Origin: Bacteroidia bacterium
Lineage (GTDB): Bacteria > Bacteroidota > Bacteroidia > B-17B0 > Aurantibacillaceae
Direction: 5' to 3'
Length of the DNA: 64,000 nt
Assembly: GCA_018000995.1 (NCBI GenBank)
Contig: JAGNIU010000001.1
Coordinates: forward strand, 124,001-188,000
In this document: positions 1 through 64,000 of the stretch, one piece after another
How the letters are laid out: each line of letters starts with the position of its first letter
Numbering within the stretch: position 1 is the stretch's first letter
Program-made: the position numbers and the translations under genes
The notes under the pieces: model-generated
Databases searched by the model: none
Seen by the model: only the letters and a program-made list of their open reading frames with translations
Told to the model about the DNA's origin: nothing

Positions 1-163
1 AAGCAATTCCTTCCTTTAAATCAGAAAACGAAATATTAATGCTGCCGAAAAAAAGGTTAATATATATTAAAAGCGCGGCGAATAAGATAAGCGCAAACGA
101 ATTAAATATAAAAGATCTGGTATTCAAATTTAATTTTTTCTTATTTCGAGACAAATTCGTCAA
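1..163 (-). CDS. FecCD-type ABC transporter permease, N-terminal fragment
   Basis: This is the beginning of a gene that runs off the left edge. The minus-strand frame is open and, after a basic stretch, gives a hydrophobic segment ending in INLFFGSINIS. That matches the first transmembrane helix and the following G-S-[IV]-x-[IL] stretch of FecCD-family permeases, which import iron-siderophore, haem or cobalamin. No ATG lies in this frame after the TGA at 217-215; TTG codons at 163-161 and 199-197 are the possible starts, and I chose 163. It directly follows the periplasmic receptor gene on the same strand, the usual receptor-permease order. The substrate cannot be told from this fragment. Confidence 0.6.
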   Translation of the reverse strand, partial: MTNLSRNKKKLNLNTRSFIFNSFALILFAALLIYINLFFGSINISFSDLKEGIA

Positions 164-191
164 TCGTAATTCGTAACTCTCACTTACAAAT

Positions 192-1382
192 TTACTCAAT
201 CTTTTTATAATACTTCAATTGATGATCAGGCAACAAATGAGGGTGAAATATTTTAATAAAGTCTCTCAATAACTCGTCAGGATTGCTTATGCCGTTCTCA
301 TAATAATCGCTGTAACCTTTAGCGTTACTTCTTTTGGTATTATTATAGAGATTTCCTGTTTTGTAAGGCTTAAATAAATTATAACGTTCGTCGTACGACA
401 ATAAATTTTTTTTCGAATTTACATTTATGAAGAGGTTAAGCCAGAAATCAGCTTCCTTCGCTTTGATATAAACTTCTTCAAAATTTAAAGCAATGCTGCC
501 CGATTTATTTTCACTCTTCCAAATATAATCTGCGCCTGCATCTTTTAAAAAATGAGCCATAAAGCTTTTTCCACCGGGAACATGCCAGGCATCGGCATAT
601 TTAATTTCTGTTAATACAGTTGGTTTGTATTTTACCGTGTCAGTCAATGCTTTTAAACTTAAATAATTTTGTTCAGTAATATCAAATAAAGAATCTGCTA
701 ATTTTTCCTTATCAAAAAAAGCAGCAATAAATTTTATCCACTCAGCACGCGCTAAAGGATGTTCTTCTAAATGATCTAAAGTAATGGCCACTGGAATTCC
801 CGAGTTTAAAATTTTCTCATCGGCATCTTTTTTCGGATTACCCATACCAAACATCAACAATAGTTCAGGATTCAAAACCAAAGTTTGTTCAACACTAATT
901 TGCGGACCTTTTCCTATCTCTTTTATTTTTTGTGAAGCGACTCCATCTATAATAAATTTATTGTTGTAATAATCTACGTTATCTACGGCTACAATTTTAT
1001 CTTGCAAATTTAACATCGTAAGCATAGCTGCGTAAACCGAACTCATGCAAGCAATATTATTTACAGGCGTGGCAACATAAAAAACATCATTTCCTAAATT
1101 TGGTTTTTGTTGGGATTTTGGATAAAGAATAAATGTTGCAGTTGTATCATTACTATCGCGATTACCGAACAAGAATAGCTTTTTGTATTGATCAAAATTT
1201 TCAATACCAAATCGCTTTGCATATTGAAGTACTGTGATTTTACCCCTCTCGATTTGATTTTCATTAGTTATCGCATTGGGATTATCACTACACGACAAAA
1301 CCAATAACCAATAACTTATAACCAGTAACCTATATTGTAACTTTAAAAACACTTCCGTTTGGTTTATTATCCTGCACTTCAA
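192..1382 (-). CDS. ABC transporter substrate-binding lipoprotein (FecB/BtuF/TroA-like)
   Basis: A periplasmic receptor of 396 residues for an iron-chelate, haem or cobalamin importer. A hydrophobic N-terminus ends in a lipobox-like LVLSC with Cys31, so the protein is probably a lipoprotein. The middle holds the helical-backbone receptor pattern: a segment around NNIACMSSVYAAML, then KIVAVDN, then LNPELLLMFG, which is the usual 'hypothesised binding-site then n-P-E-L-[IV]' pattern of this family. The gene overlaps the 3' end of the histidine kinase gene by 53 bases. No downstream ATG precedes the lipobox, so the start is kept although translation could begin later at a non-ATG codon. A FecCD permease follows. 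The family call is firm; the ligand is unknown. Confidence 0.75.
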   Translation of the reverse strand: MKCRIINQTEVFLKLQYRLLVISYWLLVLSCSDNPNAITNENQIERGKITVLQYAKRFGIENFDQYKKLFLFGNRDSNDTTATFILYPKSQQKPNLGNDVFYVATPVNNIACMSSVYAAMLTMLNLQDKIVAVDNVDYYNNKFIIDGVASQKIKEIGKGPQISVEQTLVLNPELLLMFGMGNPKKDADEKILNSGIPVAITLDHLEEHPLARAEWIKFIAAFFDKEKLADSLFDITEQNYLSLKALTDTVKYKPTVLTEIKYADAWHVPGGKSFMAHFLKDAGADYIWKSENKSGSIALNFEEVYIKAKEADFWLNLFINVNSKKNLLSYDERYNLFKPYKTGNLYNNTKRSNAKGYSDYYENGISNPDELLRDFIKIFHPHLLPDHQLKYYKKIE

Positions 1383-2295
1383 TTGTGCCGTTATGTGCTA
1401 AAACTATTTTTTCTACAATGTAAAGTCCGAGTCCGGTACCTTTTGTGTTGCGGGTTTCTTCGTTACCTACTCTGTAAAATTTATCAAATATTTTTGATTT
1501 CTCTTTTTCGGAAATTCCAAAACCATTATCACTTACACTTAAATTCAGTTTACCATTTTGGTTGTTTAAAGAGATAAGCACTTGCGAATTGTCGGGCGAA
1601 TACTTGAAAGCATTTTCAACAAGATTAATAATTATAGAAGGAAATAATAATTTATCCAGCGTGGCAGATAGTCCGTTTTGGATTTCGGTTTTCAAAATGC
1701 CTTTCGCCTTTTTATCAGAAAAATAATTCAGAATAATTTGTTCCGTTAATTCGCTCACATTAACGTTTTCTTTATTCAAAGCTAAATTTTTATCTGCCGA
1801 ATTCGCTAACAACACATCTTCAATTAAACGGTTTAAGCGATTGGTTTCATTCACAGCATTTGTTAAGAGTTGTTCTTGCTGATCGGCCGGAAGTTGCTTG
1901 TGCTTTAATAGTGTTTGTAATTGTAATTTCGTGGCCGCTATTGGCGTTTTTAATTCGTGTGTTACACTTAGTAAGAAATTTTTTTGTTGGTTTACTAACT
2001 CTATTTCTTTGTTCGATGCTTTCCGGATTCTGTAAAAAGCATAAAGCAATAATAATAAGAACACAGTGCCCTCACCAACAATCATGTAAATACGTACTTG
2101 TTTTTTATGCTGAAGGTCGTTGATTTGTTTTTCTAAAGTAATGGCATCTGTAGAGGTAATTTCCATCAACTTTTGCTGCTCGTTGCTAATTTGAGAGGTT
2201 TGCCGAACTAACAAAACTTCCCACCACAAAAATTGCATGATGATGTAACCAAACAGAATGGTAATAACTAACTTCGAACGGTTCCGGCTTTTCAT
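1330..2295 (-). CDS. Sensor histidine kinase, two transmembrane helices
   Basis: A membrane sensor kinase of 321 residues. Helices at about 10-30 and 70-88 enclose a short periplasmic loop of about 40 residues. The HisKA box SVTHELKTPIAA places the phosphoacceptor at His112. An N box (NLVENAFKYSPD), a G1 box (DNGFGIS), an F box (IFDKFYRV) and a G2 box (GTGLGLYIV) form a complete HATPase domain. It lies 40 bases downstream of the TspO gene and overlaps the receptor gene. No response regulator is in view, so its partner is elsewhere or off the left edge. The loop is too small for a large ligand domain; the signal is unknown. Confidence 0.88.
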   Translation of the reverse strand: MKSRNRSKLVITILFGYIIMQFLWWEVLLVRQTSQISNEQQKLMEITSTDAITLEKQINDLQHKKQVRIYMIVGEGTVFLLLLLYAFYRIRKASNKEIELVNQQKNFLLSVTHELKTPIAATKLQLQTLLKHKQLPADQQEQLLTNAVNETNRLNRLIEDVLLANSADKNLALNKENVNVSELTEQIILNYFSDKKAKGILKTEIQNGLSATLDKLLFPSIIINLVENAFKYSPDNSQVLISLNNQNGKLNLSVSDNGFGISEKEKSKIFDKFYRVGNEETRNTKGTGLGLYIVEKIVLAHNGTIEVQDNKPNGSVFKVTI

Positions 2296-2300
2296 CCAGA

Positions 2301-2308
2301 CAAATATA
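2301..2308 (-). promoter_or_regulatory. Possible -7 element before the histidine kinase
   Basis: The minus strand reads TATATTTG, a full match to the Bacteroidota -7 consensus TAnnTTTG. It ends only about 6 bases before the ATG, so a transcript from it would be almost leaderless. The kinase may instead be read through from the TspO gene, in which case the match is chance. Confidence 0.25.
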
Positions 2309-2335
2309 CACGTTTAATGTTATCTTAATTTGTGT

Positions 2336-2803
2336 TTAATTCAGCAAAAAAATAGAAATGTTTAATACAGTTGCAAAACTTACCCAGAGCAAATAGGGCA
2401 CTTGTAGTAAAGATGCTGTTTTATGTATAGGATAATAGACATAGATCATGTAAGCAATACTTAGCCACATAGCAATAATTTCTATTGCTGCGAAACCGGG
2501 CTGTTGCCATGAAAAGAAAATAATACTCCAGAAAAAATTGAGAACTAATTGGGTTATAAAAACAAAAACCACTTTCTTTCTTTCATCCTTTCGGCTGGCT
2601 TGATACACTAAATAAAATGAAATTCCCATTAAAATATATAGCGTCGTCCAAACCGGTCCAAATAAATAATTCGGCGGATTGAATGAGGGTTTGTTTAAAG
2701 TTGAATACCACAAGGGGATATTTTTAGCTGTAAAAAAACCTGATAATCCACCAACAGCTAGCGGAATTAAAATAAACAAAACTAATTTTAGATAATTTTT
2801 CAT
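2336..2803 (-). CDS. tspO: TspO/MBR family tryptophan-rich sensory protein
   Basis: An integral membrane protein of 155 residues with five predicted helices, the normal size for TspO. Diagnostic stretches are the N-terminal GGLSGFFT, the loop WYSTLNKPSFNPPNYLFGPVW and the following LYILMGISFYLVY. TspO proteins bind porphyrins and tetrapyrroles, and bacterial members have been tied to light, oxygen or tetrapyrrole signalling. Its ATG overlaps the stop of the SRPBCC gene (ATGA), so the two are translationally coupled. They share a divergent control region with folE and the B12-type regulator. That context fits a tetrapyrrole- or light-related role; the role itself is inference. Confidence 0.9.
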   Translation of the reverse strand: MKNYLKLVLFILIPLAVGGLSGFFTAKNIPLWYSTLNKPSFNPPNYLFGPVWTTLYILMGISFYLVYQASRKDERKKVVFVFITQLVLNFFWSIIFFSWQQPGFAAIEIIAMWLSIAYMIYVYYPIHKTASLLQVPYLLWVSFATVLNISIFLLN

Positions 2804-3261
2804 TGGTTAAATAGTTGTTCTAGTTTTTTAAATCTATACGCGAAAATGTCTTCCAGTTGTTTTTTCACAAACAAAGCATTCATTACTTTGCCTAAAAATC
2901 CAAATGGCAATTTGTAATGTACAACATCTATCATTTCAACACCTCCATCAACTTCTTTAATAAAATGTTTATGATGCCAGAAGCTGTATGGCCCTACTCT
3001 TTGTTCGTCAATAAAAAAAGATTTATTTACCACAGCCTTAATTTCAGTTACCCAATGTAGCTTAATATTAAAGACGGGCGATATGGTGTATTCAATTATT
3101 TGTCCTGAATACATAGTATTTAAATCCTCCGCCTCCGAAAGAATTTTAAAATCCATTTTATCAGGTGTTATTGCGCTCAGGTTTTTAGGCGAGCTAATGA
3201 AATTCCAAACGGTTTCAAGATCACTCTTTATGAATTGCTTGGTTTTTAGGGTGTGTAGCAT
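2800..3261 (-). CDS. SRPBCC family (START-like) protein
   Basis: A small soluble protein of 153 residues with the SRPBCC beginning TLKTKQFIKSDLETVWNFIS and a later VGPYSFWHHKHFIKEVDGGVEMID segment. This subgroup of ligand-binding or cyclase-like proteins is often listed as a cell-division inhibitor or SRPBCC-like. No signal peptide is present, so it should be cytoplasmic. It is the first gene of the leftward operon SRPBCC-tspO and faces folE across about 166 bases. SRPBCC genes are often found beside light-responsive LitR/CarH regulators. The ligand is not predictable. Confidence 0.78.
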   Translation of the reverse strand: MLHTLKTKQFIKSDLETVWNFISSPKNLSAITPDKMDFKILSEAEDLNTMYSGQIIEYTISPVFNIKLHWVTEIKAVVNKSFFIDEQRVGPYSFWHHKHFIKEVDGGVEMIDVVHYKLPFGFLGKVMNALFVKKQLEDIFAYRFKKLEQLFNQ

Positions 3262-3301
3262 AGCATTAAGGTTAGTTTTAAGCTTTTGGCTTGATTTAGA
3301 G

Positions 3302-3376
3302 CAAAGTACGTTAAAATATGTTTGTTTAACAAATTTATCTAAAAGTTAAACAAAATAAATCTACCTTTGTTTAGCA
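3302..3376. promoter_or_regulatory. Divergent promoter region with three TTTGTTTAAC-like motifs
   Basis: The gap between the SRPBCC gene and folE holds TTTGTTTAAC at 3321-3330, its reverse complement GTTAAACAAA at 3345-3354, and TTTGTTTAGC at 3366-3375. Copy 1 sits in a near-palindrome, GTTTGTTTAACAAAT. A rightward -7 element TACCTTTG (3362-3369) overlaps copy 3. A leftward one, TAAATTTG (3337-3330), abuts copy 1. A second leftward candidate, GTACTTTG, lies at 3309-3302. Repeated motifs over both -7 elements suggest an operator through which one regulator could control both operons. The CarH-like protein at 4612 is the obvious candidate. The motif match is visible; the binding is inference. 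Confidence 0.5.
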
Positions 3377-3427
3377 AATTTCCAATTAATCGGATGTTTG
3401 GCACCAGAACAACTAAAGAGAAACATT

Positions 3428-4147
3428 ATGAAACAGAAAGAAATCACATTAAACACCCTTCTGAACGGGAACAAAATTATGCTAAGTCAATTTAGTCATG
3501 ATGAAATAGGTGACGAACACATTAGTACGGGAATAGAAACACCCATGAAGAAAAATGCCTTTGATATTAGTGACGACGAAAAGATTTCAAAAATTGAATA
3601 TCATTTTAGGGAAATCATGGAAACGCTTGGGCTTGATTTAAATGATGATAGCTTAAAAGGTACACCTCACCGTGTAGCAAAAATGTATATCAAAGAGTTA
3701 TTTAATGGTTTAGATCCTGCTAACAAACCAAAGATTGCTTTGTTTGATAATAAATATCAATACAATGAAATGTTGGTTGAAAAAGGAATTAGTTTTTATA
3801 GCAACTGCGAACATCACTTTGTGCCAATTTTCGGAAAAGCGCACGTTGCCTACATTTCTTCAGGAAAAGTAATCGGCTTATCTAAACTAAATCGTATAGT
3901 AAATTATTTTGCAAAACGACCACAGGTACAAGAACGATTAACCATACAAATTGCTAAAGAATTACAAGCGTGTTTAGGAACTGAAGATGTTGCAGTATTA
4001 ATAGATGCCAAACATTTATGTGTTTCGTCACGCGGCATTAAAGATGAGAGTTCAGCAACTGTAAGTTCGTTTTACGGTGGCAAATTTAAAGAAGATCAAA
4101 CGCGGCATGAGTTTTTGAAATATATTAACTTAAAAACTAACTACTAA
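3428..4147 (+). CDS. folE: GTP cyclohydrolase I
   Basis: Converts GTP to 7,8-dihydroneopterin triphosphate, the first step to folate and pterins. The catalytic half carries both zinc-site regions, SNCEHHFVPIFGKAHVAY and HLCVSSRG, plus GLSKLNRIV and RPQVQERL, all hallmarks of type I enzymes. The frame is open from a TTG at 3398, but the ATG at 3428 is preferred because an AAAGAG ribosome-binding sequence precedes it; this gives 239 residues. The last base of its stop codon is the A of the next gene's ATG. Placement beside SRPBCC, DUF2452 and a B12-type MerR regulator resembles light-induced folE loci of other bacteria, where pterins may serve photolyase or cryptochrome cofactors. Confidence 0.93.
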   Translation: MKQKEITLNTLLNGNKIMLSQFSHDEIGDEHISTGIETPMKKNAFDISDDEKISKIEYHFREIMETLGLDLNDDSLKGTPHRVAKMYIKELFNGLDPANKPKIALFDNKYQYNEMLVEKGISFYSNCEHHFVPIFGKAHVAYISSGKVIGLSKLNRIVNYFAKRPQVQERLTIQIAKELQACLGTEDVAVLIDAKHLCVSSRGIKDESSATVSSFYGGKFKEDQTRHEFLKYINLKTNY

Positions 4148-4563
4148 TGATCAATCCAATTGATATCGATAAGGTAGCCGAAAACCCGGGCTTGATTGCA
4201 TATCCGCACACTATTGGAAGCATAGCGTTCAGACCTGAAGATGTAGGTAAAATAAAAACCCGTGCGTACTCTGCCATGCGGGAACAAACTGATATGCACT
4301 TACGTCAAATTCAAAAACAAGTTACGCTTCTTCTTGATCAAGCTAACGAAATAAAAAGAAGGATGGAAGTAAGTGAAAAAATATATTCGGCAAGTATTTC
4401 GTTTGAACCTTTTGTTGGCAACATCTATCATCTTTATAAAAGAGATAATATGCATAAATTAATGCTTATTAGTCCGGATGAATGGGGCAAATCAAAACCA
4501 TTGGATTTAGAATACGTTTGTACTGCTAAACTTTTAAGTGACCATACCTGGGAAGTCCTTTAG
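4147..4563 (+). CDS. DUF2452 domain protein
   Basis: A soluble protein of 138 residues recognised as DUF2452 from its opening DIDKVAENPGLIAYPHTIGS and the following PEDVGKIKTRAYSAM. There is a helical middle segment and a C-terminal part resembling a small beta domain (GNIYHLYKRDN, MLISPDEWG). No enzyme motif is evident. Its ATG shares a base with the stop of folE, so the two are almost certainly made from one transcript. The biochemical function is unknown; the pairing with folE suggests a pterin or light-response connection. Confidence 0.8.
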   Translation: MINPIDIDKVAENPGLIAYPHTIGSIAFRPEDVGKIKTRAYSAMREQTDMHLRQIQKQVTLLLDQANEIKRRMEVSEKIYSASISFEPFVGNIYHLYKRDNMHKLMLISPDEWGKSKPLDLEYVCTAKLLSDHTWEVL

Positions 4564-4611
4564 TTTATTTGTGAACTATATTCTTTACATTTACTTGAAT
4601 CCAAACACAAA

Positions 4612-5493
4612 ATGAAACTTTATCAAATTGCAGAATTAGAGCAACTCACCGGAATAAAGGCACACACCCTTCGTATTTGGGAAAAAAGATATGGCTTAAT
4701 TGAACCTACCAGAACCTCCACCAATATTAGAAGGTATGACGATGATCAAGTAAAGAAATTACTGAATGTTGCTACCCTATTGGGAAGCGGCTATAAAATT
4801 TCAAAGATTGCAGAGCTGAATGAAAAAGAAGTTTCTGCCATAATAAATTCTCTACAACAAGGTGATTCCATAAACTCCATTAGTGAAGGTTTTATTAACC
4901 AGCTTTTATCAGCCATGATTGGATTTAATGAACAAGCCTTTGAAAAGGCTTATTCAGCAGCAGTTAATAAATTAGGGCTTTTTGATGCTATGCTGAATGT
5001 GTTTTATCCGCTATTTCATAAAATTGGCGTGATGTGGGTAACAGATAATCTCACGCCTGTTCAGGAACACTTTGCCTCTTGTATCATTAAGCGAAAATTA
5101 ATGGCAGCTATCGATGCCCTGCCTATTCCAACTAAAAAGAAAACCTTTCTACTACTTTTGCCGCCGGGAGAATATCACGATGTTAGTCTTTTACTTGCTA
5201 ATTATCTTGTTAAATCAAAGGGATATCACGCCATATACCTAGGACAAAACGTTCCTTACGAAAATATTGATTCGGTTTTAATAGAAACTAAAGCCCAATT
5301 TTTGCTTATGTTTTATGTAAACCCCCGCGATGCTAAAGAAGTTTATGAGGAGATTACAGAACATATTTTCTTACCAAAGGATGTGAAATTTTTAGTAAGT
5401 GGTAACCGACAAATTATGGCTTATCTCGACGAGAAAAAAAATTGCAAAGTTTTGCATTCGCCCCAAGACCTTTTGAAAATATTAGACGCCTAA
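4612..5493 (+). CDS. MerR-family regulator with B12-binding domain (CarH/LitR-like photoreceptor)
   Basis: A regulator of 293 residues. Residues 1-70 form a MerR winged helix (YQIAELEQLTGIKAHTLRIW, then RRYDDDQ). Residues 95-170 form the four-helix B12 cap with the W-x9-EH motif complete: Trp142, Glu152, His153. Residues 175-290 form the Rossmann cobalamin domain with GEYHDVS. There His189 sits where CarH has its lower axial ligand, and Ser192 replaces the usual Gly of ExHxxG. In CarH, adenosylcobalamin drives a DNA-binding tetramer that light breaks. Conservation of these residues argues this protein also binds B12. It ends the folE operon, 48 bases after DUF2452, and its stop overlaps the mfd stop. 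Light sensing is inference. Confidence 0.85.
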   Translation: MKLYQIAELEQLTGIKAHTLRIWEKRYGLIEPTRTSTNIRRYDDDQVKKLLNVATLLGSGYKISKIAELNEKEVSAIINSLQQGDSINSISEGFINQLLSAMIGFNEQAFEKAYSAAVNKLGLFDAMLNVFYPLFHKIGVMWVTDNLTPVQEHFASCIIKRKLMAAIDALPIPTKKKTFLLLLPPGEYHDVSLLLANYLVKSKGYHAIYLGQNVPYENIDSVLIETKAQFLLMFYVNPRDAKEVYEEITEHIFLPKDVKFLVSGNRQIMAYLDEKKNCKVLHSPQDLLKILDA

Positions 5494-8400
5494 TTCTTTT
5501 CGATTAAACTTTCCATTTTAATTAAAACATCCGTTGCCTTGCTAATACTATTCACATCCTCAATAGCTAACATTAGTTTTTCGTTCTGCTCCTTTATTCG
5601 ACTTAAGTGTTTATATTTTTGCGCGTAAGTCATTACAGCATGGAATATAGGAGTAGCAAAATAAGCCGAATCTTTTTGCGCGACAAAATACGCTAGCATT
5701 TTAGAGCCTTTCAATGTAATTTTTTCAAAACCTAAGCTCATGGCTTTCCAACGGAAGCGCACTACATTAATTAATTCAATGGCTTCAGTTGGTACCGGAC
5801 CAAATCTATCGCGTAGATTTTCTTCAAATAATTTTAACTCTTCTTCCTTGGTAATGTTATCGAGTTCGCGGTATAAAATTAAACGCTCAGTCAAATTCTC
5901 AACATAAGAATCCGGAATTAATAATTGTAAATCTGTATCAATAACCGTTTCCTTTACAAACTGTCTCGAGAAAACGGCTTTGCCACTATCTTCAGCACTT
6001 TCGCCAACAGTATCTTTATACCAATTCTCTTCTTTTAATTCACTAACGGCTTCGTTTAAAATTTTCATATAAGTATCAAAACCCATATCATTAATAAAGC
6101 CACTTTGTTCGCCACCCAATAAATTTCCGGCACCGCGAATATCTAAATCACGCATCGCAATTTGAAAACCACTTCCTAAATCACTGAAATCAACAATAGC
6201 TTTTAAACGTTTGCGCGCCTCATTAGTTAAACTGACTTGCGGCGGCGCTAATAAATAACAAAACGCTTTTTTATTACTTCGACCAACTCGTCCGCGCATT
6301 TGATGCAAATCGCTTAATCCAAAATTTTGCGCATCGTTAATTATAATGGTGTTGGCGTTACTAATATCTAAACCGGATTCAATAATTGTTGTCGCTACTA
6401 ACACATCATAACTTCCTTCCATAAACCTCATCATTACTTCTTCGAGTTTATCGCCATCCATTTGTCCGTGACCAATACCAACTCTTGCGTCAGGAACCAA
6501 ACGTTGAATCATTCCCGCTATCTCAGCAATATTCTGTACTTTATTGTGAACGAAGAAAACTTGTCCGCCACGCTTTATTTCATAAGAAACTGCATCGCGA
6601 ATTAATTCTTCACTATAAATACTTAATTCGGTTTGTACAGGGTAACGGTTTGGAGGTGGTGTTGAAATAACCGACAAATCCCGCGCTCCCATTAAACTGA
6701 ATTGTAAAGTTCTTGGGATTGGCGTTGCCGTTAAAGTTAGAGTATCGATTGTTGTTCTTATTAATTTTAATTTATCTTTTATACCAACGCCAAATTTTTG
6801 TTCTTCGTCGATAATCATTAAGCCTAAATCTTTAAACTTAATTTCTTTACTTACTAAACGATGGGTGCCAATAATAATATCGATTTTTCCAGCGGCTAAT
6901 TTTTCAATAATTTCTTTTTGTTCTTTCGCTGTTCTGAAACGATTGATATAATCAATGTTACATGGCAAATCTTTTAAGCGCTCCTGAAAAGTTTTAAAAT
7001 GTTGGTACGCTAAAATTGTAGTAGGAACCATTATGGCAACTTGTTTACTATCGCACACTGCTTTAAAAGCAGCGCGAACTGCAATTTCTGTTTTTCCAAA
7101 ACCAACATCACCACAAACTAATCTATCCATTGGATGGGGTTTTTGCATATCCTTTTTCACATCGGCAGTCACTTTAATTTGATCGGGCGTATCTTCATAA
7201 ATAAATGAAGCTTCCAATTCGTGCTGTAAATAATTGTCTTGTGGATAAGCATGACCAGGTTGTGCTTTTCGTTTTGCATACAATTTAATTAAATCGTAAG
7301 CGAGCTCTTTTACATTGCGTTTTGTTTTTTGTTTTAACGTTGCCCAAGTAGTACTTCCTAATTTATCAATACGCGGAACGTTTCCTTCTTTGCCTGAAAA
7401 TTTACTAATGCGATGTAAACTATGAATGCTTACATATAATATGTCGTTGTCTTTATAAACTAAACGAACTACTTCTTGCGTTTTATTATTGACATTTAAT
7501 TTATGTAAGCCGCCAAATCTTCCAATTCCATGGTCGATGTGCGTTACAAAATCGCCAGGACTCAAACTTAAAATTTCTTTCAGCGTAATCGATTGCGCCG
7601 TTTTTTGTTTTGTTTCTTTTAAACGGAAACGATGATAGCGTTCAAAAATTTGATGATCAGTATAACAAGCTACTTTAATGTCGTGGTCGACAAACCCTTC
7701 GTGAATGTTTAATGATAAATATTCTATTAACGATTCGTGCGTGCGGTGTTCTTTTGCCAGCATGTCATCAAAAATCGTAAACAATCTATCGGCTTGTTTT
7801 GGATTATCGGTAAAGAAATAGTTTTTGTAGCCTTTGGTTTTATTTTCTTTGAGATTATTGATAAGCATCTCAAAATTTTTATTGAACGAAGGTTGTGGGC
7901 TTTGATTAAACTGAATAGCATTTTGCTGATGGATGATATTGTTGCCAAATTCAATCACTGAAAACTTTTCTAAAGCTTCTTTGAAATCGGCTGGCGTAAT
8001 ATACAATTGAGAGGGTTGTAATTGTTTTATTTCTGATTGAAGATTGATGTAAGCGTCTTCTGCTTTTTTATAAAATTCAGAGATAGTATCGCTGGCGAAT
8101 TTTCTATCATCAATATAAACTAAACTTTCATCTTTAAAATAATCGAACACCGAACTGCGCGATTCAATTAATTGTTCTGAATTTATATTAGGTATAATAG
8201 TAACGAAATCATGTTTTGTGTTAGAGAGTTGCGACGAAGGATCGAATGTTTTTATAGATTCCACCTCATCACCAAACAATTCTAAACGGAACGGAAATTC
8301 GTTAGCATAAGAATAAATATCAATAATTCCTCCGCGGATGGAATATTGTCCGGGCTCAAAAACAAAATCAACATGTTGAAAATGGTATTCATTTAAAAAG

Positions 8401-8855
8401 TCGGAAATAAAATCGATACTGAGTTTTTCATTCCGTTTTATCTGTAAGGTGTTTTTAGTAAGCTGACTTTTAGTTGTAATTTTCTCACAGAGGGCTAAAG
8501 GATAAGTAACCATTATTCCTTTAAAATTGTCGTTTGTTAAATAACTAAGCACCTCAGCTCGTTCCTGAATATTGGCATTAGTGGTTTTTTCGGGATGATA
8601 AGGTAGTCGATGCGATTCGGGGTAAAATAAGATGTTATTCTCGGGTAAAAGCGCTTGCAAATCATTAAAAATATAAGCGGCTTTTTCTTTGTCTGGAACA
8701 ACAACAAGGGCGTTTTTAGAGGTAATTTTAAAAGCTTCGGTTAAAATAAAGGCAATAGAAGAGCCCTTCAAACCTAAAAAACAGCTGTTTTTTTCCGATT
8801 TAAAATTGTAATCCTTTTGTTGTAAGATCCTGTCTAAAATCTTCCCTTCAATCAT
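5490..8855 (-). CDS. mfd: Transcription-repair coupling factor
   Basis: A full-length Mfd of 1121 residues that removes RNA polymerase stalled at DNA lesions and recruits UvrA. In order: a UvrB-like N-terminal region (residues 1-300), the RNA-polymerase-interacting domain starting SPGDFVTHIDHGIGRF (about 430), the RecG-like translocase with Walker A GDVGFGKTE (about 585) and DEEQ box (about 680), TATPIPRTL, and a C-terminal TRCF domain. The gene is convergent with the B12-type regulator and the two stop codons share bases, with no terminator between them. A TAATTTTG -7 match lies just upstream, at 8874-8867. Next to a light-responsive module this may be chance, as mfd is a housekeeping gene. 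Confidence 0.97.
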   Translation of the reverse strand: MIEGKILDRILQQKDYNFKSEKNSCFLGLKGSSIAFILTEAFKITSKNALVVVPDKEKAAYIFNDLQALLPENNILFYPESHRLPYHPEKTTNANIQERAEVLSYLTNDNFKGIMVTYPLALCEKITTKSQLTKNTLQIKRNEKLSIDFISDFLNEYHFQHVDFVFEPGQYSIRGGIIDIYSYANEFPFRLELFGDEVESIKTFDPSSQLSNTKHDFVTIIPNINSEQLIESRSSVFDYFKDESLVYIDDRKFASDTISEFYKKAEDAYINLQSEIKQLQPSQLYITPADFKEALEKFSVIEFGNNIIHQQNAIQFNQSPQPSFNKNFEMLINNLKENKTKGYKNYFFTDNPKQADRLFTIFDDMLAKEHRTHESLIEYLSLNIHEGFVDHDIKVACYTDHQIFERYHRFRLKETKQKTAQSITLKEILSLSPGDFVTHIDHGIGRFGGLHKLNVNNKTQEVVRLVYKDNDILYVSIHSLHRISKFSGKEGNVPRIDKLGSTTWATLKQKTKRNVKELAYDLIKLYAKRKAQPGHAYPQDNYLQHELEASFIYEDTPDQIKVTADVKKDMQKPHPMDRLVCGDVGFGKTEIAVRAAFKAVCDSKQVAIMVPTTILAYQHFKTFQERLKDLPCNIDYINRFRTAKEQKEIIEKLAAGKIDIIIGTHRLVSKEIKFKDLGLMIIDEEQKFGVGIKDKLKLIRTTIDTLTLTATPIPRTLQFSLMGARDLSVISTPPPNRYPVQTELSIYSEELIRDAVSYEIKRGGQVFFVHNKVQNIAEIAGMIQRLVPDARVGIGHGQMDGDKLEEVMMRFMEGSYDVLVATTIIESGLDISNANTIIINDAQNFGLSDLHQMRGRVGRSNKKAFCYLLAPPQVSLTNEARKRLKAIVDFSDLGSGFQIAMRDLDIRGAGNLLGGEQSGFINDMGFDTYMKILNEAVSELKEENWYKDTVGESAEDSGKAVFSRQFVKETVIDTDLQLLIPDSYVENLTERLILYRELDNITKEEELKLFEENLRDRFGPVPTEAIELINVVRFRWKAMSLGFEKITLKGSKMLAYFVAQKDSAYFATPIFHAVMTYAQKYKHLSRIKEQNEKLMLAIEDVNSISKATDVLIKMESLIEKN

Positions 8856-8866
8856 TTTGTACGAGA

Positions 8867-8874
8867 CAAAATTA
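8867..8874 (-). promoter_or_regulatory. Possible -7 element for mfd
   Basis: The minus strand reads TAATTTTG, matching TAnnTTTG, 12 bases before the mfd ATG. The leader would be only a few bases long. I see no clear -33 element. Confidence 0.3.
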
Positions 8875-9061
8875 CGGATTTAATGTTAAAACTAAATATT
8901 TTAGTTTGATAGGAATCCAATGTTAAACAACATGCAACATTGTTTTTAGACGGCTTAGGTTATATAATTGCAATATAAATTGGATTCGAGTTAAAAATTT
9001 TATAAATTTATAATTCTTGATTCAGCAACAATTTAAAACTTAACTAACTAATACATCAACC

Positions 9062-10876
9062 ATGAAAAAACAATTACTTACAATTTTAGCGACAGGGGCG
9101 ATAAGCTCTATGTTTGCTCAACTTCCGGTAAGCACGGCTCCTACCAACCGCAAGGTGGTTTTAGAAGAGTTTACAGGGATTAAATGTCAATATTGTCCTG
9201 ATGGACATAAAATCGCTAATACGATTAAAGCTTCTAAAGCTCCGGGCGAAGTAATATTAGTTAACATCCATACCGGTAGTTATGCTAACCCGGTTGGAAA
9301 TGAACCTGATTACAGAACAACTGAAGGAACTGCAATAGCAGGTATGCCAGGTATGGGCATCACTGGTTACCCAACCGGCGCTATTAACCGTCATATTTTT
9401 TCCGGAACTGCAATGGCTCACAGCCGTGGTGCATGGACAACTAATGCTAATACCATATTAGCAATGAGTTCTCCGGTAAACGTTGCTATACAAGGGACAT
9501 TAAATGCGGTAACTCGTGTTTTACAAGTTCAGGCAGAGGTTTACTATACAGGAAACAGCATTACCCCAACCAATTCATTAACTATTGCGTTACTTGAAAA
9601 TTGGGTAGTTGGTCCTCAAACTTCAGGTGCTGTTTATTATCCTGCTATGACTAATCCTGATGGTTCTTATAACCACCAGCACATGTTACGTAAAGTGTTA
9701 ACTACTGGTTCATTCGGTATTCCTGTGGCACCTACAACTGTAGGTAGCTTGTATACAAGTCCTGTTATCACTTACACTGTTCCTGCTACTTTTGGTGCAG
9801 GTAGCTTTACTAATGCTTGTAGTTTAGGTAATTTAGAACTTGTTGCTTTTGTTGCAGATAACCAAACAGAAATCAGAACAGCTGCTTATGGTCCAATTCA
9901 GATTACAGGTATTGCTAATGCAAGAGATTTGGCTCCAACTAACTTAGTTACTGATGCGCAGGTTTGTGCAGGTAAATTAAACTCTACTTTTAAATTCACT
10001 AACTCAGGAAGTGTTACTGCTACTTCTGCAGTATTTGCTTATTCTATTAACGGTGGCGCTCCAACTAATTATACTTGGACAGGTTCAGTTAATGCTTTAG
10101 CACAATCTCCGATTATTACTTTACCGGTAATTAACTTCAGCCCTATTGCAAGTAATACTTTAGATATAAGTGTTGTATCTGTAAATGGTCTTTCTGATCA
10201 AAATATTACTAATGATAATGTTTCGAAAGTAAACATTCCGTTAACTACTACTAACGCTAATAGTACTATGATGCAAATGGATTTTACTCAAGATAGATAC
10301 GGCACAGAATCAAATTGGAAATTATACGATGAAGTAACTGGTGTTTTACTTCAACAAGACGGTCCTTGGTCTCCTGACTTAGCTGCAAACGGCACTGCTT
10401 TACACACAAGAACATGGACAGCTGTTCCAAACACTTGTTATAAATTAGTTGTTACAGATTCTTATGGTGATGGTATCAATGCTGGTTATGGTGTTGGTGG
10501 TTATATTTTAAAGTCTGCTACTTTACCAATTTACACCTCTAATGGTCAGTATGGTGCAGGTGAAAATAAATGGCACAAGACTTCAATTGCTGCGGGTATT
10601 TATGCGCCAGCAATGAGTTTAAGCGGTGTAAACCTTTATCCTAATCCTGCTGCTAATTCTACTAACTTATCAATTGAGTTAACTCAAAATGAGTCGGTAA
10701 ATATATTGGTGCTTAATGCTATTGGACAAGAAGTTTATACTTCGAAATCTAATAATTATGATGCCGGTGTAAATACAATTACTTTAAATACTGAAGAGTG
10801 GGCTGCGGGTGTTTATAACATCAATATCTCTACTGCAAAAGGATCTGTTAATCAAAAATTAACTATCACTAAGTAA
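9062..10876 (+). CDS. Secreted Omp28/thioredoxin-like protein with T9SS type A sorting domain
   Basis: A secreted protein of 604 residues. A signal peptide (MKKQLLTILATGAISSMFAQ) leads to an Omp28-like thioredoxin fold starting VVLEEFTGIKCQYCPDGH, with a CQYC redox motif at Cys42 and Cys45. A middle part of beta-sandwich type follows, and the C-terminal 80 residues begin with NLYPNPA and end in KLTITK, the type A sorting domain. Such proteins cross the outer membrane through T9SS and are usually fixed to the surface. A strong terminator follows, so the gene is probably its own unit. It is a relative of the next gene but not a close duplicate. The redox role is inferred from the CxxC only. Confidence 0.85.
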   Translation: MKKQLLTILATGAISSMFAQLPVSTAPTNRKVVLEEFTGIKCQYCPDGHKIANTIKASKAPGEVILVNIHTGSYANPVGNEPDYRTTEGTAIAGMPGMGITGYPTGAINRHIFSGTAMAHSRGAWTTNANTILAMSSPVNVAIQGTLNAVTRVLQVQAEVYYTGNSITPTNSLTIALLENWVVGPQTSGAVYYPAMTNPDGSYNHQHMLRKVLTTGSFGIPVAPTTVGSLYTSPVITYTVPATFGAGSFTNACSLGNLELVAFVADNQTEIRTAAYGPIQITGIANARDLAPTNLVTDAQVCAGKLNSTFKFTNSGSVTATSAVFAYSINGGAPTNYTWTGSVNALAQSPIITLPVINFSPIASNTLDISVVSVNGLSDQNITNDNVSKVNIPLTTTNANSTMMQMDFTQDRYGTESNWKLYDEVTGVLLQQDGPWSPDLAANGTALHTRTWTAVPNTCYKLVVTDSYGDGINAGYGVGGYILKSATLPIYTSNGQYGAGENKWHKTSIAAGIYAPAMSLSGVNLYPNPAANSTNLSIELTQNESVNILVLNAIGQEVYTSKSNNYDAGVNTITLNTEEWAAGVYNINISTAKGSVNQKLTITK

Positions 10877-10896
10877 TCTTCTATTTTATAAAATCT

Positions 10897-10928
10897 AAAA
10901 GGTCAATCTAAAAGATTGGCCTTTTTTT
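10897..10928 (+). terminator. Rho-independent terminator after the first Omp28-like gene
   Basis: A 12-base-pair stem (AAAAGGTCAATC with GATTGGCCTTTT) with an AT-rich loop is followed by a T run, 20 bases after the stop codon. Confidence 0.85.
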
Positions 10929-11124
10929 ATACCCATTCTTTTTGGATAATTAGAAAGGTATTCATAGGAATCCCATTTTTTATTCATTAATTGATGCTTT
11001 TGAATTATTAATTTAATAGTATTGTGTTAAAATATTGGGATTAACGTTATGCTTTATCTAAATTAGTGTTTCCTGATTCTAACTATTTTTAATAGAGAAT
11101 TTAATTATTTAACTATTTCAAAAC

Positions 11125-13059
11125 ATGAAAAAACAACTACTTATTTTAAGCTTTGCTACTTTAAGCGTAATTGGCAGTGCGCAAACAACACGTATGTCTT
11201 TATACGAAGAATTTACCGGTGAGAATTGCGGCCCTTGCGCTTCAACCAATCCGGGATTGAAAATTGTTTTAGATAATAATGCATCTAAAGTAATTCCTAT
11301 TAAATGGCAAGTTCCAATTCCTTCTGCACCAACTGCAACTTGGTCTTTATATCAAACCAATAAAACTGAAATTGACTGGAGATATAAATCAACCGCTTCA
11401 GGTGGTTATGGATATGCTGTAGGTTCTGCCCCGGAAGGAAGAATGGATGGCCAGGCTTGTACTGTTTTTGGCGCTACATCAAACCATGCCGGATACATTA
11501 GCAATGCTGTTATCGCTTCGGCCCAATCTGTTCCTTCTCCTTTTTCTATTTCTATGCTGCGTTCATGGGATCCTGGAATGACAGTATTTACAGTTACTGT
11601 AAGCATTACTGCTGCTCAAACTTATACTTGTGCAGGTCCGTTAATTTTCCGTTTAGTAATGGTTGAGAAGAAAATTAATTTCGCTACTGCTCCAGGTTCA
11701 AATGGAGAAAAGGATTTTTATTATACAGCACGTAAGTCTTTCCCTACTCTTCAATCTGGTACATCTTTACCTACATCATGGACATTGGGTCAGAATCAAA
11801 CTTTCACTATTGCTTGTACTGCTCCATCTTATATCGTAAGCAAACCTGAAGTTGAATGTGTTGGTTTTATTCAAGATGATGCTACAAGAAGAATACAACA
11901 AGCAGGAATAACAAGAGCTCCAAACGATGCTCAAGCAAAAGGCTTAGTAAGTTCATTTATAAATTGTGGTACTTCTTATACACCAGAAGTTTCAGTATAT
12001 AACGCAGGTAATAATTCTATTACAACTATGACTATTCTTCCGATTGTAGATGCTATACCGGGCACTCCTTATGCTTGGTCAGGTTCTTTAGCAAGCGGCG
12101 CAACTACCACTATCAGTATGCCTTCCATATTACCAACAGCGGGAAATCATACCTATTCTATGAATATTACAGCCGTTAATGGCGGACCTGATGATTATGC
12201 AGCGAACAATTCAAAGCCCGGTTCATTTGCAGTTAGTAACACAATTATTGCAGCGCCTATTGTTCAAACTTTTTCGCTTTCAACTTTCCCTCCTACTAAT
12301 TGGTATAGAAATAATCAGGATAATGGTACTTTCCAATTCTCGAGAATTCCTAACGTGGGGGCTTATGCCATTTCTCCATTGGGCGCAGTAAAATATAATT
12401 CTTGGGATAATCCTGTAGTTGGTGATAGAGATGAATTATACATGCCAAATTCTAGTTTTACCGGATTAACTAATATGAAATTAACCTTCGACGTTGCGCA
12501 TGCACAAGTAGACTTAAGTGTTATTGAAGGTTTAGATGTTTTAGTTTCTACTAATTGCGGTGTTACTTGGACAAACGTATACTCTAAATATGGTGGAGTT
12601 TTAGCTTCTGCTCCTATAACAACCATCGCCTTTACACCAACCGGTACACAATGGCGTAGTGAAGTTGTAAATTTATCTGCTTATGATAACATGCCTGATG
12701 TGCTTGTTAAATTTATGCCTTACAACTCATACGGAAATAATATTTGGTTAGATAATATTAATTTGGTTTCAACGACAGATGTAAAATCAGCTGTTACTGA
12801 ATTTAATACTATTGAATTATATCCTAACCCTGCTCAAAACGAAGCTACAGTTCGTATTAGTAGCTCTAAATCGGGCGAAAGCACTATTACAATTTTAAAT
12901 GCTTTAGGTCAACTTATGATACAACAGATAGCAACTATTGATGCTGGAAACAACACCATTAATTTTGATACTAAAAATTTAGCTTCAGGATTGTATTATG
13001 TGGTTATTGCGGATAAGGAAGGAAAATCAACAACTAAAAAATTAACGATTAGTAAATAA
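11125..13059 (+). CDS. Secreted Omp28/thioredoxin-like protein with T9SS type A sorting domain
   Basis: A secreted protein of 644 residues. A signal peptide ends near VIGSAQ, and the Omp28-like thioredoxin fold starts SLYEEFTGENCGPCASTNPG, with a CGPC motif (Cys35, Cys38) identical to the thioredoxin active site. A central segment of about 170 residues from FSLSTFPPTNWYRN resembles a choice-of-anchor or MAM-like beta-sandwich. The end is a type A sorting domain (ELYPNPAQNE to KKLTISK). Compared with the upstream gene the CxxC is CGPC rather than CQYC, and the middle parts differ. Each gene has its own terminator. An extracytoplasmic thiol-redox or adhesion role is possible but unproven. Confidence 0.85.
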   Translation: MKKQLLILSFATLSVIGSAQTTRMSLYEEFTGENCGPCASTNPGLKIVLDNNASKVIPIKWQVPIPSAPTATWSLYQTNKTEIDWRYKSTASGGYGYAVGSAPEGRMDGQACTVFGATSNHAGYISNAVIASAQSVPSPFSISMLRSWDPGMTVFTVTVSITAAQTYTCAGPLIFRLVMVEKKINFATAPGSNGEKDFYYTARKSFPTLQSGTSLPTSWTLGQNQTFTIACTAPSYIVSKPEVECVGFIQDDATRRIQQAGITRAPNDAQAKGLVSSFINCGTSYTPEVSVYNAGNNSITTMTILPIVDAIPGTPYAWSGSLASGATTTISMPSILPTAGNHTYSMNITAVNGGPDDYAANNSKPGSFAVSNTIIAAPIVQTFSLSTFPPTNWYRNNQDNGTFQFSRIPNVGAYAISPLGAVKYNSWDNPVVGDRDELYMPNSSFTGLTNMKLTFDVAHAQVDLSVIEGLDVLVSTNCGVTWTNVYSKYGGVLASAPITTIAFTPTGTQWRSEVVNLSAYDNMPDVLVKFMPYNSYGNNIWLDNINLVSTTDVKSAVTEFNTIELYPNPAQNEATVRISSSKSGESTITILNALGQLMIQQIATIDAGNNTINFDTKNLASGLYYVVIADKEGKSTTKKLTISK

Positions 13060-13060
13060 T

Positions 13061-13096
13061 AAAATCGACCTCCCTAATCAGGGAGGTCGATTTTTT
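13061..13096 (+). terminator. Strong Rho-independent terminator
   Basis: A perfect stem of about 14 base pairs (AAAATCGACCTCCCT with its complement) and a four-base loop are followed by six T. It begins 2 bases after the stop codon. Confidence 0.95.
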
Positions 13097-13098
13097 AA

Positions 13099-13106
13099 TA
13101 CCTTTG
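13099..13106 (+). promoter_or_regulatory. -7 element for the small T9SS cargo gene
   Basis: TACCTTTG matches TAnnTTTG and lies directly after the preceding terminator, 23 bases before the ATG at 13129. No convincing -33 element is visible. Confidence 0.5.
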
Positions 13107-13128
13107 TAAAACACTTTAAATAAAAGCT

Positions 13129-13914
13129 ATGAAAAAAACATTTACACTTTTTGCACTTATTTTTGCCGGTATCTTTAACGCCCAAAGCCAAAGTTTAGAG
13201 GCTTGGACTTGGGATTCCTCTTTAAGCAATACAGTTGTGGCCCTTACTAATGGTACAGTTGTTGCTTATACAACCTCAGCAAATAATCTATCAACAATTA
13301 AAGTAAAGTTTAAAAATACCTCTGCTACAAATACCTATACCTACAACATCATTAGAACAGACGTTGCTTTACATTCTACAGCAATAGCCTATTTTTGTTT
13401 TGGTGATATGGGCTCTTGTTATACTGAAGTAGTTACTGAACCATCTAGCGATTTTACCGTACTGGGTCCGGGCGTTTCCACTTCAAATGCAAATCACCTT
13501 ATCACAGATCTACAGGAAGCAAGCACTATTGGCTATTCAGAAGTGAACTATAAATTATTTAATATGGCAACTGGTAAAACGGGTCCGGGTGCAGATACAT
13601 TAAGCTGGACTTTTAAGTTTAACCAATTACTAAGCGTAAACGAAAACGCTAACGTACTTGAAAATGCAAGTAACGTTTACCCTAACCCATCTACCAACAA
13701 CGCTAACATTACTGTTGTTTTAACAGATGAAGTGCCTGTAAAAGTTCAGGTGTTTAACAGCCTTGGCGCATTGGTTTATAATGGTGCAGAGCAGCAATTA
13801 AACGGGAAAAATAAATTATCAGTTGATTGTACAAACTTCAATTCAGGACTGTATTTTATCACCGTTACAGCAGGTAACTCTAAAGTTACCAAGCGTTTAG
13901 TAGTAAATAAATAA
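13129..13914 (+). CDS. Small secreted protein with T9SS type A sorting domain
   Basis: A protein of 261 residues with a signal peptide (MKKTFTLFALIFAGIFNAQ), a unique region of about 150 residues rich in Ser, Thr and Asn, and a C-terminal type A sorting domain from VYPNPSTNNA to KRLVVNK. The unique part (for example AWTWDSSLSNTVVALTNGT) gives no family I recognise; it looks like one beta-sandwich and contains two Cys close together (CFGDMGSC). It has its own -7 element and a strong terminator, so it is monocistronic. The location on the surface or in the medium is a safe inference; the function is unknown. Confidence 0.8.
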   Translation: MKKTFTLFALIFAGIFNAQSQSLEAWTWDSSLSNTVVALTNGTVVAYTTSANNLSTIKVKFKNTSATNTYTYNIIRTDVALHSTAIAYFCFGDMGSCYTEVVTEPSSDFTVLGPGVSTSNANHLITDLQEASTIGYSEVNYKLFNMATGKTGPGADTLSWTFKFNQLLSVNENANVLENASNVYPNPSTNNANITVVLTDEVPVKVQVFNSLGALVYNGAEQQLNGKNKLSVDCTNFNSGLYFITVTAGNSKVTKRLVVNK

Positions 13915-13934
13915 GCTTCCCTTATTCTATATGG

Positions 13935-13965
13935 AGCCCCCGTCTAAAGCGGGGGCTTTTCTTTT
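13935..13965 (+). terminator. Rho-independent terminator
   Basis: An eight-base-pair GC-rich stem (AGCCCCCG with CGGGGGCT) and a seven-base loop are followed by TTTCTTTT. Confidence 0.93.
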
Positions 13966-14012
13966 AAAATCCCTAAAAATTTTGTTTCTTTGGGCTTGTA
14001 AATTTTACACCT

Positions 14013-15023
14013 ATGGAATTATATTTAGACTCAGCCAACTTAAAGGAAATTGAAGAAGGTTTTAAGCTTGGATTTTTAAACGGATTAACCACTACCCCAA
14101 CCTTTATGCAAAAGGAAGGGATTACTGATATAGACGGCACTATTGTTAAATTAAGCAAGATTGTTCCTGTACTTCAAATTGAAGCTTTAGGAAATACGGC
14201 TGAAGAAGTTTTAGCCGAAGCAGAACGTCAATTAGCTTTAGGCTTAGATAAAAACAAAACGGTTTTCAAAATTCCTGTTTCTTTAGAAGGTGTTCGCGCT
14301 TGTAAAATGTTACGCGATAAAGGGCTTTTAGTAAACGTTCACTTAGTTTACACTTTACAACAAGCTTATATGGCAATGCAAGCCGGCGCAACTTATGTTT
14401 GTCCGCTGGTTGGTCGTTTACAAGATCAAGGTCATGATGCATTAACTTTAGTACAACAATGTGTTGATGCAGTTGATTTATACGGTTACGATACAAAAAT
14501 CATGTTCTCATCAGTTCGTAATGCAGAGCACGTAAGAAACGCAATTAATATTGGCGTTCACACTATCACCGTTCCACTAAAAATAATTAAACAGTTAACT
14601 GAAAATAATTTCACTACCGTTGGTACCGATCAGTTTATTATGGACACCCGCTTAATGATGGTGAAAGTAAAAGAAGCTGTTAAAGGCACAAATCCTGTTG
14701 TTGTTGAAAGCACTTCTATTACCGATGCTATTATTAAAATGACTGAATTTGGTTACGGAGCAATTACAGTAACAAAAGCCGACGGCAGCATTAAAGGTGT
14801 ATTTACTGATGGCTCTCTCCGTAAATTGATTATGGAAAAAGGTCGTGATGTTTTAAATAAAAAATTATCTGACTTAGAATACCGCGATGCAATTACTATT
14901 GACGGAAACGTTTTATTAAATGAAGCAAATGCTTTATTTAAAAAATCTAATGTTGATACCATTGTAGTTACTGATGGTGGTAAGCCGGTTGGCATGTTGG
15001 ATATTCAGGATATACAAGCCTAA
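14013..15023 (+). CDS. Transaldolase/fructose-6-phosphate aldolase-like domain fused to KdsD-type CBS pair
   Basis: A fusion of 336 residues. Residues 1-220 form a TalC/FSA-like aldolase: LYLDSAN with Asp6, FKIPVS with the Schiff-base Lys86, and SS at 166-167. Position 28 is Thr (GLTTTPT) where FSA has Asn in TTNPS. Residues 230-336 form a CBS pair whose GVFTDGSLRKL closely resembles the CBS part of arabinose-5-phosphate isomerase KdsD/KpsF, so the SIS isomerase domain appears replaced by an aldolase. A KdsC-like phosphatase follows after 9 bases, and kdsB lies nearby. FSA-type enzymes can join glycolaldehyde to glyceraldehyde 3-phosphate to give arabinose 5-phosphate, so a role in Kdo supply is a reasoned guess. 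A plain sugar-phosphate aldolase is the alternative. Confidence 0.8.
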   Translation: MELYLDSANLKEIEEGFKLGFLNGLTTTPTFMQKEGITDIDGTIVKLSKIVPVLQIEALGNTAEEVLAEAERQLALGLDKNKTVFKIPVSLEGVRACKMLRDKGLLVNVHLVYTLQQAYMAMQAGATYVCPLVGRLQDQGHDALTLVQQCVDAVDLYGYDTKIMFSSVRNAEHVRNAINIGVHTITVPLKIIKQLTENNFTTVGTDQFIMDTRLMMVKVKEAVKGTNPVVVESTSITDAIIKMTEFGYGAITVTKADGSIKGVFTDGSLRKLIMEKGRDVLNKKLSDLEYRDAITIDGNVLLNEANALFKKSNVDTIVVTDGGKPVGMLDIQDIQA

Positions 15024-15032
15024 TTTTTACGG

Positions 15033-15734
15033 ATGAGTAATTTAAAAGTTTTTGAAAATAACGGCGGTAAGTTTTTAATTTCAGAATCTTTGCTCATTTC
15101 CAACTTAAATAAAATCAAAGCCTTTGTGTTTGATTGGGACGGCGTTTTTACCAATGGCGAAAAAGACCACGAACTTCAAAGTCGTTTTAATGAAGTGGAT
15201 TCGATGGGAACGAATTTATTACGTTTCGCATTTTTTCTAAAGAACAACCATTTGCCAATTACTGCAATTATTTCCGGCGAAAACAATAAGGCAGCATTTA
15301 CATTTACGAATCGTGAATGTTTTAACGCGAACTATTTTAAAGTCGCTAACAAAACCGACGCCACCAAACACCTTTGTCAAACCTACGGGATTTTACCCAG
15401 CGAAATTGCATATATGTTTGATGATGTTTTAGATTTAAGTGTTGCTCAAGAATGCGGCTTACGTTTTTTTATTCCGCGCAAAGCTAACCCACTGTTTAAC
15501 GATTACGTTGTAAAAAATAAATTAGCCGATTATATCACCGCCTCCGAAAGCGGCAACTACGCCGTTCGCGAATGCAGTGAAGTACTTATGGATGCTTATA
15601 ATTTATTTGATGAAGCCGTTAAACAACGTGTTAATTACTCAGAGCAATATGCTCAGTATATTTCTCTCCGAAGAGAAACAAAAACAAAATACTTTACAAT
15701 TAGTGAAGGAAAAATAACTGAGACCTCAGTTTAA
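15033..15734 (+). CDS. KdsC-like HAD phosphatase
   Basis: A HAD hydrolase of 233 residues of the KdsC type (Kdo 8-phosphate phosphatase). Motif I is VFDWDGVFTNG with the two catalytic Asp. RFNEVDSMGTNLL corresponds to the RFNVRDGYGI stretch of KdsC, ISGENN is motif II, and the Lys of NKTDATKHL precedes motif IV in MFDDVLDLSVAQ. About 25 N-terminal and 40 C-terminal residues extend beyond the core. It follows the transaldolase-CBS gene after 9 bases, so both should be co-transcribed. Its stop overlaps the stop of the convergent DUF1571-like gene by 4 bases. The substrate is probably Kdo 8-phosphate or a related ulosonate, inferred from the nearby kdsB. Confidence 0.75.
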   Translation: MSNLKVFENNGGKFLISESLLISNLNKIKAFVFDWDGVFTNGEKDHELQSRFNEVDSMGTNLLRFAFFLKNNHLPITAIISGENNKAAFTFTNRECFNANYFKVANKTDATKHLCQTYGILPSEIAYMFDDVLDLSVAQECGLRFFIPRKANPLFNDYVVKNKLADYITASESGNYAVRECSEVLMDAYNLFDEAVKQRVNYSEQYAQYISLRRETKTKYFTISEGKITETSV

Positions 15735-16567
15735 AATCCATAATCTTTATAGCCCTTTGTAAATTCTTTCTCATCAATAGGCTTGTTTACTTTTATATTG
15801 GTGTAATCGTAATTCTCAAACAAACCAATATCATCATAAATACTCACACTCACGGGCAACATTGTTTTTTCATCTAAATACAAAACCGCTTTTTTGCAAT
15901 ACATGTGCGGAATTTGAATTTTACTTCCCTCTTTCAAGTATCCAAAATCATTAAACAAATCATTTTTTTCACGCAACATGTAATCGTTTACACTTTGTTT
16001 GTAAGCAATACTCGTTACGGTTTCTTTGTGTTTAACAGTGTATTCAAAAAAAGGATACGTTTTAGTCTCATAAATCACCATGTGGCACATATAGCCATTA
16101 CGCTCGTGCTTGCCTAAGTAAGTTAAGCTTTTTGTCATGTTCTCTTTTTCCTTACTTAATATAAGTCCAATAGTTCTTCCAATAAAATCAAAACCTAATT
16201 CATGAACCGTATAGTGCTGATTCTTCCGCATCAAATTTCCGCGCGGGTCTAAATTCAAAGTTAGGTAAGGAAACACGTGTGGTTTTACAACTGCCTTGTT
16301 ATTATAAGAACCCGTAACATACAATATCTCCAATTTTTTTTCTTTGTTATGGAAATACAATTTTCGCGGACTAACATTCACTTTAATTTCGGAAGCAGCT
16401 GATGAATACACATTATTTATTCGCTCCAGCGATTTTATGTTTGTGCGAAGTGTTTTTACGTTTTTTATTGAGTCAATCATATCCGCAATAATCTTCACAG
16501 CCTTATTTTGCTGGGCGTTTCCGTATAAAAAAGAAACTAAAAAAATTATGAAGAGTTGTGTTCTCAA
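15731..16567 (-). CDS. DUF1571-like exported protein
   Basis: A protein of 278 residues with a signal peptide (MRTQLFIIFLVSFLYGNAQ). The rest is a long beta-rich fold with VSPRKLYFHNKEKKLEILYV and, near the end, EKTMLPVSVSIYDDIGLFENY, which fits the DUF1571 family (LolA-like periplasmic proteins). It is convergent with the KdsC-like gene and divergent from kdsB, across 51 bases. It may have a periplasmic lipid or lipoprotein-carrier role by analogy with LolA, but that is only a fold-level suggestion. Two cysteines (in GYMCHM and HMYCKKA) could pair in the periplasm. Confidence 0.6.
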   Translation of the reverse strand: MRTQLFIIFLVSFLYGNAQQNKAVKIIADMIDSIKNVKTLRTNIKSLERINNVYSSAASEIKVNVSPRKLYFHNKEKKLEILYVTGSYNNKAVVKPHVFPYLTLNLDPRGNLMRKNQHYTVHELGFDFIGRTIGLILSKEKENMTKSLTYLGKHERNGYMCHMVIYETKTYPFFEYTVKHKETVTSIAYKQSVNDYMLREKNDLFNDFGYLKEGSKIQIPHMYCKKAVLYLDEKTMLPVSVSIYDDIGLFENYDYTNIKVNKPIDEKEFTKGYKDYGF

Positions 16568-16618
16568 TGAAATAATTCCTAAATTTAATCCTAAGTTTTT
16601 AATTGAATATTATATCTG

Positions 16619-17365
16619 ATGAAAATTTTAGGAATTATTCCTGCACGTTACGCCTCTACCCGTTTTCCCGGTAAACCACTGATAGAAATCATGGGCAAAT
16701 CTATGTTGCAAAGGGTTTACGAACAAGCCAAAAAATCAGAACATTTAACGGATGTAATAATTGCTACTGATGATGCCCGTATTGAAAATCACGCCAAGTC
16801 GTTCGGTGCTAAGGTAGTGCTTACAAAAGCCGAACATCCTAGTGGTACCGACCGCAGCTATGAAGCGTATATCAACACCAAAACCACTTACGATTATATT
16901 ATCAATATTCAGGGCGATGAACCTTTTATCGATCCTTCACAAATTGATTTATTAGCTAAGATTTGCGACGGAAACACTGAATTAGCCACTTTAATGATAA
17001 AATGTAACAGCCATTCTGTTTTATTTGATAAAGGCGAAGTGAAAATCACGCTCAATACCAATAAAGAAGCGCTTTATTTCAGTCGTATGGTAATTCCTTT
17101 CATTAAGGGTGTTGATGAAAAAGAATGGCATAATCATTTTGATTATTACCGCCATGTAGGTATGTATGCCTACCGTGCCGATGTTCTTGAAAAAGTAACT
17201 AAACTAAAACCATCTCCTCTCGAATTAGCCGAATCACTTGAACAATTACGCTGGTTAGAAAATGGTTTTAAAATAAAATGTGCGGAAACTCTTCACGATA
17301 GTCATTGTATCGACACGCCCGAAGATGTTGAGAAAGTAATAAAATTAATGGGAATTAAATCCTGA
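16619..17365 (+). CDS. kdsB: 3-deoxy-manno-octulosonate cytidylyltransferase (CMP-Kdo synthetase)
   Basis: Activates Kdo with CTP for transfer to lipid A. The 248 residues match the normal KdsB length. Signature stretches are IIPARYASTRFPGKPL at the nucleotide site, ATDDARIENHAKSFG, HPSGTDRSYEA, NIQGDEPFIDP and YFSRMVIPF, with the C-terminal HDSHCIDTPEDVEKV. It lies on the same strand as the transaldolase-CBS and KdsC-like genes but beyond one minus-strand gene, so it probably has its own promoter. Its presence anchors the neighbourhood in Kdo metabolism. Cytoplasmic. Confidence 0.96.
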   Translation: MKILGIIPARYASTRFPGKPLIEIMGKSMLQRVYEQAKKSEHLTDVIIATDDARIENHAKSFGAKVVLTKAEHPSGTDRSYEAYINTKTTYDYIINIQGDEPFIDPSQIDLLAKICDGNTELATLMIKCNSHSVLFDKGEVKITLNTNKEALYFSRMVIPFIKGVDEKEWHNHFDYYRHVGMYAYRADVLEKVTKLKPSPLELAESLEQLRWLENGFKIKCAETLHDSHCIDTPEDVEKVIKLMGIKS

Positions 17366-17734
17366 TTACAGAGGTCCGCCCTTATCAATCCAGCACAATA
17401 CTGAATCAACTTTAGATGACGACATTAAACCAAATGGAGGCATTGGGTTCGAAGAATTTGTAATCCTGTCTCTTAATCGGCCATCTGTTGCTCTGGCTTT
17501 TACGTTAGTGTAAGTTGTTAAATCCACACCTCCTGAACCAAAAGGACCACTATGACAACTAATACAAGCATTATCAATAATAGCTTTTACACCATTCATA
17601 TACTTTATAGAATCACAGGCGTTAACCGGTAATGGTGCCGATTTTGCAGGCAAAAGACCTTTTTTGTTCTCACATGAAAGTAATACCCCTAAAAGAATAA
17701 AAGTTACAATATATACAGATTTGCCCATTTTCAT
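17366..17734 (-). CDS. Monohaem cytochrome c-like lipoprotein
   Basis: A protein of 122 residues. A signal peptide ends in the lipobox LLSC (Cys21), and the haem site CISCH lies at Cys57, Cys60 and His61. SNPMPPFG supplies a likely distal Met ligand and the end is CWIDKGGPL. The 'NACISCHSGPFGSGGVDL' pattern is typical of planctomycete-type or DUF1549-associated cytochrome modules found as single lipoproteins in Bacteroidota. Translation may begin at Met1 or Met3. Its stop abuts the kdsB stop, tail to tail. Periplasmic electron transfer is likely; the partner is unknown. Confidence 0.8.
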   Translation of the reverse strand: MKMGKSVYIVTFILLGVLLSCENKKGLLPAKSAPLPVNACDSIKYMNGVKAIIDNACISCHSGPFGSGGVDLTTYTNVKARATDGRLRDRITNSSNPMPPFGLMSSSKVDSVLCWIDKGGPL

Positions 17735-17825
17735 TGCTAATTTATAAAGCTAAAATAGTTATTTATGAGATAATTACAATAAATATAATAATATTTTTTA
17801 TTTTTACTATATTAATTAATTTACA

Positions 17826-19445
17826 ATGAAAAACATCCTCTTTTTACTCCTGGTTTCGAGTCTCCTTTTTACTACAACTCCTGCTAAATCAATGCCCCTA
17901 GATGCGGGCGACCAAGTTAAGATTGGTTTGGCTAAACAAAAATTTTATGCCGGCGATGTGGTAGGTGCACTTAATTTGTATAAAGAAGTTTTAATAAAGA
18001 ACCCTCAAGATGTGACTGTTTTACATTTTGTAGGACTTTGTCATTTTACCTTAAAAGATTACGAAAAAGCGACCGAGCATTTTAATAAAGCGAAAGAAAT
18101 TAAAACTGGTATTAAATACGAAACCTATTTATATACCGGAAAATTATTTCAAATGGCGGGTAAGTACGACGAAGCTCTTGTTGATCTTAATGAATATAAA
18201 AAACTAGCGCCTATAAAAGAATCAACTGAGGAAGATATTGAAGTTTGGATTGACCAATGTAATACTGCAAAAAAATTAATAGCGTCTCCTTTAGATGTTA
18301 AGGTTGAAAATATGGGTCCTGAAATTAATAGCAAGTTCGATGATCAATCGCCTGCTATTTCAGCTGACGGAATGAAATTAGTTTTTAATACTCGTCGCCC
18401 TGAAACAACAAATTCGTTAATGGATGTTGAAGGTGATGGAAAATATTTTCAGGATATTTATTATTCTGATTTTGATACTTTGACTAAAAAATGGAAACAA
18501 GCGGATGATGTTCCCGGTTCAATTAACACAAACGCACACGATGCTTGTACAGGTATTTCTGCTGACGGAAAAATAATTTTCATTTATAAAAATGATTTGA
18601 AAGATCCTCAATCACGTGGTGGTGATATTTATTCTTCTAAAATCGTCAACGGAAAATGGCGTACACCTGAGAATATGGCAAAACCAATTAATACCAGTTA
18701 CTGGGAAGGTGGCGCTTGCATTTCTCCTGATGGGAAAACTTTATTCTTTACTAGCGAACGCCCCGGCGGAAGCGGTAACTCAGATATTTGGATGGCGAAA
18801 CGTTTAACTAAAACTACTTGGGACAAACCTGTAAACTTAGGAACAGAAGTAAACTCTGCGTTTGATGAAGTAGGATTATTTTTAGCGCCTGATGGAAAAA
18901 CTTTATTCTTCTGTAGTAATGGAAAAGGTTCTATGGGCGACTACGATATTTTTAAATCAACTTTAGAAAATGGAAAATGGACTAAGCCTGTTAACTTAGG
19001 TTACCCAATTAACTCTGACAAACGCGACGGACCTTTTGTACTAAGCGCCAATGCACAAACAGGCTATTTTGCAAGTAACCGCGATGGTGGTTTAGGCGAG
19101 AGTGATATTTACCAGGTAGATTTAAGCAATTACGCTGTATTAGAAAAAGACGGAAAGAAAGTTAGCAATAACGGCTTAAGTATTTTAAAAGGTGTTGTCC
19201 GCGATGGTTACGAAGGTTACGGTGTTGCTGATGTTGATATTGAATTTGCTGATGAAAGCGGTGCAAAAATAGGAAGTACTATTACTAACGAAAACGGAGA
19301 ATATTTTATTACACTTAAAGGCGGTGTAAAATATACAATGACCTTAAAGAAAAAAGGATTTAAAGATTTAACAGAAGCTGTTGAATTAAAACTTGGCACC
19401 AAAGAAACTTTTACTTTAGTGAAAGAGTTTTTATTGAAGAAGTAA
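17826..19445 (+). CDS. Exported TPR/PD40 beta-propeller protein (PorE-like, without OmpA domain)
   Basis: A protein of 539 residues. After a signal peptide come TPR-like helices (residues 30-150, for example VLHFVGLCHFTLKDYEKATEHF), then five or so WD40-like PD40 blades (residues 165-430, with repeats such as CISPDGKTLFFTSERPGGSG and FLAPDGKTLFFCSNGKG). A carboxypeptidase-regulatory-like beta domain (residues 450-520, LKGVVRDGYEGYGVADVDI) follows. The T9SS component PorE has the same order but ends in an OmpA peptidoglycan-binding domain, which is missing here; the frame ends cleanly in FLLKK. It is monocistronic with a terminator. It may be a periplasmic scaffold. Confidence 0.8.
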   Translation: MKNILFLLLVSSLLFTTTPAKSMPLDAGDQVKIGLAKQKFYAGDVVGALNLYKEVLIKNPQDVTVLHFVGLCHFTLKDYEKATEHFNKAKEIKTGIKYETYLYTGKLFQMAGKYDEALVDLNEYKKLAPIKESTEEDIEVWIDQCNTAKKLIASPLDVKVENMGPEINSKFDDQSPAISADGMKLVFNTRRPETTNSLMDVEGDGKYFQDIYYSDFDTLTKKWKQADDVPGSINTNAHDACTGISADGKIIFIYKNDLKDPQSRGGDIYSSKIVNGKWRTPENMAKPINTSYWEGGACISPDGKTLFFTSERPGGSGNSDIWMAKRLTKTTWDKPVNLGTEVNSAFDEVGLFLAPDGKTLFFCSNGKGSMGDYDIFKSTLENGKWTKPVNLGYPINSDKRDGPFVLSANAQTGYFASNRDGGLGESDIYQVDLSNYAVLEKDGKKVSNNGLSILKGVVRDGYEGYGVADVDIEFADESGAKIGSTITNENGEYFITLKGGVKYTMTLKKKGFKDLTEAVELKLGTKETFTLVKEFLLKK

Positions 19446-19466
19446 TTTAATTAAAAATGTTTTGAG

Positions 19467-19495
19467 AATCCCGCCCTAAAAAGCGGGATTTTTTA
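19467..19495 (+). terminator. Rho-independent terminator, possibly bidirectional
   Basis: An eight-base-pair stem (AATCCCGC with GCGGGATT) and a T run follow the TPR/PD40 gene. It lies just beyond the stop of the convergent helicase gene and could serve both. Confidence 0.88.
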
Positions 19496-19496
19496 T

Positions 19497-21431
19497 TTAA
19501 TACAAAAACTCCCAAGCCGATTTATAGAATTCGTTCTTCTCACAATACTCTGTAAAGGCTTTGTAAAAAGGGTGATTGCCAACGGTTGAGGTATCCATAA
19601 TCACAACTAATTTTTTCTTAGCGCGAGTCAATGCCACATTCATTCGGCGGATATCACTTAAAAATCCAATTTCCGAATTTGAATTACTTCTCACCAAAGA
19701 AATATAAATAACATCGCGTTCTTCTCCTTGAAAACCATCGATTGTTTTTACAGAAATTTCACTAATAGGTTTATTTGAAAAATCTTGTTCTGCTAATTTT
19801 TCTTTTAGTAATTCTATTTGCTCTTTGTAAGGGGAGATTATTCCAATAGAAATTTTTTGTTCTTGTTTCGAGTATTCGTACTGTTCTAATAATAAATTCA
19901 AATGTTTGTATAATAAATCTGCTTCTCCTTTATTGGATAAACTTAATGTTTCCGGATTTTGTAATTCATCAAAACTACAACCTGCTGTGTCTATTAATTC
20001 AACAGGCTTACTCAAAAAATCAGATTCGCTCGTCGCATCCAATAAAGCATCTTTCACCGAGACATCCGCTTCTAATTCATTTTTATAAAAATAAGCATTA
20101 CTGAAGCTCATTATGGCATTGTGCATTCGGTACTGTCGCGTTAATAGTGTTGAAGCGCCTTCTAACTTCATGCATGTATCCAATAACGTCACATCTAATC
20201 CTTCTTTTTTCGCATCAATACTTTTTACAACAGGCGGTAACTGAAAATGGTCGCCACTAAAAATAACACGCTTACATTTTAAAATCGGAATCCAAGTCAT
20301 AGGCTCCAATGCCTGCGAGGCTTCATCAAAAAATAAAGTATTAAATGTTTTCTTACTTAAAGCCCTATGTGTTGAAGTCACCGGCGTACAACAAATTACC
20401 TGCGCATTCGCAAATAATTCGTTCACTACATGATCCTCCAATAATCTTGCTTCTTTTAAACAATTTTTTGCTTCCGAATAAAATGCAGCACGTTGCTGAG
20501 CATCTTCTCTTCCGAAAACGCGTTTGTATTTTCCGGCCATACGGAAATATTCCTCCGCATTCTTCCGCAAACTTTTTATGTCTTTGTAGTAGGTACTACT
20601 CTGAACTTGTCCATCCACCGATGTTCCCATTAACTCTTCTGAAATTCTCGCGGGGTGACCAACACGCAAAACACTTACGCCTTGCTCTAATAATTTCTCA
20701 CTTAATAAATCAACAGCAGTATTAGTTGGTGCGCAGACTAAAACTTGTCTCTCAGTTTGTAAAGTCAAACGTATAGCATGAACTAAAGTTGTTGTTTTAC
20801 CTGTACCGGGTGGGCCGTGAATAACAGCTACATCATTTGCAGAAAGCGCATGACGCACCGCTCTGTTTTGAGATAAATTTAATTGCGGAATAATAATACT
20901 TTCATCTACTTTCTCGAAGGTTGCTTTTTCGGCGCCTGCAAATATTTCACGTAAATCAGCTTGTTTGCAATTGCGTGCGCCAATAGCTATATCTAATGCC
21001 TTTTGCATTTCGGTATAACTATTATCATCAAACTGAATATTGATTCCTAATTTTCCATCGTAAGCCCAATCCGGTAATTCTTCAGCGTGCAAAATAATCA
21101 GCATTTTATTTTTACCGGAGCGTTTAATAGTGCCAATCATTTCATTAGCATCATCAGGTATTTTATTCGAGAATAAAGAAACATTTTTACCGGTACTGAA
21201 ATGATGAGGCATATCTAAATTAGTTGTGCGCTCCACCTCTATCTGAAGCAAATCGCCATAACCTAATTCGTCATTTAAAATTTGTATGGGGTACCAAGTA
21301 ACCCCATTTTGTTTACGGCGCTCTATACCTGCTTTTAAAAATTGTTCTTTATATTGAAAAAAGTCTTCTTCCCTCTCAATAAGAAGTAATTCCTTTAGTA
21401 ATTTTAAATGTTTTATTGAGGGTGAATCCAT
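19497..21431 (-). CDS. UPF1/SMUBP2-like superfamily 1 helicase
   Basis: A helicase of 644 residues of the UPF1/IGHMBP2 group, with a beta-barrel (1B) region in the first 170 residues. Motif I is HGPPGTGKTTTLVHA (about 204), Ia is VLVCAPTNTAVDLL, II is FFDEASQ (about 373), III is FSGDHFQLPPVV, IV is TRQYRMH, V is TIDGFQGEERDVI and VI is NVALTRAKKKLVV. These are the complete 5'-to-3' helicase motifs. Bacterial members are usually single proteins whose physiological role is poorly known, with DNA or RNA repair suggested. Alone on its strand, convergent with the TPR/PD40 gene. Confidence 0.92.
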   Translation of the reverse strand: MDSPSIKHLKLLKELLLIEREEDFFQYKEQFLKAGIERRKQNGVTWYPIQILNDELGYGDLLQIEVERTTNLDMPHHFSTGKNVSLFSNKIPDDANEMIGTIKRSGKNKMLIILHAEELPDWAYDGKLGINIQFDDNSYTEMQKALDIAIGARNCKQADLREIFAGAEKATFEKVDESIIIPQLNLSQNRAVRHALSANDVAVIHGPPGTGKTTTLVHAIRLTLQTERQVLVCAPTNTAVDLLSEKLLEQGVSVLRVGHPARISEELMGTSVDGQVQSSTYYKDIKSLRKNAEEYFRMAGKYKRVFGREDAQQRAAFYSEAKNCLKEARLLEDHVVNELFANAQVICCTPVTSTHRALSKKTFNTLFFDEASQALEPMTWIPILKCKRVIFSGDHFQLPPVVKSIDAKKEGLDVTLLDTCMKLEGASTLLTRQYRMHNAIMSFSNAYFYKNELEADVSVKDALLDATSESDFLSKPVELIDTAGCSFDELQNPETLSLSNKGEADLLYKHLNLLLEQYEYSKQEQKISIGIISPYKEQIELLKEKLAEQDFSNKPISEISVKTIDGFQGEERDVIYISLVRSNSNSEIGFLSDIRRMNVALTRAKKKLVVIMDTSTVGNHPFYKAFTEYCEKNEFYKSAWEFLY

Positions 21432-21488
21432 ACTTCGGCAAGCTCTGTACCAATTCTAAATGAGTTTTAAAAAACTCTTAAGAATCGG

Positions 21489-21496
21489 TATATTTG
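21489..21496 (+). promoter_or_regulatory. -7 element for the MBOAT/SGNH operon
   Basis: TATATTTG matches TAnnTTTG 14 bases before the ATG at 21510. An inverted repeat GAGTTTT/AAAACTC sits upstream at about 21461-21476. Confidence 0.45.
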
Positions 21497-21509
21497 TTAA
21501 TTATAACCA

Positions 21510-22913
21510 ATGATTTTTAACACCATAGAGTTTGTCATTTTCCTATTAGTGGTATTTGTCCTCTATTGGCGCTTTTTCAGCAAAAATAGCACAAGTCAAA
21601 ATACTTTACTACTAATTGCCGGTTATTTTTTTTACAGTTGGTGGAGCTGGAAGTTTTTACTGCTGTTTGTCGGCACTTCCCTCATCGATTTCTACGCCGC
21701 TCAAAAAATTGAACAAAATGAAGATCCAAAGAAACGCAAACTATTTTTAGGACTATCGCTGAGTGGAAATTTATTGGTATTAGGATTTTTTAAGTACTAT
21801 AATTTTTTTGTGACAGAATTCGCGAATCTGTTTTCTTTAAATCCTGAAAATCTTACTCTAAACATTATTCTCCCTCTGGGAATTAGCTTTTATACTTTTC
21901 AAGCAATGGCTTACACTATTGATGTGTACAGAAAAACAACTAAAGCGGAAACTAATTTACTCACGTATTTAGTCTACAGCAGTTTCTTCCCGCAAATGTT
22001 ATCCGGACCAATTGAAAGGGCCAATCGTTTAATGGGACAATTCAAAATAAAACGTGAGTTCAATTATGCTCAAGCTACAAAAGGATTGGAATTGATTTTA
22101 TTTGGCTATCTGAAAAAAGTGGTGTTAGCTGATAATTTAGCTGTGATTGCCGACAAAGGATTTTCGATGCCGGATAATTATCATGGTTTAGATATTAGTA
22201 TTGCGGTTTTGTGTTTCACATTTCAAATTTATTGTGATTTTAGTGGCTACACCGATATTGCCAGAGGCGTCGCCAGATTATTTGGCTTTGAATTAATTAA
22301 AAACTTCAACAATCCTTATTTTGCCGAGAACATAAATGATTTTTGGAGGAGAAGGCATATTTCGTTGAGCACCTGGTTCCGCGATTATTTATACATTCCA
22401 CTAGGCGGAAATAAAAAAGGAAAATTCAGAACTACATTCAATATAATTCTTGTATTTGCTGTTTCAGGTTTATGGCACGGCGCCAGCAGAACTTTTTTAG
22501 CTTGGGGATTGTATCATGGGTTTTTGTCGGCAATAAATCGTTTACTTAATATAAAAATAGAATTTCCGAAACCTATTAAAATATTTATCACGTTTTTGAT
22601 TGTCGCTTTTGGTTTAATATTTTTCAGAGCAGCCACAATGCCTGAGGCTTATAAAGTCATTGGTAATTTGTTTTCTTTTAGCAGCGGCGTGACTATATTA
22701 GGAGGAATTGAAAATTTGAAACTAATTCTTCTATTCTCTGCTCTATTCACAGTTTTAATTTTAGAAAGATTAAATGAAGTAAAACCCGAGCTTTTCAAAA
22801 ACATGTTTAGTAAAAAGATTTTAAAGTACTCTGCTTATTATTACGCTGTAATTTTAATTATTCTATTGGGAGTTTATGACAACACTCCTAATTTTATTTA
22901 TTTCCAATTTTAA
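21510..22913 (+). CDS. MBOAT-family O-acyltransferase (AlgI-like)
   Basis: A polytopic membrane protein of 467 residues of the DltB/AlgI type. It has the AlgI-like GISFYTFQAMAYTIDVY and FFPQMLSGPIERA stretches, DFWRRRHISLSTWFRDYLY, and the active-site region GLWHGASRTFLAWGLYHG with the invariant His at about residue 323. Such enzymes pass an acyl, usually acetyl, group across the membrane to a periplasmic glycan. The stop overlaps the start of the next gene (TAATG), an SGNH-like protein, the usual partner that completes transfer. The glycan acceptor is not known; the GH16 gene beside it or the exported polysaccharide are candidates. Confidence 0.92.
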   Translation: MIFNTIEFVIFLLVVFVLYWRFFSKNSTSQNTLLLIAGYFFYSWWSWKFLLLFVGTSLIDFYAAQKIEQNEDPKKRKLFLGLSLSGNLLVLGFFKYYNFFVTEFANLFSLNPENLTLNIILPLGISFYTFQAMAYTIDVYRKTTKAETNLLTYLVYSSFFPQMLSGPIERANRLMGQFKIKREFNYAQATKGLELILFGYLKKVVLADNLAVIADKGFSMPDNYHGLDISIAVLCFTFQIYCDFSGYTDIARGVARLFGFELIKNFNNPYFAENINDFWRRRHISLSTWFRDYLYIPLGGNKKGKFRTTFNIILVFAVSGLWHGASRTFLAWGLYHGFLSAINRLLNIKIEFPKPIKIFITFLIVAFGLIFFRAATMPEAYKVIGNLFSFSSGVTILGGIENLKLILLFSALFTVLILERLNEVKPELFKNMFSKKILKYSAYYYAVILIILLGVYDNTPNFIYFQF

Positions 22914-23857
22914 TGAAACAGTTTGTAAAGAAAATAGTTGTTTTTAGTCTGCCCGTTTTAATCGGACTAGGATTTATTTTCTTTATTAAAACCAATCGTG
23001 AATTTTGTTATAACTACGTGAAGGGTGATTGCGAAGGCAGAGGAAAAATACTTTATAAAAAAATATACGAGGATAAAAATAAAGTAGATTATCTATTTGT
23101 TGGCTCTTCTAAAACATGGAATGATATTAACGATGCTTCGCTTGAATGGAGTATTAATTCTCCGGAATTGCCCCGAATAAAAGTATTTAATTCAGGTTAT
23201 TGTCGTTTTGGAAGAAATTTAGATTATTTATTTTGTAAAGAATTTTTAAAGCGGAATAAATTAAAGAAACTATTTTTAGAGGTTCGTGCTGATGAATCAA
23301 CAACATCACATCCGATATATTCGTATTTGGCAAACGGAACCGAAATACTGGAAGGTGCGCTGGCTTTAAATGGTAAATTACTTCCGGAAGTTTATAATCA
23401 TTTACTGATGAATATTAATTTTATTCGTCACACCACCAATCTTGAGGAATTTGAAATAAATAGCGAAAACATTCCTGAATTCGGTTTTAATAATGTAGAT
23501 AAAATTTTGGATGCAGAAACACTTGATGAATTTTATGATAGTGAGTTAAAGAAAACTAAAGAGTTTGGCATTGACACTTCCTCGCTAGAATACAGATTTA
23601 GTAATTACTATTTAAACAAAATCAAAAAACTCTGTGATTCAAAGAAAGTAGAATTAGTATTCGTTTATCTTCCTAGCTATGCCAATGTAAACAAAACACC
23701 TGTCTTTAAATCACACTACGAACAATGGGGTAAAGTAATTATTGGCCCCGATAGTATTTTCAATAATAAAAGGTATTGGAAAGATGTTGCGCATTTAAAT
23801 TCTCATGGCGCCGATGCTTATACTAAATTTTTAGCAACTCAGTTATCTCGTAAATAA
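22913..23857 (+). CDS. SGNH/DltD-like protein, partner of the MBOAT acyltransferase
   Basis: A protein of 314 residues with one N-terminal membrane anchor (FSLPVLIGLGFIFFI) and a periplasmic domain. LFVGSSKTWNDI carries a GxS nucleophile-like block near Ser65, and a C-terminal KDVAHLNSHGADAY has the D-x-x-H dyad at about residues 290-293. Together they fit the SGNH hydrolase fold that accompanies MBOAT proteins as AlgJ/AlgX/DltD do. It is coupled to the MBOAT gene by a one-base overlap. Its 3' end overlaps the convergent GH16 gene by 15 bases. The role is inferred from architecture and pairing. Confidence 0.72.
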   Translation: MKQFVKKIVVFSLPVLIGLGFIFFIKTNREFCYNYVKGDCEGRGKILYKKIYEDKNKVDYLFVGSSKTWNDINDASLEWSINSPELPRIKVFNSGYCRFGRNLDYLFCKEFLKRNKLKKLFLEVRADESTTSHPIYSYLANGTEILEGALALNGKLLPEVYNHLLMNINFIRHTTNLEEFEINSENIPEFGFNNVDKILDAETLDEFYDSELKKTKEFGIDTSSLEYRFSNYYLNKIKKLCDSKKVELVFVYLPSYANVNKTPVFKSHYEQWGKVIIGPDSIFNNKRYWKDVAHLNSHGADAYTKFLATQLSRK

Positions 23858-25054
23858 AAAAGTTTTCTCAACCTTCTGGTTTTCGTAAAAAATTTCAATT
23901 TTGGTGCCGTTAGTTATAGCCACCGGAATGTTTAATTCTCTTGCGTCGGTTTCTTTTTCAAATTGCACTTGGTCTCCATTACTTACTTTCACCTTATACT
24001 TTTCCTTTTTACTTAAGCCGTTGCAAAACAATTTTAATGTGCCGTCGTCATTTTTCAATAACGAGACGAAAATTCCATCATTAGTGTGTTCCTTCTTTTT
24101 TCCATATAACATTTTCGGACTACGTTTAACAAATGTATTGTCAGGAGCTGTGTTTACATCCGTAGCTTTTAAAGCGAAATCTTTTACAAGAGCTTCATCT
24201 CTTGTCCACACTCGTATATAATCAATTACAAATGGAGAAAATTTTTCAACGTCTTTATTTGGTCCGGGATGAAACGGTCCATCGTTAGCCGGCACCGCAA
24301 TATTCGCTACCACATGCTTTGGTTGTGTGAATTTCACTTTTGCAACTGCAATACATTTTCCATTTAAATAAAACCTTACTTCATTTTCATCCCACAAGCA
24401 AGAAATAATATTATAGCCTTTATCTAAATCGCCATTCAATTTAAGCCAACCTCCAAAACTTCTTTTTTGTCCTATAGCATTTCTTACTTTATCACAACCC
24501 TGACAATGTGTATCGACATGTGTTTGATCTTCGCGCTCACCCTTCAATTCCATAATATCGATTTCCTCATTGGGAGAACCGCCGTACAACCAAAACGCGG
24601 GCCACAATCCTTTATCTGGAGGCGCTTTAAATTTTATTTCGTAATACCCTTTAAGATATTTTTGCTCGCTTTGAATTAAACCTGATACATATTTAAAATC
24701 ACGTTTATTTAATCCCTGAAAAACGCCTTTTCCTGATTTAATTGAATCCCCATCTTTCATCCAATCTATAAGACGTTCGTTAACATCTTGCTTTTGACAG
24801 GTAATATATAAATTACCATTTTTTACTTTATGGTTTTTATAATCGGAATAATACTGTTGTTCTTTATTTGAAGTAATGCTTCTGGCCCAACCGTACCAAC
24901 TTTTCCATTTGTCTTTTGATATTTCTGTATCAGAAAACTCATCTCCACCCTGATAATAATAAGTGATGACGGTGTCTTTATTAATTTGCCATTGAATTTG
25001 TGAATAGGAAACGGAAATTTCTAAAACGAAAAATAAAAAAAATAATTTTTTCAT
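23843..25054 (-). CDS. Glycoside hydrolase family 16 protein
   Basis: An exported protein of 403 residues. A signal peptide (MKKLFFLFFVLEISVSYSQ) is followed by the GH16 start GGDEFSDTEISKDKW and the catalytic E-x-D-x-x-E at Glu164, Asp166 and Glu169 (EEIDIMELKGE). LWPAFWLYGG, FHPGPNKD and FVIDYIRVW complete the beta-jelly roll to about residue 275. The last 120 residues form an extra beta domain without a clear name. GH16 enzymes cut beta-1,3 or beta-1,4 glucans, agar or carrageenan; the specificity is not readable by eye. It is 3 bases downstream of the desaturase gene on the same strand and convergent with the SGNH gene. Confidence 0.92.
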   Translation of the reverse strand: MKKLFFLFFVLEISVSYSQIQWQINKDTVITYYYQGGDEFSDTEISKDKWKSWYGWARSITSNKEQQYYSDYKNHKVKNGNLYITCQKQDVNERLIDWMKDGDSIKSGKGVFQGLNKRDFKYVSGLIQSEQKYLKGYYEIKFKAPPDKGLWPAFWLYGGSPNEEIDIMELKGEREDQTHVDTHCQGCDKVRNAIGQKRSFGGWLKLNGDLDKGYNIISCLWDENEVRFYLNGKCIAVAKVKFTQPKHVVANIAVPANDGPFHPGPNKDVEKFSPFVIDYIRVWTRDEALVKDFALKATDVNTAPDNTFVKRSPKMLYGKKKEHTNDGIFVSLLKNDDGTLKLFCNGLSKKEKYKVKVSNGDQVQFEKETDARELNIPVAITNGTKIEIFYENQKVEKTFLFTR

Positions 25055-25057
25055 GAT

Positions 25058-25942
25058 TTAGTGTTTGTCTTTTAATTCAGCCCGCATCTGACTTGCAGTT
25101 TTAGTACTTCCATCATGACTCCAACCCGGAGGGCCAAAAATATAAAGTAGTTTGTCTTTAAACGAAGGGCTCTTTTTTAAATCTGCTAACATATTTTTCC
25201 ATTCGTGAAAAACCATTTTTAGAGGGTTGTATGTTTTGATGTTTGTTGTTAAACCGTACTTTACTTTTTCATTAGGGTCTTCTGCCTGAAATGTTCCAAA
25301 TAATTTATCCCACAAAATTAAAAGCATGCCCATGTTTTTGTCGAGATACTTTACATTGCTGCCATGATGCACACGATGATGAGATGGCGTTACAATAATG
25401 TGTTCTAAAAAACCTAATTTCCCAATAGACTGCGTATGAACTAATATCCCGAATATTTGAGTAGCCGCATACATAAACATAATATCAATGCCACTAAAGC
25501 CGCATAAGCTTAATGGAATAAAATAAATAAATCTGTAAAGTGGTTGGAATACAGAAGAGCGGAAGCCTACAGTTAAATTAAATTCCTCGCTGCTGTGATG
25601 AGTTACGTGCACTGCCCAAAACAAACGACAATAATGATCAACGCGATGTAACCAGTAATACATAAAATCTTCTGCAAGCAATAACACCACCCAGTATAAA
25701 ACAGCATGTTGTATTTCGAAAAATTTGAATTGGTAAAAATAATTTAACACCAAAAGACAAACACCTCTTACTAAAATATCTAAAGTAAAATTTAATGCTG
25801 AGAGATAAATGTTAGCTAGAATACCTTTACCGGTGTAATACTGCTTGTTATGGAAGTAGCTATATAAAAGTTCACCACCAATTACTATTACGTAAATTGG
25901 TAGTGAAACCATTATTAATAAACTTTCTCTGAATTCTTGCAT
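25058..25942 (-). CDS. Sterol desaturase/fatty acid hydroxylase family protein
   Basis: A membrane di-iron enzyme of 294 residues. The histidine boxes HRVDH, HVTHHS and SHHRVHHGSN, the last after VTPS, are all present, in the order and spacing of the fatty acid hydroxylase superfamily. There are about four membrane helices. Family members hydroxylate or desaturate sterols, carotenoids, ether lipids or fatty acids; in Bacteroidota the substrate is usually unknown. It is the first gene of a short leftward pair with GH16 (3-base gap). It sits between GH16 and the giant surface protein, 26 bases from the end of the latter. Confidence 0.9.
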   Translation of the reverse strand: MQEFRESLLIMVSLPIYVIVIGGELLYSYFHNKQYYTGKGILANIYLSALNFTLDILVRGVCLLVLNYFYQFKFFEIQHAVLYWVVLLLAEDFMYYWLHRVDHYCRLFWAVHVTHHSSEEFNLTVGFRSSVFQPLYRFIYFIPLSLCGFSGIDIMFMYAATQIFGILVHTQSIGKLGFLEHIIVTPSHHRVHHGSNVKYLDKNMGMLLILWDKLFGTFQAEDPNEKVKYGLTTNIKTYNPLKMVFHEWKNMLADLKKSPSFKDKLLYIFGPPGWSHDGSTKTASQMRAELKDKH

Positions 25943-25968
25943 AAAATCTATGCAAATGTACGGAATTC

Positions 25969-28900
25969 CTAATCTTTAAAAAGTGATAAAGGTCCTTTTA
26001 CAACATCTCCTTTTCCGTCTGCCGTTCTATAAGTTATCAAATAGAAATAAGTTCCTGATGAAGCCGGGGTTCCTGCTTTTGTAAAGCCATCCCATCCGCC
26101 TCCAATACCATCCCATTCATACATCCGTAATCCCCAGCGGTCAAAAATAACACAATGGAAATCTGTAATGCCTTGTCCGGTGACTTTAAATACATCGTTA
26201 TTACTATCGCCATTTGGTGTAAACACGTTTGGAATATTAATATTAACCGGCTGTATTATGTCTAAACATTTAGTTAAAGAATCTGTACAACTTAAACTTG
26301 TAGTTGGAGAAACCATTTTCACGCAATAATTTCCTCCGCTGTTATAAGTATGTGAAGGATCCGGCACATTTGTTAATGAAGTACCATCGCCAAACGACCA
26401 ATTTCCACTCGCTCCAAAACTTGTGAAAGTAACTGCAGTTCCTACTTGGTACAACCCGCTACCAACAATATCAAATGTTACAGTAGCCACTGGTAAAAAC
26501 GAAAGTGTAATTACTGTACTACTCGCTATTGAACATCCAGAAGTAAATGTTCCTGTTGCAGAAACTGTATAAGTTCCGCTTGCGGCGTAACAATGTGTGG
26601 TTGCTGTAGTTGTTCCTGTAGCATCACCATAATCAAATATTACTGAGCCATAACCTGCAGTTACAGAAAAATCGCTACAAGTGCCCGGACAGAATGGTGA
26701 AGGGTTGTTCACGCTAATTAATAATGGTGGTGCGCTATTTACATAAACCATCGTAGTTGTAGTTGTGAAGCAAGAACCGTTGGCTGCATCAACTGTATAA
26801 AAACTTGTTGTAGAAGGTGTAACCACAATGCTTGAAGTATTTTGTCCGCCAGGCGACCATGTATAGTTTGTAGCTCCACTCGCTGTAAGAGTAGCTGATC
26901 CTCCGCAGATGGTAGGGCTGTTTACCGTTAGTGTTGGCGTTGGCGTTACTGTAACATCAGTTGTCGCAATATTGGTACACCCGCCCGTCTCTCCTATGAC
27001 CGAATAAGTAGTACTCGTTGTAGGTGCGACTGCAAAAGTAGAGCCGTTAACTCCTGAAGGTGTCCATGTATAATTAGATGCGCCGCTTGCGGTTAATGTT
27101 ACCATTTGCCCGGAACAGATTGCAGCCCCATTCACAGTTACAGTTGGTAAAGCGTTCACAAAAACCGTTGTTGTACCTGTACCGTTACAACCGGGAGAAG
27201 TAACATCAACAGTATAGGAGGTTGTTGTTGTTGGCGTTACCACAACAGTACTACTATTAGCACCGGTGTTCCAGGTATAAGAAGTTGCACTCACAGAAGC
27301 TGATAGAATTGTAGATTGTCCAGCACAAATAGTCGGACTATTAATAGCTACAGTTAATGAAATACCAACCGTGATATCTGCTGTTGCTGAAGAAACACAT
27401 AACCCATTTGATCCTGTAACAGTGTAGTTAGTTGTTGAAGATGGGCTAGCTGTGTATGAGCTGCCGGTTACATTTCCGGGAATCCATGTATAAGAACCAG
27501 CTCCAAAAGCAGTCAGCGTTCCGGTTCCTCCCGGACAAATCGACATAGGTTGTACCACTACTGTAGGACTAGGCGTGACTGACACATTTGAAATAGCTGT
27601 GTTTGTACAACCCGCTACACTACTTCCAATAACAGTATAATTTTGTGTTGATGTTGGACTAACGGTTACCGAACTGCCGCTTAAACCACCGGGGTTCCAA
27701 GTATAAGTTGAAGCGCCGCTTGCACTAAGTGTTGCCGTTTGTCCTGAGCAAATTCCGATCACCGTTGCAGTAGAAACGGTTGGAGTTGTGTTAACAGTTA
27801 CTGTTGCAGTATTAGCACCGCTACAAGAAGAACTACTTCCGCTGATTGTATAAACTGTTGTTGTAGTTGGTGTAACAACGATGCTATTAGAGTTAGAACT
27901 TGTTGACCATGTAAAAGTGGTAGCGCCACTCGCGGTTAATGTTGCAGTGCCACCGCTACAAATACTCGGACTGTTAACAGAAATAGAAATTGCAGTTCCG
28001 ATATTGATAGCAACTGTTTGAGTACTTGTACAAGCGCCATTAGCTCCGGTTACTGTGTAAGTTTGACTAGCTGGAGGAGTTGCTGTAAATGTTGTACCTG
28101 TTGATCCACCCGGATTCCAAGTATAAGTTGTAGCGCCGCTCGCTGTTAATGTTGCTGTATTACCAGGACATATTGTTGCAGAAGGTACATTTAAAGTTGG
28201 TGTTGCAGTAACTGAAACTGATGTTGTGTTTGTTCCCTGGCAAGTTAAAGAACTTGTACCTGTAACGGTGTAAACTTGTGTAGTTCCAGGACTAACGGTC
28301 ACCGAACTACCGCTTAATAAACCAGGATTCCAGGTATAAGTTGAAGCGCCACTTGCAGTAAGTGTTGATGTTTGTCCGCTACACAATGTTGGAGAGTTAA
28401 CAGTAATAGTAGGATTTGGATTTACAACAACTTGAGTAGTTCTAGTGTTGATACAACTACCGTTACTACCTGTTACAGTATAATTTGTTGTTACAGTTGG
28501 AGAAACGGTGATTGAAGTTGACGAGGGGCCTGTACTCCAAGTAAAAGTTGAAGCGCCTCCTGCAGTTAATGTAGCGGTACCTCCAGGACAAATTGTTCCT
28601 GAAGTTGCTGTTACTGTTGGTAAAGGTGCAACCGTAATAGAAGTAGTTTGTGTATTTGAACAGGTTCCGTTATTTCCAGTTACAGTATAATTTGTTGTAA
28701 TGGTTGGAGATAATGCAATAGTTGAAGTTGTTGGACCTGTGTTCCAAGTATAAGTACTTGCGCCGCCAGCCGTAAGTGTTGCAGTTTGTCCTGCGCAAAG
28801 TGTACCACTTGATGCTGTAACTGTTGGCAATGAATTTACTGTTACGGCAGTTGTCTGTGTACTTGAACAAGAACCATTACTTCCTGTAACAGTATAATTT

Positions 28901-31038
28901 GTTGTTATTGTTGGAGAAACAGCAATAGTTGCTGTTGTTGGCCCGGTATTCCAAGTATAAGTAGAAGCTCCGCTTGCTGTAATAACAACTGTTTGTCCGT
29001 TACAAACACTAACAGGTGTTGCTGTAAGACTTGGTGCTGCTGATACAGTAACTGTTGTTGTTAAGTTTGACGAACATGTTGCTACAGTTCCTGCTATAGT
29101 ATAAGTTGTTGTAATAGTTGGAGTAACTGTAATGGTTCCTGTTGTTGGGCCGGTATTCCAAGTATAACTTGTTGCACCGCTTCCGTTTAATGTGGCTGTT
29201 TGTCCGGCACAGATAGTAGGGCTATTAACCGTTAGTGTTGGTCCGGTGATAACATTAATAACTGAAGGCACGCGATAGGTTCCGCCATCACAGAAACCTG
29301 CAAAAACAGTGTATGTTCCCGGTGTTGCAAAAACTGAAGTTGTAAATACAGAACCCGAACCAATTGGTGATCCACCTGCAATTACACTATACCAATTTAT
29401 GGTTGCTGCGGTTGCGGTAGTTGCAGCTGTTAATGTTGTTGAGTTATTGACGCAAATTGTTACTGAAGGAGTTGCTGTTATTGTTCTTGCTGCTTGAAGT
29501 GTTCCAGTTGAACCCGTACCACCCATTGTTGCACCATTTGGTGGAAAGTTAGATCGTATTAATCCACTATTACCAGATACAATTCCATTTGTTCCTCCTG
29601 TGATTGCACTTGGTGGCAAAGTGCCTGTAACTCCAATATAACCACCGCCACCGCCAGCACCCGGACCATAAGCTTCAGAATTAAAACAAGGTCCGCCAAA
29701 TGTTTGATTAGCTCCGGCGCCGCCTCTTGCAAAAATGGCAGTTGCTGCAGTTAAATTTGTTGTTCCTACAACGTTTAATATAACGGTTCCCCCGCCTCCG
29801 CCTCCACTGGCACCTTCTTTTCCATTACAAGCTCCTCCATTACTTGGGGGTGTGCCTGCCCCACCATCAGCAAGTATAGTACCTGCCCCTGTTAAATCTC
29901 CATAACAAAGTACGTATACTAGTCCTCCTCCATTTCCTGCAGGCTGCCCTTGATTGTCATTTGCATCACCAGCACCACCACCACCACCAATAAATATTTT
30001 TCCGGTTGAGTAATTTAAAGGTCGACCACCAAAGCCCCCCATGTTACGTCTTCCATCACCGCTCCATCCGCCTGCGCCTGGCCCAACAGTATTTGGATTT
30101 TGATTATTTGAAGAAAAAGAATAACCGCCACGGCCACCGCCCGAAGAAGTAACTGTAGAAAATCCTGCCGACTCTAAATTCCATGCGGCATTATAACCAG
30201 CAGTTGGGTTTCCATATGCTCTATAGTTTAGAACTATGCCACCATTAGCACCACCACCACCACCGGCATTATGTGAAGTTCCGCCACCACCACCGTTTGC
30301 AATTGCGCCTCTGCAAAAAATACTGGCCATTGAACGATAAATGCCTGAGTCGCCTGCGATACTTTCGCCTTTAGCTGCTCCTTCTATTCCTGATAGATGT
30401 CCAAATTTATTTGCGCCTGATAAAGTGGAAAGATTTTCAACAAAGCCTCCTCTGAAGCCTCTGTTTGTAACACTAAAAGACGGAACGCTAGTTAATGTTG
30501 CATTCGTTGCAACCTCAACTACTGCAACACCTCCAACTGACCCGTTCCATAATGGTGCTGTAATGAATCCTGCTCCGCTAATACTAAGTGTTGTATAACG
30601 AGGAACCTTGATTACTTGAACGCGACCAAGAGCCGTGTAGTTTTTTTGTAAGCCACAATCTAAACTAAGAGAAGTTGCACTTAAAATAGAATTGATTTGA
30701 GCAAACTCATGATTACCTGCATTGTTATAATTTGTTATGTAACCAAATGAAGTATCTGCAGGTGTTGCTGTAGTTGGATCAATCCATGGTGGTAAGGGGG
30801 CAGCATTTACATTTGCTCCTTGCATCTGAATTATCAGAATTAAATCGCCAACTGCAAAACCAGCTGTATTACTAACGGTTACAATAGCTGAAGGAGAACT
30901 TGCATCTGCTGTTAAGGGTGTATAAATGTTTACTATAGAGTTAGCAACTGTAATGCTTCCGGCGCCATCTTTACCTCTTTGTGAAAAGAGAGAAAGGGCG
31001 CTCACTAAAAGCAATAAAAAGATGTAATGTTTTTTCAT
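25969..31038 (-). CDS. Giant repeat surface protein with T9SS type B (gliding-type) sorting domain
   Basis: A secreted protein of 1689 residues. A signal peptide (residues 1-19) is followed by a beta-rich N-terminal part and a very Gly-rich region (about 190-490, runs such as GGGGG). One divergent Ig-like module comes next, and then about twelve repeats of 67-71 residues (about 600-1430). Each has the pattern ICxGQTATLTASGASTYTW, an xPTxTTxYTVTG strand, a second Cys in NGxC and TVTVNxxPTV. PKD-like modules and the terminal gliding-associated domain NVFTPNGDSNNDVF ending LSLFKD follow. The two Cys per repeat probably pair. Adhesin or gliding-type surface fibre is the best guess. It stands alone on its strand. 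Confidence 0.9.
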   Translation of the reverse strand: MKKHYIFLLLLVSALSLFSQRGKDGAGSITVANSIVNIYTPLTADASSPSAIVTVSNTAGFAVGDLILIIQMQGANVNAAPLPPWIDPTTATPADTSFGYITNYNNAGNHEFAQINSILSATSLSLDCGLQKNYTALGRVQVIKVPRYTTLSISGAGFITAPLWNGSVGGVAVVEVATNATLTSVPSFSVTNRGFRGGFVENLSTLSGANKFGHLSGIEGAAKGESIAGDSGIYRSMASIFCRGAIANGGGGGTSHNAGGGGGANGGIVLNYRAYGNPTAGYNAAWNLESAGFSTVTSSGGGRGGYSFSSNNQNPNTVGPGAGGWSGDGRRNMGGFGGRPLNYSTGKIFIGGGGGAGDANDNQGQPAGNGGGLVYVLCYGDLTGAGTILADGGAGTPPSNGGACNGKEGASGGGGGGTVILNVVGTTNLTAATAIFARGGAGANQTFGGPCFNSEAYGPGAGGGGGYIGVTGTLPPSAITGGTNGIVSGNSGLIRSNFPPNGATMGGTGSTGTLQAARTITATPSVTICVNNSTTLTAATTATAATINWYSVIAGGSPIGSGSVFTTSVFATPGTYTVFAGFCDGGTYRVPSVINVITGPTLTVNSPTICAGQTATLNGSGATSYTWNTGPTTGTITVTPTITTTYTIAGTVATCSSNLTTTVTVSAAPSLTATPVSVCNGQTVVITASGASTYTWNTGPTTATIAVSPTITTNYTVTGSNGSCSSTQTTAVTVNSLPTVTASSGTLCAGQTATLTAGGASTYTWNTGPTTSTIALSPTITTNYTVTGNNGTCSNTQTTSITVAPLPTVTATSGTICPGGTATLTAGGASTFTWSTGPSSTSITVSPTVTTNYTVTGSNGSCINTRTTQVVVNPNPTITVNSPTLCSGQTSTLTASGASTYTWNPGLLSGSSVTVSPGTTQVYTVTGTSSLTCQGTNTTSVSVTATPTLNVPSATICPGNTATLTASGATTYTWNPGGSTGTTFTATPPASQTYTVTGANGACTSTQTVAINIGTAISISVNSPSICSGGTATLTASGATTFTWSTSSNSNSIVVTPTTTTVYTISGSSSSCSGANTATVTVNTTPTVSTATVIGICSGQTATLSASGASTYTWNPGGLSGSSVTVSPTSTQNYTVIGSSVAGCTNTAISNVSVTPSPTVVVQPMSICPGGTGTLTAFGAGSYTWIPGNVTGSSYTASPSSTTNYTVTGSNGLCVSSATADITVGISLTVAINSPTICAGQSTILSASVSATSYTWNTGANSSTVVVTPTTTTSYTVDVTSPGCNGTGTTTVFVNALPTVTVNGAAICSGQMVTLTASGASNYTWTPSGVNGSTFAVAPTTSTTYSVIGETGGCTNIATTDVTVTPTPTLTVNSPTICGGSATLTASGATNYTWSPGGQNTSSIVVTPSTTSFYTVDAANGSCFTTTTTMVYVNSAPPLLISVNNPSPFCPGTCSDFSVTAGYGSVIFDYGDATGTTTATTHCYAASGTYTVSATGTFTSGCSIASSTVITLSFLPVATVTFDIVGSGLYQVGTAVTFTSFGASGNWSFGDGTSLTNVPDPSHTYNSGGNYCVKMVSPTTSLSCTDSLTKCLDIIQPVNINIPNVFTPNGDSNNDVFKVTGQGITDFHCVIFDRWGLRMYEWDGIGGGWDGFTKAGTPASSGTYFYLITYRTADGKGDVVKGPLSLFKD
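26735..29245. repeat. About twelve tandem 207-213 bp coding repeats
   Basis: Within the giant surface protein gene, a unit of about 209 bases recurs about twelve times. Unit starts are marked on the protein by [IL]C[ASP]G[QG] and unit ends by VTVNxxP. Neighbouring copies are similar but not identical. Copies 3 to 5, which share the STYTWNTGPTT-type strand, look the most alike, suggesting recent expansion there. Confidence 0.85.
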
Positions 31039-31230
31039 TTTCTATTAATTGAAAATATTTTTTTAAGAGTCTAATTTAGTGAAAAATAATTTGAAATTGT
31101 TCTACCGTTTATCATTTTTAAGAGAGGGTTTACCTTAGTAAATAGCCTTTAATATACAATACGTTTAATGAGGTCTTCTCGTTTGGTTGAGAACTGTGCT
31201 TTTTAAGCTTATTTATAGGAGATTTTTAAA

Positions 31231-31260
31231 AACAAAAAGTCCCCCAGAGGAGGACGTTTT
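31231..31260 (-). terminator. Probable terminator after the 145-residue hypothetical gene
   Basis: On the minus strand a short stem (GTCCTCC with GGGGGAC, one mismatch) is followed by TTTTTGTT, about 50 bases beyond the stop. The mismatch lowers confidence. Confidence 0.6.
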
Positions 31261-31310
31261 GAACCAAAGCAAAATTGCTTAACCCTTAATTATAACAATT
31301 AGCTTATATC

Positions 31311-31748
31311 TTAGTTGAGCTTGAACGGCGGAATTTTGCCTTCGCTCATTAACTGCATACTTTTTTTCTTGTGCTCTTCGAAATTACCAAAAGCTAATGC
31401 ATCTAACATTTCGTTTTTAGTCATATTCGGATTACCGAATTGCTTACGAATCTCGTCTGCACAACGGTCAACATATTTTTCAAATTTTATTGGAGCCCAA
31501 ACGTATTCTTTTTTGATAGCTTCTTTATCAAACTTAAATTCTTCAGGTAAGCCACCTTCAATTTTAGATTTAATATCTAAACCTTCGTAGCTTTTTGGAA
31601 GCTGACGATTATCGAATAAAAACGGCTTCGAAATCATAATTACATGCTTCTTACGCTTAGGATCTATCATTGATAAACCTTCTATGCGCAGACCTTTTTT
31701 CTTAAGGCCGTTATACTTGCTTTCAAAATTTTTTAATATCTCAAACAT
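31311..31748 (-). CDS. Hypothetical protein, 145 residues
   Basis: I do not recognise this protein. It is basic and mostly helical, has no signal peptide or membrane segment, and so is probably cytoplasmic. It opens MFEILKNFESKYNGLKKKGL and ends GKIPPFKLN. The middle holds a proline-poor stretch (KEYVWAPIKFEKYVDRCADE) with its only cysteine. It is monocistronic: a TATCTTTG -7 match lies 20 bases upstream and a probable terminator lies downstream. The coding frame is credible from its length, codon use like the neighbours and these signals. No function is proposed. Confidence 0.75.
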   Translation of the reverse strand: MFEILKNFESKYNGLKKKGLRIEGLSMIDPKRKKHVIMISKPFLFDNRQLPKSYEGLDIKSKIEGGLPEEFKFDKEAIKKEYVWAPIKFEKYVDRCADEIRKQFGNPNMTKNEMLDALAFGNFEEHKKKSMQLMSEGKIPPFKLN

Positions 31749-31767
31749 GGCTTCTGTAACTTATTAA

Positions 31768-31775
31768 CAAAGATA
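31768..31775 (-). promoter_or_regulatory. Possible -7 element for the 145-residue hypothetical gene
   Basis: The minus strand reads TATCTTTG, matching TAnnTTTG, 20 bases upstream of the ATG. The rest of the 273-base gap to the ligase gene is AT-rich and I see no other feature in it. Confidence 0.4.
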
Positions 31776-32021
31776 AGGAGCAAAGTGTTAATAACTAGGC
31801 TTTTTAGACGAAGGCGCTCATTATAAAGAGCAATATTTGTTGGAATCCTGTTATTAAGCTGTTAAAAGGTAGTTCATTTTTGTCTAACAAGATTATAACT
31901 TATTTATTTTCAATAGTTTATATAGAAACCTTTGTCTGTTTATTACTCCATCAATACAAGAGTATAAAACTAGTTAAAACATGTGGTTTTATCGATAATC
32001 GTAGAAGTTGCCTCTTTTACC

Positions 32022-34706
32022 TCAATCTTTAGTTAATCGCTTTTTGCCAAAATCAAGGATAGAATCTATGAATTCGTAAGGTTTATAATGATTAATAGCA
32101 GCCTGATGATATATACACGTGGCAGGCGTCATACCCGGTAAAGAATTCACTTCAATAAAAATGACTTCAATTTTATTAGCATCAAAAATTCTAACGAAAG
32201 CATCTATCCTGCAATAACCTATTACACCTAATGCTTTTGCTGCAGTTCCTAAGGCTTGTTTTACTTTATCTGAAATTTGTTGGCGCTCTTTTGGGTTTGA
32301 AGAATAACGTGCCGGCGTAATATTTTGTCCTTGTCCTGCTAAAAATTTTTCTTCCAGACTTAAAATATCCCCTTCTGCCAAAGCTTCTGAGGCTTCAAAC
32401 ACTTCGTATTCTAATTCGCCTTTCGAATTAAATTTGGTAAGCATGCCTCCCGTGATTTCAAGAAAATGCTTTGCGTCGTTTTTAGAAATTAATTCTTCAA
32501 CTAATATTAATTGCTTCTGTGGGAATTCTTCTTTTGGTTTTATGTGTAATGCTTCTGCGGCTTTTGCATCCAATTCTTCGCCCACTCTAAACATTAAGGT
32601 TGCAAATGCATCAAACTCCTCAAACGTTTTTATTTTTTTTACTGCACTGCTACATCCATCATCAACAGGTTTTGCAATGAATGGATATTTATAATCGTTT
32701 TGTAATTTAGTTTTGATTTCTTCTTTCTTGCTTTTCCAATCCGCCGCGGTGATTAACATGTGTTTTGCAACCAACAAACCGTTTTTCATTAAAATTTCGT
32801 TGGTGCGGTATTTATCAATGGTGATTTCTGAACTCGATTTATCAGAACCATTATAAGATAAACCTACCTGCTCTAATTTTTCCTGGACAGAACCATCCTC
32901 GCCCGGACGACCATGTAAAGCAATAAACACTTGTTTAACTTGTTTTGCTAAATCATCGTACGATAATAACTGCGGCGCTTCTAAATTACTTGTTGAAGAA
33001 TATTTTTCAGTTACAGAGCTGCACTCTTTAATAATTTGCTTAATAATAGAATGCACTTTGTAAGAATTCACCGTTTCTTTAATGTCATCCGCATTATCTT
33101 TTAATAAAAGATTGATGGGAATTTTATACATCAAATGATTCTCATGATCGCCGGTTAAGAAAACAGGAATTGGAGAATATTTTTCGGATGAAGCTAATTT
33201 CTCATATATATTTCTTCCGCTCTCTACTGAAATATGTCGCTCCGAAGAATAACCTCCTAAAATAACAGCAACTTTTACTTTATTATCTCCTGCGTTTTTT
33301 TCATTACTAATATTTGTATCAAGCTGTTTTAACAGATGATTATAATTAGTGGCGCCCTTTAAATTTTTAATTCTTTTTGAAAGTGATGTACGGATAATAA
33401 ATGTCAAGAATTGAGAAGGATTTAAACCAATTTCTGCTGCTTGGTGAAAGAAAAAAGAAGAAGGCATCATTCCCGATGTAGTATTCGGATCATTCAAAAA
33501 TATCTTTCCATCTGTACTTAAAAAGCCATCGATGCGAGCATAAACGTCAAAATTTAATTCATAAAATAATTTTTCGCAGTCTTTTCTAATGGCATTAATT
33601 TGATCGTCTGGTAAATCAATTGGCGTAATCTTTCTTGATAAACCCGGCATGTATTTACTTCTGTAATCAAATAATTCTTTTCCTTTTCTGATTTCGGTTG
33701 GCGGAAGCGCAATTGCTTTCCCTTTTTCATCTTCCAAAACAATGCAACTAAATTCTTTTCCTTCTATAAATCCTTCAATCAAAACTGTACTTTCTCCATC
33801 TAAACTTTCTGCAACCAACCCTTCTTTTGTTTTTAATTCAGAATTAAATACTTCAATTAATATATTTGGGTCCTGAATTGCTTTTCCTGCATCAATACGA
33901 ATCGGCATGCCAATTCCTTCGCGGATATCGGTTAAATGACGAACGTATTCTACTTTACCATGCGCGTCTAAATTATTCCACTCCTTTGCATCCACCCATT
34001 TAGTAAATAAAGCTTTTTCAACGGCCGACATAAAATCAACCTCGTTGTCTTTACTTAAAATGGTAACGCCGATGGAAGAACCTTGATTCGCAGGTTTTAT
34101 CACAATCGGAAAACCAATTTCTTTTTTTGCTTTATCCCAAACACCTTTACAATTTCCGCTAATCCAATCGTTTCTATCAATAGTAAAAAATGGTGGCGAA
34201 TTAAATCCGGCTTTCACCATTAAATTTTTCTGAACAGCTTTGTCAATTCCTATTGCAGAAGGCAAAACACCCGAACCCGAATACGGAATACTTAAATATT
34301 CAAACAAACCTTGTATTCTTCCGTCTTCACCGTAAGGACCGTGCAGACATAAAAAAGCAAAATCAATTAAATTTTTGAGCTCGTCTACTTTTACTTTTTT
34401 TCCGATTTTAGAAATTAATTCTTCTTGTTGCGTTGAATTTAATTCTCCTAAATTCTCAGCGTAATATTGAAATTCAGTATTAGTTTCAGGAAGAAATTCT
34501 ACAGGCGGATAAAAATCACGGATAGTGCCTTTGTAAACATATTGCCAATCTAACAACACAAAATTGCCGAATGAATCAACAAACAAAGGAATGGCCTCGA
34601 AAATAGATTTATTTAAATTATCATACACAGTACGGCCACCGGCAAAAGAAATTTCGCGTTCTTTTGAACGGCCACCAAAAACAATTCCAACTTTAAGTTT
34701 CGACAT
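32022..34706 (-). CDS. Tandem fusion of two D-alanine-D-alanine ligase-like modules
   Basis: A protein of 894 residues, almost three times the usual length of Ddl. The N half (1 to about 460) has GGRSKEREISFAGG, LHGPYGEDGRIQGL, GFPIVIKPANQGSSIGV, FDYRSKYMPG and the C-terminal LNDPNTTSGMMP. There the metal-site E-x-N appears as D-P-N. The C half (about 475-894) has GGYSSERHISVESG, LHGRPGEDGS, YPFIAKPVDDGCSS and IEVNSLPGMTP. Both are full ATP-grasp units with most metal and ATP residues, not fragments. Ddl makes the D-Ala-D-Ala of peptidoglycan. Whether both halves act, or one is regulatory or has another specificity, is open. It lies 87 bases downstream of rdgB. Confidence 0.88.
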   Translation of the reverse strand: MSKLKVGIVFGGRSKEREISFAGGRTVYDNLNKSIFEAIPLFVDSFGNFVLLDWQYVYKGTIRDFYPPVEFLPETNTEFQYYAENLGELNSTQQEELISKIGKKVKVDELKNLIDFAFLCLHGPYGEDGRIQGLFEYLSIPYSGSGVLPSAIGIDKAVQKNLMVKAGFNSPPFFTIDRNDWISGNCKGVWDKAKKEIGFPIVIKPANQGSSIGVTILSKDNEVDFMSAVEKALFTKWVDAKEWNNLDAHGKVEYVRHLTDIREGIGMPIRIDAGKAIQDPNILIEVFNSELKTKEGLVAESLDGESTVLIEGFIEGKEFSCIVLEDEKGKAIALPPTEIRKGKELFDYRSKYMPGLSRKITPIDLPDDQINAIRKDCEKLFYELNFDVYARIDGFLSTDGKIFLNDPNTTSGMMPSSFFFHQAAEIGLNPSQFLTFIIRTSLSKRIKNLKGATNYNHLLKQLDTNISNEKNAGDNKVKVAVILGGYSSERHISVESGRNIYEKLASSEKYSPIPVFLTGDHENHLMYKIPINLLLKDNADDIKETVNSYKVHSIIKQIIKECSSVTEKYSSTSNLEAPQLLSYDDLAKQVKQVFIALHGRPGEDGSVQEKLEQVGLSYNGSDKSSSEITIDKYRTNEILMKNGLLVAKHMLITAADWKSKKEEIKTKLQNDYKYPFIAKPVDDGCSSAVKKIKTFEEFDAFATLMFRVGEELDAKAAEALHIKPKEEFPQKQLILVEELISKNDAKHFLEITGGMLTKFNSKGELEYEVFEASEALAEGDILSLEEKFLAGQGQNITPARYSSNPKERQQISDKVKQALGTAAKALGVIGYCRIDAFVRIFDANKIEVIFIEVNSLPGMTPATCIYHQAAINHYKPYEFIDSILDFGKKRLTKD

Positions 34707-34793
34707 ACAATTAGTTCAGAGTTTAAAGTTCAAAATAATAATGCGTGTTGAGATTCGCATTAAAAGAATTAATTAACGGAATAATTAACAAAG

Positions 34794-35372
34794 TTAAGCG
34801 ATAGTAGCGAGGTATGCGATAAGCTTTTTTGTGGCAATAGCCCTGTGACTGATAGTGTTTTTCTCTTCCAAAGTCATTTGTGCAAAGGTTCTATCATATC
34901 CTTCAGGAATAAAAACAGGGTCGTAGCCAAACCCCCCGCTGCCAGTGGGTTCCAGAGCAATATGGCCTTTAATTATACCTTCAAAAAATTGTTCCTTTCC
35001 ATCAATAACCAATGCGATTACAGTTTTAAAACACGCATTTCTGTTGGTTTTTGAAGCCAGTTCCTTTAACAATTTTTGAGTGTTATTGGCATCATTTTTT
35101 GGTTCGCCGGCATATCTGGCTGAATAAACTCCCGGTTCATTGTTTAAAGCCTCTACTTCCAAACCACTATCATCTGCAAAACAATTTTTGTTATACTTTT
35201 CAAAAACGTAACGCGCTTTTATGAGTGCATTTTCCTGAAATGTTTTTCCGGTTTCTTCAATTTCTTGTGTGCAATTAATGTCGTTTAAACTAAGAAGCTT
35301 GATTTTGGAACCCACTACTTTTTGGATTTCAATAACTTTATTTTGGTTGGATGAAGCAAACACTAATTCCAT
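34794..35372 (-). CDS. rdgB: XTP/dITP diphosphatase (RdgB/HAM1)
   Basis: A housecleaning pyrophosphatase of 192 residues that hydrolyses non-canonical purine nucleoside triphosphates. It carries the signature start LVFASSNQNKVIEI, FADDSGLEVEALNNEPGVYSARYAG, GSGGFGYDPVFIP and ISHRAIATKKL. Length and motifs are standard. It is 1 base downstream of a glycosyltransferase gene and lies in a leftward run epimerase-glycosyltransferase-rdgB-ligase, so it is probably in that operon. Location cytoplasm. Confidence 0.96.
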   Translation of the reverse strand: MELVFASSNQNKVIEIQKVVGSKIKLLSLNDINCTQEIEETGKTFQENALIKARYVFEKYNKNCFADDSGLEVEALNNEPGVYSARYAGEPKNDANNTQKLLKELASKTNRNACFKTVIALVIDGKEQFFEGIIKGHIALEPTGSGGFGYDPVFIPEGYDRTFAQMTLEEKNTISHRAIATKKLIAYLATIA

Positions 35373-35373
35373 A

Positions 35374-36444
35374 CTATTCGCTTTTGAATAATTGCAGATA
35401 CGTATCCTTTAATGCTTCAACTGAATAAGAATCAACAACGGTTTTTCGTCCGGCCTTACCGATTTTTTCTCGCAATTCTTTTGATTCGATTAGTAAAGTT
35501 AATTTCTCAATCCACTCGTTTTCAGTTGAAGCTAAAAAACCATTTTGTCCATCTTGTATAATTGTTGAGTTAACACCAACAGGCGACATGATGGTTGGAA
35601 TTTCGAGAGCCATATATTGCAAGCCTTTCAATCCGCATTTGCCACTCGCCCATTGATCATCCGGTAAAGGCATAATGCCGATATCGAATGAAGAAAGTTC
35701 TTCCACTTCGTTTTCTTTTTTCCAAGGCAAGCCTTTAATGTTTAATTTTTCGTTGGTATAATTACCATCACCAATAACTTTGATGCTGATTTTATCACCA
35801 AATTTTTGTTTCAGTTTTACTAAAAACGGAACCGCAAAATCAAAATGCTTTAAAGTAGTCAAACTCCCACTCCACCCAATACAAATTGCAGTGTTATTGC
35901 TTTTTACTCTTGTATATTCTTTTGTATCAATTGTTGTTGGAATAATCTTTACGTTCTTATTAAACTGTTTTGCGTAATCTGCCAAGTAAGCGTTACCCGC
36001 AAGGATTACATCACTAAACGAAATTATTTTAGAAGTCTTATCAGGATTTTTTAACCACGCAAAAGCTTTGTTAGCATTCGAAACATCCAATAACCAAATA
36101 GAATCATCGAAATCAAAAAACAATTTAGCGCGCGATTTTGAAAAACGTTTTTCGAAATAACTTGTTCCTAACATAAAACATTCACGCTGAATAAAAATGA
36201 AATCGTAATCGTTGGCTTTACTACTTAACTTAAATACTTTAAGCGCACTTTTAAGAATGATGAGAAGTTTGGCGAAGTATTTTCCTTTACTGTAAAATGT
36301 TTTATCATCGGCGGGATTCAGTAAAAAAAAATGCTGACAATCGAAACCGTTTTGATTTAAATAAGGCAAATATTGTTCGAAGCGGAAGCGTTGACTTGGA
36401 GAGCGATCAGCGCGATGAACAGATAAAAAAAGAATTTTCGGCAT
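35374..36444 (-). CDS. Glycosyltransferase family 4-like
   Basis: A cytoplasmic GT-B fold enzyme of 356 residues. The N-terminal half begins KILFLSVHRADRSPSQRFRFEQYLPYL, a form common in Bacteroidota GT4 enzymes. The C-terminal half has ICIGWSGSLTTLKHFDFA and the donor-site ASGKCGLKGLQYMALEIPTI. It probably transfers one sugar of the exported polysaccharide. The gene sits 1 base after the epimerase and 1 base before rdgB, so it is in their operon. Donor and acceptor are unknown. Confidence 0.83.
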   Translation of the reverse strand: MPKILFLSVHRADRSPSQRFRFEQYLPYLNQNGFDCQHFFLLNPADDKTFYSKGKYFAKLLIILKSALKVFKLSSKANDYDFIFIQRECFMLGTSYFEKRFSKSRAKLFFDFDDSIWLLDVSNANKAFAWLKNPDKTSKIISFSDVILAGNAYLADYAKQFNKNVKIIPTTIDTKEYTRVKSNNTAICIGWSGSLTTLKHFDFAVPFLVKLKQKFGDKISIKVIGDGNYTNEKLNIKGLPWKKENEVEELSSFDIGIMPLPDDQWASGKCGLKGLQYMALEIPTIMSPVGVNSTIIQDGQNGFLASTENEWIEKLTLLIESKELREKIGKAGRKTVVDSYSVEALKDTYLQLFKSE

Positions 36445-36445
36445 T

Positions 36446-37447
36446 TTAATCTTCTAACCAGATTTTCGGAAGCTTCTCTGTTATTTCAATGTTTTTAAAT
36501 TTCTCGCTTTTCTTTACACCTGCAGTTTTAGCCCAATCGGCCATTTTTTGTAAACCACCGGATAGAGAAGTAAAACTCTCGTCTTTAATATTAAAAACTG
36601 CTTTTACTTTAGTATGATCGGAATAAGCATGAAGCACTTCGTTTCTTGCTTCTAAATGACGAATCGGTTGCTCTAACTTTAATGTTTTCATGACTTCAGT
36701 CGCTAATTCGTTTACCGAATAATCATTATCGCCACCAATATTAAATACATCGTTATACGCTTTAGGAATATTTACTGAATTAGCGATATAAGGCGCAACA
36801 TCTCCGATATAACTGAAAGCGCGGGTTTGAGAACCATCACCAAAAACAGTTAATGATTTGCCTTGCATTAATTGATTCATGAAAATTCCAACTACGTTAC
36901 GGTAACGGTCGCCTAAATTTTGATACTCGCCATACACATTATGCGGACGGAAAATAATATAGTTTAAACCAAACATTTCGTGAGTAGCTTTTAAATCCAT
37001 CTCTACTGAAAACTTAGCAATTCCATAAGGGTCTTCGGGCATTGGCCTCATGTCTTCCCGCATTGGTAATTGTCCTTTACCATAAACAGCAATGGAAGAA
37101 GTAAACACGAAACATTTTATTTTATGGATTACGGCTTGATTAATTAAATTAATACTGCCGATAACATTGTTATTGTAATTGAAACGCTTAATAAAATGGC
37201 TTAATCCTTCAGCAGCATAAGCAGCCAAATGATAAACGTAATCGAATTTTTCATCGGTGAATAATTTCTCGAGTAAAGCATTATCGTTTATCGACCCCTT
37301 TAAAAATTTAGCTTTAGGATTCACGTTTTCTTCAAAACCACCGCTTAAATCGTCGAGCACCACAACGGAATGACCCATTTGAATTAAATGATTGGTAACA
37401 TGGGCACCAATAAAGCCTGCTCCGCCTGTAACTAATGATTTTGGCAT
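36446..37447 (-). CDS. NAD-dependent nucleotide-sugar epimerase/dehydratase
   Basis: An extended SDR of 333 residues related to UDP-glucose 4-epimerase. LVTGGAGFIGAHVTNHL is the NAD site, TSSIAVYG and DPYGIAKFSVEMD carry the Ser and the Tyr-x3-Lys, and RPHNVYGEYQ follows. The frame is open upstream to a TTG at 37495. The ATG at 37447 is chosen because a TATTTTTG -7 match (37481-37474) would lie inside the longer form, and because glycine-loop proteins of this family start about here. It is first in a leftward operon with a GT4 gene, rdgB and the ligase fusion. The sugar substrate is unknown. Confidence 0.87.
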   Translation of the reverse strand: MPKSLVTGGAGFIGAHVTNHLIQMGHSVVVLDDLSGGFEENVNPKAKFLKGSINDNALLEKLFTDEKFDYVYHLAAYAAEGLSHFIKRFNYNNNVIGSINLINQAVIHKIKCFVFTSSIAVYGKGQLPMREDMRPMPEDPYGIAKFSVEMDLKATHEMFGLNYIIFRPHNVYGEYQNLGDRYRNVVGIFMNQLMQGKSLTVFGDGSQTRAFSYIGDVAPYIANSVNIPKAYNDVFNIGGDNDYSVNELATEVMKTLKLEQPIRHLEARNEVLHAYSDHTKVKAVFNIKDESFTSLSGGLQKMADWAKTAGVKKSEKFKNIEITEKLPKIWLED

Positions 37448-37473
37448 GGGTTTGTTAGGTTTATAACCTAGCA

Positions 37474-37481
37474 CAAAAATA
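37474..37481 (-). promoter_or_regulatory. -7 element for the epimerase operon
   Basis: The minus strand reads TATTTTTG, matching TAnnTTTG, 27 bases before the chosen ATG. Confidence 0.45.
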
Positions 37482-37634
37482 CTACAATTACCCAAATATC
37501 AATAAAAGAGTATTTTATTTGCACTGAATTAAACAAAATGAACCCGTCTTGTTATTAAATAGAATCATTAAATCACATAAGTATACATTAGTGTTTCACT
37601 TAAATTACTTCGAGAATCTTACCATTATATTTAA

Positions 37635-37642
37635 TACTTTTG
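37635..37642 (+). promoter_or_regulatory. -7 element for the polysaccharide export operon
   Basis: TACTTTTG matches TAnnTTTG, 25 bases before the TTG start of the Wzt-like gene. It forms a divergent control region with the epimerase promoter. Confidence 0.45.
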
Positions 37643-37666
37643 TATATTGCAGTAAAAAACAATTAA

Positions 37667-38878
37667 TTGGGTAACAAGGCAGTAATAGCAGAAAATTTAT
37701 GGAAGGGCTACCAATTAGGAACTAGTAAATCCGGTGATCTTAGGCATTCGTTATCCGCTATGTTTTCTAAATCTCAGCACGAAAAAAGTTTTTTTTGGGC
37801 CTTAGAAAATGTAAGTTTCTCAATTGACAAAGGTGATACTGTTGGTATAATTGGACGAAATGGTGCCGGCAAAAGCACTTTATTAAAAATTCTTAGTAGG
37901 ATAACAGCCCCAACAAAAGGGAATTTCCAACTAAATGGCAGGGTTTCTTCTTTGCTTGAAGTAGGAACCGGATTTCACCCTGAACTTACCGGTCGCGAAA
38001 ACATCTACCTTAATGGAACAATATTAGGTATGTCGCGGAGTGAAGTGAAAAGAAAATTTGATGAAATAGTTGATTTTAGCGGCGTTGAAAAATTTCTTGA
38101 TACACCTATAAAAAAATATAGTTCCGGAATGACCGTTAGACTTGCTTTTTCAGTTGCAGCGCATCTCGATCCGGAAATTCTTATTGTTGACGAGGTATTA
38201 GCTGTTGGTGACGCTGAGTTTCAAAAAAAGTGTCTTGGTAAAATGAAGGAGGTTAGCAACAATGAAGGGCGGACTGTTCTTTTTGTTAGTCACAATCTAG
38301 GAGCAGTTATGCAGTTGTGTCAAAGTGGAATTCTTCTGGAAAACGGTAAATTAAAAATACAAGGCAAAACTAATGATGTTATTGCTTCCTATCTTGCTTC
38401 TTCAACAGAACAAGTTGCAGTTATGGATCGCAGAGAAACGGCAGAATGGAAGAATAGAAATCATTTTATTTCTTTCTCGATGCTAGGTGAAAAAAATGAA
38501 GCCACTTCTGAATTCAAACATAATGAAATAATTACCTTGAGTGTTAAAATGCATGTGCCTGCCTATCACCCATCACTTGAATTAGCGATCAGTGTTTATG
38601 ATAAATTAAAAAATAGGGTTTTCACCATCCATGAAAAACTTTCACAATTTGAAAAAGAGAATGAAACTATTTCTTTAAAAGTTACATTACCGGCTGTCTT
38701 TCTTACGCCGGGTAATTACTCTTGGTTAATGTGTTTTAGTCATCAGAGTGTAGAAATTCAGGATTTACAAGATGATTTTTATCCATTCACCATTATCGAT
38801 AGCGGTTCGTCATTTTCGGCTTACACCCCTGGAAGTTATGGGAATGTTTTTGTAAAATACAGCGTAGTGCAAAAATAA
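37667..38878 (+). CDS. wzt: Polysaccharide ABC exporter ATPase with C-terminal glycan-binding domain (Wzt-like)
   Basis: A protein of 403 residues that powers export of a finished glycan chain. Walker A is GRNGAGKSTLLKIL, the Q-loop region is EVGTGFHPELTGRENIYLNG, the signature is YSSGMTVRLAFSVA, Walker B is ILIVDEVLAVGD and the switch His is in FVSHNLGAV. Residues 250-403 form an added beta-sandwich like the Wzt C-terminal domain that recognises the O-antigen end. TTG is used as the start, as no in-frame ATG precedes the ATPase fold. Its permease partner is at 44689 on the same strand. Confidence 0.92.
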   Translation: MGNKAVIAENLWKGYQLGTSKSGDLRHSLSAMFSKSQHEKSFFWALENVSFSIDKGDTVGIIGRNGAGKSTLLKILSRITAPTKGNFQLNGRVSSLLEVGTGFHPELTGRENIYLNGTILGMSRSEVKRKFDEIVDFSGVEKFLDTPIKKYSSGMTVRLAFSVAAHLDPEILIVDEVLAVGDAEFQKKCLGKMKEVSNNEGRTVLFVSHNLGAVMQLCQSGILLENGKLKIQGKTNDVIASYLASSTEQVAVMDRRETAEWKNRNHFISFSMLGEKNEATSEFKHNEIITLSVKMHVPAYHPSLELAISVYDKLKNRVFTIHEKLSQFEKENETISLKVTLPAVFLTPGNYSWLMCFSHQSVEIQDLQDDFYPFTIIDSGSSFSAYTPGSYGNVFVKYSVVQK

Positions 38879-38882
38879 AAAA

Positions 38883-39668
38883 ATGGCAAAAAAACTTATA
38901 CTTAAATTTCTAAGAAGCGCCGGATATGATCTGGTGAAAACAAACACATCAAAAAAAACAAAGTACTCTACTGAACTCGAATTTTTTGAAACCAAAACAG
39001 GTAATTATTATTTACCTAAACATGCTCCGAATGACATTATTTCCAATACAATTAAGAGCGATAAGATATTTGATCATGATATTTATGATATAGCTTCAAA
39101 ATACGTTATCAAGGGTTCTACTGTTTTAGATGTGGGTTCTAATTTCGGCCAAATGGCCATTCTTTTTTCTGAACTTACAGGAAAAGACGGGACAGTTCAT
39201 GCCTTTGATGCGGATGATTTTGTTTTTTCAATTTTACAAAAAAACATTGAGGCTAATGGTAAGCCAAATATTTTTGCTCATTTTGGAGCTGTACATGATA
39301 AAAATGATGAAACTTTATATTTTCCTATACAGGATTTTAAAAGATTTACAACTTTTGGCTCCTATGGAATTGATTATAAGAACAAACAAGGCAGACCTGT
39401 AAACACAATAACGATTGACAGTTTAAATATTCAAGAGCCGATTTCATTTATGAAAATTGACGTGCAAGGCGGCGACCTCTTTGCGTTAAAAGGTGCAAAA
39501 CAAACAATTCTAAAACATAAAATGCCAATTCTATTCGAATATGAATATTTATTTGAAGATGAATTGAATTTGTGCTTTCAGGATTATATTGATTTCGTTA
39601 AAGAAATAAATTATAAATTCTCGAAAGTTATTAATGGACAAAATTACTTAATATTGCCTATAGAATAG
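38883..39668 (+). CDS. FkbM-family methyltransferase
   Basis: A SAM-dependent methyltransferase of 261 residues. VLDVGSNFGQMAILFSELTG is the SAM motif I, AFDADDFVF follows, and FMKIDVQGGDLFALKGA is the FkbM signature. It lies 4 bases after the Wzt-like gene and so is co-transcribed. FkbM enzymes O-methylate sugars, and terminal methylation is a common chain-end signal read by Wzt-type domains. That link is plausible here because the gene follows Wzt, but it is inference. Confidence 0.87.
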   Translation: MAKKLILKFLRSAGYDLVKTNTSKKTKYSTELEFFETKTGNYYLPKHAPNDIISNTIKSDKIFDHDIYDIASKYVIKGSTVLDVGSNFGQMAILFSELTGKDGTVHAFDADDFVFSILQKNIEANGKPNIFAHFGAVHDKNDETLYFPIQDFKRFTTFGSYGIDYKNKQGRPVNTITIDSLNIQEPISFMKIDVQGGDLFALKGAKQTILKHKMPILFEYEYLFEDELNLCFQDYIDFVKEINYKFSKVINGQNYLILPIE

Positions 39669-39716
39669 AGGGGGTTTGCAAACCGTATTGATAAAAGCTT
39701 AGTTCAAAAATATTAT

Positions 39717-40946
39717 ATGTACAACGAAATTACCAAATGTAGAATCTCAGGAAGTTCAAACCTTATACAGGTTTTATCATTAGGCGAACAATACCTTACA
39801 GGTGTTTTCCCAAAAACCATTGATGAACCTGTTACCAAAGGACCATTAGATTTACTTTGGTGTCCTGACAGCGGTTTGTTACAAATGAAGCAATCTTATA
39901 ATTTAGATGAGATGTATGGTGATAATTATGGCTACCGTTCGGGATTAAATGCAAGTATGGTAAAACATCTCACTCACAAAATTCATTCGCTCGAAAAAAT
40001 GATTTCACTAACCGAAAATGATTTGGTAATTGATATTGGGAGCAATGATGCCACATCTTTAAAGGCTTATAAGAAAAAATGTAAAAAAGTAGGGATCGAT
40101 CCAACCGGTTTAAAATTCAAGGAATATTATACAGAAGAAATTGAATTAATTCCGGATTTTTTTACTGAAAAAGTTTTTAGAGAAAAGTTTGCTACAGAAA
40201 AAGCGAAAATTATAACTTCAATTGCCATGTTCTATGACCTTGAGCATCCGGCACAATTTGTAAAAGAAATTTATAATTGTCTGCATGATGATGGGATTTG
40301 GCATTTCGAACAAAGTTATATGCCTTCCATGTTAAGAACAAATTCGTACGATACAATCTGCCACGAACATTTAGAATTTTATTCTTTTAGAGTTGTAAAA
40401 AACTTACTCGAAAGTTGTAACATGAAAGTTGTTGACGTACAAATGAATTCGGTGAACGGAGGAAGTTTTGCAGTAACAGCAAGTAAAAAAAGTTGTTCTT
40501 TAAAATCTAACAACGCTATTATAAACTGGATGCTAAGGCAAGAAGATGATATGGCTTTAGATACTCCTAAACCTTACAAGGAATTTGAAGAGCGTGTTTT
40601 TAAGCACAGGAAGAATCTTACAGAATTAATTAATTCATTGGTAGACGACGGCAAAAAAATATTCGCTTACGGAGCTTCTACCAAAGGCAATGTATTATTG
40701 CAGTTCTGCGGATTCACATCCAAACAAATACCCTATGTGGCTGAAGTAAATTCTCAAAAATTCGGCTGCTTTACGCCTGGAACAAATATTCCCATTATTT
40801 CGGAAAAAGAAGCCCATGCATTGAAGCCTGATTATTTTTTGGTTTTACCATGGCACTTTAAAAGTTCAATTCTTGAACGAGAACATGAATACATTGAAAA
40901 TGGCGGGAAATTTATTTTTCCTTTACCTGAAATTGAAATCGTATAA
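39717..40946 (+). CDS. Sugar C-methyltransferase-like protein (TylCIII/NovU type)
   Basis: A protein of 409 residues with the three-part layout of NDP-hexose C-methyltransferases. An N-terminal putative zinc region (KCRISGSSNLIQVLSLGEQ to LLWCPDSGLLQM) is followed by a SAM core (LVIDIGSNDATSLKAYKK, FYDLEHPAQFVKEI, HFEQSYMPSM, DTICHEHLEFYS). The C-terminal domain contains FAYGASTKGNVLLQFCG. The Cys pattern of the zinc part is incomplete (CR-x-S for C-x-x-C), so zinc binding is doubtful. It is 48 bases after FkbM and overlaps the next gene by one base. It probably modifies a deoxysugar of the polysaccharide. Confidence 0.85.
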   Translation: MYNEITKCRISGSSNLIQVLSLGEQYLTGVFPKTIDEPVTKGPLDLLWCPDSGLLQMKQSYNLDEMYGDNYGYRSGLNASMVKHLTHKIHSLEKMISLTENDLVIDIGSNDATSLKAYKKKCKKVGIDPTGLKFKEYYTEEIELIPDFFTEKVFREKFATEKAKIITSIAMFYDLEHPAQFVKEIYNCLHDDGIWHFEQSYMPSMLRTNSYDTICHEHLEFYSFRVVKNLLESCNMKVVDVQMNSVNGGSFAVTASKKSCSLKSNNAIINWMLRQEDDMALDTPKPYKEFEERVFKHRKNLTELINSLVDDGKKIFAYGASTKGNVLLQFCGFTSKQIPYVAEVNSQKFGCFTPGTNIPIISEKEAHALKPDYFLVLPWHFKSSILEREHEYIENGGKFIFPLPEIEIV

Positions 40947-41665
40947 TGCTTGTTAAGTTAAAAGATAAGATCAAAAATCTTGTTTATAGGGTCGTCCCCC
41001 CACCCTATTGTAAAGAATCCTTTAGTCAGGCGGGAGAAGACATGTGCATTAATTTTCTTTTCAATTCAAAAAATATTAATTCAGTAAATTATCTTGAGTT
41101 GGGCGCTTACGATCCTTGTTCTGGATCCAATACATACTTCTTCTACAAAAACAACAACAGTGGAATATTGATTGAAGCAGATAGCAACCGCATTCATAAA
41201 ATTAAAGAAAAGCGACCTAAAGATAAGGTGTTGAATATTGGTATTGGGATTAATGACAACGAATCAGAAGCAGACTTTTATAAATTTGAAGAGCCTGCCC
41301 ATAATACATTCGACAAAAATGAAGCAGAGTTCCGAGAGAAGAATGGTAGCTACAAATTGATTGAAATATGCAAAGTTAAAATGACGAGCATTAATAAAAT
41401 AATTGCAGAAAATTATAAATCCGGATACCCCGATTTTCTTTCGATTGATATTGAAGGATTCGATTTTGAAGTTCTGAATCATCTCGATCACAATACATAT
41501 CCAATTCCTGTTATTTGTGCCGAAACCTGTAAATATTCAGAAAATCATATTAAAGAAAAGGATAAAAGATTTGAAAAACTTATGGAGTCAAAAGGTTACT
41601 TCATTTATGCTGACACTTATATAAATACAATTTTTGTAAATAAAAACTGGTTCTACAATTCGTAA
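40946..41665 (+). CDS. FkbM-like methyltransferase
   Basis: A protein of 239 residues with YLELGAYDPCSGSNTYFF at the SAM site, GILIEADSNRI, and DFLSIDIEGFDFEVLNHL as the FkbM signature. It differs clearly from the other FkbM protein at 38883 and is not a tandem copy. It starts inside the stop of the preceding gene and is followed after 2 bases by an SDR gene. It is likely to O-methylate a sugar in the exported glycan. Confidence 0.82.
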   Translation: MLVKLKDKIKNLVYRVVPPPYCKESFSQAGEDMCINFLFNSKNINSVNYLELGAYDPCSGSNTYFFYKNNNSGILIEADSNRIHKIKEKRPKDKVLNIGIGINDNESEADFYKFEEPAHNTFDKNEAEFREKNGSYKLIEICKVKMTSINKIIAENYKSGYPDFLSIDIEGFDFEVLNHLDHNTYPIPVICAETCKYSENHIKEKDKRFEKLMESKGYFIYADTYINTIFVNKNWFYNS

Positions 41666-41667
41666 AC

Positions 41668-42540
41668 ATGAATGCAATTATTATAGGAATTAATGGTCAG
41701 GATGGTTTTTATCTTAATAAATTATTAAGCGCAAAGCAAATTAATGTAATTGGAATTGCCAGGTCAAAAGGTGATTGGATTCAGGGTGATGTAACTGACT
41801 TTCCATTTATTTCTGAATTAATTAAAAAACACCAACCCCAATACATTTTTCATTTAGCTGCAAACTCAAGTACAAGACATGATTTAATTTTCGAAAATCA
41901 CGAAACTATTGCTACCGGAACCATAAATGTACTTGAATCAGCGTACCGATTCAGTAAAAATTCAAAAATATTTATTTGTGGAAGCGGAGTTCATTTTAAA
42001 AACAATGGCTTTCCGGTATCCGAAACTGATGAATTTTTTGCAAATAGTCCTTACGCTGTTTCACGAATTAGTTCAGTATATGCCGCACGTTACTATCGAG
42101 AAATTGGTTTAAAAACATACGTTGGCTATTTATTTCATCACGAAAGTCCGTTGCGTAAAAAAACGCATATAAGTAAAATGACTACCGATTTCATTAAGTC
42201 ATTAAACGCAGAATCAAAAACAAAATTAAAAATTTTCGATCCTACTGTAAAAAAAGAATGGGCATTTGCACAGGATATTGCAGAAGGTATGTTTGCTTTA
42301 ATCAGTCAAAATGAAACTTTTGAAGCTTGCATTGGCACAGGGGAATCATATAGTATTGAAGAGTGGCTTAAAACCTGCTTTGCAATTAAGGGATTAAATT
42401 ATATTGATCATGTAGATTTTGAAAAAACAGAATTTAAACCAGAGTATAATATTCTGGTAAGTAACCCTCTTACTATGAATAAAATTGGCTGGAAGTTTAA
42501 AACAACATTTCATGAATTAGCAAAAATAATGATGGAGTGA
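41668..42540 (+). CDS. GDP-mannose 4,6-dehydratase/RmD-like SDR
   Basis: A short-chain dehydrogenase of 290 residues of the Gmd/RmD group. The NAD(P) site is IIIGINGQDGFYL, then FHLAANSSTRHD and a Gmd-like VGYLFHHESPLRKKTHIS. The catalytic pair is Tyr129 and Arg133 (SPYAVSR), where the family has Tyr-x3-Lys. A Lys-to-Arg change at this place usually harms SDR catalysis, so the protein may be altered in activity. It is shorter than Gmd (about 340). It sits in a run of overlapping polysaccharide genes. Substrate unknown. Confidence 0.78.
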   Translation: MNAIIIGINGQDGFYLNKLLSAKQINVIGIARSKGDWIQGDVTDFPFISELIKKHQPQYIFHLAANSSTRHDLIFENHETIATGTINVLESAYRFSKNSKIFICGSGVHFKNNGFPVSETDEFFANSPYAVSRISSVYAARYYREIGLKTYVGYLFHHESPLRKKTHISKMTTDFIKSLNAESKTKLKIFDPTVKKEWAFAQDIAEGMFALISQNETFEACIGTGESYSIEEWLKTCFAIKGLNYIDHVDFEKTEFKPEYNILVSNPLTMNKIGWKFKTTFHELAKIMME

Positions 42541-43634
42541 AAAAAATTTTAATCATATTTCCTGATGCACATCTGGCTTATTCACCAACCACACTCCAGA
42601 TTCAAAATGCCCTAAAAGAACATTTCACGTGCAAAATATTTTGCTTCAAATCCGACTACTTTCACCAACTAAACGAAACTGATATCATATATGCAAAACG
42701 ACTATTTGGTATAGGACGTTTAATTACAATACTGCATAAAATATTTCCATTGCTTTTCAAACGCGGAATTCAATTTTCTTACAGAAAAGCACAATTAATG
42801 TCTCATTTAATTTTTAATAGATATCATGAAATTATATATGTGGATTTAATTTCAATGGCCTATTGCGGAAACCTTTATAAACCGGGCACTTTGGTATCTC
42901 TGGAATTAACTAACAATACAGTTTCATACCTCGATCAACTCAATAAAAAAATAAATTACTTAATAATTCAAAATGAAGAACGAAAGAATATTTATTTTTC
43001 AAATTTAAATTGCAAAGTGTTTTACGTACAAAACGCGCCCGATTTTGATGAACAACAAATACAAAATTATCCGCAAAAAAAGGAAAACAGACTTGTTTTT
43101 GGAGGAACCGCTCTATTGGGTTTTGGTATATTGTTTTGTTTAGATTTTATTAAACAAAATGAAGTTTATGAGTTAATATTAAAAGGTAGCATTCCTAAAG
43201 AAGTTAATGAATTAATGAATGAGCAATACAAGCAAGAATTGAATACCGGAAAAATAATTGTTCAACGCGAATATCAGAACGACTCAGAATATTTAATGGA
43301 ATTATCAGAGTGCATAATTGGATTTGCATTTTATGATATAAAACGCAAGGAATTTGACAATATTAATTATAAAACAGGTCCTGCCGGTAAGATGTTTAAA
43401 TATTTTGCCGCAGGTGTTCCGGTAATTGCGAATAATTTGCCGGGGTTTTATCCGGTTGCTGAATTCAATGCCGGTATATTAATTGATGAAATCAATAATT
43501 CTACTATTGCAAACGCTATTCATAAAATCAGATCTGACTATGAATATTATCAAAAAAATTGTTTTAAGGCTGCTGCACATTTCAGTTTCAAAAAATCCAT
43601 AAATCCATATATTAAACGTTTAGTCGAAAACTAA
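42537..43634 (+). CDS. Glycosyltransferase, GT-B type
   Basis: A protein of 365 residues starting at GTG, which overlaps the previous stop (GTGA). The beginning KKILIIFPDAHLAYSPTTLQ and the C-terminal GPAGKMFKYFAAGVPVIANNLPGF are typical of GT-B enzymes of family 4 type. No membrane segment is evident. It is followed with a one-base overlap by a GT2 gene. Donor and acceptor unknown. Confidence 0.75.
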   Translation: MKKILIIFPDAHLAYSPTTLQIQNALKEHFTCKIFCFKSDYFHQLNETDIIYAKRLFGIGRLITILHKIFPLLFKRGIQFSYRKAQLMSHLIFNRYHEIIYVDLISMAYCGNLYKPGTLVSLELTNNTVSYLDQLNKKINYLIIQNEERKNIYFSNLNCKVFYVQNAPDFDEQQIQNYPQKKENRLVFGGTALLGFGILFCLDFIKQNEVYELILKGSIPKEVNELMNEQYKQELNTGKIIVQREYQNDSEYLMELSECIIGFAFYDIKRKEFDNINYKTGPAGKMFKYFAAGVPVIANNLPGFYPVAEFNAGILIDEINNSTIANAIHKIRSDYEYYQKNCFKAAAHFSFKKSINPYIKRLVEN

Positions 43635-44620
43635 TGACTGAAACATCAGAGACAATTGACATACTTCTTTCAACCTTCAATGGTGAAAAATACTTGAGGG
43701 AACAACTAGATGGTATTATTGCGCAAACTTATACCAACTGGAAATTAGTGATAAGGGATGATGGATCGGACGATGGCACTGAAACTATTTTAAAGGAATA
43801 TTGCAATAATTATCCCGGTAAAATAATTTTGGCTGAAGATGGGTTTGGAAATTTAGGTTACAAAAACTCTTTTGCCAAATTAATGTTGATCTCAACCGCT
43901 GATTACATTTTGTTTTCAGATCAGGATGATTATTGGCATCCCGACAAGATCCAAATATTATTAGATGAAATGCGTTTTAAAGAAAAGACAGAAGGCAATA
44001 AACCATTGCTTATGTGTTGCGATTTGGCAATTTGTGATGAAAAATTAAATGTGTTAGAGCCTTCATACTTTCACTATATCCGTTTCAAACAAAATCAAGG
44101 ACAACAATCTATTCTACTTGCTTCACAATTACACGGATGCGCATTTTTATTTAACCGTCGTTTACTTCAGCTTTGTAATAAGATCATTCATCCTGTAAAC
44201 GGACTAAATGATTTTCTTATCAATGGCCACGACAATTTTTTAAGTGTTGTTTGCGCTCTAACAGGAAACATTCACTACATAAATAAATCTTTAATAAAAC
44301 ACAGAATTCATGGTGCCAACTCCTGGGGGTTTTCTGAAACCAGAGAAAAAAGTATTTTAGTGCAACTAAAAACGCTTGTAAAATATGTTTTCAATAATAA
44401 AGCATACCGGGATTTAGCCTATTCAAAAAAAATTAAGGAGAACAAGCAGGTAATTAATGCTGTTATGCAGCTCGAAGGAATTAAAGTGCCGGAGATATTT
44501 AAGTTTTTTGAAAGTATTGATGGTTCTGGTTATTTCAGAAGAAAATATTTAAATGCCGTTTCACCCTTTGTGATGCATTATTCCTTTATGGATAAAATCG
44601 TTTATATTGCTTGTTTTTAG
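43634..44620 (+). CDS. Glycosyltransferase family 2 (rhamnosyltransferase-like)
   Basis: A GT-A enzyme of 328 residues. It begins IDILLSTFNGEKYLREQLDGI, then WKLVIRDDGSDDGT (nucleotide site) and YILFSDQDDYWHPDKI with the DxD-like metal site. Family members with the start LLSTFNGE and SDQDDYW are often rhamnosyl- or galactosyltransferases of O-antigen loci. It is overlapped by the previous gene at one base; the next gene, the permease, follows after 68 bases. Confidence 0.87.
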   Translation: MTETSETIDILLSTFNGEKYLREQLDGIIAQTYTNWKLVIRDDGSDDGTETILKEYCNNYPGKIILAEDGFGNLGYKNSFAKLMLISTADYILFSDQDDYWHPDKIQILLDEMRFKEKTEGNKPLLMCCDLAICDEKLNVLEPSYFHYIRFKQNQGQQSILLASQLHGCAFLFNRRLLQLCNKIIHPVNGLNDFLINGHDNFLSVVCALTGNIHYINKSLIKHRIHGANSWGFSETREKSILVQLKTLVKYVFNNKAYRDLAYSKKIKENKQVINAVMQLEGIKVPEIFKFFESIDGSGYFRRKYLNAVSPFVMHYSFMDKIVYIACF

Positions 44621-44688
44621 CAACCCTTCCTACACAGGCATCCATTTTTTTCGTACTTTTACGGCATTGAAAATTTAACACCAGTTAA

Positions 44689-45531
44689 ATGGATAAGCCC
44701 AACAACTATAGTTTATCGGTAGACGCTTCAGGCTCTGGGCTTAACCTTAATTTAAAAGAACTTTTTAAATATAAAGATCTGTTTTTTGTACTGGCATACC
44801 GAGATCTCAGAGTTAGGTACTCTCAAACTTTCATTGGATTGTTATGGGCATTTATTCAGCCGGCAGCTACTTTGCTTATTTTGTGTTTGGTGTTTGGCAG
44901 ATTTGTGAATGTGAACACGAATGGGATTCCTTATCCTGTTTTTGCTATAACCGGTGTTGCCTTATGGAATTATTTTTCATTTGTATTAAGCCAATCCGGA
45001 AGCTCATTAATTAATGCTCAGGAAATGGTTAAAAAAATCTATTTCCCAAGATTAATTATACCCCTATCAAAAGCCGTTGTTGGTTTGGTGGATTTTGCAG
45101 TGGCTATGTTAATTTTAGTTATGTTGTTTATTTATTACGGTATCACGCCGGGCAAGGAAGTTGTTTTTCTGCCTGTATTTATTGTTTTAACTATTTTTTC
45201 TTCATTGTCCATTGGCGTTTGGCTCAGCGCCCTTTCGATACGTTATAGAGATTTTCAATATGTACTTCCGTTTTTAATTCAATTTGGATTATACCTAAGT
45301 CCGATAGCCTACCCAACACAAGTCGTAATAAATAATTTACCTTCTTGGGCTGTTTTTTTGTTTTATTTAAACCCTATGACGGGAATTATTGAAGGCTTCA
45401 GATGGTGTTTATTCGGAGGTCATCTTCCATCCCATTATTTTTGGATATCAATTTCATTTGTATCTGTTTTATTTTTTAGTGGTCTGTTCTATTTTAAAAA
45501 GGTGGAAAGAACAATGGCTGATATTATTTAG
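44689..45531 (+). CDS. wzm: Polysaccharide ABC exporter permease (Wzm-like)
   Basis: An ABC-2 type membrane protein of 280 residues with six hydrophobic helices and LAYRDLRVRYSQTFIGLLWAFIQPA near its N-terminus, diagnostic for Wzm/KpsM/TagG. GIPYPVFAITGVALWNYF and LSPIAYP follow. It works with the Wzt-like ATPase at 37667 to move the completed lipid-linked chain across the inner membrane. The two exporter genes are separated by six genes on the same strand. Confidence 0.93.
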   Translation: MDKPNNYSLSVDASGSGLNLNLKELFKYKDLFFVLAYRDLRVRYSQTFIGLLWAFIQPAATLLILCLVFGRFVNVNTNGIPYPVFAITGVALWNYFSFVLSQSGSSLINAQEMVKKIYFPRLIIPLSKAVVGLVDFAVAMLILVMLFIYYGITPGKEVVFLPVFIVLTIFSSLSIGVWLSALSIRYRDFQYVLPFLIQFGLYLSPIAYPTQVVINNLPSWAVFLFYLNPMTGIIEGFRWCLFGGHLPSHYFWISISFVSVLFFSGLFYFKKVERTMADII

Positions 45532-45612
45532 CCGTCTTATTTAACGCTCAATTGAAATCTTTTTTATGCGAACAATTTTTTTTAAATTAGTTAAACATTA
45601 AGCTCTTATCAA

Positions 45613-46662
45613 ATGAAAATTTTAGTAACCGGCAGTAGCGGTTTAATAGGTTCTGAGGCCATAAAATACTTTGGTAAACAAGGTCATGAAATGATTGGTG
45701 TGGATAACAACCTGCGCAAATTTTTCTTTGGTGACAATGGCGATACTACTTGGAATTTATCAGCGCTCAAAAAATTAACTATTAATTTTACGCATTATGA
45801 TACAGATATCCGCGACAGAGCAAGGATTATTGAACTCATTAAAAACACAAAACCTGATGCCATCATACACTGCGCTGCACAGCCCTCGCACGACCTAGCT
45901 GCAAAAATTCCTTTTGAAGATTTTGATACCAATGCCGGTGGCACTTTGAATTTACTGGAAGCTACCAGACAATATTGTAAAGATTCGCCATTTGTTTTCA
46001 TAAGCACCAATAAGGTTTATGGTGATGCACCTAATGAGATTGAATTGATTGAAACTGAAACAAGATGGGATTACAAAGACGAGAAATTTTTTAATGGCAT
46101 TGATGAAAACATGCGCATTGATCAAACCAAACACAGTTTGTTCGGCGCATCAAAAACAGCAGCAGATGTGTTTACACAAGAGTATGGCCTGTATTTTAAT
46201 ATGCCCACCGTTTGTTTCAGAGGCGGTTGCTTAACCGGCCCCGCTCATAGCAGTGCTGAGCTTCACGGATTTTTATCCTATATTATTAAGTGCGCTGTGA
46301 CAGGAAAACCTTATACTATTTTTGGATATAAAGGTAAACAAGTCCGTGATCAAATTCATAGTCATGATGTAATCACTGCCATTGAACAATTTATTAAGTC
46401 GCCTAAAAGTGGTAAAGTTTATAACCTTGGCGGAGGCAAACAGAATAGTATTTCGGTTTTAGAATGCATTAATATGCTTGATAAAAAGTATGGCCATAAA
46501 TTAAATTTTTCTGTTAGTACCGAAAACCGAATTGGTGATCATATTTGCTATTACAGCGATCTTCGGAAGTTTAAATCAGATTATCCGAAATGGGAACTAT
46601 CGTACAACATCGATCGGATTTTTGATGAGATTGTTGAAGCTCAATTGCAATTAAACGCTTAA
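45613..46662 (+). CDS. SDR-family NDP-sugar epimerase (CDP-paratose 2-epimerase-like)
   Basis: An extended SDR of 349 residues with NAD site VTGSSGLIGSEAIKYF, IIHCAAQPSHD and FISTNKVYGDAPN. In place of the usual Tyr it has Phe177 in SLFGASK, with Lys181 kept. RGGCLTGPAHS, FGYKGKQVRDQIHSHDVI and YNLGGGKQNSIS place it near the CDP-tyvelose/paratose 2-epimerase group. The Phe variant seems shared by a subfamily, so it may be functional and not a loss. It is followed after 1 base by a glycosyltransferase. Confidence 0.82.
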   Translation: MKILVTGSSGLIGSEAIKYFGKQGHEMIGVDNNLRKFFFGDNGDTTWNLSALKKLTINFTHYDTDIRDRARIIELIKNTKPDAIIHCAAQPSHDLAAKIPFEDFDTNAGGTLNLLEATRQYCKDSPFVFISTNKVYGDAPNEIELIETETRWDYKDEKFFNGIDENMRIDQTKHSLFGASKTAADVFTQEYGLYFNMPTVCFRGGCLTGPAHSSAELHGFLSYIIKCAVTGKPYTIFGYKGKQVRDQIHSHDVITAIEQFIKSPKSGKVYNLGGGKQNSISVLECINMLDKKYGHKLNFSVSTENRIGDHICYYSDLRKFKSDYPKWELSYNIDRIFDEIVEAQLQLNA

Positions 46663-46663
46663 A

Positions 46664-47809
46664 ATGAACGTTGCGATATTTGACTTACAGCATTTTGAAA
46701 TGGTACATGTATTACACAATGTGTTTACTGCACCCGAAAACAACGTTCACTTTTTTACCAACAAAAATTTAGTTGTCAAAATTCAGAACTCCACTCTTGC
46801 CTCAGCAAAATTCAGTTCAATTGTAACTAATGATTTTAAAAACATCGACGAGTTTTTTAAAGCTTGCATCGAACATATCACTAAATATAATATCGAGGTT
46901 ATCGTTTTCAATACAATAGATGTGCATTATAAAAATACCTGGGATTTCATTAAACAATTAAAAATTCCGGTTTTCATTACCATTCACAACATAAACACTT
47001 GGTTGAAACCGCCATTTACCTTAAACAAAACAGCATTATCCTATTATTACTATAGGAAAAAAATTCTTGCTAAAACAAGCGGGATTATTCTCCAGGAAGA
47101 ATTATTTATGGATTATGTAAAAACCAAAACGAATTATAAAAAACCCTTGTTTGCTTTGCCTCATACTTTAAAAGAAAAAGAAACCCCACTTCCAAAGAAC
47201 CAAAAACTGGTAGTTGCAATTCCGGGCGCTATTGATGGTCATCGCCGTGATAATGATTTTTCGTTATCTGTGATTGAAAAGGTAAATGCAAAAAATAAAA
47301 ATATTAGATTTGTTTTCATTGGTGAAATTGTTGGGCATTTAGGAGAACGTCTTTACGTGAAAATGCAAGAGCTAAATAAAAAAGGTTGCGATATATTGCA
47401 TTATTATGACAAAAACTCTAATAAAGTTTTCGATGAGCAAATGTCGGCCTGCGATATTGTTTTTTTGCCTCTGCTTGTAGAAACAAAATACGAGGGCATC
47501 ACTGAAATATATGGACAAACTAAAGTTACGGGCGTATTATATGATCTCATGCGCTTTCAAAAACCCTGCATTGTTCCTCAAAACCTGGTAATTCCTCCAA
47601 CAATGAAAGATAGTGTTGTCTCTTATAAAGACGAAAATGATTTTGTTGATTTGGTGCTTAAATTGGAAAGTGATCGCACTTCAGTAACAGTACTTTTAAA
47701 TAATGCTAAACAAAATTCGGAATATTATACCGCTGAAAAAATAAAAGGTAGATTCTTGGATAAATTCACAGCCCTTATTACAAAAGATTCCATATCACTT
47801 AGTAAGTAG
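46664..47809 (+). CDS. Glycosyltransferase-like protein
   Basis: A protein of 381 residues, GT-B-like. It begins MNVAIFDLQHFEMVHVLHN, with an internal FITIHNINTWLK, and has C-terminal GAIDGHRRDNDFSLSVIEKV and FLPLLVETKYEGITEIYGQTKVTG in place of the usual GT4 donor loop. It is weakly typical. Its end overlaps the convergent galE by 15 bases. A glycan-assembly role rests mainly on location. Confidence 0.62.
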   Translation: MNVAIFDLQHFEMVHVLHNVFTAPENNVHFFTNKNLVVKIQNSTLASAKFSSIVTNDFKNIDEFFKACIEHITKYNIEVIVFNTIDVHYKNTWDFIKQLKIPVFITIHNINTWLKPPFTLNKTALSYYYYRKKILAKTSGIILQEELFMDYVKTKTNYKKPLFALPHTLKEKETPLPKNQKLVVAIPGAIDGHRRDNDFSLSVIEKVNAKNKNIRFVFIGEIVGHLGERLYVKMQELNKKGCDILHYYDKNSNKVFDEQMSACDIVFLPLLVETKYEGITEIYGQTKVTGVLYDLMRFQKPCIVPQNLVIPPTMKDSVVSYKDENDFVDLVLKLESDRTSVTVLLNNAKQNSEYYTAEKIKGRFLDKFTALITKDSISLSK

Positions 47810-48826
47810 CCGCATTTTTTTCTGCCAGTTCCAAGCCGTTTTCATAATATCAGATAAAGAATGCTTTGGCGTCCAGCCTAAATAATTTTTAGCTTTTTCA
47901 TTGCTGGCATAAATAGCTACAATATCTCCTTCTCTTCTTGAACCTACTTTATAATTTAATTTAAGACCATTACTTTCTTCAAAACATTTTACAGCTTCTA
48001 AAACTGTAATGCCTTGCCCTGTTCCTAAATTAAATACTTCAACCTGATCTTTGAATTTATTATTCAATGAAGAATTCAATGCTAAGGTATGAGCATCTGC
48101 AATATCCATTACGTGAATGAAATCACGTAAGCCAGTACCGTCACGAGTAGGATAATCTGTACCATTAATGGTTAAATCCGGTCTTATACCTGCCGCTACT
48201 TGCGTAATAACAGGAACCAAATGATTCCCTTTTGCATGCAAAAATTCACCGATAGCGCCCGAAACATGGGCTCCTGCCGGATTAAAATATCGCAATAATA
48301 CAAAACGCATATCGCCCTGAGCAGCCATATCATAAATCATTTTTTCACCAACCTGCTTGGTTAAAGCATAAGGACATGCTGGTTTTCCAAACGGAGTTTC
48401 TTCAAGTACCGGTAATGTTTCGATATTGCCATAAACAGTACATGAAGATGAAAAAATAAAATGTCCGATGCTAAATTCTTCGGCACACTTTAAAATATTT
48501 ACAGTTGATGAAATGTTGTTGTGATAATACACTAACGGCTCGTTAACCGATTCTAAAACATCCTTGTAAGCACCAAAATGGATTATTCCAACTGCGTCCG
48601 AATTTTCCATTATAACCGAACGTAATTTATCAAGATCGCACAGGTCGATTGCATAGTTCTTCACAGTAACCCCGGTAATTTGCCTAATACCGTCAATACC
48701 AAATTGGTTAGCTCTGGATAAATTATCAATAGAAACTACATTAAATCCCTTCTCCAGTAAGTCCACAATAGTGTGCGAGCCTATGTATCCCATTCCTCCC
48801 GTTACTATGACTTTTTTCGTGCTCAT
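47795..48826 (-). CDS. galE: UDP-glucose 4-epimerase (first of two)
   Basis: Interconverts UDP-glucose and UDP-galactose (or the N-acetyl forms). The 343 residues show VTGGMGYIGSHTIVDLL, FSSSCTVYG, CPYALTKQVGEKM with Tyr and Lys, LRYFNPAGAHVSGAIGE and RDFIHVMDIADAH, typical of GalE. It is the only minus-strand gene in this part of the locus and has its own TAGTTTTG -7 match. A second GalE is at 57865. The two proteins are related but diverged, so the pair is not a recent duplication. Confidence 0.93.
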   Translation of the reverse strand: MSTKKVIVTGGMGYIGSHTIVDLLEKGFNVVSIDNLSRANQFGIDGIRQITGVTVKNYAIDLCDLDKLRSVIMENSDAVGIIHFGAYKDVLESVNEPLVYYHNNISSTVNILKCAEEFSIGHFIFSSSCTVYGNIETLPVLEETPFGKPACPYALTKQVGEKMIYDMAAQGDMRFVLLRYFNPAGAHVSGAIGEFLHAKGNHLVPVITQVAAGIRPDLTINGTDYPTRDGTGLRDFIHVMDIADAHTLALNSSLNNKFKDQVEVFNLGTGQGITVLEAVKCFEESNGLKLNYKVGSRREGDIVAIYASNEKAKNYLGWTPKHSLSDIMKTAWNWQKKMRLLTK

Positions 48827-48846
48827 TAATGTTCGTTGATACTATA

Positions 48847-48854
48847 CAAAACTA
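48847..48854 (-). promoter_or_regulatory. -7 element for galE (48826)
   Basis: The minus strand reads TAGTTTTG, matching TAnnTTTG, 20 bases before the ATG. It shares the 72-base divergent gap with the next promoter. Confidence 0.45.
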
Positions 48855-48875
48855 CTAAAAATACCCGTTTTTGGT

Positions 48876-48883
48876 TATATTTG
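48876..48883 (+). promoter_or_regulatory. -7 element for the amidotransferase operon
   Basis: TATATTTG matches TAnnTTTG, 15 bases before the GTG start at 48899. If that start is wrong, the ATG at 48923 would have a leader of about 33 bases. Confidence 0.45.
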
Positions 48884-48898
48884 TGTTAAATAGTTGTT

Positions 48899-50023
48899 GT
48901 GAACCCTTCCTTTTCTTACAAAATGTGTTCCCGGTGTTTAATGGACACTAACGACGATGCCAATATTGTTTTTGATAAAGAAGGACATTGCAATTATTGT
49001 AATGATTATTTTGCTCAAGCCAAAAAAACTACCAAAACAGAAAGCGAACTGACAACCGAACTGAACAATCTAATTGATAGCATAAAAAAAAATAAAGGGA
49101 AAGCTAAATATGATTGTCTGGTTGGCGTAAGTGGTGGCGCCGACAGTATGTATGTTGTACACCTTTTAGCACAATATGGTTTAAATCCTTTGGTAGTTCA
49201 TTATGATAACGGATGGGATTCGGAAGTTGCCGTAAAAAATATTGAAGTGGTTGTGAATAAACTCGGGCTCGATCTATCAACCTACGTAAACGATTGGGAA
49301 GAGTTTAAAGACATTCAATTATCATTTATTAAAGCTTCGGTTATAGATATAGAACTAATCACTGACCAGGCCATCATTGCCACCCTTTATAAATTAAGTA
49401 AAAAGTACAATATTAAATATGTTTTTACAGGCCACAACTCATCTACAGAATCCATCTTACCTAAACACTGGTATCATTGGAAGCTTGATGGTTTAAATAT
49501 TAAAGCTATCCACAAAAGATTTGGCACGAAAAAAATAAAGAGCTATCCAATTGTCACTTACTTCGATCAGTACTTTTTGAACAAAACAAAAAAAATTGAA
49601 CAGTATTCATTGCTAAATTATGTGGAATACAATAAAGCAAAAGCCAAACAAATTTTAATAAAAGAATACGGTTGGATAGATTATAGCGGAAAACATACAG
49701 AATCCGTTTTTACGCGATTTTATCAAAATTATATTTTACCCCTTAAGTTTAATGTTGATAAACGCAAAGCGCATTTATCATCTGTGATTTGTTCAGGACA
49801 ACTAACCCGGGCAGAAGCAATTGAAGAATTAAAAACCAAGCCTTGGGAAACGAAAGAGACTTTAGAAGATAAAGAATACGTTATTAAAAAACTTGGGTTA
49901 TCCGAAAATTGGTTTGATAATTGGATAAAAGAAAAACCGGTATCCCATTTTAATTATCCAAGTTATCTTACCCGTCACGAAAAAGCTGTACAGCGTATAA
50001 AAAGTTTGCTTGGCCGTAAATAA
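48899..50023 (+). CDS. N-acetyl-sugar amidotransferase (WbpG/PseA-like)
   Basis: A PP-loop ATPase of 374 residues. Paired cysteines (Cys10, Cys13, Cys31, Cys34: CSRC and CNYC) probably bind zinc, and the PP-loop is VGVSGGADSMYVVHLL (Ser78 to Ser83). TGHNSSTES and YFDQYFLNKTKKIEQYS are further family traits. WbpG makes an acetamidino sugar from a UDP-N-acetyl sugar, with ammonia delivered by HisH/HisF-like partners. No such partners lie nearby. GTG at 48899 is the start used; ATG at 48923, one codon before Cys10, is equally possible. It is the first gene of a glycosyltransferase operon. Confidence 0.83.
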   Translation: MNPSFSYKMCSRCLMDTNDDANIVFDKEGHCNYCNDYFAQAKKTTKTESELTTELNNLIDSIKKNKGKAKYDCLVGVSGGADSMYVVHLLAQYGLNPLVVHYDNGWDSEVAVKNIEVVVNKLGLDLSTYVNDWEEFKDIQLSFIKASVIDIELITDQAIIATLYKLSKKYNIKYVFTGHNSSTESILPKHWYHWKLDGLNIKAIHKRFGTKKIKSYPIVTYFDQYFLNKTKKIEQYSLLNYVEYNKAKAKQILIKEYGWIDYSGKHTESVFTRFYQNYILPLKFNVDKRKAHLSSVICSGQLTRAEAIEELKTKPWETKETLEDKEYVIKKLGLSENWFDNWIKEKPVSHFNYPSYLTRHEKAVQRIKSLLGRK

Positions 50024-51099
50024 TGAAATTAGAAAATAAAAATATTTTAATTATTTCCGGTGAGTCTTGGGGTCCAATTTGGTTTTCAAAACATAATTAT
50101 GCCTGGCAGTTGGCAAAAAAAAACAAAGTGTTTTTTCTTAATCCGCCACAACGCTTTTCGCTTTTAAATATTTTTTCTTCCGGAATCCATAGCAAACAAA
50201 TTACCCCTTCCCTTACAGTATTAGATTATAAGAACATACTTCCTGTAAAAAATCCATGGCTTGGTGCCTTAAACCAAAATTTCGTGTTTAAAAAACTCAA
50301 AGCCTTTTTTTTAAATAGAAATATCGTCGATCTAATCTTTTGGACATTTGATCCTATCCGATTGTCTGCTCCTGAAAAGCTAAATTCCAACTTGGTTATA
50401 GTTCATGCTGTGGATCATTATTTATTTACATATCCCAGTGAAAAAATTTTGTGCAAAAAAGCGGATGTAGTATTCTGCGTTTCACCGGAGATTGTTGCTA
50501 ATTTTTTGAAGTACGCTAAAAATGTTCATCTTATTCCGCACGCTATTCCTTCTGATGAATTTTTGCCCAGCAAATCATCCGTTTCAAAAAAACCGATTGC
50601 CCTTTTCGCCGGAACATTAGATCATAGAATGGATTATGAATATTTAGATTATATTATCCAAAAGTTTCCGGATGTACTATTTAAATTTATTGGCAGAATA
50701 AATATTAAAAATAATTTAATTAACAAACTTCAGAATGGCAGCTACCCAAATGTTTTATTGGAAGGCGAAAAACCTTTTGAAGAAGTTAAATATCATGTTC
50801 AGGACGCAACATTATGTATTTTGTTTAAAGATAATAGAGTAAGCGGTAACTCCATTTCGAGTCATAAAATGCTGCAATACCTTGCCCAGGGTAAGCCGGT
50901 ATTTTGTTCGGAGCTTTCACAACATGAAGAAATTAAAGACCTGCTTTACATGAACAACGATAAATTTAAAATGGAAAAATTATTACGTACTTTCGTTGAG
51001 CAAGGTGAAAATGAGCTTCTGGTTGCTAAAAGAATTAGTTACGCTAAACGACACTCATTTGAAACCACATTAAAAAAGATAGAAGAGCTGCTAAACTAA
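50023..51099 (+). CDS. Glycosyltransferase, GT-B type (TuaH-like)
   Basis: A protein of 358 residues. ILIISGESWGPIWFSKHNYAWQLA at the N-terminus, IVHAVDHYLF, then ALFAGTLDHRMDYEY and the C-terminal NSISSHKMLQYLAQGKPVF resemble glycosyltransferases related to TuaH. It overlaps the stop of the amidotransferase by one base and is followed after 3 bases by another glycosyltransferase. Probably cytoplasmic face of the membrane. Sugar unknown. Confidence 0.78.
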   Translation: MKLENKNILIISGESWGPIWFSKHNYAWQLAKKNKVFFLNPPQRFSLLNIFSSGIHSKQITPSLTVLDYKNILPVKNPWLGALNQNFVFKKLKAFFLNRNIVDLIFWTFDPIRLSAPEKLNSNLVIVHAVDHYLFTYPSEKILCKKADVVFCVSPEIVANFLKYAKNVHLIPHAIPSDEFLPSKSSVSKKPIALFAGTLDHRMDYEYLDYIIQKFPDVLFKFIGRINIKNNLINKLQNGSYPNVLLEGEKPFEEVKYHVQDATLCILFKDNRVSGNSISSHKMLQYLAQGKPVFCSELSQHEEIKDLLYMNNDKFKMEKLLRTFVEQGENELLVAKRISYAKRHSFETTLKKIEELLN

Positions 51100-51102
51100 G
51101 AT

Positions 51103-52224
51103 ATGCCTAAGCACGTTGTAATGATAATTGCCAATAGTCCCAATCCTTCCTATTTTAGTTGGTTTGCCGAAATTAATGCGAAAGAAAAAGCTTTTAAGTT
51201 TACGTTCGTTTTTTTATGTCTGGAAAAACCTCAAGTCACAATCGATAAAATTGCAAACTATGGTGCCGAATCTAAATGGTACTATTTCAACTATGCCACC
51301 AAAAAACATATTCAGTACATTAAACTTTTTTTTAAATTATTTTTTCTTTTTAGAAAAATAAAACCGGATGTTGTTCAAACTAATTTATTTGATGACAGTT
51401 TACCCGGATTATTAGCCGCCAAACTAGCAGGGGTTAAAAAAAGAGTTATCACCAAGCAGGATACCGGATTTCATTTACGTTATGCCCCTAAAGGAATTCG
51501 TTACGATATTTTCAATAATACAAATGCCACTGATATTATTCCTGTATCGCAGGAATCATTTGAGTTAATAATGAAACATGAAAAACCAGACGCCACTAAA
51601 GTTAAAATAATTCATCATGGTGTTAATCAGAATTTCATGGATTCGGCCACACAAGCAGAAATCGAGTCAATTAAATCTGAATTCAATCTACACAACAAAA
51701 CCGTTATAGGAACCGTTGCCAGATATGTTGAATTAAAAGGTTATAAAGAGGTGATAGAAGCCGCTGCTATTTTAAACAAAACAAAAAACAATCTGGTATT
51801 TATTGGCGTTGGATGGGGCCCCAAAAAAGAAGAATTGGATAACTTAATTAAACAGCTTCATTTAGAAGATAAATTTCTTTTGCCGGGTCGCATTGAATTT
51901 GATAAGATACCCGCATTTTATAAATGTTTAGATATTTATGTTCACGCTTCACATTACGAGCCATTTGGCTTTGTAATAGCCGAAGCCATGTTCAGTAAAG
52001 TGCCTATTGTTTCAACAAATGTTGGAGCTAGCCGAGATGTTTTACTTCATAAAGATTCCGCCTATATTGCTAAAATGCAAGATCCAGATGATCTGGCAGC
52101 AGGTATCAATTATATCTTAAACGCCAATAAAAAAGAAATCGCAGAAAAAGCTTATAAAATTGGCATCGAAAGGTTTTCGAAAGAAGTGATGTGGAATAAT
52201 TACAAAAACTTGTTTCTTGCCTAA
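51103..52224 (+). CDS. Glycosyltransferase family 4
   Basis: A GT-B enzyme of 373 residues with clear GT4 features: KPDVVQTNLFDDSLPGLLAAKLAGV in the N half, TVIGTVARYVELKGYKEVIEAA, YVHASHYEPFGFVIAEAMFSKVPIV with the catalytic E-x7-E (EPFGFVIAE), and STNVGASRDVL. Complete and of standard length. It belongs to the operon beginning at 48899. Confidence 0.9.
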   Translation: MPKHVVMIIANSPNPSYFSWFAEINAKEKAFKFTFVFLCLEKPQVTIDKIANYGAESKWYYFNYATKKHIQYIKLFFKLFFLFRKIKPDVVQTNLFDDSLPGLLAAKLAGVKKRVITKQDTGFHLRYAPKGIRYDIFNNTNATDIIPVSQESFELIMKHEKPDATKVKIIHHGVNQNFMDSATQAEIESIKSEFNLHNKTVIGTVARYVELKGYKEVIEAAAILNKTKNNLVFIGVGWGPKKEELDNLIKQLHLEDKFLLPGRIEFDKIPAFYKCLDIYVHASHYEPFGFVIAEAMFSKVPIVSTNVGASRDVLLHKDSAYIAKMQDPDDLAAGINYILNANKKEIAEKAYKIGIERFSKEVMWNNYKNLFLA

Positions 52225-52240
52225 TCCGTTGAGCCAACAT

Positions 52241-53134
52241 ATGACTTGTCTTATTTGTGGCAAAGATAATATGAAAAGCTATTATTATCCCGATGTACAT
52301 TTCAATAATAAAATTTTTAAGTATTATGAATGTGCAAATTGCGGGTCTGCACAAATTAATCCAATGCCGGATACTGATGATTATAAAAAAATGTATGGCG
52401 TAAATGACCATCGTTACCTCACAGATTTAAAGGAGAATGAATTTGTAGAATTTAATAAATTATATCCGAAGTACAATCATCAAAAATACCAGCTTGATTT
52501 TTTCAGTAAATACAAATATCATCTTTCAGGCAAAACACTTTTAGATTATGGCTGCGGAAGTGGTTTCTACATGTATCATGCAAAAAAATATGGATTAGAT
52601 TGTACCGGAGTTGAATTTAATGCTGATTTTGCTGCCTTATTAAAACTAAAGACAGGATTAAATATTTTAACTCTTGAAGATGTTAAAGGTAAAACTTTTG
52701 ACATCATTCACCTCGGTCACGTTTTAGAACACATGGAAAATCCGGGCATTACTTTAGAGAACATGAAACAATATGCTCATAAAAACACTGTTTTTATTAT
52801 TGATGGGCCTCTCGAAAAAAATGCTTGTCTCACACGCTTTTTTATAAAGATTATCTCCATCATAAAACAAAAAAAATTCAACACATATCCTCCGCAGCAT
52901 TTAACATTTACTAATTATCATTCTCAATTGTTGATGTTCAAAAGAAATAATTTAGACTGTATAAATTATGAAGTTCAGGAGCAAATGTTTCCCTTGCCTG
53001 AAAAATTCGAGATATCCAAACCATTTAAAGGTTTACAATTTATAATTTCAAGGGTTTCGATTGGCCTTTCGAAATTAATTTATCGTTGGGGAAACATTTT
53101 CCATTACGCAGGAAAACTAAAACAGAGCTCATAA
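52241..53134 (+). CDS. Zinc-ribbon class I SAM methyltransferase
   Basis: A protein of 297 residues starting at the ATG at 52241. The frame stays open upstream to a TTG at 52217 that overlaps the previous gene, but the ATG fits the family start directly before CLICGKDN. A four-Cys ribbon (CLIC and CANC) leads to the SAM core LLDYGCGSGFYMYHAKKYGL, IIHLGHVLEHMENP and PPQHLTFTNYHS. Members of this family methylate sugar or sugar-linked groups in surface glycans. It is the last gene before a 211-base gap with a palindrome. Confidence 0.83.
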   Translation: MTCLICGKDNMKSYYYPDVHFNNKIFKYYECANCGSAQINPMPDTDDYKKMYGVNDHRYLTDLKENEFVEFNKLYPKYNHQKYQLDFFSKYKYHLSGKTLLDYGCGSGFYMYHAKKYGLDCTGVEFNADFAALLKLKTGLNILTLEDVKGKTFDIIHLGHVLEHMENPGITLENMKQYAHKNTVFIIDGPLEKNACLTRFFIKIISIIKQKKFNTYPPQHLTFTNYHSQLLMFKRNNLDCINYEVQEQMFPLPEKFEISKPFKGLQFIISRVSIGLSKLIYRWGNIFHYAGKLKQSS

Positions 53135-53139
53135 TTCCT

Positions 53140-53172
53140 GTTTGTTTAACAAACTAAGACTTTTGATCAAAA
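53140..53172. repeat. Two palindromes between operons
   Basis: A 15-base palindrome, GTTTGTTTAACAAAC (7-1-7), is followed 6 bases later by TTTTGATCAAAA (12 of 12). They sit just after the methyltransferase stop. The first is 14 of 15 identical to bases 3320-3334 in the folE control region. It might be a weak terminator, but no long T run follows. Confidence 0.6.
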
Positions 53173-53262
53173 TACTTTCTAATCTCACCTAAAGTAATGT
53201 GCAAACTTCTCCACCTACACAGTAAAAAGCAGTCATTATTAAATAAAAACACTAAATTCGAA

Positions 53263-53270
53263 TAAATTTG
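53263..53270 (+). promoter_or_regulatory. -7 element for the second glycosyltransferase operon
   Basis: TAAATTTG matches TAnnTTTG; the ATG is 75 bases downstream at 53346. The 211-base gap otherwise holds only the palindromes at 53140-53172. Confidence 0.4.
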
Positions 53271-53345
53271 ACAACCAGATGTTTTGGCCATTTGTATTCA
53301 AGCTAAAGTGTTTTATGCCTACTATCCATAGCGTTAACCATTAAA

Positions 53346-54221
53346 ATGGAACCCCTTGTATCTATAGTAATTCCCGCCTATAATTCAGAGCGGTTTATAA
53401 GCGAAACCATTCGTTCCGTTTTAAATCAAACTTATAGCGCTTGGGAGCTGATAGCGGTTAATGATGGCTCAACGGATGCAACCCCTGAAATAATTCAAAG
53501 TTTTGTAAAAACAGATGGAAGGATTCGGTTGATTAATCAAAATAATGGCGGCGTTTCTGTTGCACGTAATAATGGTGCTAAGAATGCTAAAGGAGATTTT
53601 CTATGTTTTTTAGATTCAGATGATGTTTGGCTTGAAAATAATTTAAAGAAAAAAATGAATCTTTTATTGAGTGACAAAACCCTTGATTTTGTTTTCTCTG
53701 ACAGAAATTTAATTGACGAGGAATCAAACATCATTAAGCCGGGCCCCTTAGGATTTGATACGGAAATTTTTGAAAACACATTATTATGGAATGGAGAGCC
53801 CGTACCCGGCCCTTGCAGTAATGTAGTGTTTAAAAGATTGTGTATGGAAAAAGGCATTAGCTTCCATCCGGAATTAAGCAATATTGCCGATAAACATTTC
53901 ATCATTCAGCTTTCTCGTTACTTTAAAGGAAAGCGTTTGCCCGAAATTCTATTTAACTACCGCATAGTTGGCGGTAGTATGAGTAAGAATATTCTTTTAC
54001 ACGAAACTGATACTTTAAAGGCCTATGATATTTATAAGAAGCAAGGCCTGTTTAAAAATGTAGCTTTCGAAAAAAAATGTTTTGCAAATATGTATTTAGT
54101 TATTGCAGGCAGTTGGTGGGTTAATCATGGCAATAAATGGAGGGCTCTTTATTTTGTATTCCTTTCCTTTTTAAAAGCACCTTTTCATACTTTTAAAAAA
54201 TTAGTGGCAAAGATCTTTTAA
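53346..54221 (+). CDS. Glycosyltransferase family 2
   Basis: A GT-A enzyme of 291 residues. SIVIPAYNSERFISETIRSVLNQTY, WELIAVNDGSTDATPEII, GGVSVARNNGAKNAKGDFL and FLDSDDVWLENNL with DSDD as the metal site are all canonical. It starts a new transcript after a 211-base gap, and a glycosyltransferase follows after 8 bases. Donor unknown. Confidence 0.92.
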   Translation: MEPLVSIVIPAYNSERFISETIRSVLNQTYSAWELIAVNDGSTDATPEIIQSFVKTDGRIRLINQNNGGVSVARNNGAKNAKGDFLCFLDSDDVWLENNLKKKMNLLLSDKTLDFVFSDRNLIDEESNIIKPGPLGFDTEIFENTLLWNGEPVPGPCSNVVFKRLCMEKGISFHPELSNIADKHFIIQLSRYFKGKRLPEILFNYRIVGGSMSKNILLHETDTLKAYDIYKKQGLFKNVAFEKKCFANMYLVIAGSWWVNHGNKWRALYFVFLSFLKAPFHTFKKLVAKIF

Positions 54222-54229
54222 TTTCTAAT

Positions 54230-55447
54230 TTGAAAATTAAACACATAATTATTTACACATTTCAGAGCCTGGAAGATCCCTTGGTGAACGGGCTTATTCT
54301 TGAATACTTGAAAGGTATAGATAATTCCCAACAAAAATTTATATTTCACTTAATCACACATGAACAAAGAGAATTTGCTTTAACCCACGAACAGCAAAAA
54401 GAAAAAGAAAATTTTCTGCTAACCCTTAACATCAAATGGCATAAAATAAAATACAGAAGCGGCGCTTTAATGCTGCTCAAAAAAATATTTAATTTCTTAC
54501 AGACCTTTTTTATTGTTTTAAAAATAAATCTTAAGCATAAGCCCGCAGCAATTCTCGGATTCCTATCTATTGCCGGCGGTTATAGTTATATACTTTCAAA
54601 AGTTTTCAGACTCAAACTTATTGTGTATTGCTTTGAGCCACATAGTGAATACATGATTGATTTTAAGATTTGGAAAAAAACAGATTTAAAATATAAATTG
54701 CTTAAAATGTTTGAACGCCTACAAATAAAAAGTGCTCATACGGTTGTGGTGCCAAACCGGTTTACAAAACAACTTCTAGAACCATACAAGCCCCACTCCG
54801 TTTTAATTTGTCCGATAAGTATTGACACAAATAGGATGGTATTTGATGGGGAAGCAAGAAAAAATATCCGTAAAGAGCTGAATGCGCAAGACAAGAAAGT
54901 GATTATTTATACCGGTAAGTTCGGCGGTATTTACTATGAAGCGGATGAAGTAATTCGCTTTTTTAAAAAACTTCACAGTATTAATAACAAATTATTCTTT
55001 TACATTATCACATCAAACACTGAAGAGATAAAGCAAAGCATTATAAAATACCAATTACCTTTAGATTCTTTTCACTTATCATTTACGGTTAGCTATACTG
55101 ATTTAAATAAATATATATCGGCGGCTGATATTGGTTTTGTTGCCCTTCCCCCTCTACCCTCACAAAAATATCGTACCCCGGTAAAAACCGCTATTTACTT
55201 ATCCTGCGGCTTGCCTTATCTGGTAAACAGAAATATTGGAGAAGATGATTTAGTTGCAGAGGCCAATAAGGTTGGGGTTGTAATTGAGAACCTGGAAGAA
55301 AATCCCAATAACATCAATTCAAAAATTTTGAATTTGCTACACATGGATTCGAACGAATTAAAACTTAATTGCAGACGGGTTGCCGAAGACACTAGAGGTA
55401 CTGCGTTAGCGGTAAATATTTTGAACAAAGTGTTTTCTGAGGTTTAA
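54230..55447 (+). CDS. Glycosyltransferase-like protein, GT-B type
   Basis: A protein of 405 residues starting at TTG, 8 bases after the GT2 gene. It starts KIKHIIIYTFQSLEDPLVNG, with IIYTGKFGGIYYEADEVIRFFKKL and the C-terminal YRTPVKTAIYLSCGLPYLV of GT4 type. No in-frame ATG lies nearby that would keep the first strand. It is convergent with the membrane protein gene at 55444, and the two share 4 bases at their ends. Confidence 0.77.
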   Translation: MKIKHIIIYTFQSLEDPLVNGLILEYLKGIDNSQQKFIFHLITHEQREFALTHEQQKEKENFLLTLNIKWHKIKYRSGALMLLKKIFNFLQTFFIVLKINLKHKPAAILGFLSIAGGYSYILSKVFRLKLIVYCFEPHSEYMIDFKIWKKTDLKYKLLKMFERLQIKSAHTVVVPNRFTKQLLEPYKPHSVLICPISIDTNRMVFDGEARKNIRKELNAQDKKVIIYTGKFGGIYYEADEVIRFFKKLHSINNKLFFYIITSNTEEIKQSIIKYQLPLDSFHLSFTVSYTDLNKYISAADIGFVALPPLPSQKYRTPVKTAIYLSCGLPYLVNRNIGEDDLVAEANKVGVVIENLEENPNNINSKILNLLHMDSNELKLNCRRVAEDTRGTALAVNILNKVFSEV

Positions 55448-56826
55448 TTTTCCGAAGGCCTTGATTTTATTTTATACAAATACTCAATAATAAACAAAGT
55501 AGATACGAAAAAAGGAAGCAGTGGGATTTTAAATCGAACTAATGCTCCATAATTTGAAGTGGTGAGGCCAATCATAAAAGCGAATAATACAGAGTAGATA
55601 ACGCAAAATAGTAAAATGGGATTCTTTGAAATAATCCTGAAAAAGTTTTTTGGTTTTATTTTATACAAAACATAAATTGTAAATAACAACAAAAACGTAT
55701 TCTCCAATCCCGCTAAAAAGAGAACAGGGCTTCTTCCTTCAATTAAATACGGCCTGAAAAGACCCGCATTTACAGCCGGCAGAAATAATTTTGCAGCGTC
55801 GGTAAGACTACCATCAAAACTGCCAATATCAAAACTTGAGCCACCGTAATAGTCTTGCTTTAAATCGTTATTAGTAACAGCTGCAGTTTCAAGGGCTTTA
55901 TCAAACGAAAATCTATCCATACTCGATCCCAAATTGCTTAAAACGAAATACGACAAAAAACTAATTACTGCTATCATTAAAGGAAATAAAATAAAAGAAA
56001 CAAACGGGTTGCGAATTCTTTCGAGCTTATCATAAAAAATCCATAATAATCCTCCCGGAAATAAAACCATAAAAATATAAGGCTTAATTGATAGTATAAG
56101 CCAGGAGCTAACTAACAAAAGGGCTATAATTACAACCTTTCTTTTTTTCAAAATAAAAAATTGATGCGCGCAATACACAAACAAAGCTGTTCCCATGTAA
56201 GTGTAAGTGTCTTTTGAAACGCCTCCTGCCCAAAACAACGGTGATGGAAAATACAAAATTGCCCAGGCTAATTTCCCTTCTATCGCTGGCGCATACTGCC
56301 TGAAAGTTAAAAACAACTTCCAAATACCAAAATAAGAGATGCTTGAAATTAAGAGAGAGGTAAGAAAATAACTTTTACTTGTGATAATAGTCATTATACT
56401 GGTTAATTTAATTACCATAAAGGTGTGCGAATCATAAAATAAATAAGAATAAGGATAGCCGGTTTTATCTGTGAATAATGAACGTATTTCTACACTTGGC
56501 GTTGAAGTCATTACTTCAAAATATTTGGTTGGACTCAAATAAAACAAATTGGCCATAGCCATCGACGATTCGAAATAAGCAATGGTATCTCCACCTTTAT
56601 AGTAAAAAAGATAAATAGAACAGAAAAAAAAGGTTCCGCAAATTTTTGCAGCCAAGCCATTTAAATAATGTTTGTAGGCTTTGTCTTTTACTAGCTTTCT
56701 GTTTTGATACAACATCGCAATAAAAAGAATAAGTATAGCTGCCGAACAGCTCCCAAAAATATCAAGCCATTCAACACGAACTTTTTGATCGTACTCCCAT
56801 AAATCCCTTGGTACAAAATCATCCAT
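55444..56826 (-). CDS. Polytopic membrane protein, polymerase-like
   Basis: A protein of 460 residues with about ten or more hydrophobic helices. KGGDTIAYFESSMAMANLF, PSPLFWAGGVSKDTYTYMGTAL and the C-terminal TSNYGALVRFKIPLLPF resemble a Bacteroidota family of Wzy/EpsG-like or GT-C-like proteins. A long soluble loop (residues 300-355, rich in Asp and Ser) lies between late helices. A polymerase is not needed in ABC-dependent export, so it may act as a GT-C glycosyltransferase or in another pathway. It is alone on its strand and divergent from the methyltransferase at 56902. Confidence 0.6.
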   Translation of the reverse strand: MDDFVPRDLWEYDQKVRVEWLDIFGSCSAAILILFIAMLYQNRKLVKDKAYKHYLNGLAAKICGTFFFCSIYLFYYKGGDTIAYFESSMAMANLFYLSPTKYFEVMTSTPSVEIRSLFTDKTGYPYSYLFYDSHTFMVIKLTSIMTIITSKSYFLTSLLISSISYFGIWKLFLTFRQYAPAIEGKLAWAILYFPSPLFWAGGVSKDTYTYMGTALFVYCAHQFFILKKRKVVIIALLLVSSWLILSIKPYIFMVLFPGGLLWIFYDKLERIRNPFVSFILFPLMIAVISFLSYFVLSNLGSSMDRFSFDKALETAAVTNNDLKQDYYGGSSFDIGSFDGSLTDAAKLFLPAVNAGLFRPYLIEGRSPVLFLAGLENTFLLLFTIYVLYKIKPKNFFRIISKNPILLFCVIYSVLFAFMIGLTTSNYGALVRFKIPLLPFFVSTLFIIEYLYKIKSRPSEN

Positions 56827-56901
56827 TACATTAGCCGGGCGTTCATTAACGCTAATTTGTTTATATTATCGTAAATTTACAAATAATTCGATAGCATCTT
56901 A

Positions 56902-57768
56902 ATGGAACTAAGTAATTGTATAATTTGTAACGGAACTCATCTTAAAACAATGCCCGCTTATTCAAGGGCTTTTTTGGTTAAATGCCAAAATTGCGGTCTT
57001 GTTTTTGGTAAAAAAAATCCTAGTCCCGAAGAGCTAACCGCACACTATACAGGTTATCCCCGCTATCAAAGTTTATCACCAATTACTGAAAAACGATACA
57101 ACGAATTACTTGATAAATTTGAACCTTACCGCAAAAACAATAACCTTATTGATCTTGGTTGCAGCAATGGTTTATTTTTAGAATGCGCAAAAAAAAGAGG
57201 TTGGAATGTTTACGGAACAGAATACGCGCAAGAGTGTATAGATTACTGTGCTAAAAATAATATCACCGTATTTAAATCAGATAAATTGCCGCCTGAATTT
57301 TACCAATTACAGTTTGATGTGGTAACTAGTTTTGAAGTGATTGAACACATCAACACCCCTAACCCGGAAATGGATTTTATTAAAAAAATTCTTCGTAAAG
57401 AGGGTGTTTTTTACGTTACCACACCCAATTTTAATGCTATCAGTCGCTTAATTTTAAAAGACAAATGGAATGTGATTGAGTATCCTGAGCACTTAACCTA
57501 CTACACACCAAAGACACTTAATAATTTAATGCTGAAACACGGCTTTAAAAAAATATTCTTAACAACTACGGCCATTAGCTTATCGAGGTTTAACCAAAGC
57601 CGTGGAAAAGATGAAGTAAACCGCACTCTTAATGATAATACGGATGAAAGATTGAGAACTAACATCGAAAAAAACAGTCTTCTTCAATTGGCTCGCAACA
57701 CCGTTAATTTCTTCCTCAATACCTTTAAAATAGGCGACGCTATGAAGGGTCTTTACCTTAATTCTTAG
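56902..57768 (+). CDS. Zinc-ribbon class I SAM methyltransferase
   Basis: A protein of 288 residues of the same broad family as that at 52241, but diverged. CIICNGTH and CQNCGLVFGKKNPSPEEL form the ribbon. LIDLGCSNGLFLECAKKRGW is the SAM site, TSFEVIEHINTPN and YVTTPNFNAISRLILKDKWN follow, and EYPEHLTYYTPKTL matches the PEHLTYYT block. It probably methylates a glycan residue or lipid-linked sugar. It is separated by 96 bases from galE downstream. Confidence 0.86.
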   Translation: MELSNCIICNGTHLKTMPAYSRAFLVKCQNCGLVFGKKNPSPEELTAHYTGYPRYQSLSPITEKRYNELLDKFEPYRKNNNLIDLGCSNGLFLECAKKRGWNVYGTEYAQECIDYCAKNNITVFKSDKLPPEFYQLQFDVVTSFEVIEHINTPNPEMDFIKKILRKEGVFYVTTPNFNAISRLILKDKWNVIEYPEHLTYYTPKTLNNLMLKHGFKKIFLTTTAISLSRFNQSRGKDEVNRTLNDNTDERLRTNIEKNSLLQLARNTVNFFLNTFKIGDAMKGLYLNS

Positions 57769-57864
57769 TTTTTTCAAAGCGGTTTAAAGTCAGAGAGTTA
57801 AAATTCCATTAAATCTTCATTTTACTATATTCTCATTGCCGTAAAAGTGCTATTTTTAAGGGAA

Positions 57865-58908
57865 ATGAACAATCCACAAAGCATTATCGTTACCGGAGGA
57901 GCCGGATATATTGGCTCACATACAATAGTAGAATTACTTCAACAAACTAATTACACTATAATTTCTATTGATAATTTTTCTAACTCTAATAGAGAAGCTT
58001 ATAGTTGGATTGAAAAAATTACCGGCAAAACAATTCAACACTTTAATATTGATCTATGTGATAAAGCAAGTTTAGAAAAACAACTTTCTTCAATAACCAA
58101 CATTGTAGGCGTTATACATTTTGCAGCATTTAAATCAGTTCCGGAAAGTGTTGCTAATCCACTACTCTATTATCATAATAACATTGAAAGCCTTGTAAAC
58201 ATTTTAGATTTTTGTAAAACCAAAAAAATAAATAATTTCATTTTTTCTTCTTCTTGCTCTGTTTACGGTAACATAAAAGATTTACCTGTTCTTGAAAATA
58301 GTCCGCTCGGAAAAGCGGAATCACCATACGCATATACTAAACAAGTAGGCGAACAAATGGTGGATGCTTTTACAAAAACAATTGCAGGATTTAATTCCGT
58401 TTTGTTGCGCTACTTCAATCCGGTTGGCGCACACATGAGCGCGCAAATTGGCGAACTTCCAATAGGACCACCTTCTAGCCTGGTACCAATCATTACCAGA
58501 ACAGCAGTTGGTATTATCTCGAAAATGTTTGTGCACGGCAATGATTACAGTACACGTGATGGTTCTTGCATCCGCGATTACATTCATGTAACAGATATCG
58601 CAAATGCTCACATTAAAGCATTACAATATGTAATTGAAAATAAAAATAAATCCAACGTGTCGTTATTTAATCTAGGTACAGGAACAGGCGTAACTGTTTT
58701 GGAAGCCATTAACTCGTTCGAAAAAGTATCGGGTATAAAGTTAAATTACGAAATTGGTCCGCGCCGTGATGGTGATGTCATCTCTATATATGCCGATAAC
58801 ACTTTAGCAAAACAAGAACTTAATTGGGAACCAAAATATAATATTGATGAAATGATGCTCTCGGCCTGGAAATGGCAACAACAACTCTCAAAAATAGCAA
58901 ACCAATAA
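57865..58908 (+). CDS. galE: UDP-glucose 4-epimerase (second of two)
   Basis: A GalE of 347 residues: IIVTGGAGYIGSHTIVELL, FAAFKSVPESVANPLLYYH, FSSSCSVYGNIKDLPVLE, SPYAYTKQVGEQM with Tyr and Lys, LRYFNPVGAHMSAQIGE and RDYIHVTDIANAHIKAL. The frame is open from a GTG at 57847; the ATG at 57865, after AAGGGAA, is preferred. It is followed after 8 bases by the double-AAA ATPase gene, so the two may be co-transcribed. It is diverged from the galE at 47795. Confidence 0.92.
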   Translation: MNNPQSIIVTGGAGYIGSHTIVELLQQTNYTIISIDNFSNSNREAYSWIEKITGKTIQHFNIDLCDKASLEKQLSSITNIVGVIHFAAFKSVPESVANPLLYYHNNIESLVNILDFCKTKKINNFIFSSSCSVYGNIKDLPVLENSPLGKAESPYAYTKQVGEQMVDAFTKTIAGFNSVLLRYFNPVGAHMSAQIGELPIGPPSSLVPIITRTAVGIISKMFVHGNDYSTRDGSCIRDYIHVTDIANAHIKALQYVIENKNKSNVSLFNLGTGTGVTVLEAINSFEKVSGIKLNYEIGPRRDGDVISIYADNTLAKQELNWEPKYNIDEMMLSAWKWQQQLSKIANQ

Positions 58909-58916
58909 TTTAACAA

Positions 58917-61550
58917 ATGGAAAAACGTTTTAAATTTAAAAGCCTTTCAATTTATTCATCAGATGAATGGATGGCCAATTCAACTAAACGCTATCGTACT
59001 GTATTTGATAAAGCCGAAACAACTTACATTCGTTGCGAACTCGCTTTGTATAACAAGTTATTCGATGAAGAAGATTGGCAAACTAAAGTAACCATCCGTT
59101 GCGAAAAAGTAATTCCGGGTAACAACGAAAAAATTTGTGAGCTGGAAGCTGATCTTAAAGTTAACAAAGACGAGAACATTGCTTACGTGCGCGACGGTTG
59201 GGGAAATGCTACCCCTGGAATATTTTGGAAAAAAGGAACTTATAAATGGATGGCCATTATTGATGGCGTTACCGTTGGCGAATCACAATTTTTTGTTGAA
59301 GATGTTGGTTTGGTTACGAGTAGCAGTAATCCCTATTTTAGTATCGAATACGTGAAACTTTATCCCGGCGACATAGATGGCTGGCAGCAACGTCATAGAA
59401 AATATTTAAAAACGTTTAATAAAACCACCACACAATATGTTTGGGCCGAAATAAAAATTAAAGTCAACACGAATGTTGATTTCAATTACGAATTCTTTAT
59501 AAATTATATTGATGATGCCGGACAACACAAAGCACATCAAAGCAAAACAGGTTATACCGATAGCAATAAAAAAGATTACACCTACACGTTTGATTTAGGA
59601 TGGGGGCATAATAACGCCGGCTCTTGGAAAGACGATCAATACACACTTGAAATTGTTTTTATGGATGTATTAATTGGTGGTGTTACTTTTCAATGCAAAG
59701 ATGTGGATGAAGAAGGTGAATTGGAATTGATTACATCTATCCAACAAACTATTTCAGCCGCTTCAAACAACAACACTACCGCTATCACTTCAACCGCCGC
59801 TCCCGAAAAAACATTGGAAGAGTTATTAGATGAAGTAAAAGCATTAATTGGTTTAGAGAATGTAAAGAAAAGCATCAACGAAAATATTACTTACTTAAAA
59901 TTTAATGCGCTCCGTAAAGAAAAAGGATTCGACGATAAAACTAAAGTGTCACTTCATTCTGTATTTACAGGAAATCCCGGAACAGGAAAAACTACCATTG
60001 TAAAAATGTTAGGGAAAATCTATAACAAGATGGGTTTGCTTAGTAAAGGACACGTACTAGAAGTTGACCGTTCGGTTTTAGTTGGAGAATACATAGGACA
60101 AACAGCGCCAAAGGTTAAAAAAGCAATTGAAGATGCCCGCGGTGGAATTTTATTTATTGATGAGGCTTATTCGTTGTCGCGTTCAGGTGATGACAGTAAA
60201 GATTTTGGGAAAGAAGTAATTGAAATTTTATTAAAAGAGATGAGTGATGGTCCGGGCGATATTGCTATTATCGTTGCGGGATATCCAAAAGAGATGGAAA
60301 CATTTATTGAAAGTAATCCCGGTTTAAAATCGAGATTCTCAGAATATTTCCATTTTGAAGATTATTTACCTGAAGAATTACATCAGATTGCGGTTTTTGC
60401 TGCAGCCAATAAACAAGTTACTATTGCGCCGGATGCGGATGCATATTTAAAAGAACAATTAGTTGATGCTTATCGTAAACGCGATAAATCGTTTGGTAAT
60501 GCACGCTTTGTTCACGGTTTAATTGAAGAAGCAAAACAAAATATGGGCGTTCGTATTATGAAATCCGGTAATTTGGAAACTATCACTAAAGAAGATTTAT
60601 CAATTATAATGCTTGCCGATTTCAAACAAGTTTTCTCGGCCGGCGAACGAAAAAAATTAAACCTCAACGTAAACGAAAAAGATTTACAATTAGCCCTTGC
60701 CGAATTAAATGAATTAACCGGCATGGATAATATCAAAAACGATCTTAACGAATTAGTAAAACTCATTAAGTTTTATAATGAAATTGGAAAAGACGTTGTC
60801 AATAAATTTTCTTTGCATTCAGTATTTACAGGAAATCCCGGCACAGGAAAAACTACATTGGCGCGTATCATTGCTAAAGTGTATAAATCGTTAGGTTTAT
60901 TAGAGCGTGGTCATATTGTTGAAGTAGATCGCGAGGGATTAATTGCAGGTTATGTTGGACAAACTGCTATTAAAACTCAGGAAAAAATAGAAGCCGCCAT
61001 GGGTGGAATTTTATTTATTGATGAAGCTTATGCGCTTGCTGAAGGTGGCGGACAACATGATTTTGGAAAAGAGGCCATTGAAGTTATTTTAAAACGTATG
61101 GAAGATCAGCGCGGGAAATTTGGTGTTATTGTTGCAGGTTACCCTGATAACATGCACAAGTTTATTGAAATGAATCCCGGGTTGAAGTCACGCTTCGATA
61201 AAACGTTTCATTTTTACGATTACGCGCCTGAGCAATTATTACACATTGCCGATGTGTTGTTGAAAAAAGAAGGATTAATAATGGCTCCGGAAGCGAAAGA
61301 ACATTTAAATAAATATTTCGCAGCGCTTCACGAAAAACGCGATAAGTTTTTTGGAAATGCCCGTACCGTTCGGCAAGCAGTTGGTGAAGTGGTGATGAAA
61401 CAGAATTTAAGGTTAGCTTCTGTTCCTGCAGCAGAACGCACACAGGAAGCACTTAGCTCACTTACTTTTGATGATGTTAAACACTTAAGTACCGGAGAAG
61501 GTAAAGTTCAACAAGGACTTGGATTCAGATTCGGAGGAGCCTCGTCATAA
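58917..61550 (+). CDS. Double-AAA CbxX-type ATPase with duplicated N-terminal beta domains
   Basis: A protein of 877 residues. The N-terminal 270 residues are two copies of a domain I do not recognise. Copy 1 has DGWGNATPGIFWKKGTYKW and copy 2 has LGWGHNNAGSWKDDQYTLE, each ending FFVEDVG or FQCKDVD. After a short linker come two full CbxX/CfqX AAA+ modules: Walker A GNPGTGKTT at 352-360 and 639-647, Walker B ILFIDEA at 411-417 and 698-704, and SNPGLKSRF-type sensor blocks. Relatives include SpoVK, CbbX and EccA, which remodel protein complexes. No RuBisCO or type VII secretion gene is near. It probably remodels an unknown target recognised by the N-domains. Confidence 0.85.
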   Translation: MEKRFKFKSLSIYSSDEWMANSTKRYRTVFDKAETTYIRCELALYNKLFDEEDWQTKVTIRCEKVIPGNNEKICELEADLKVNKDENIAYVRDGWGNATPGIFWKKGTYKWMAIIDGVTVGESQFFVEDVGLVTSSSNPYFSIEYVKLYPGDIDGWQQRHRKYLKTFNKTTTQYVWAEIKIKVNTNVDFNYEFFINYIDDAGQHKAHQSKTGYTDSNKKDYTYTFDLGWGHNNAGSWKDDQYTLEIVFMDVLIGGVTFQCKDVDEEGELELITSIQQTISAASNNNTTAITSTAAPEKTLEELLDEVKALIGLENVKKSINENITYLKFNALRKEKGFDDKTKVSLHSVFTGNPGTGKTTIVKMLGKIYNKMGLLSKGHVLEVDRSVLVGEYIGQTAPKVKKAIEDARGGILFIDEAYSLSRSGDDSKDFGKEVIEILLKEMSDGPGDIAIIVAGYPKEMETFIESNPGLKSRFSEYFHFEDYLPEELHQIAVFAAANKQVTIAPDADAYLKEQLVDAYRKRDKSFGNARFVHGLIEEAKQNMGVRIMKSGNLETITKEDLSIIMLADFKQVFSAGERKKLNLNVNEKDLQLALAELNELTGMDNIKNDLNELVKLIKFYNEIGKDVVNKFSLHSVFTGNPGTGKTTLARIIAKVYKSLGLLERGHIVEVDREGLIAGYVGQTAIKTQEKIEAAMGGILFIDEAYALAEGGGQHDFGKEAIEVILKRMEDQRGKFGVIVAGYPDNMHKFIEMNPGLKSRFDKTFHFYDYAPEQLLHIADVLLKKEGLIMAPEAKEHLNKYFAALHEKRDKFFGNARTVRQAVGEVVMKQNLRLASVPAAERTQEALSSLTFDDVKHLSTGEGKVQQGLGFRFGGASS

Positions 61551-61562
61551 AAATTATAAACA

Positions 61563-61599
61563 AAAAAAAGCCGCGAGATTTTACACTCGCGGCTTTTTT
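61563..61599. terminator. Bidirectional terminator
   Basis: An eight-base-pair GC stem (GCCGCGAG with CTCGCGGC), loop ATTTTACA, is flanked by A and T runs on both sides. It serves the AAA gene (plus) and the DUF4412 gene (minus). Confidence 0.93.
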
Positions 61600-61614
61600 G
61601 TAAATAATATTTTA

Positions 61615-62274
61615 TTATTGTCCGCCTTTTTTTAACTCGTCCATTTTCTTTTCTGTATACCCTTCTGTAGTTAATACAAATTTAGAATCAGGCACTTTAT
61701 CAAATGATACTTCTTTCGCAGTCATTTTAATATTCATTGGACCTTGTTTTATCGTGAATTCCATTGGCATACCTTTTAATCCTTTAAACATTTCTCCGCC
61801 TCTTCTTGCGCCACCACCTTGAGACACGTAAGGGATTTTTTCGCAATACCAAACATCCATTTTAACTTCGCCTTCTTTTCCGTTGGCAGTTACAATTGCT
61901 TTTTTACAGTCGTATCCTGCAATTGATTTGGTTTCGTTTAAGTATTCTATTTTGGGTTCTTTGTCTTTATTTACTTCTGCATTTTTATCAAGTTCAGCTT
62001 TGCTTACTCTGGTAAAAAATTTATTTCCCATTTGATCCATTAGGATAAGAGAACCATTTTCATCGTTAAGCGTTTTGTACGACATCATCATACTGCTCAT
62101 TTCGGTTAATGACTTTTTATCCTTATAAAATATTTTTGTTTCCATATCACCCATCATGGCGGCTTGCTCAGGCGGTACGCCTTCCATTGCCATCAAATAA
62201 GTAACTGAGCCCTCTTGTTGTGCATACGTAAACGCACACATAAAAATGGCAACTGCTGTAATTAATTTTTTCAT
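61615..62274 (-). CDS. DUF4412-like exported protein
   Basis: A protein of 219 residues with a signal peptide (MKKLITAVAIFMCAFTYAQQ) and a beta-rich domain fitting DUF4412. SIAGYDCKKAIVTANGK is the core motif, and there is a Gly/Arg-rich loop (GGGARRGGE) and a Met-rich segment (GPMNIKMTAK). The core motif recurs as IAGYKC-x-K-[IV]-K-VTM in the next two genes, so all three are related. A GTACTTTG -7-like match lies 46 bases upstream (62327-62320). Periplasmic or outer-membrane-associated. Function unknown. Confidence 0.78.
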   Translation of the reverse strand: MKKLITAVAIFMCAFTYAQQEGSVTYLMAMEGVPPEQAAMMGDMETKIFYKDKKSLTEMSSMMMSYKTLNDENGSLILMDQMGNKFFTRVSKAELDKNAEVNKDKEPKIEYLNETKSIAGYDCKKAIVTANGKEGEVKMDVWYCEKIPYVSQGGGARRGGEMFKGLKGMPMEFTIKQGPMNIKMTAKEVSFDKVPDSKFVLTTEGYTEKKMDELKKGGQ

Positions 62275-62319
62275 TTTAATTGTTTTGGTTTATAATAGTG
62301 TGTAGTCCAATTGTTGTGC

Positions 62320-62327
62320 CAAAGTAC
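62320..62327 (-). promoter_or_regulatory. Possible -7 element for the DUF4412 gene
   Basis: The minus strand reads GTACTTTG, one base off TAnnTTTG spacing (TA-C-TTTG). An identical 8-mer is upstream of the SRPBCC gene at a similar distance. Confidence 0.3.
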
Positions 62328-62372
62328 AGTATTTAGGCTGTTAAAATTTGTAAAATACACCAACGGCTTAAA

Positions 62373-63062
62373 TTACTGAAGGCCGTCGAAAAACTTCTTC
62401 ATTTCTTCCTGACTAACAATTTTAAAATAAGCAGGCACATCAAAATTATTATCAGCTACCTCAGCCTTTTTAACGCTCTTGGCAGTAAATTGCATTTCAA
62501 GTCCCATTTTACGTAAACGGTATTGCATCAACATACCTTTCACACCAGCATAAGGACTTAAATCATTTACGGCTTCCATTCCCATATCCTTTGTGTAATA
62601 AGCATCAAATGTAACAGAGGGGTCGTTTACCATTGTTACTTTTATTTTAGTGCACTTATATCCTGCAATTACTTTTGTGTCGGCCGTTTCTTCAAATTTA
62701 ATTTTGTAAGCGTCGTTTTCTTTTTGAATATCTTTTTCCGTTTCAATACACGCTTGCTTAACATCCATAAACTTCACCATTTGGGTAAGCGTTTTATTAG
62801 TGAGGTCGCAAATGAACATAGTATTAAACATGCCCATAGTGCTCATTTCCATAATAAATTTATCCTTCTTAAATTTTAAAGTTGCTGAACTTGGAGCAAG
62901 ACCTGCTAATGGATGGTTTTCGTCTACTACTTTTGCGTCGTATTCAATAATACCTTCATCAATAACTTTATCGTTACCGGTACTGCAAAATGTAAAACCA
63001 GAAAGAATCAGGCATACAAACAGTAGTTGAGTTATTTTTAGTATTAAGGGCTTGGTATTCAA
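62373..63062 (-). CDS. DUF4412-like envelope protein, tandem paralogue 2
   Basis: A protein of 229 residues with a signal-like N-terminus ending in GFTFCSTGN. Cys26 could be lipidated, though FTFC is a poor lipobox. The mature part has GIIEYDAKVVDENHPLAG, STMGMFNTMFICDLTNKTL, VKQACIETEKDIQ and IAGYKCTKIKVTMV. It begins at TTG (63062); a TATATTTG -7 match at 63114-63107 lies 44 bases upstream. It is a tandem paralogue of the gene at 63154, with matching sequence along the whole length. Function unknown; a periplasmic or outer-membrane lipoprotein is likely. Confidence 0.75.
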   Translation of the reverse strand: MNTKPLILKITQLLFVCLILSGFTFCSTGNDKVIDEGIIEYDAKVVDENHPLAGLAPSSATLKFKKDKFIMEMSTMGMFNTMFICDLTNKTLTQMVKFMDVKQACIETEKDIQKENDAYKIKFEETADTKVIAGYKCTKIKVTMVNDPSVTFDAYYTKDMGMEAVNDLSPYAGVKGMLMQYRLRKMGLEMQFTAKSVKKAEVADNNFDVPAYFKIVSQEEMKKFFDGLQ

Positions 63063-63106
63063 TGGTAAAACAAAGGCTTAAAATAAAAAAATATTAAGCA
63101 CAAAGC

Positions 63107-63114
63107 CAAATATA
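63107..63114 (-). promoter_or_regulatory. -7 element for the 62373 paralogue
   Basis: The minus strand reads TATATTTG, matching TAnnTTTG, 44 bases before the TTG start. Each paralogue may thus have its own promoter. Confidence 0.4.
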
Positions 63115-63153
63115 TTTTCCCTTATTAGCCTTTAGTGTGAATGATTTAACAGC

Positions 63154-63837
63154 TTAGAACTGCTGGAAGATTTTTTCTATCTCTTGTTTGCTTACAATCT
63201 TGTAATAAGCAGGTATTTCAAAAGTATTATCTACTATTTCAGCCTTTTTTACATTTTTAGCAGTAAACTGCAATTCAAGACCCATTTTTTTGAGGCGGTA
63301 TTGCATTAACATCCCTTTAATTCCTAAGTACGGACTTAATGCATTTACGTTTTCGGCGCCCATTTCTTTAGTGTAATATGCTTCGAAAATTACAGTGGGG
63401 TCCTTTTCCATAGTTACCTTCACTTTATTGCATTTATAACCGGCAATTACCTTGGTCTCTTTCGTTTCTTCACATTTAATTTTATACTGAAGATTCTCTA
63501 TTTGGATATCCTTTTCGCTTTCTATGCAAGCTTGTTTGATGTCAAGAAATTTTACCATTTGCGTCAATGTTTTATTGCTTTGATTGCAAACGAACATGGT
63601 TGTAAACATGCCCATGGTGCTCATTTCTAAAACAAATTTATCGTCTTTAAATTTTAAAGTAGCAGTAGTAGGTATCATGCCTGCCCAAGGATGATTTTGA
63701 TCAACAGCAACTACATCATACTCAATAATTCCTTCGTTCAGAATTTTATCATTCTTTTCGGCGCAGCCTGTAAAAACAAAAATTGTAATTACAAACAGAA
63801 GGAGACGAGGGATATTAAGTATTGAGTTCAATTTCAT
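63154..63837 (-). CDS. DUF4412-like lipoprotein, tandem paralogue 1
   Basis: A protein of 227 residues. The signal peptide ends in a good lipobox, VFTGC (Cys25). The mature part is closely similar to that of the gene at 62373: GIIEYDVVAVDQNHPWAG, STMGMFTTMFVCNQSNKTL, IKQACIESEKDIQ, IAGYKCNKVKVTME and MGLELQFTAKNVKKAE. The second Cys set is also conserved. The two genes are 91 bases apart. It is probably anchored to the inner or outer membrane. No function is known to me. Confidence 0.8.
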   Translation of the reverse strand: MKLNSILNIPRLLLFVITIFVFTGCAEKNDKILNEGIIEYDVVAVDQNHPWAGMIPTTATLKFKDDKFVLEMSTMGMFTTMFVCNQSNKTLTQMVKFLDIKQACIESEKDIQIENLQYKIKCEETKETKVIAGYKCNKVKVTMEKDPTVIFEAYYTKEMGAENVNALSPYLGIKGMLMQYRLKKMGLELQFTAKNVKKAEIVDNTFEIPAYYKIVSKQEIEKIFQQF

Positions 63838-63902
63838 TTGTGCTAAGGGCTTAAATTAAGAAATTATTAAACACCGCTGTTTAAAAGTCTTGGTTAGTTC
63901 AT

Positions 63903-63929
63903 AAAAAAAGCCCCTTAACGAGGCTTTTG
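63903..63929 (-). terminator. Terminator downstream of the right-edge T9SS cargo gene
   Basis: A stem of AAAAGCC paired with GGCTTTT, with a mismatch-containing upper part, is followed on the minus strand by a T run. It lies 21 bases beyond the stop of the partial gene. Confidence 0.8.
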
Positions 63930-63949
63930 TTTATAATGAAAATTATTGT

Positions 63950-64000
63950 TTAGCGAACCACAACGGTCTTCTCTACGCTCTTACCTTCTTCTAATTTAAT
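63950..64000 (-). CDS. C-terminus of a T9SS type A cargo protein (partial)
   Basis: Only the last 16 residues are in the window: IKLEEGKSVEKTVVVR and a TAA stop (63952-63950). The final strand and the basic last residue are typical of T9SS type A sorting domains, as in the other cargo proteins here (KLTITK, KRLVVNK). The body of the protein is off the right edge, so nothing else can be said. Confidence 0.6.
   Translation of the reverse strand: MKLEEGKSVEKTVVVR

Follow-up and report, generated by a model that had tools for sequence, protein, structure and literature searches.

How vitamin B12 mediates light regulation is understood from work on Thermus, Bacillus and the myxobacteria. The Bacteroidota, a major phylum, include many aquatic bacteria that carry pigments. 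The CarH proteins of Thermus thermophilus (PDB 5C8D/5C8E) and Bacillus megaterium are adenosylcobalamin (AdoCbl) photoreceptor repressors that combine a MerR domain with a cobalamin-binding domain. The T. thermophilus protein binds three tandem 11-bp repeats and the B. megaterium protein four, and the published half-site consensus is nAnnTnnACAn (PMC8156234, PMC9304148). The CarH operators studied so far are either such tandem direct repeats or plastic versions of them. The P-crt operator of Myxococcus xanthus, which serves CarA and CarH, spans about 55 bp, overlaps its promoter, and has inverted repeats plus degenerate direct repeats; its repressor binds in more than one unit. The class II LitR proteins of Pseudomonas (PplR/PmlR) work with LOV photoreceptors and are not AdoCbl light sensors; their regulons include folE, photolyase, cryptochrome and short-chain dehydrogenase genes (PMC9758184). 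In the open-access literature that we searched, no Bacteroidota CarH operator was found, and one may have been published elsewhere.

The locus described here lies in a 64,000-nucleotide stretch of an Aurantibacillaceae genome (contig JAGNIU010000001.1, positions 124,001 to 188,000), referred to below as the window. Two operons diverge from a gap of 166 bp, bounded by the start of the SRPBCC gene at 3261 (minus strand) and that of folE at 3428. The leftward operon begins with a gene for a SRPBCC/polyketide-cyclase-like protein (2800–3261, minus strand; PF03364, below cut-off), followed by tspO, encoding a tryptophan-rich sensory protein (2336–2803, minus strand; PF03073, 1.5e-52). The rightward operon, on the plus strand, contains folE for GTP cyclohydrolase I (3428–4147), a DUF2452 gene (4147–4563; PF10504), and the gene of a B12-binding MerR regulator of CarH/LitR type (4612–5493), the proposed repressor of both operons and of itself. 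Within the gap, positions 3321–3354 form a predicted operator of 34 bp, TTTGTTTAAC-N14-GTTAAACAAA, a perfect inverted repeat. We hold with good confidence that this is the operator of the regulator at 4612–5493 and that the regulator is a CarH-type dark repressor of both divergent operons, its own gene included.

The regulator, a protein of 293 aa, shares the architecture of T. thermophilus and B. megaterium CarH, with an N-terminal MerR domain (PF13411/PF00376) and a cobalamin-binding domain (PF02607). Its best curated model, NCBIfam CarH (NF052513), scores 104 bits against a cut-off of 400 bits, so the protein is a distant CarH relative and not an equivalog. T. thermophilus CarH is the closest solved protein both by sequence and by fold, and the best Foldseek match of the AlphaFold model (mean pLDDT 86) is CarH 5C8E at an E value of 2.8e-15. 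The residues W142 and E152-H153 (Wx9EH) and E187-x-H189 (the ExH motif with the axial histidine) align with those of T. thermophilus CarH. W142, E152, H153 and H189 are invariant in an alignment of 25 relatives; in a broader alignment of 17 sequences, W142 is present in 16 and the remaining residues are invariant. From its sequence and by analogy with CarH, we infer that the regulator depends on AdoCbl and is released by light. It is the only match in its own genome.

The two arms of the predicted operator, TTTGTTTAAC at 3321–3330 (plus strand) and its exact reverse complement at 3345–3354 (minus strand), are 100% matched across a 14-nt gap, with half-site centres 21 bp apart. Arm 1 can be extended to the pseudo-palindrome TTTGTTTAACAAA (3321–3333). 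With one mismatch allowed, the 10-mer occurs 32 times in the window versus 24.8 ± 4.9 times in shuffles. Loose copies are common in this A+T-rich window, so a single motif proves nothing, and since the single-copy counts are not significant, spacing and conservation were examined instead. In the whole 3.6-Mb genome, there is one exact copy of the 34-bp element, against about 5e-5 chance occurrences expected for its 20 specified bases, and this copy is also the sole intergenic near-exact one. The arrangement of the two arms is not chance. Two other sites were dismissed as chance matches: an exact 10-mer at 53141, which directly follows a stop codon and has no partner arm at the right distance, and a second near-match elsewhere in the genome (C64:197274), which lies within an open reading frame.

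The arms use the CarH half-site. Arm 2, read as AAGTTAAACAA (3343–3353, plus strand), fits nAnnTnnACAn, and the mirror of arm 1, TTGTTAAACAA, fits the shorter TnnACA core. The arrangement is unlike CarH in that the half-sites are inverted with centres 21 bp apart, whereas CarH has tandem 11-bp direct repeats, and there is no TnnACA in the central slot of the window's element. Since the tandem arrangement is missing though the CarH half-site is used, we regard the element as a variant of the CarH operator. In other respects, the system resembles T. thermophilus and B. megaterium CarH. The Wx9EH motif and axial histidine are kept, promoter elements are overlapped, the footprint of 34 bp predicted from sequence is near the 3 x 11 bp of CarH, and the regulator gene lies among genes of light-protection type. 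The M. xanthus P-crt operator resembles the window's in its inverted repeats and promoter overlap; it differs in being larger and variable in sequence among species (PMC9304148), with no fixed 34-bp unit.

The element recurs beside relatives of the regulator. In 29 loci of the family picked by the regulator protein, an element with the same arm offset adjoins most. Two sets of loci were chosen by the regulator protein only, and these allow the cleanest comparison. Among the 56 loci of one set, there are 52 half-site pairs at the offset of the 34-bp element versus a mean of 0.8 at other offsets, and 38 of the loci have such a pair. The other set comprises 80 named Bacteroidota loci, including Algoriphagus, Pontibacter, Roseivirga, Dyadobacter, Adhaeribacter, Chitinophagaceae, Bacteroidales and others; it has 65 pairs at the element's offset versus 0.9 at other offsets, with the pair present in 54 loci. 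Poisson values for such counts take no account of relatedness and were set aside. A matrix trained on the loci of the window's family reaches the threshold of 10 bits in 78% of 107 other loci versus at most 0.2% of shuffled flanks, which served as the control. Across the operators, G4 (C31 on the other arm) is near-invariant, and the centre is not conserved beyond A/T. The comparison of orthologous loci proposed with the original prediction therefore shows that the motif is kept, in sequence and in exact spacing, across the Bacteroidota. Because the identical spacing recurs beside relatives of the regulator throughout the phylum, this 34-bp mirror-image site is very probably the switch occupied by the B12 light-sensing regulator.

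The element also follows the presence of the regulator. Allowing one mismatch at most, we counted it in 296 genomes from the class, of which 198 have a clear regulator and 98 do not. It is found in 149 of the 198 and in 11 of the 98; the matches number 289 and 12, respectively, while a reversed control pattern gives 25 and 4. Because 49 of the 198 regulator genomes are without a near-exact site, some lineages would have a diverged operator or none. One of the 11 regulator-free genomes with a match was inspected (G020, L092), and its match lies inside a gene. Relatedness inflates such cross-genome counts, so contrasts within a genus are more telling. In the window's own genus, the element is present in 4/4 genomes with the regulator versus 0/4 without. 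In the largest genus of the family, it is present in 31/31 versus 2/9, and both exceptions are matches within genes. Conservation and the tracking of regulator presence together support the suggestion that the motif is the Bacteroidota operator of this photoreceptor family. Association of a site with a regulator gene is not, on sequence evidence of this kind, equivalent to binding.

The -7 box of Bacteroidota sigma-A promoters is TAnnTTTG, at -12 to -5 (PMC9723704). On the plus strand, TACCTTTG (3362–3369) matches this box as the -7 element of the folE-DUF2452-merR operon. With this element, folE transcription would begin near 3374, and the operator would span about -53 to -20, reaching the folE -33 region. 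A TAnnTTTG-like box at the folE-type offset accompanies 21 operators. On the minus strand, TAAATTTG (3330–3337) is a candidate -7 element of the SRPBCC-tspO operon that abuts arm 1, and a box of this type is found at the same position within other operators. Relatives retain a second leftward candidate as well, a TTTG lying 19 bp past the operator, which leaves the leftward start site uncertain. When 153 operators are compared, TAnnTTTG is concentrated at a few positions around them, in the commonest of which its TTTG falls inside an arm. The overlap or abutment of -7 elements described in the original prediction is thus seen both in the window and in the operators of relatives, and it supports the further suggestion of a layout expected for a repressor covering two promoters. 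Classical MerR proteins activate from a fixed 19-bp spacer. The several positions that overlap or flank promoters fit occlusion by a repressor and not classical MerR activation.

The motif had originally been seen as a three-copy operator, and all three copies are present, the third 10-mer at 3366–3375 reading TTTGTTTAGC. Arms 1 and 2 stand as one 34-bp inverted repeat; copy 3 is separate from it and not conserved. Extended to 3366–3381 (plus strand), copy 3 is a 15/16 direct repeat of 3321–3336, offset 45 bp downstream, an identity that is hard to get by chance. Its TTTG is the TTTG of the folE -7 element. A half-site is kept at this position in 3 of the 21 operators with matching promoter spacing, and copy 3 was rejected as an equal operator on that basis. 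Its remaining letters are mostly variable across comparable promoters, and the half-site is absent from the sister genome G057, which has TACCTTTGTATCAG there. In relatives, second operators often stand 41–45 or 62–64 bp further on. Because of the 15/16 match and this known tandem phase of +41 to +45, we keep copy 3 as possibly an auxiliary half-site, lineage-specific at most. In the window's lineage, and there only, it may extend occupancy cooperatively over the folE -7 box. Tandem operators at spacings of 41–45 or 62–64 bp are seen at loci L024, L026, L080, L083, L093, L133, L196, L200, L128, L132 and L219. These spacings are about two or three times 21 bp, which suggests cooperative phased binding.

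Elements in relatives precede merR itself, folE or PTPS-folE, SRPBCC, DUF2805-SDR and tspO, as well as crtI-crtB-hydroxylase-lycopene cyclase and ECF sigma-photolyase operons. These are genes of light-protection and pterin/folate functions. The light-induced gene sets of Pseudomonas resemble them (PMC9758184). The window's regulon, unlike that of CarH, consists of folE, DUF2452, SRPBCC and tspO without carotenoid genes. In the window's genome, crtB was not found, and carotenoid genes were dropped as targets there; an operator was looked for at that genome's photolyase gene and none was found. The regulon in this genome appears to be reduced to the two divergent operons. In many Bacteroidota, an ECF sigma gene stands immediately after the operator, with photolyase or crt genes following it (L050, L077, L080, L083, L088, L093, L096, L099, L103, L105 and many of L189–L238). 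This suggests a cascade from CarH to an ECF factor in these bacteria. In the window's genome, a search for that ECF gene gave distant relatives only and no close one.

For the present system, we infer DNA binding by the regulator, repression, a need for AdoCbl and a response to light, as follows. In the dark, the AdoCbl-bound regulator would occupy 3321–3354 and block RNA polymerase at both divergent sigma-A promoters. This would shut off SRPBCC-tspO to the left and folE-DUF2452-merR, the regulator's own operon, to the right. Light would break the Co-C bond of AdoCbl, the oligomer would fall apart, and both operons would be expressed together. MerR proteins can also activate. That possibility counts against the dark-repressor reading, as do the inverted rather than tandem sites, the 49 regulator genomes without a near-exact site, the 11 regulator-free genomes with a match, the absence of crtB and the photolyase gene without a site.

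An alternative reading accepts the element as the B12-MerR protein's operator and makes the protein something other than a B12/light dark repressor: a B12-independent regulator like CarA, a partner-driven one like class II LitR, or an activator. CarA and class II LitR are indeed relatives that do not use AdoCbl as a light sensor (PMC8156234, PMC9758184), and B12/light repressor activity of the window's protein is a prediction from its sequence. However, the Wx9EH motif and axial histidine, invariant among the 25 aligned relatives, argue for B12 use, and the window's regulator differs from class II LitR in keeping the B12 residues. The -7 boxes, overlapped or abutted at several offsets, suit repression better than activation from the fixed spacer of classical MerR proteins. 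We regard this reading as unlikely.

It is less probable still that the element belongs to another conserved regulator of the same regulon, such as an ECF sigma factor or a Crp/Fnr-type protein. The ECF genes directly behind the element in many relatives would suit that explanation, but the element also stands beside merR in loci with no neighbouring ECF gene, the window among them, and the window's own genome has just the distant ECF relatives. Sigma promoters, moreover, are not 34-bp inverted repeats, and the site's occurrence within genera follows that of the MerR gene. A last alternative is that the motif arises as an A+T-rich side effect where Bacteroidota -7 (TTTG) and -33 elements of divergent promoters overlap. 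In its favour, the motif's TTTG can double as that of TAnnTTTG, as happens in copy 3, whose other letters are mostly not conserved. For copies 1 and 2, that account is refuted by the fixed 24-bp arm offset, the exact symmetry, the near-invariant G4/C31, and the difference between genomes that have the regulator and those that do not; overall, we give it next to no probability.

Returning to the CarH-type repressor, we see an even chance that the Bacteroidota CarH group has a geometry of DNA recognition that is new for CarH. Its half-sites would face outward at a distance of two helical turns and would often belong to arrays with a step of about 21 bp, in which second copies follow at 41–45 and 62–64 bp. 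The AdoCbl-bound oligomer reading them would have its domains arranged differently, and a single code of this type would define a light regulon spanning the phylum. The inverted geometry raises the question of how a head-to-tail CarH assembly reads such a site. A 34-bp code readable from sequence would make the light regulon predictable in hundreds of genomes, and the recurring operator makes light control in the Bacteroidota directly testable. The element ties the unstudied genes DUF2452, SRPBCC, DUF2805 and tspO to a predicted light regulon and offers compact light-switchable promoters for the Bacteroidota.

Several genes near these operators deserve mention. Where relatives have this operon, the uncharacterised DUF2452 gene is usually flanked by folE and the B12-MerR gene. 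The window's genome has a second folE, 42% identical (G000:C2:16477-17043, L241), which makes the copy next to the operator a possible light-specific paralogue. At L082, L089 and L097, the element adjoins genes whose protein products start like a signal peptide (..QVIHNCADAAAATVDIYAG..) and have no evident role in light biology. Downstream of tspO and in the same direction, on the minus strand, are genes for a histidine kinase (1330–2295) and a periplasmic binding protein (192–1382). In the sister genome G057 (L031), a FecCD permease gene comes next, with BtuC as its best curated profile. The B12 photoreceptor operon may have a linked importer for cobalamin or siderophores.
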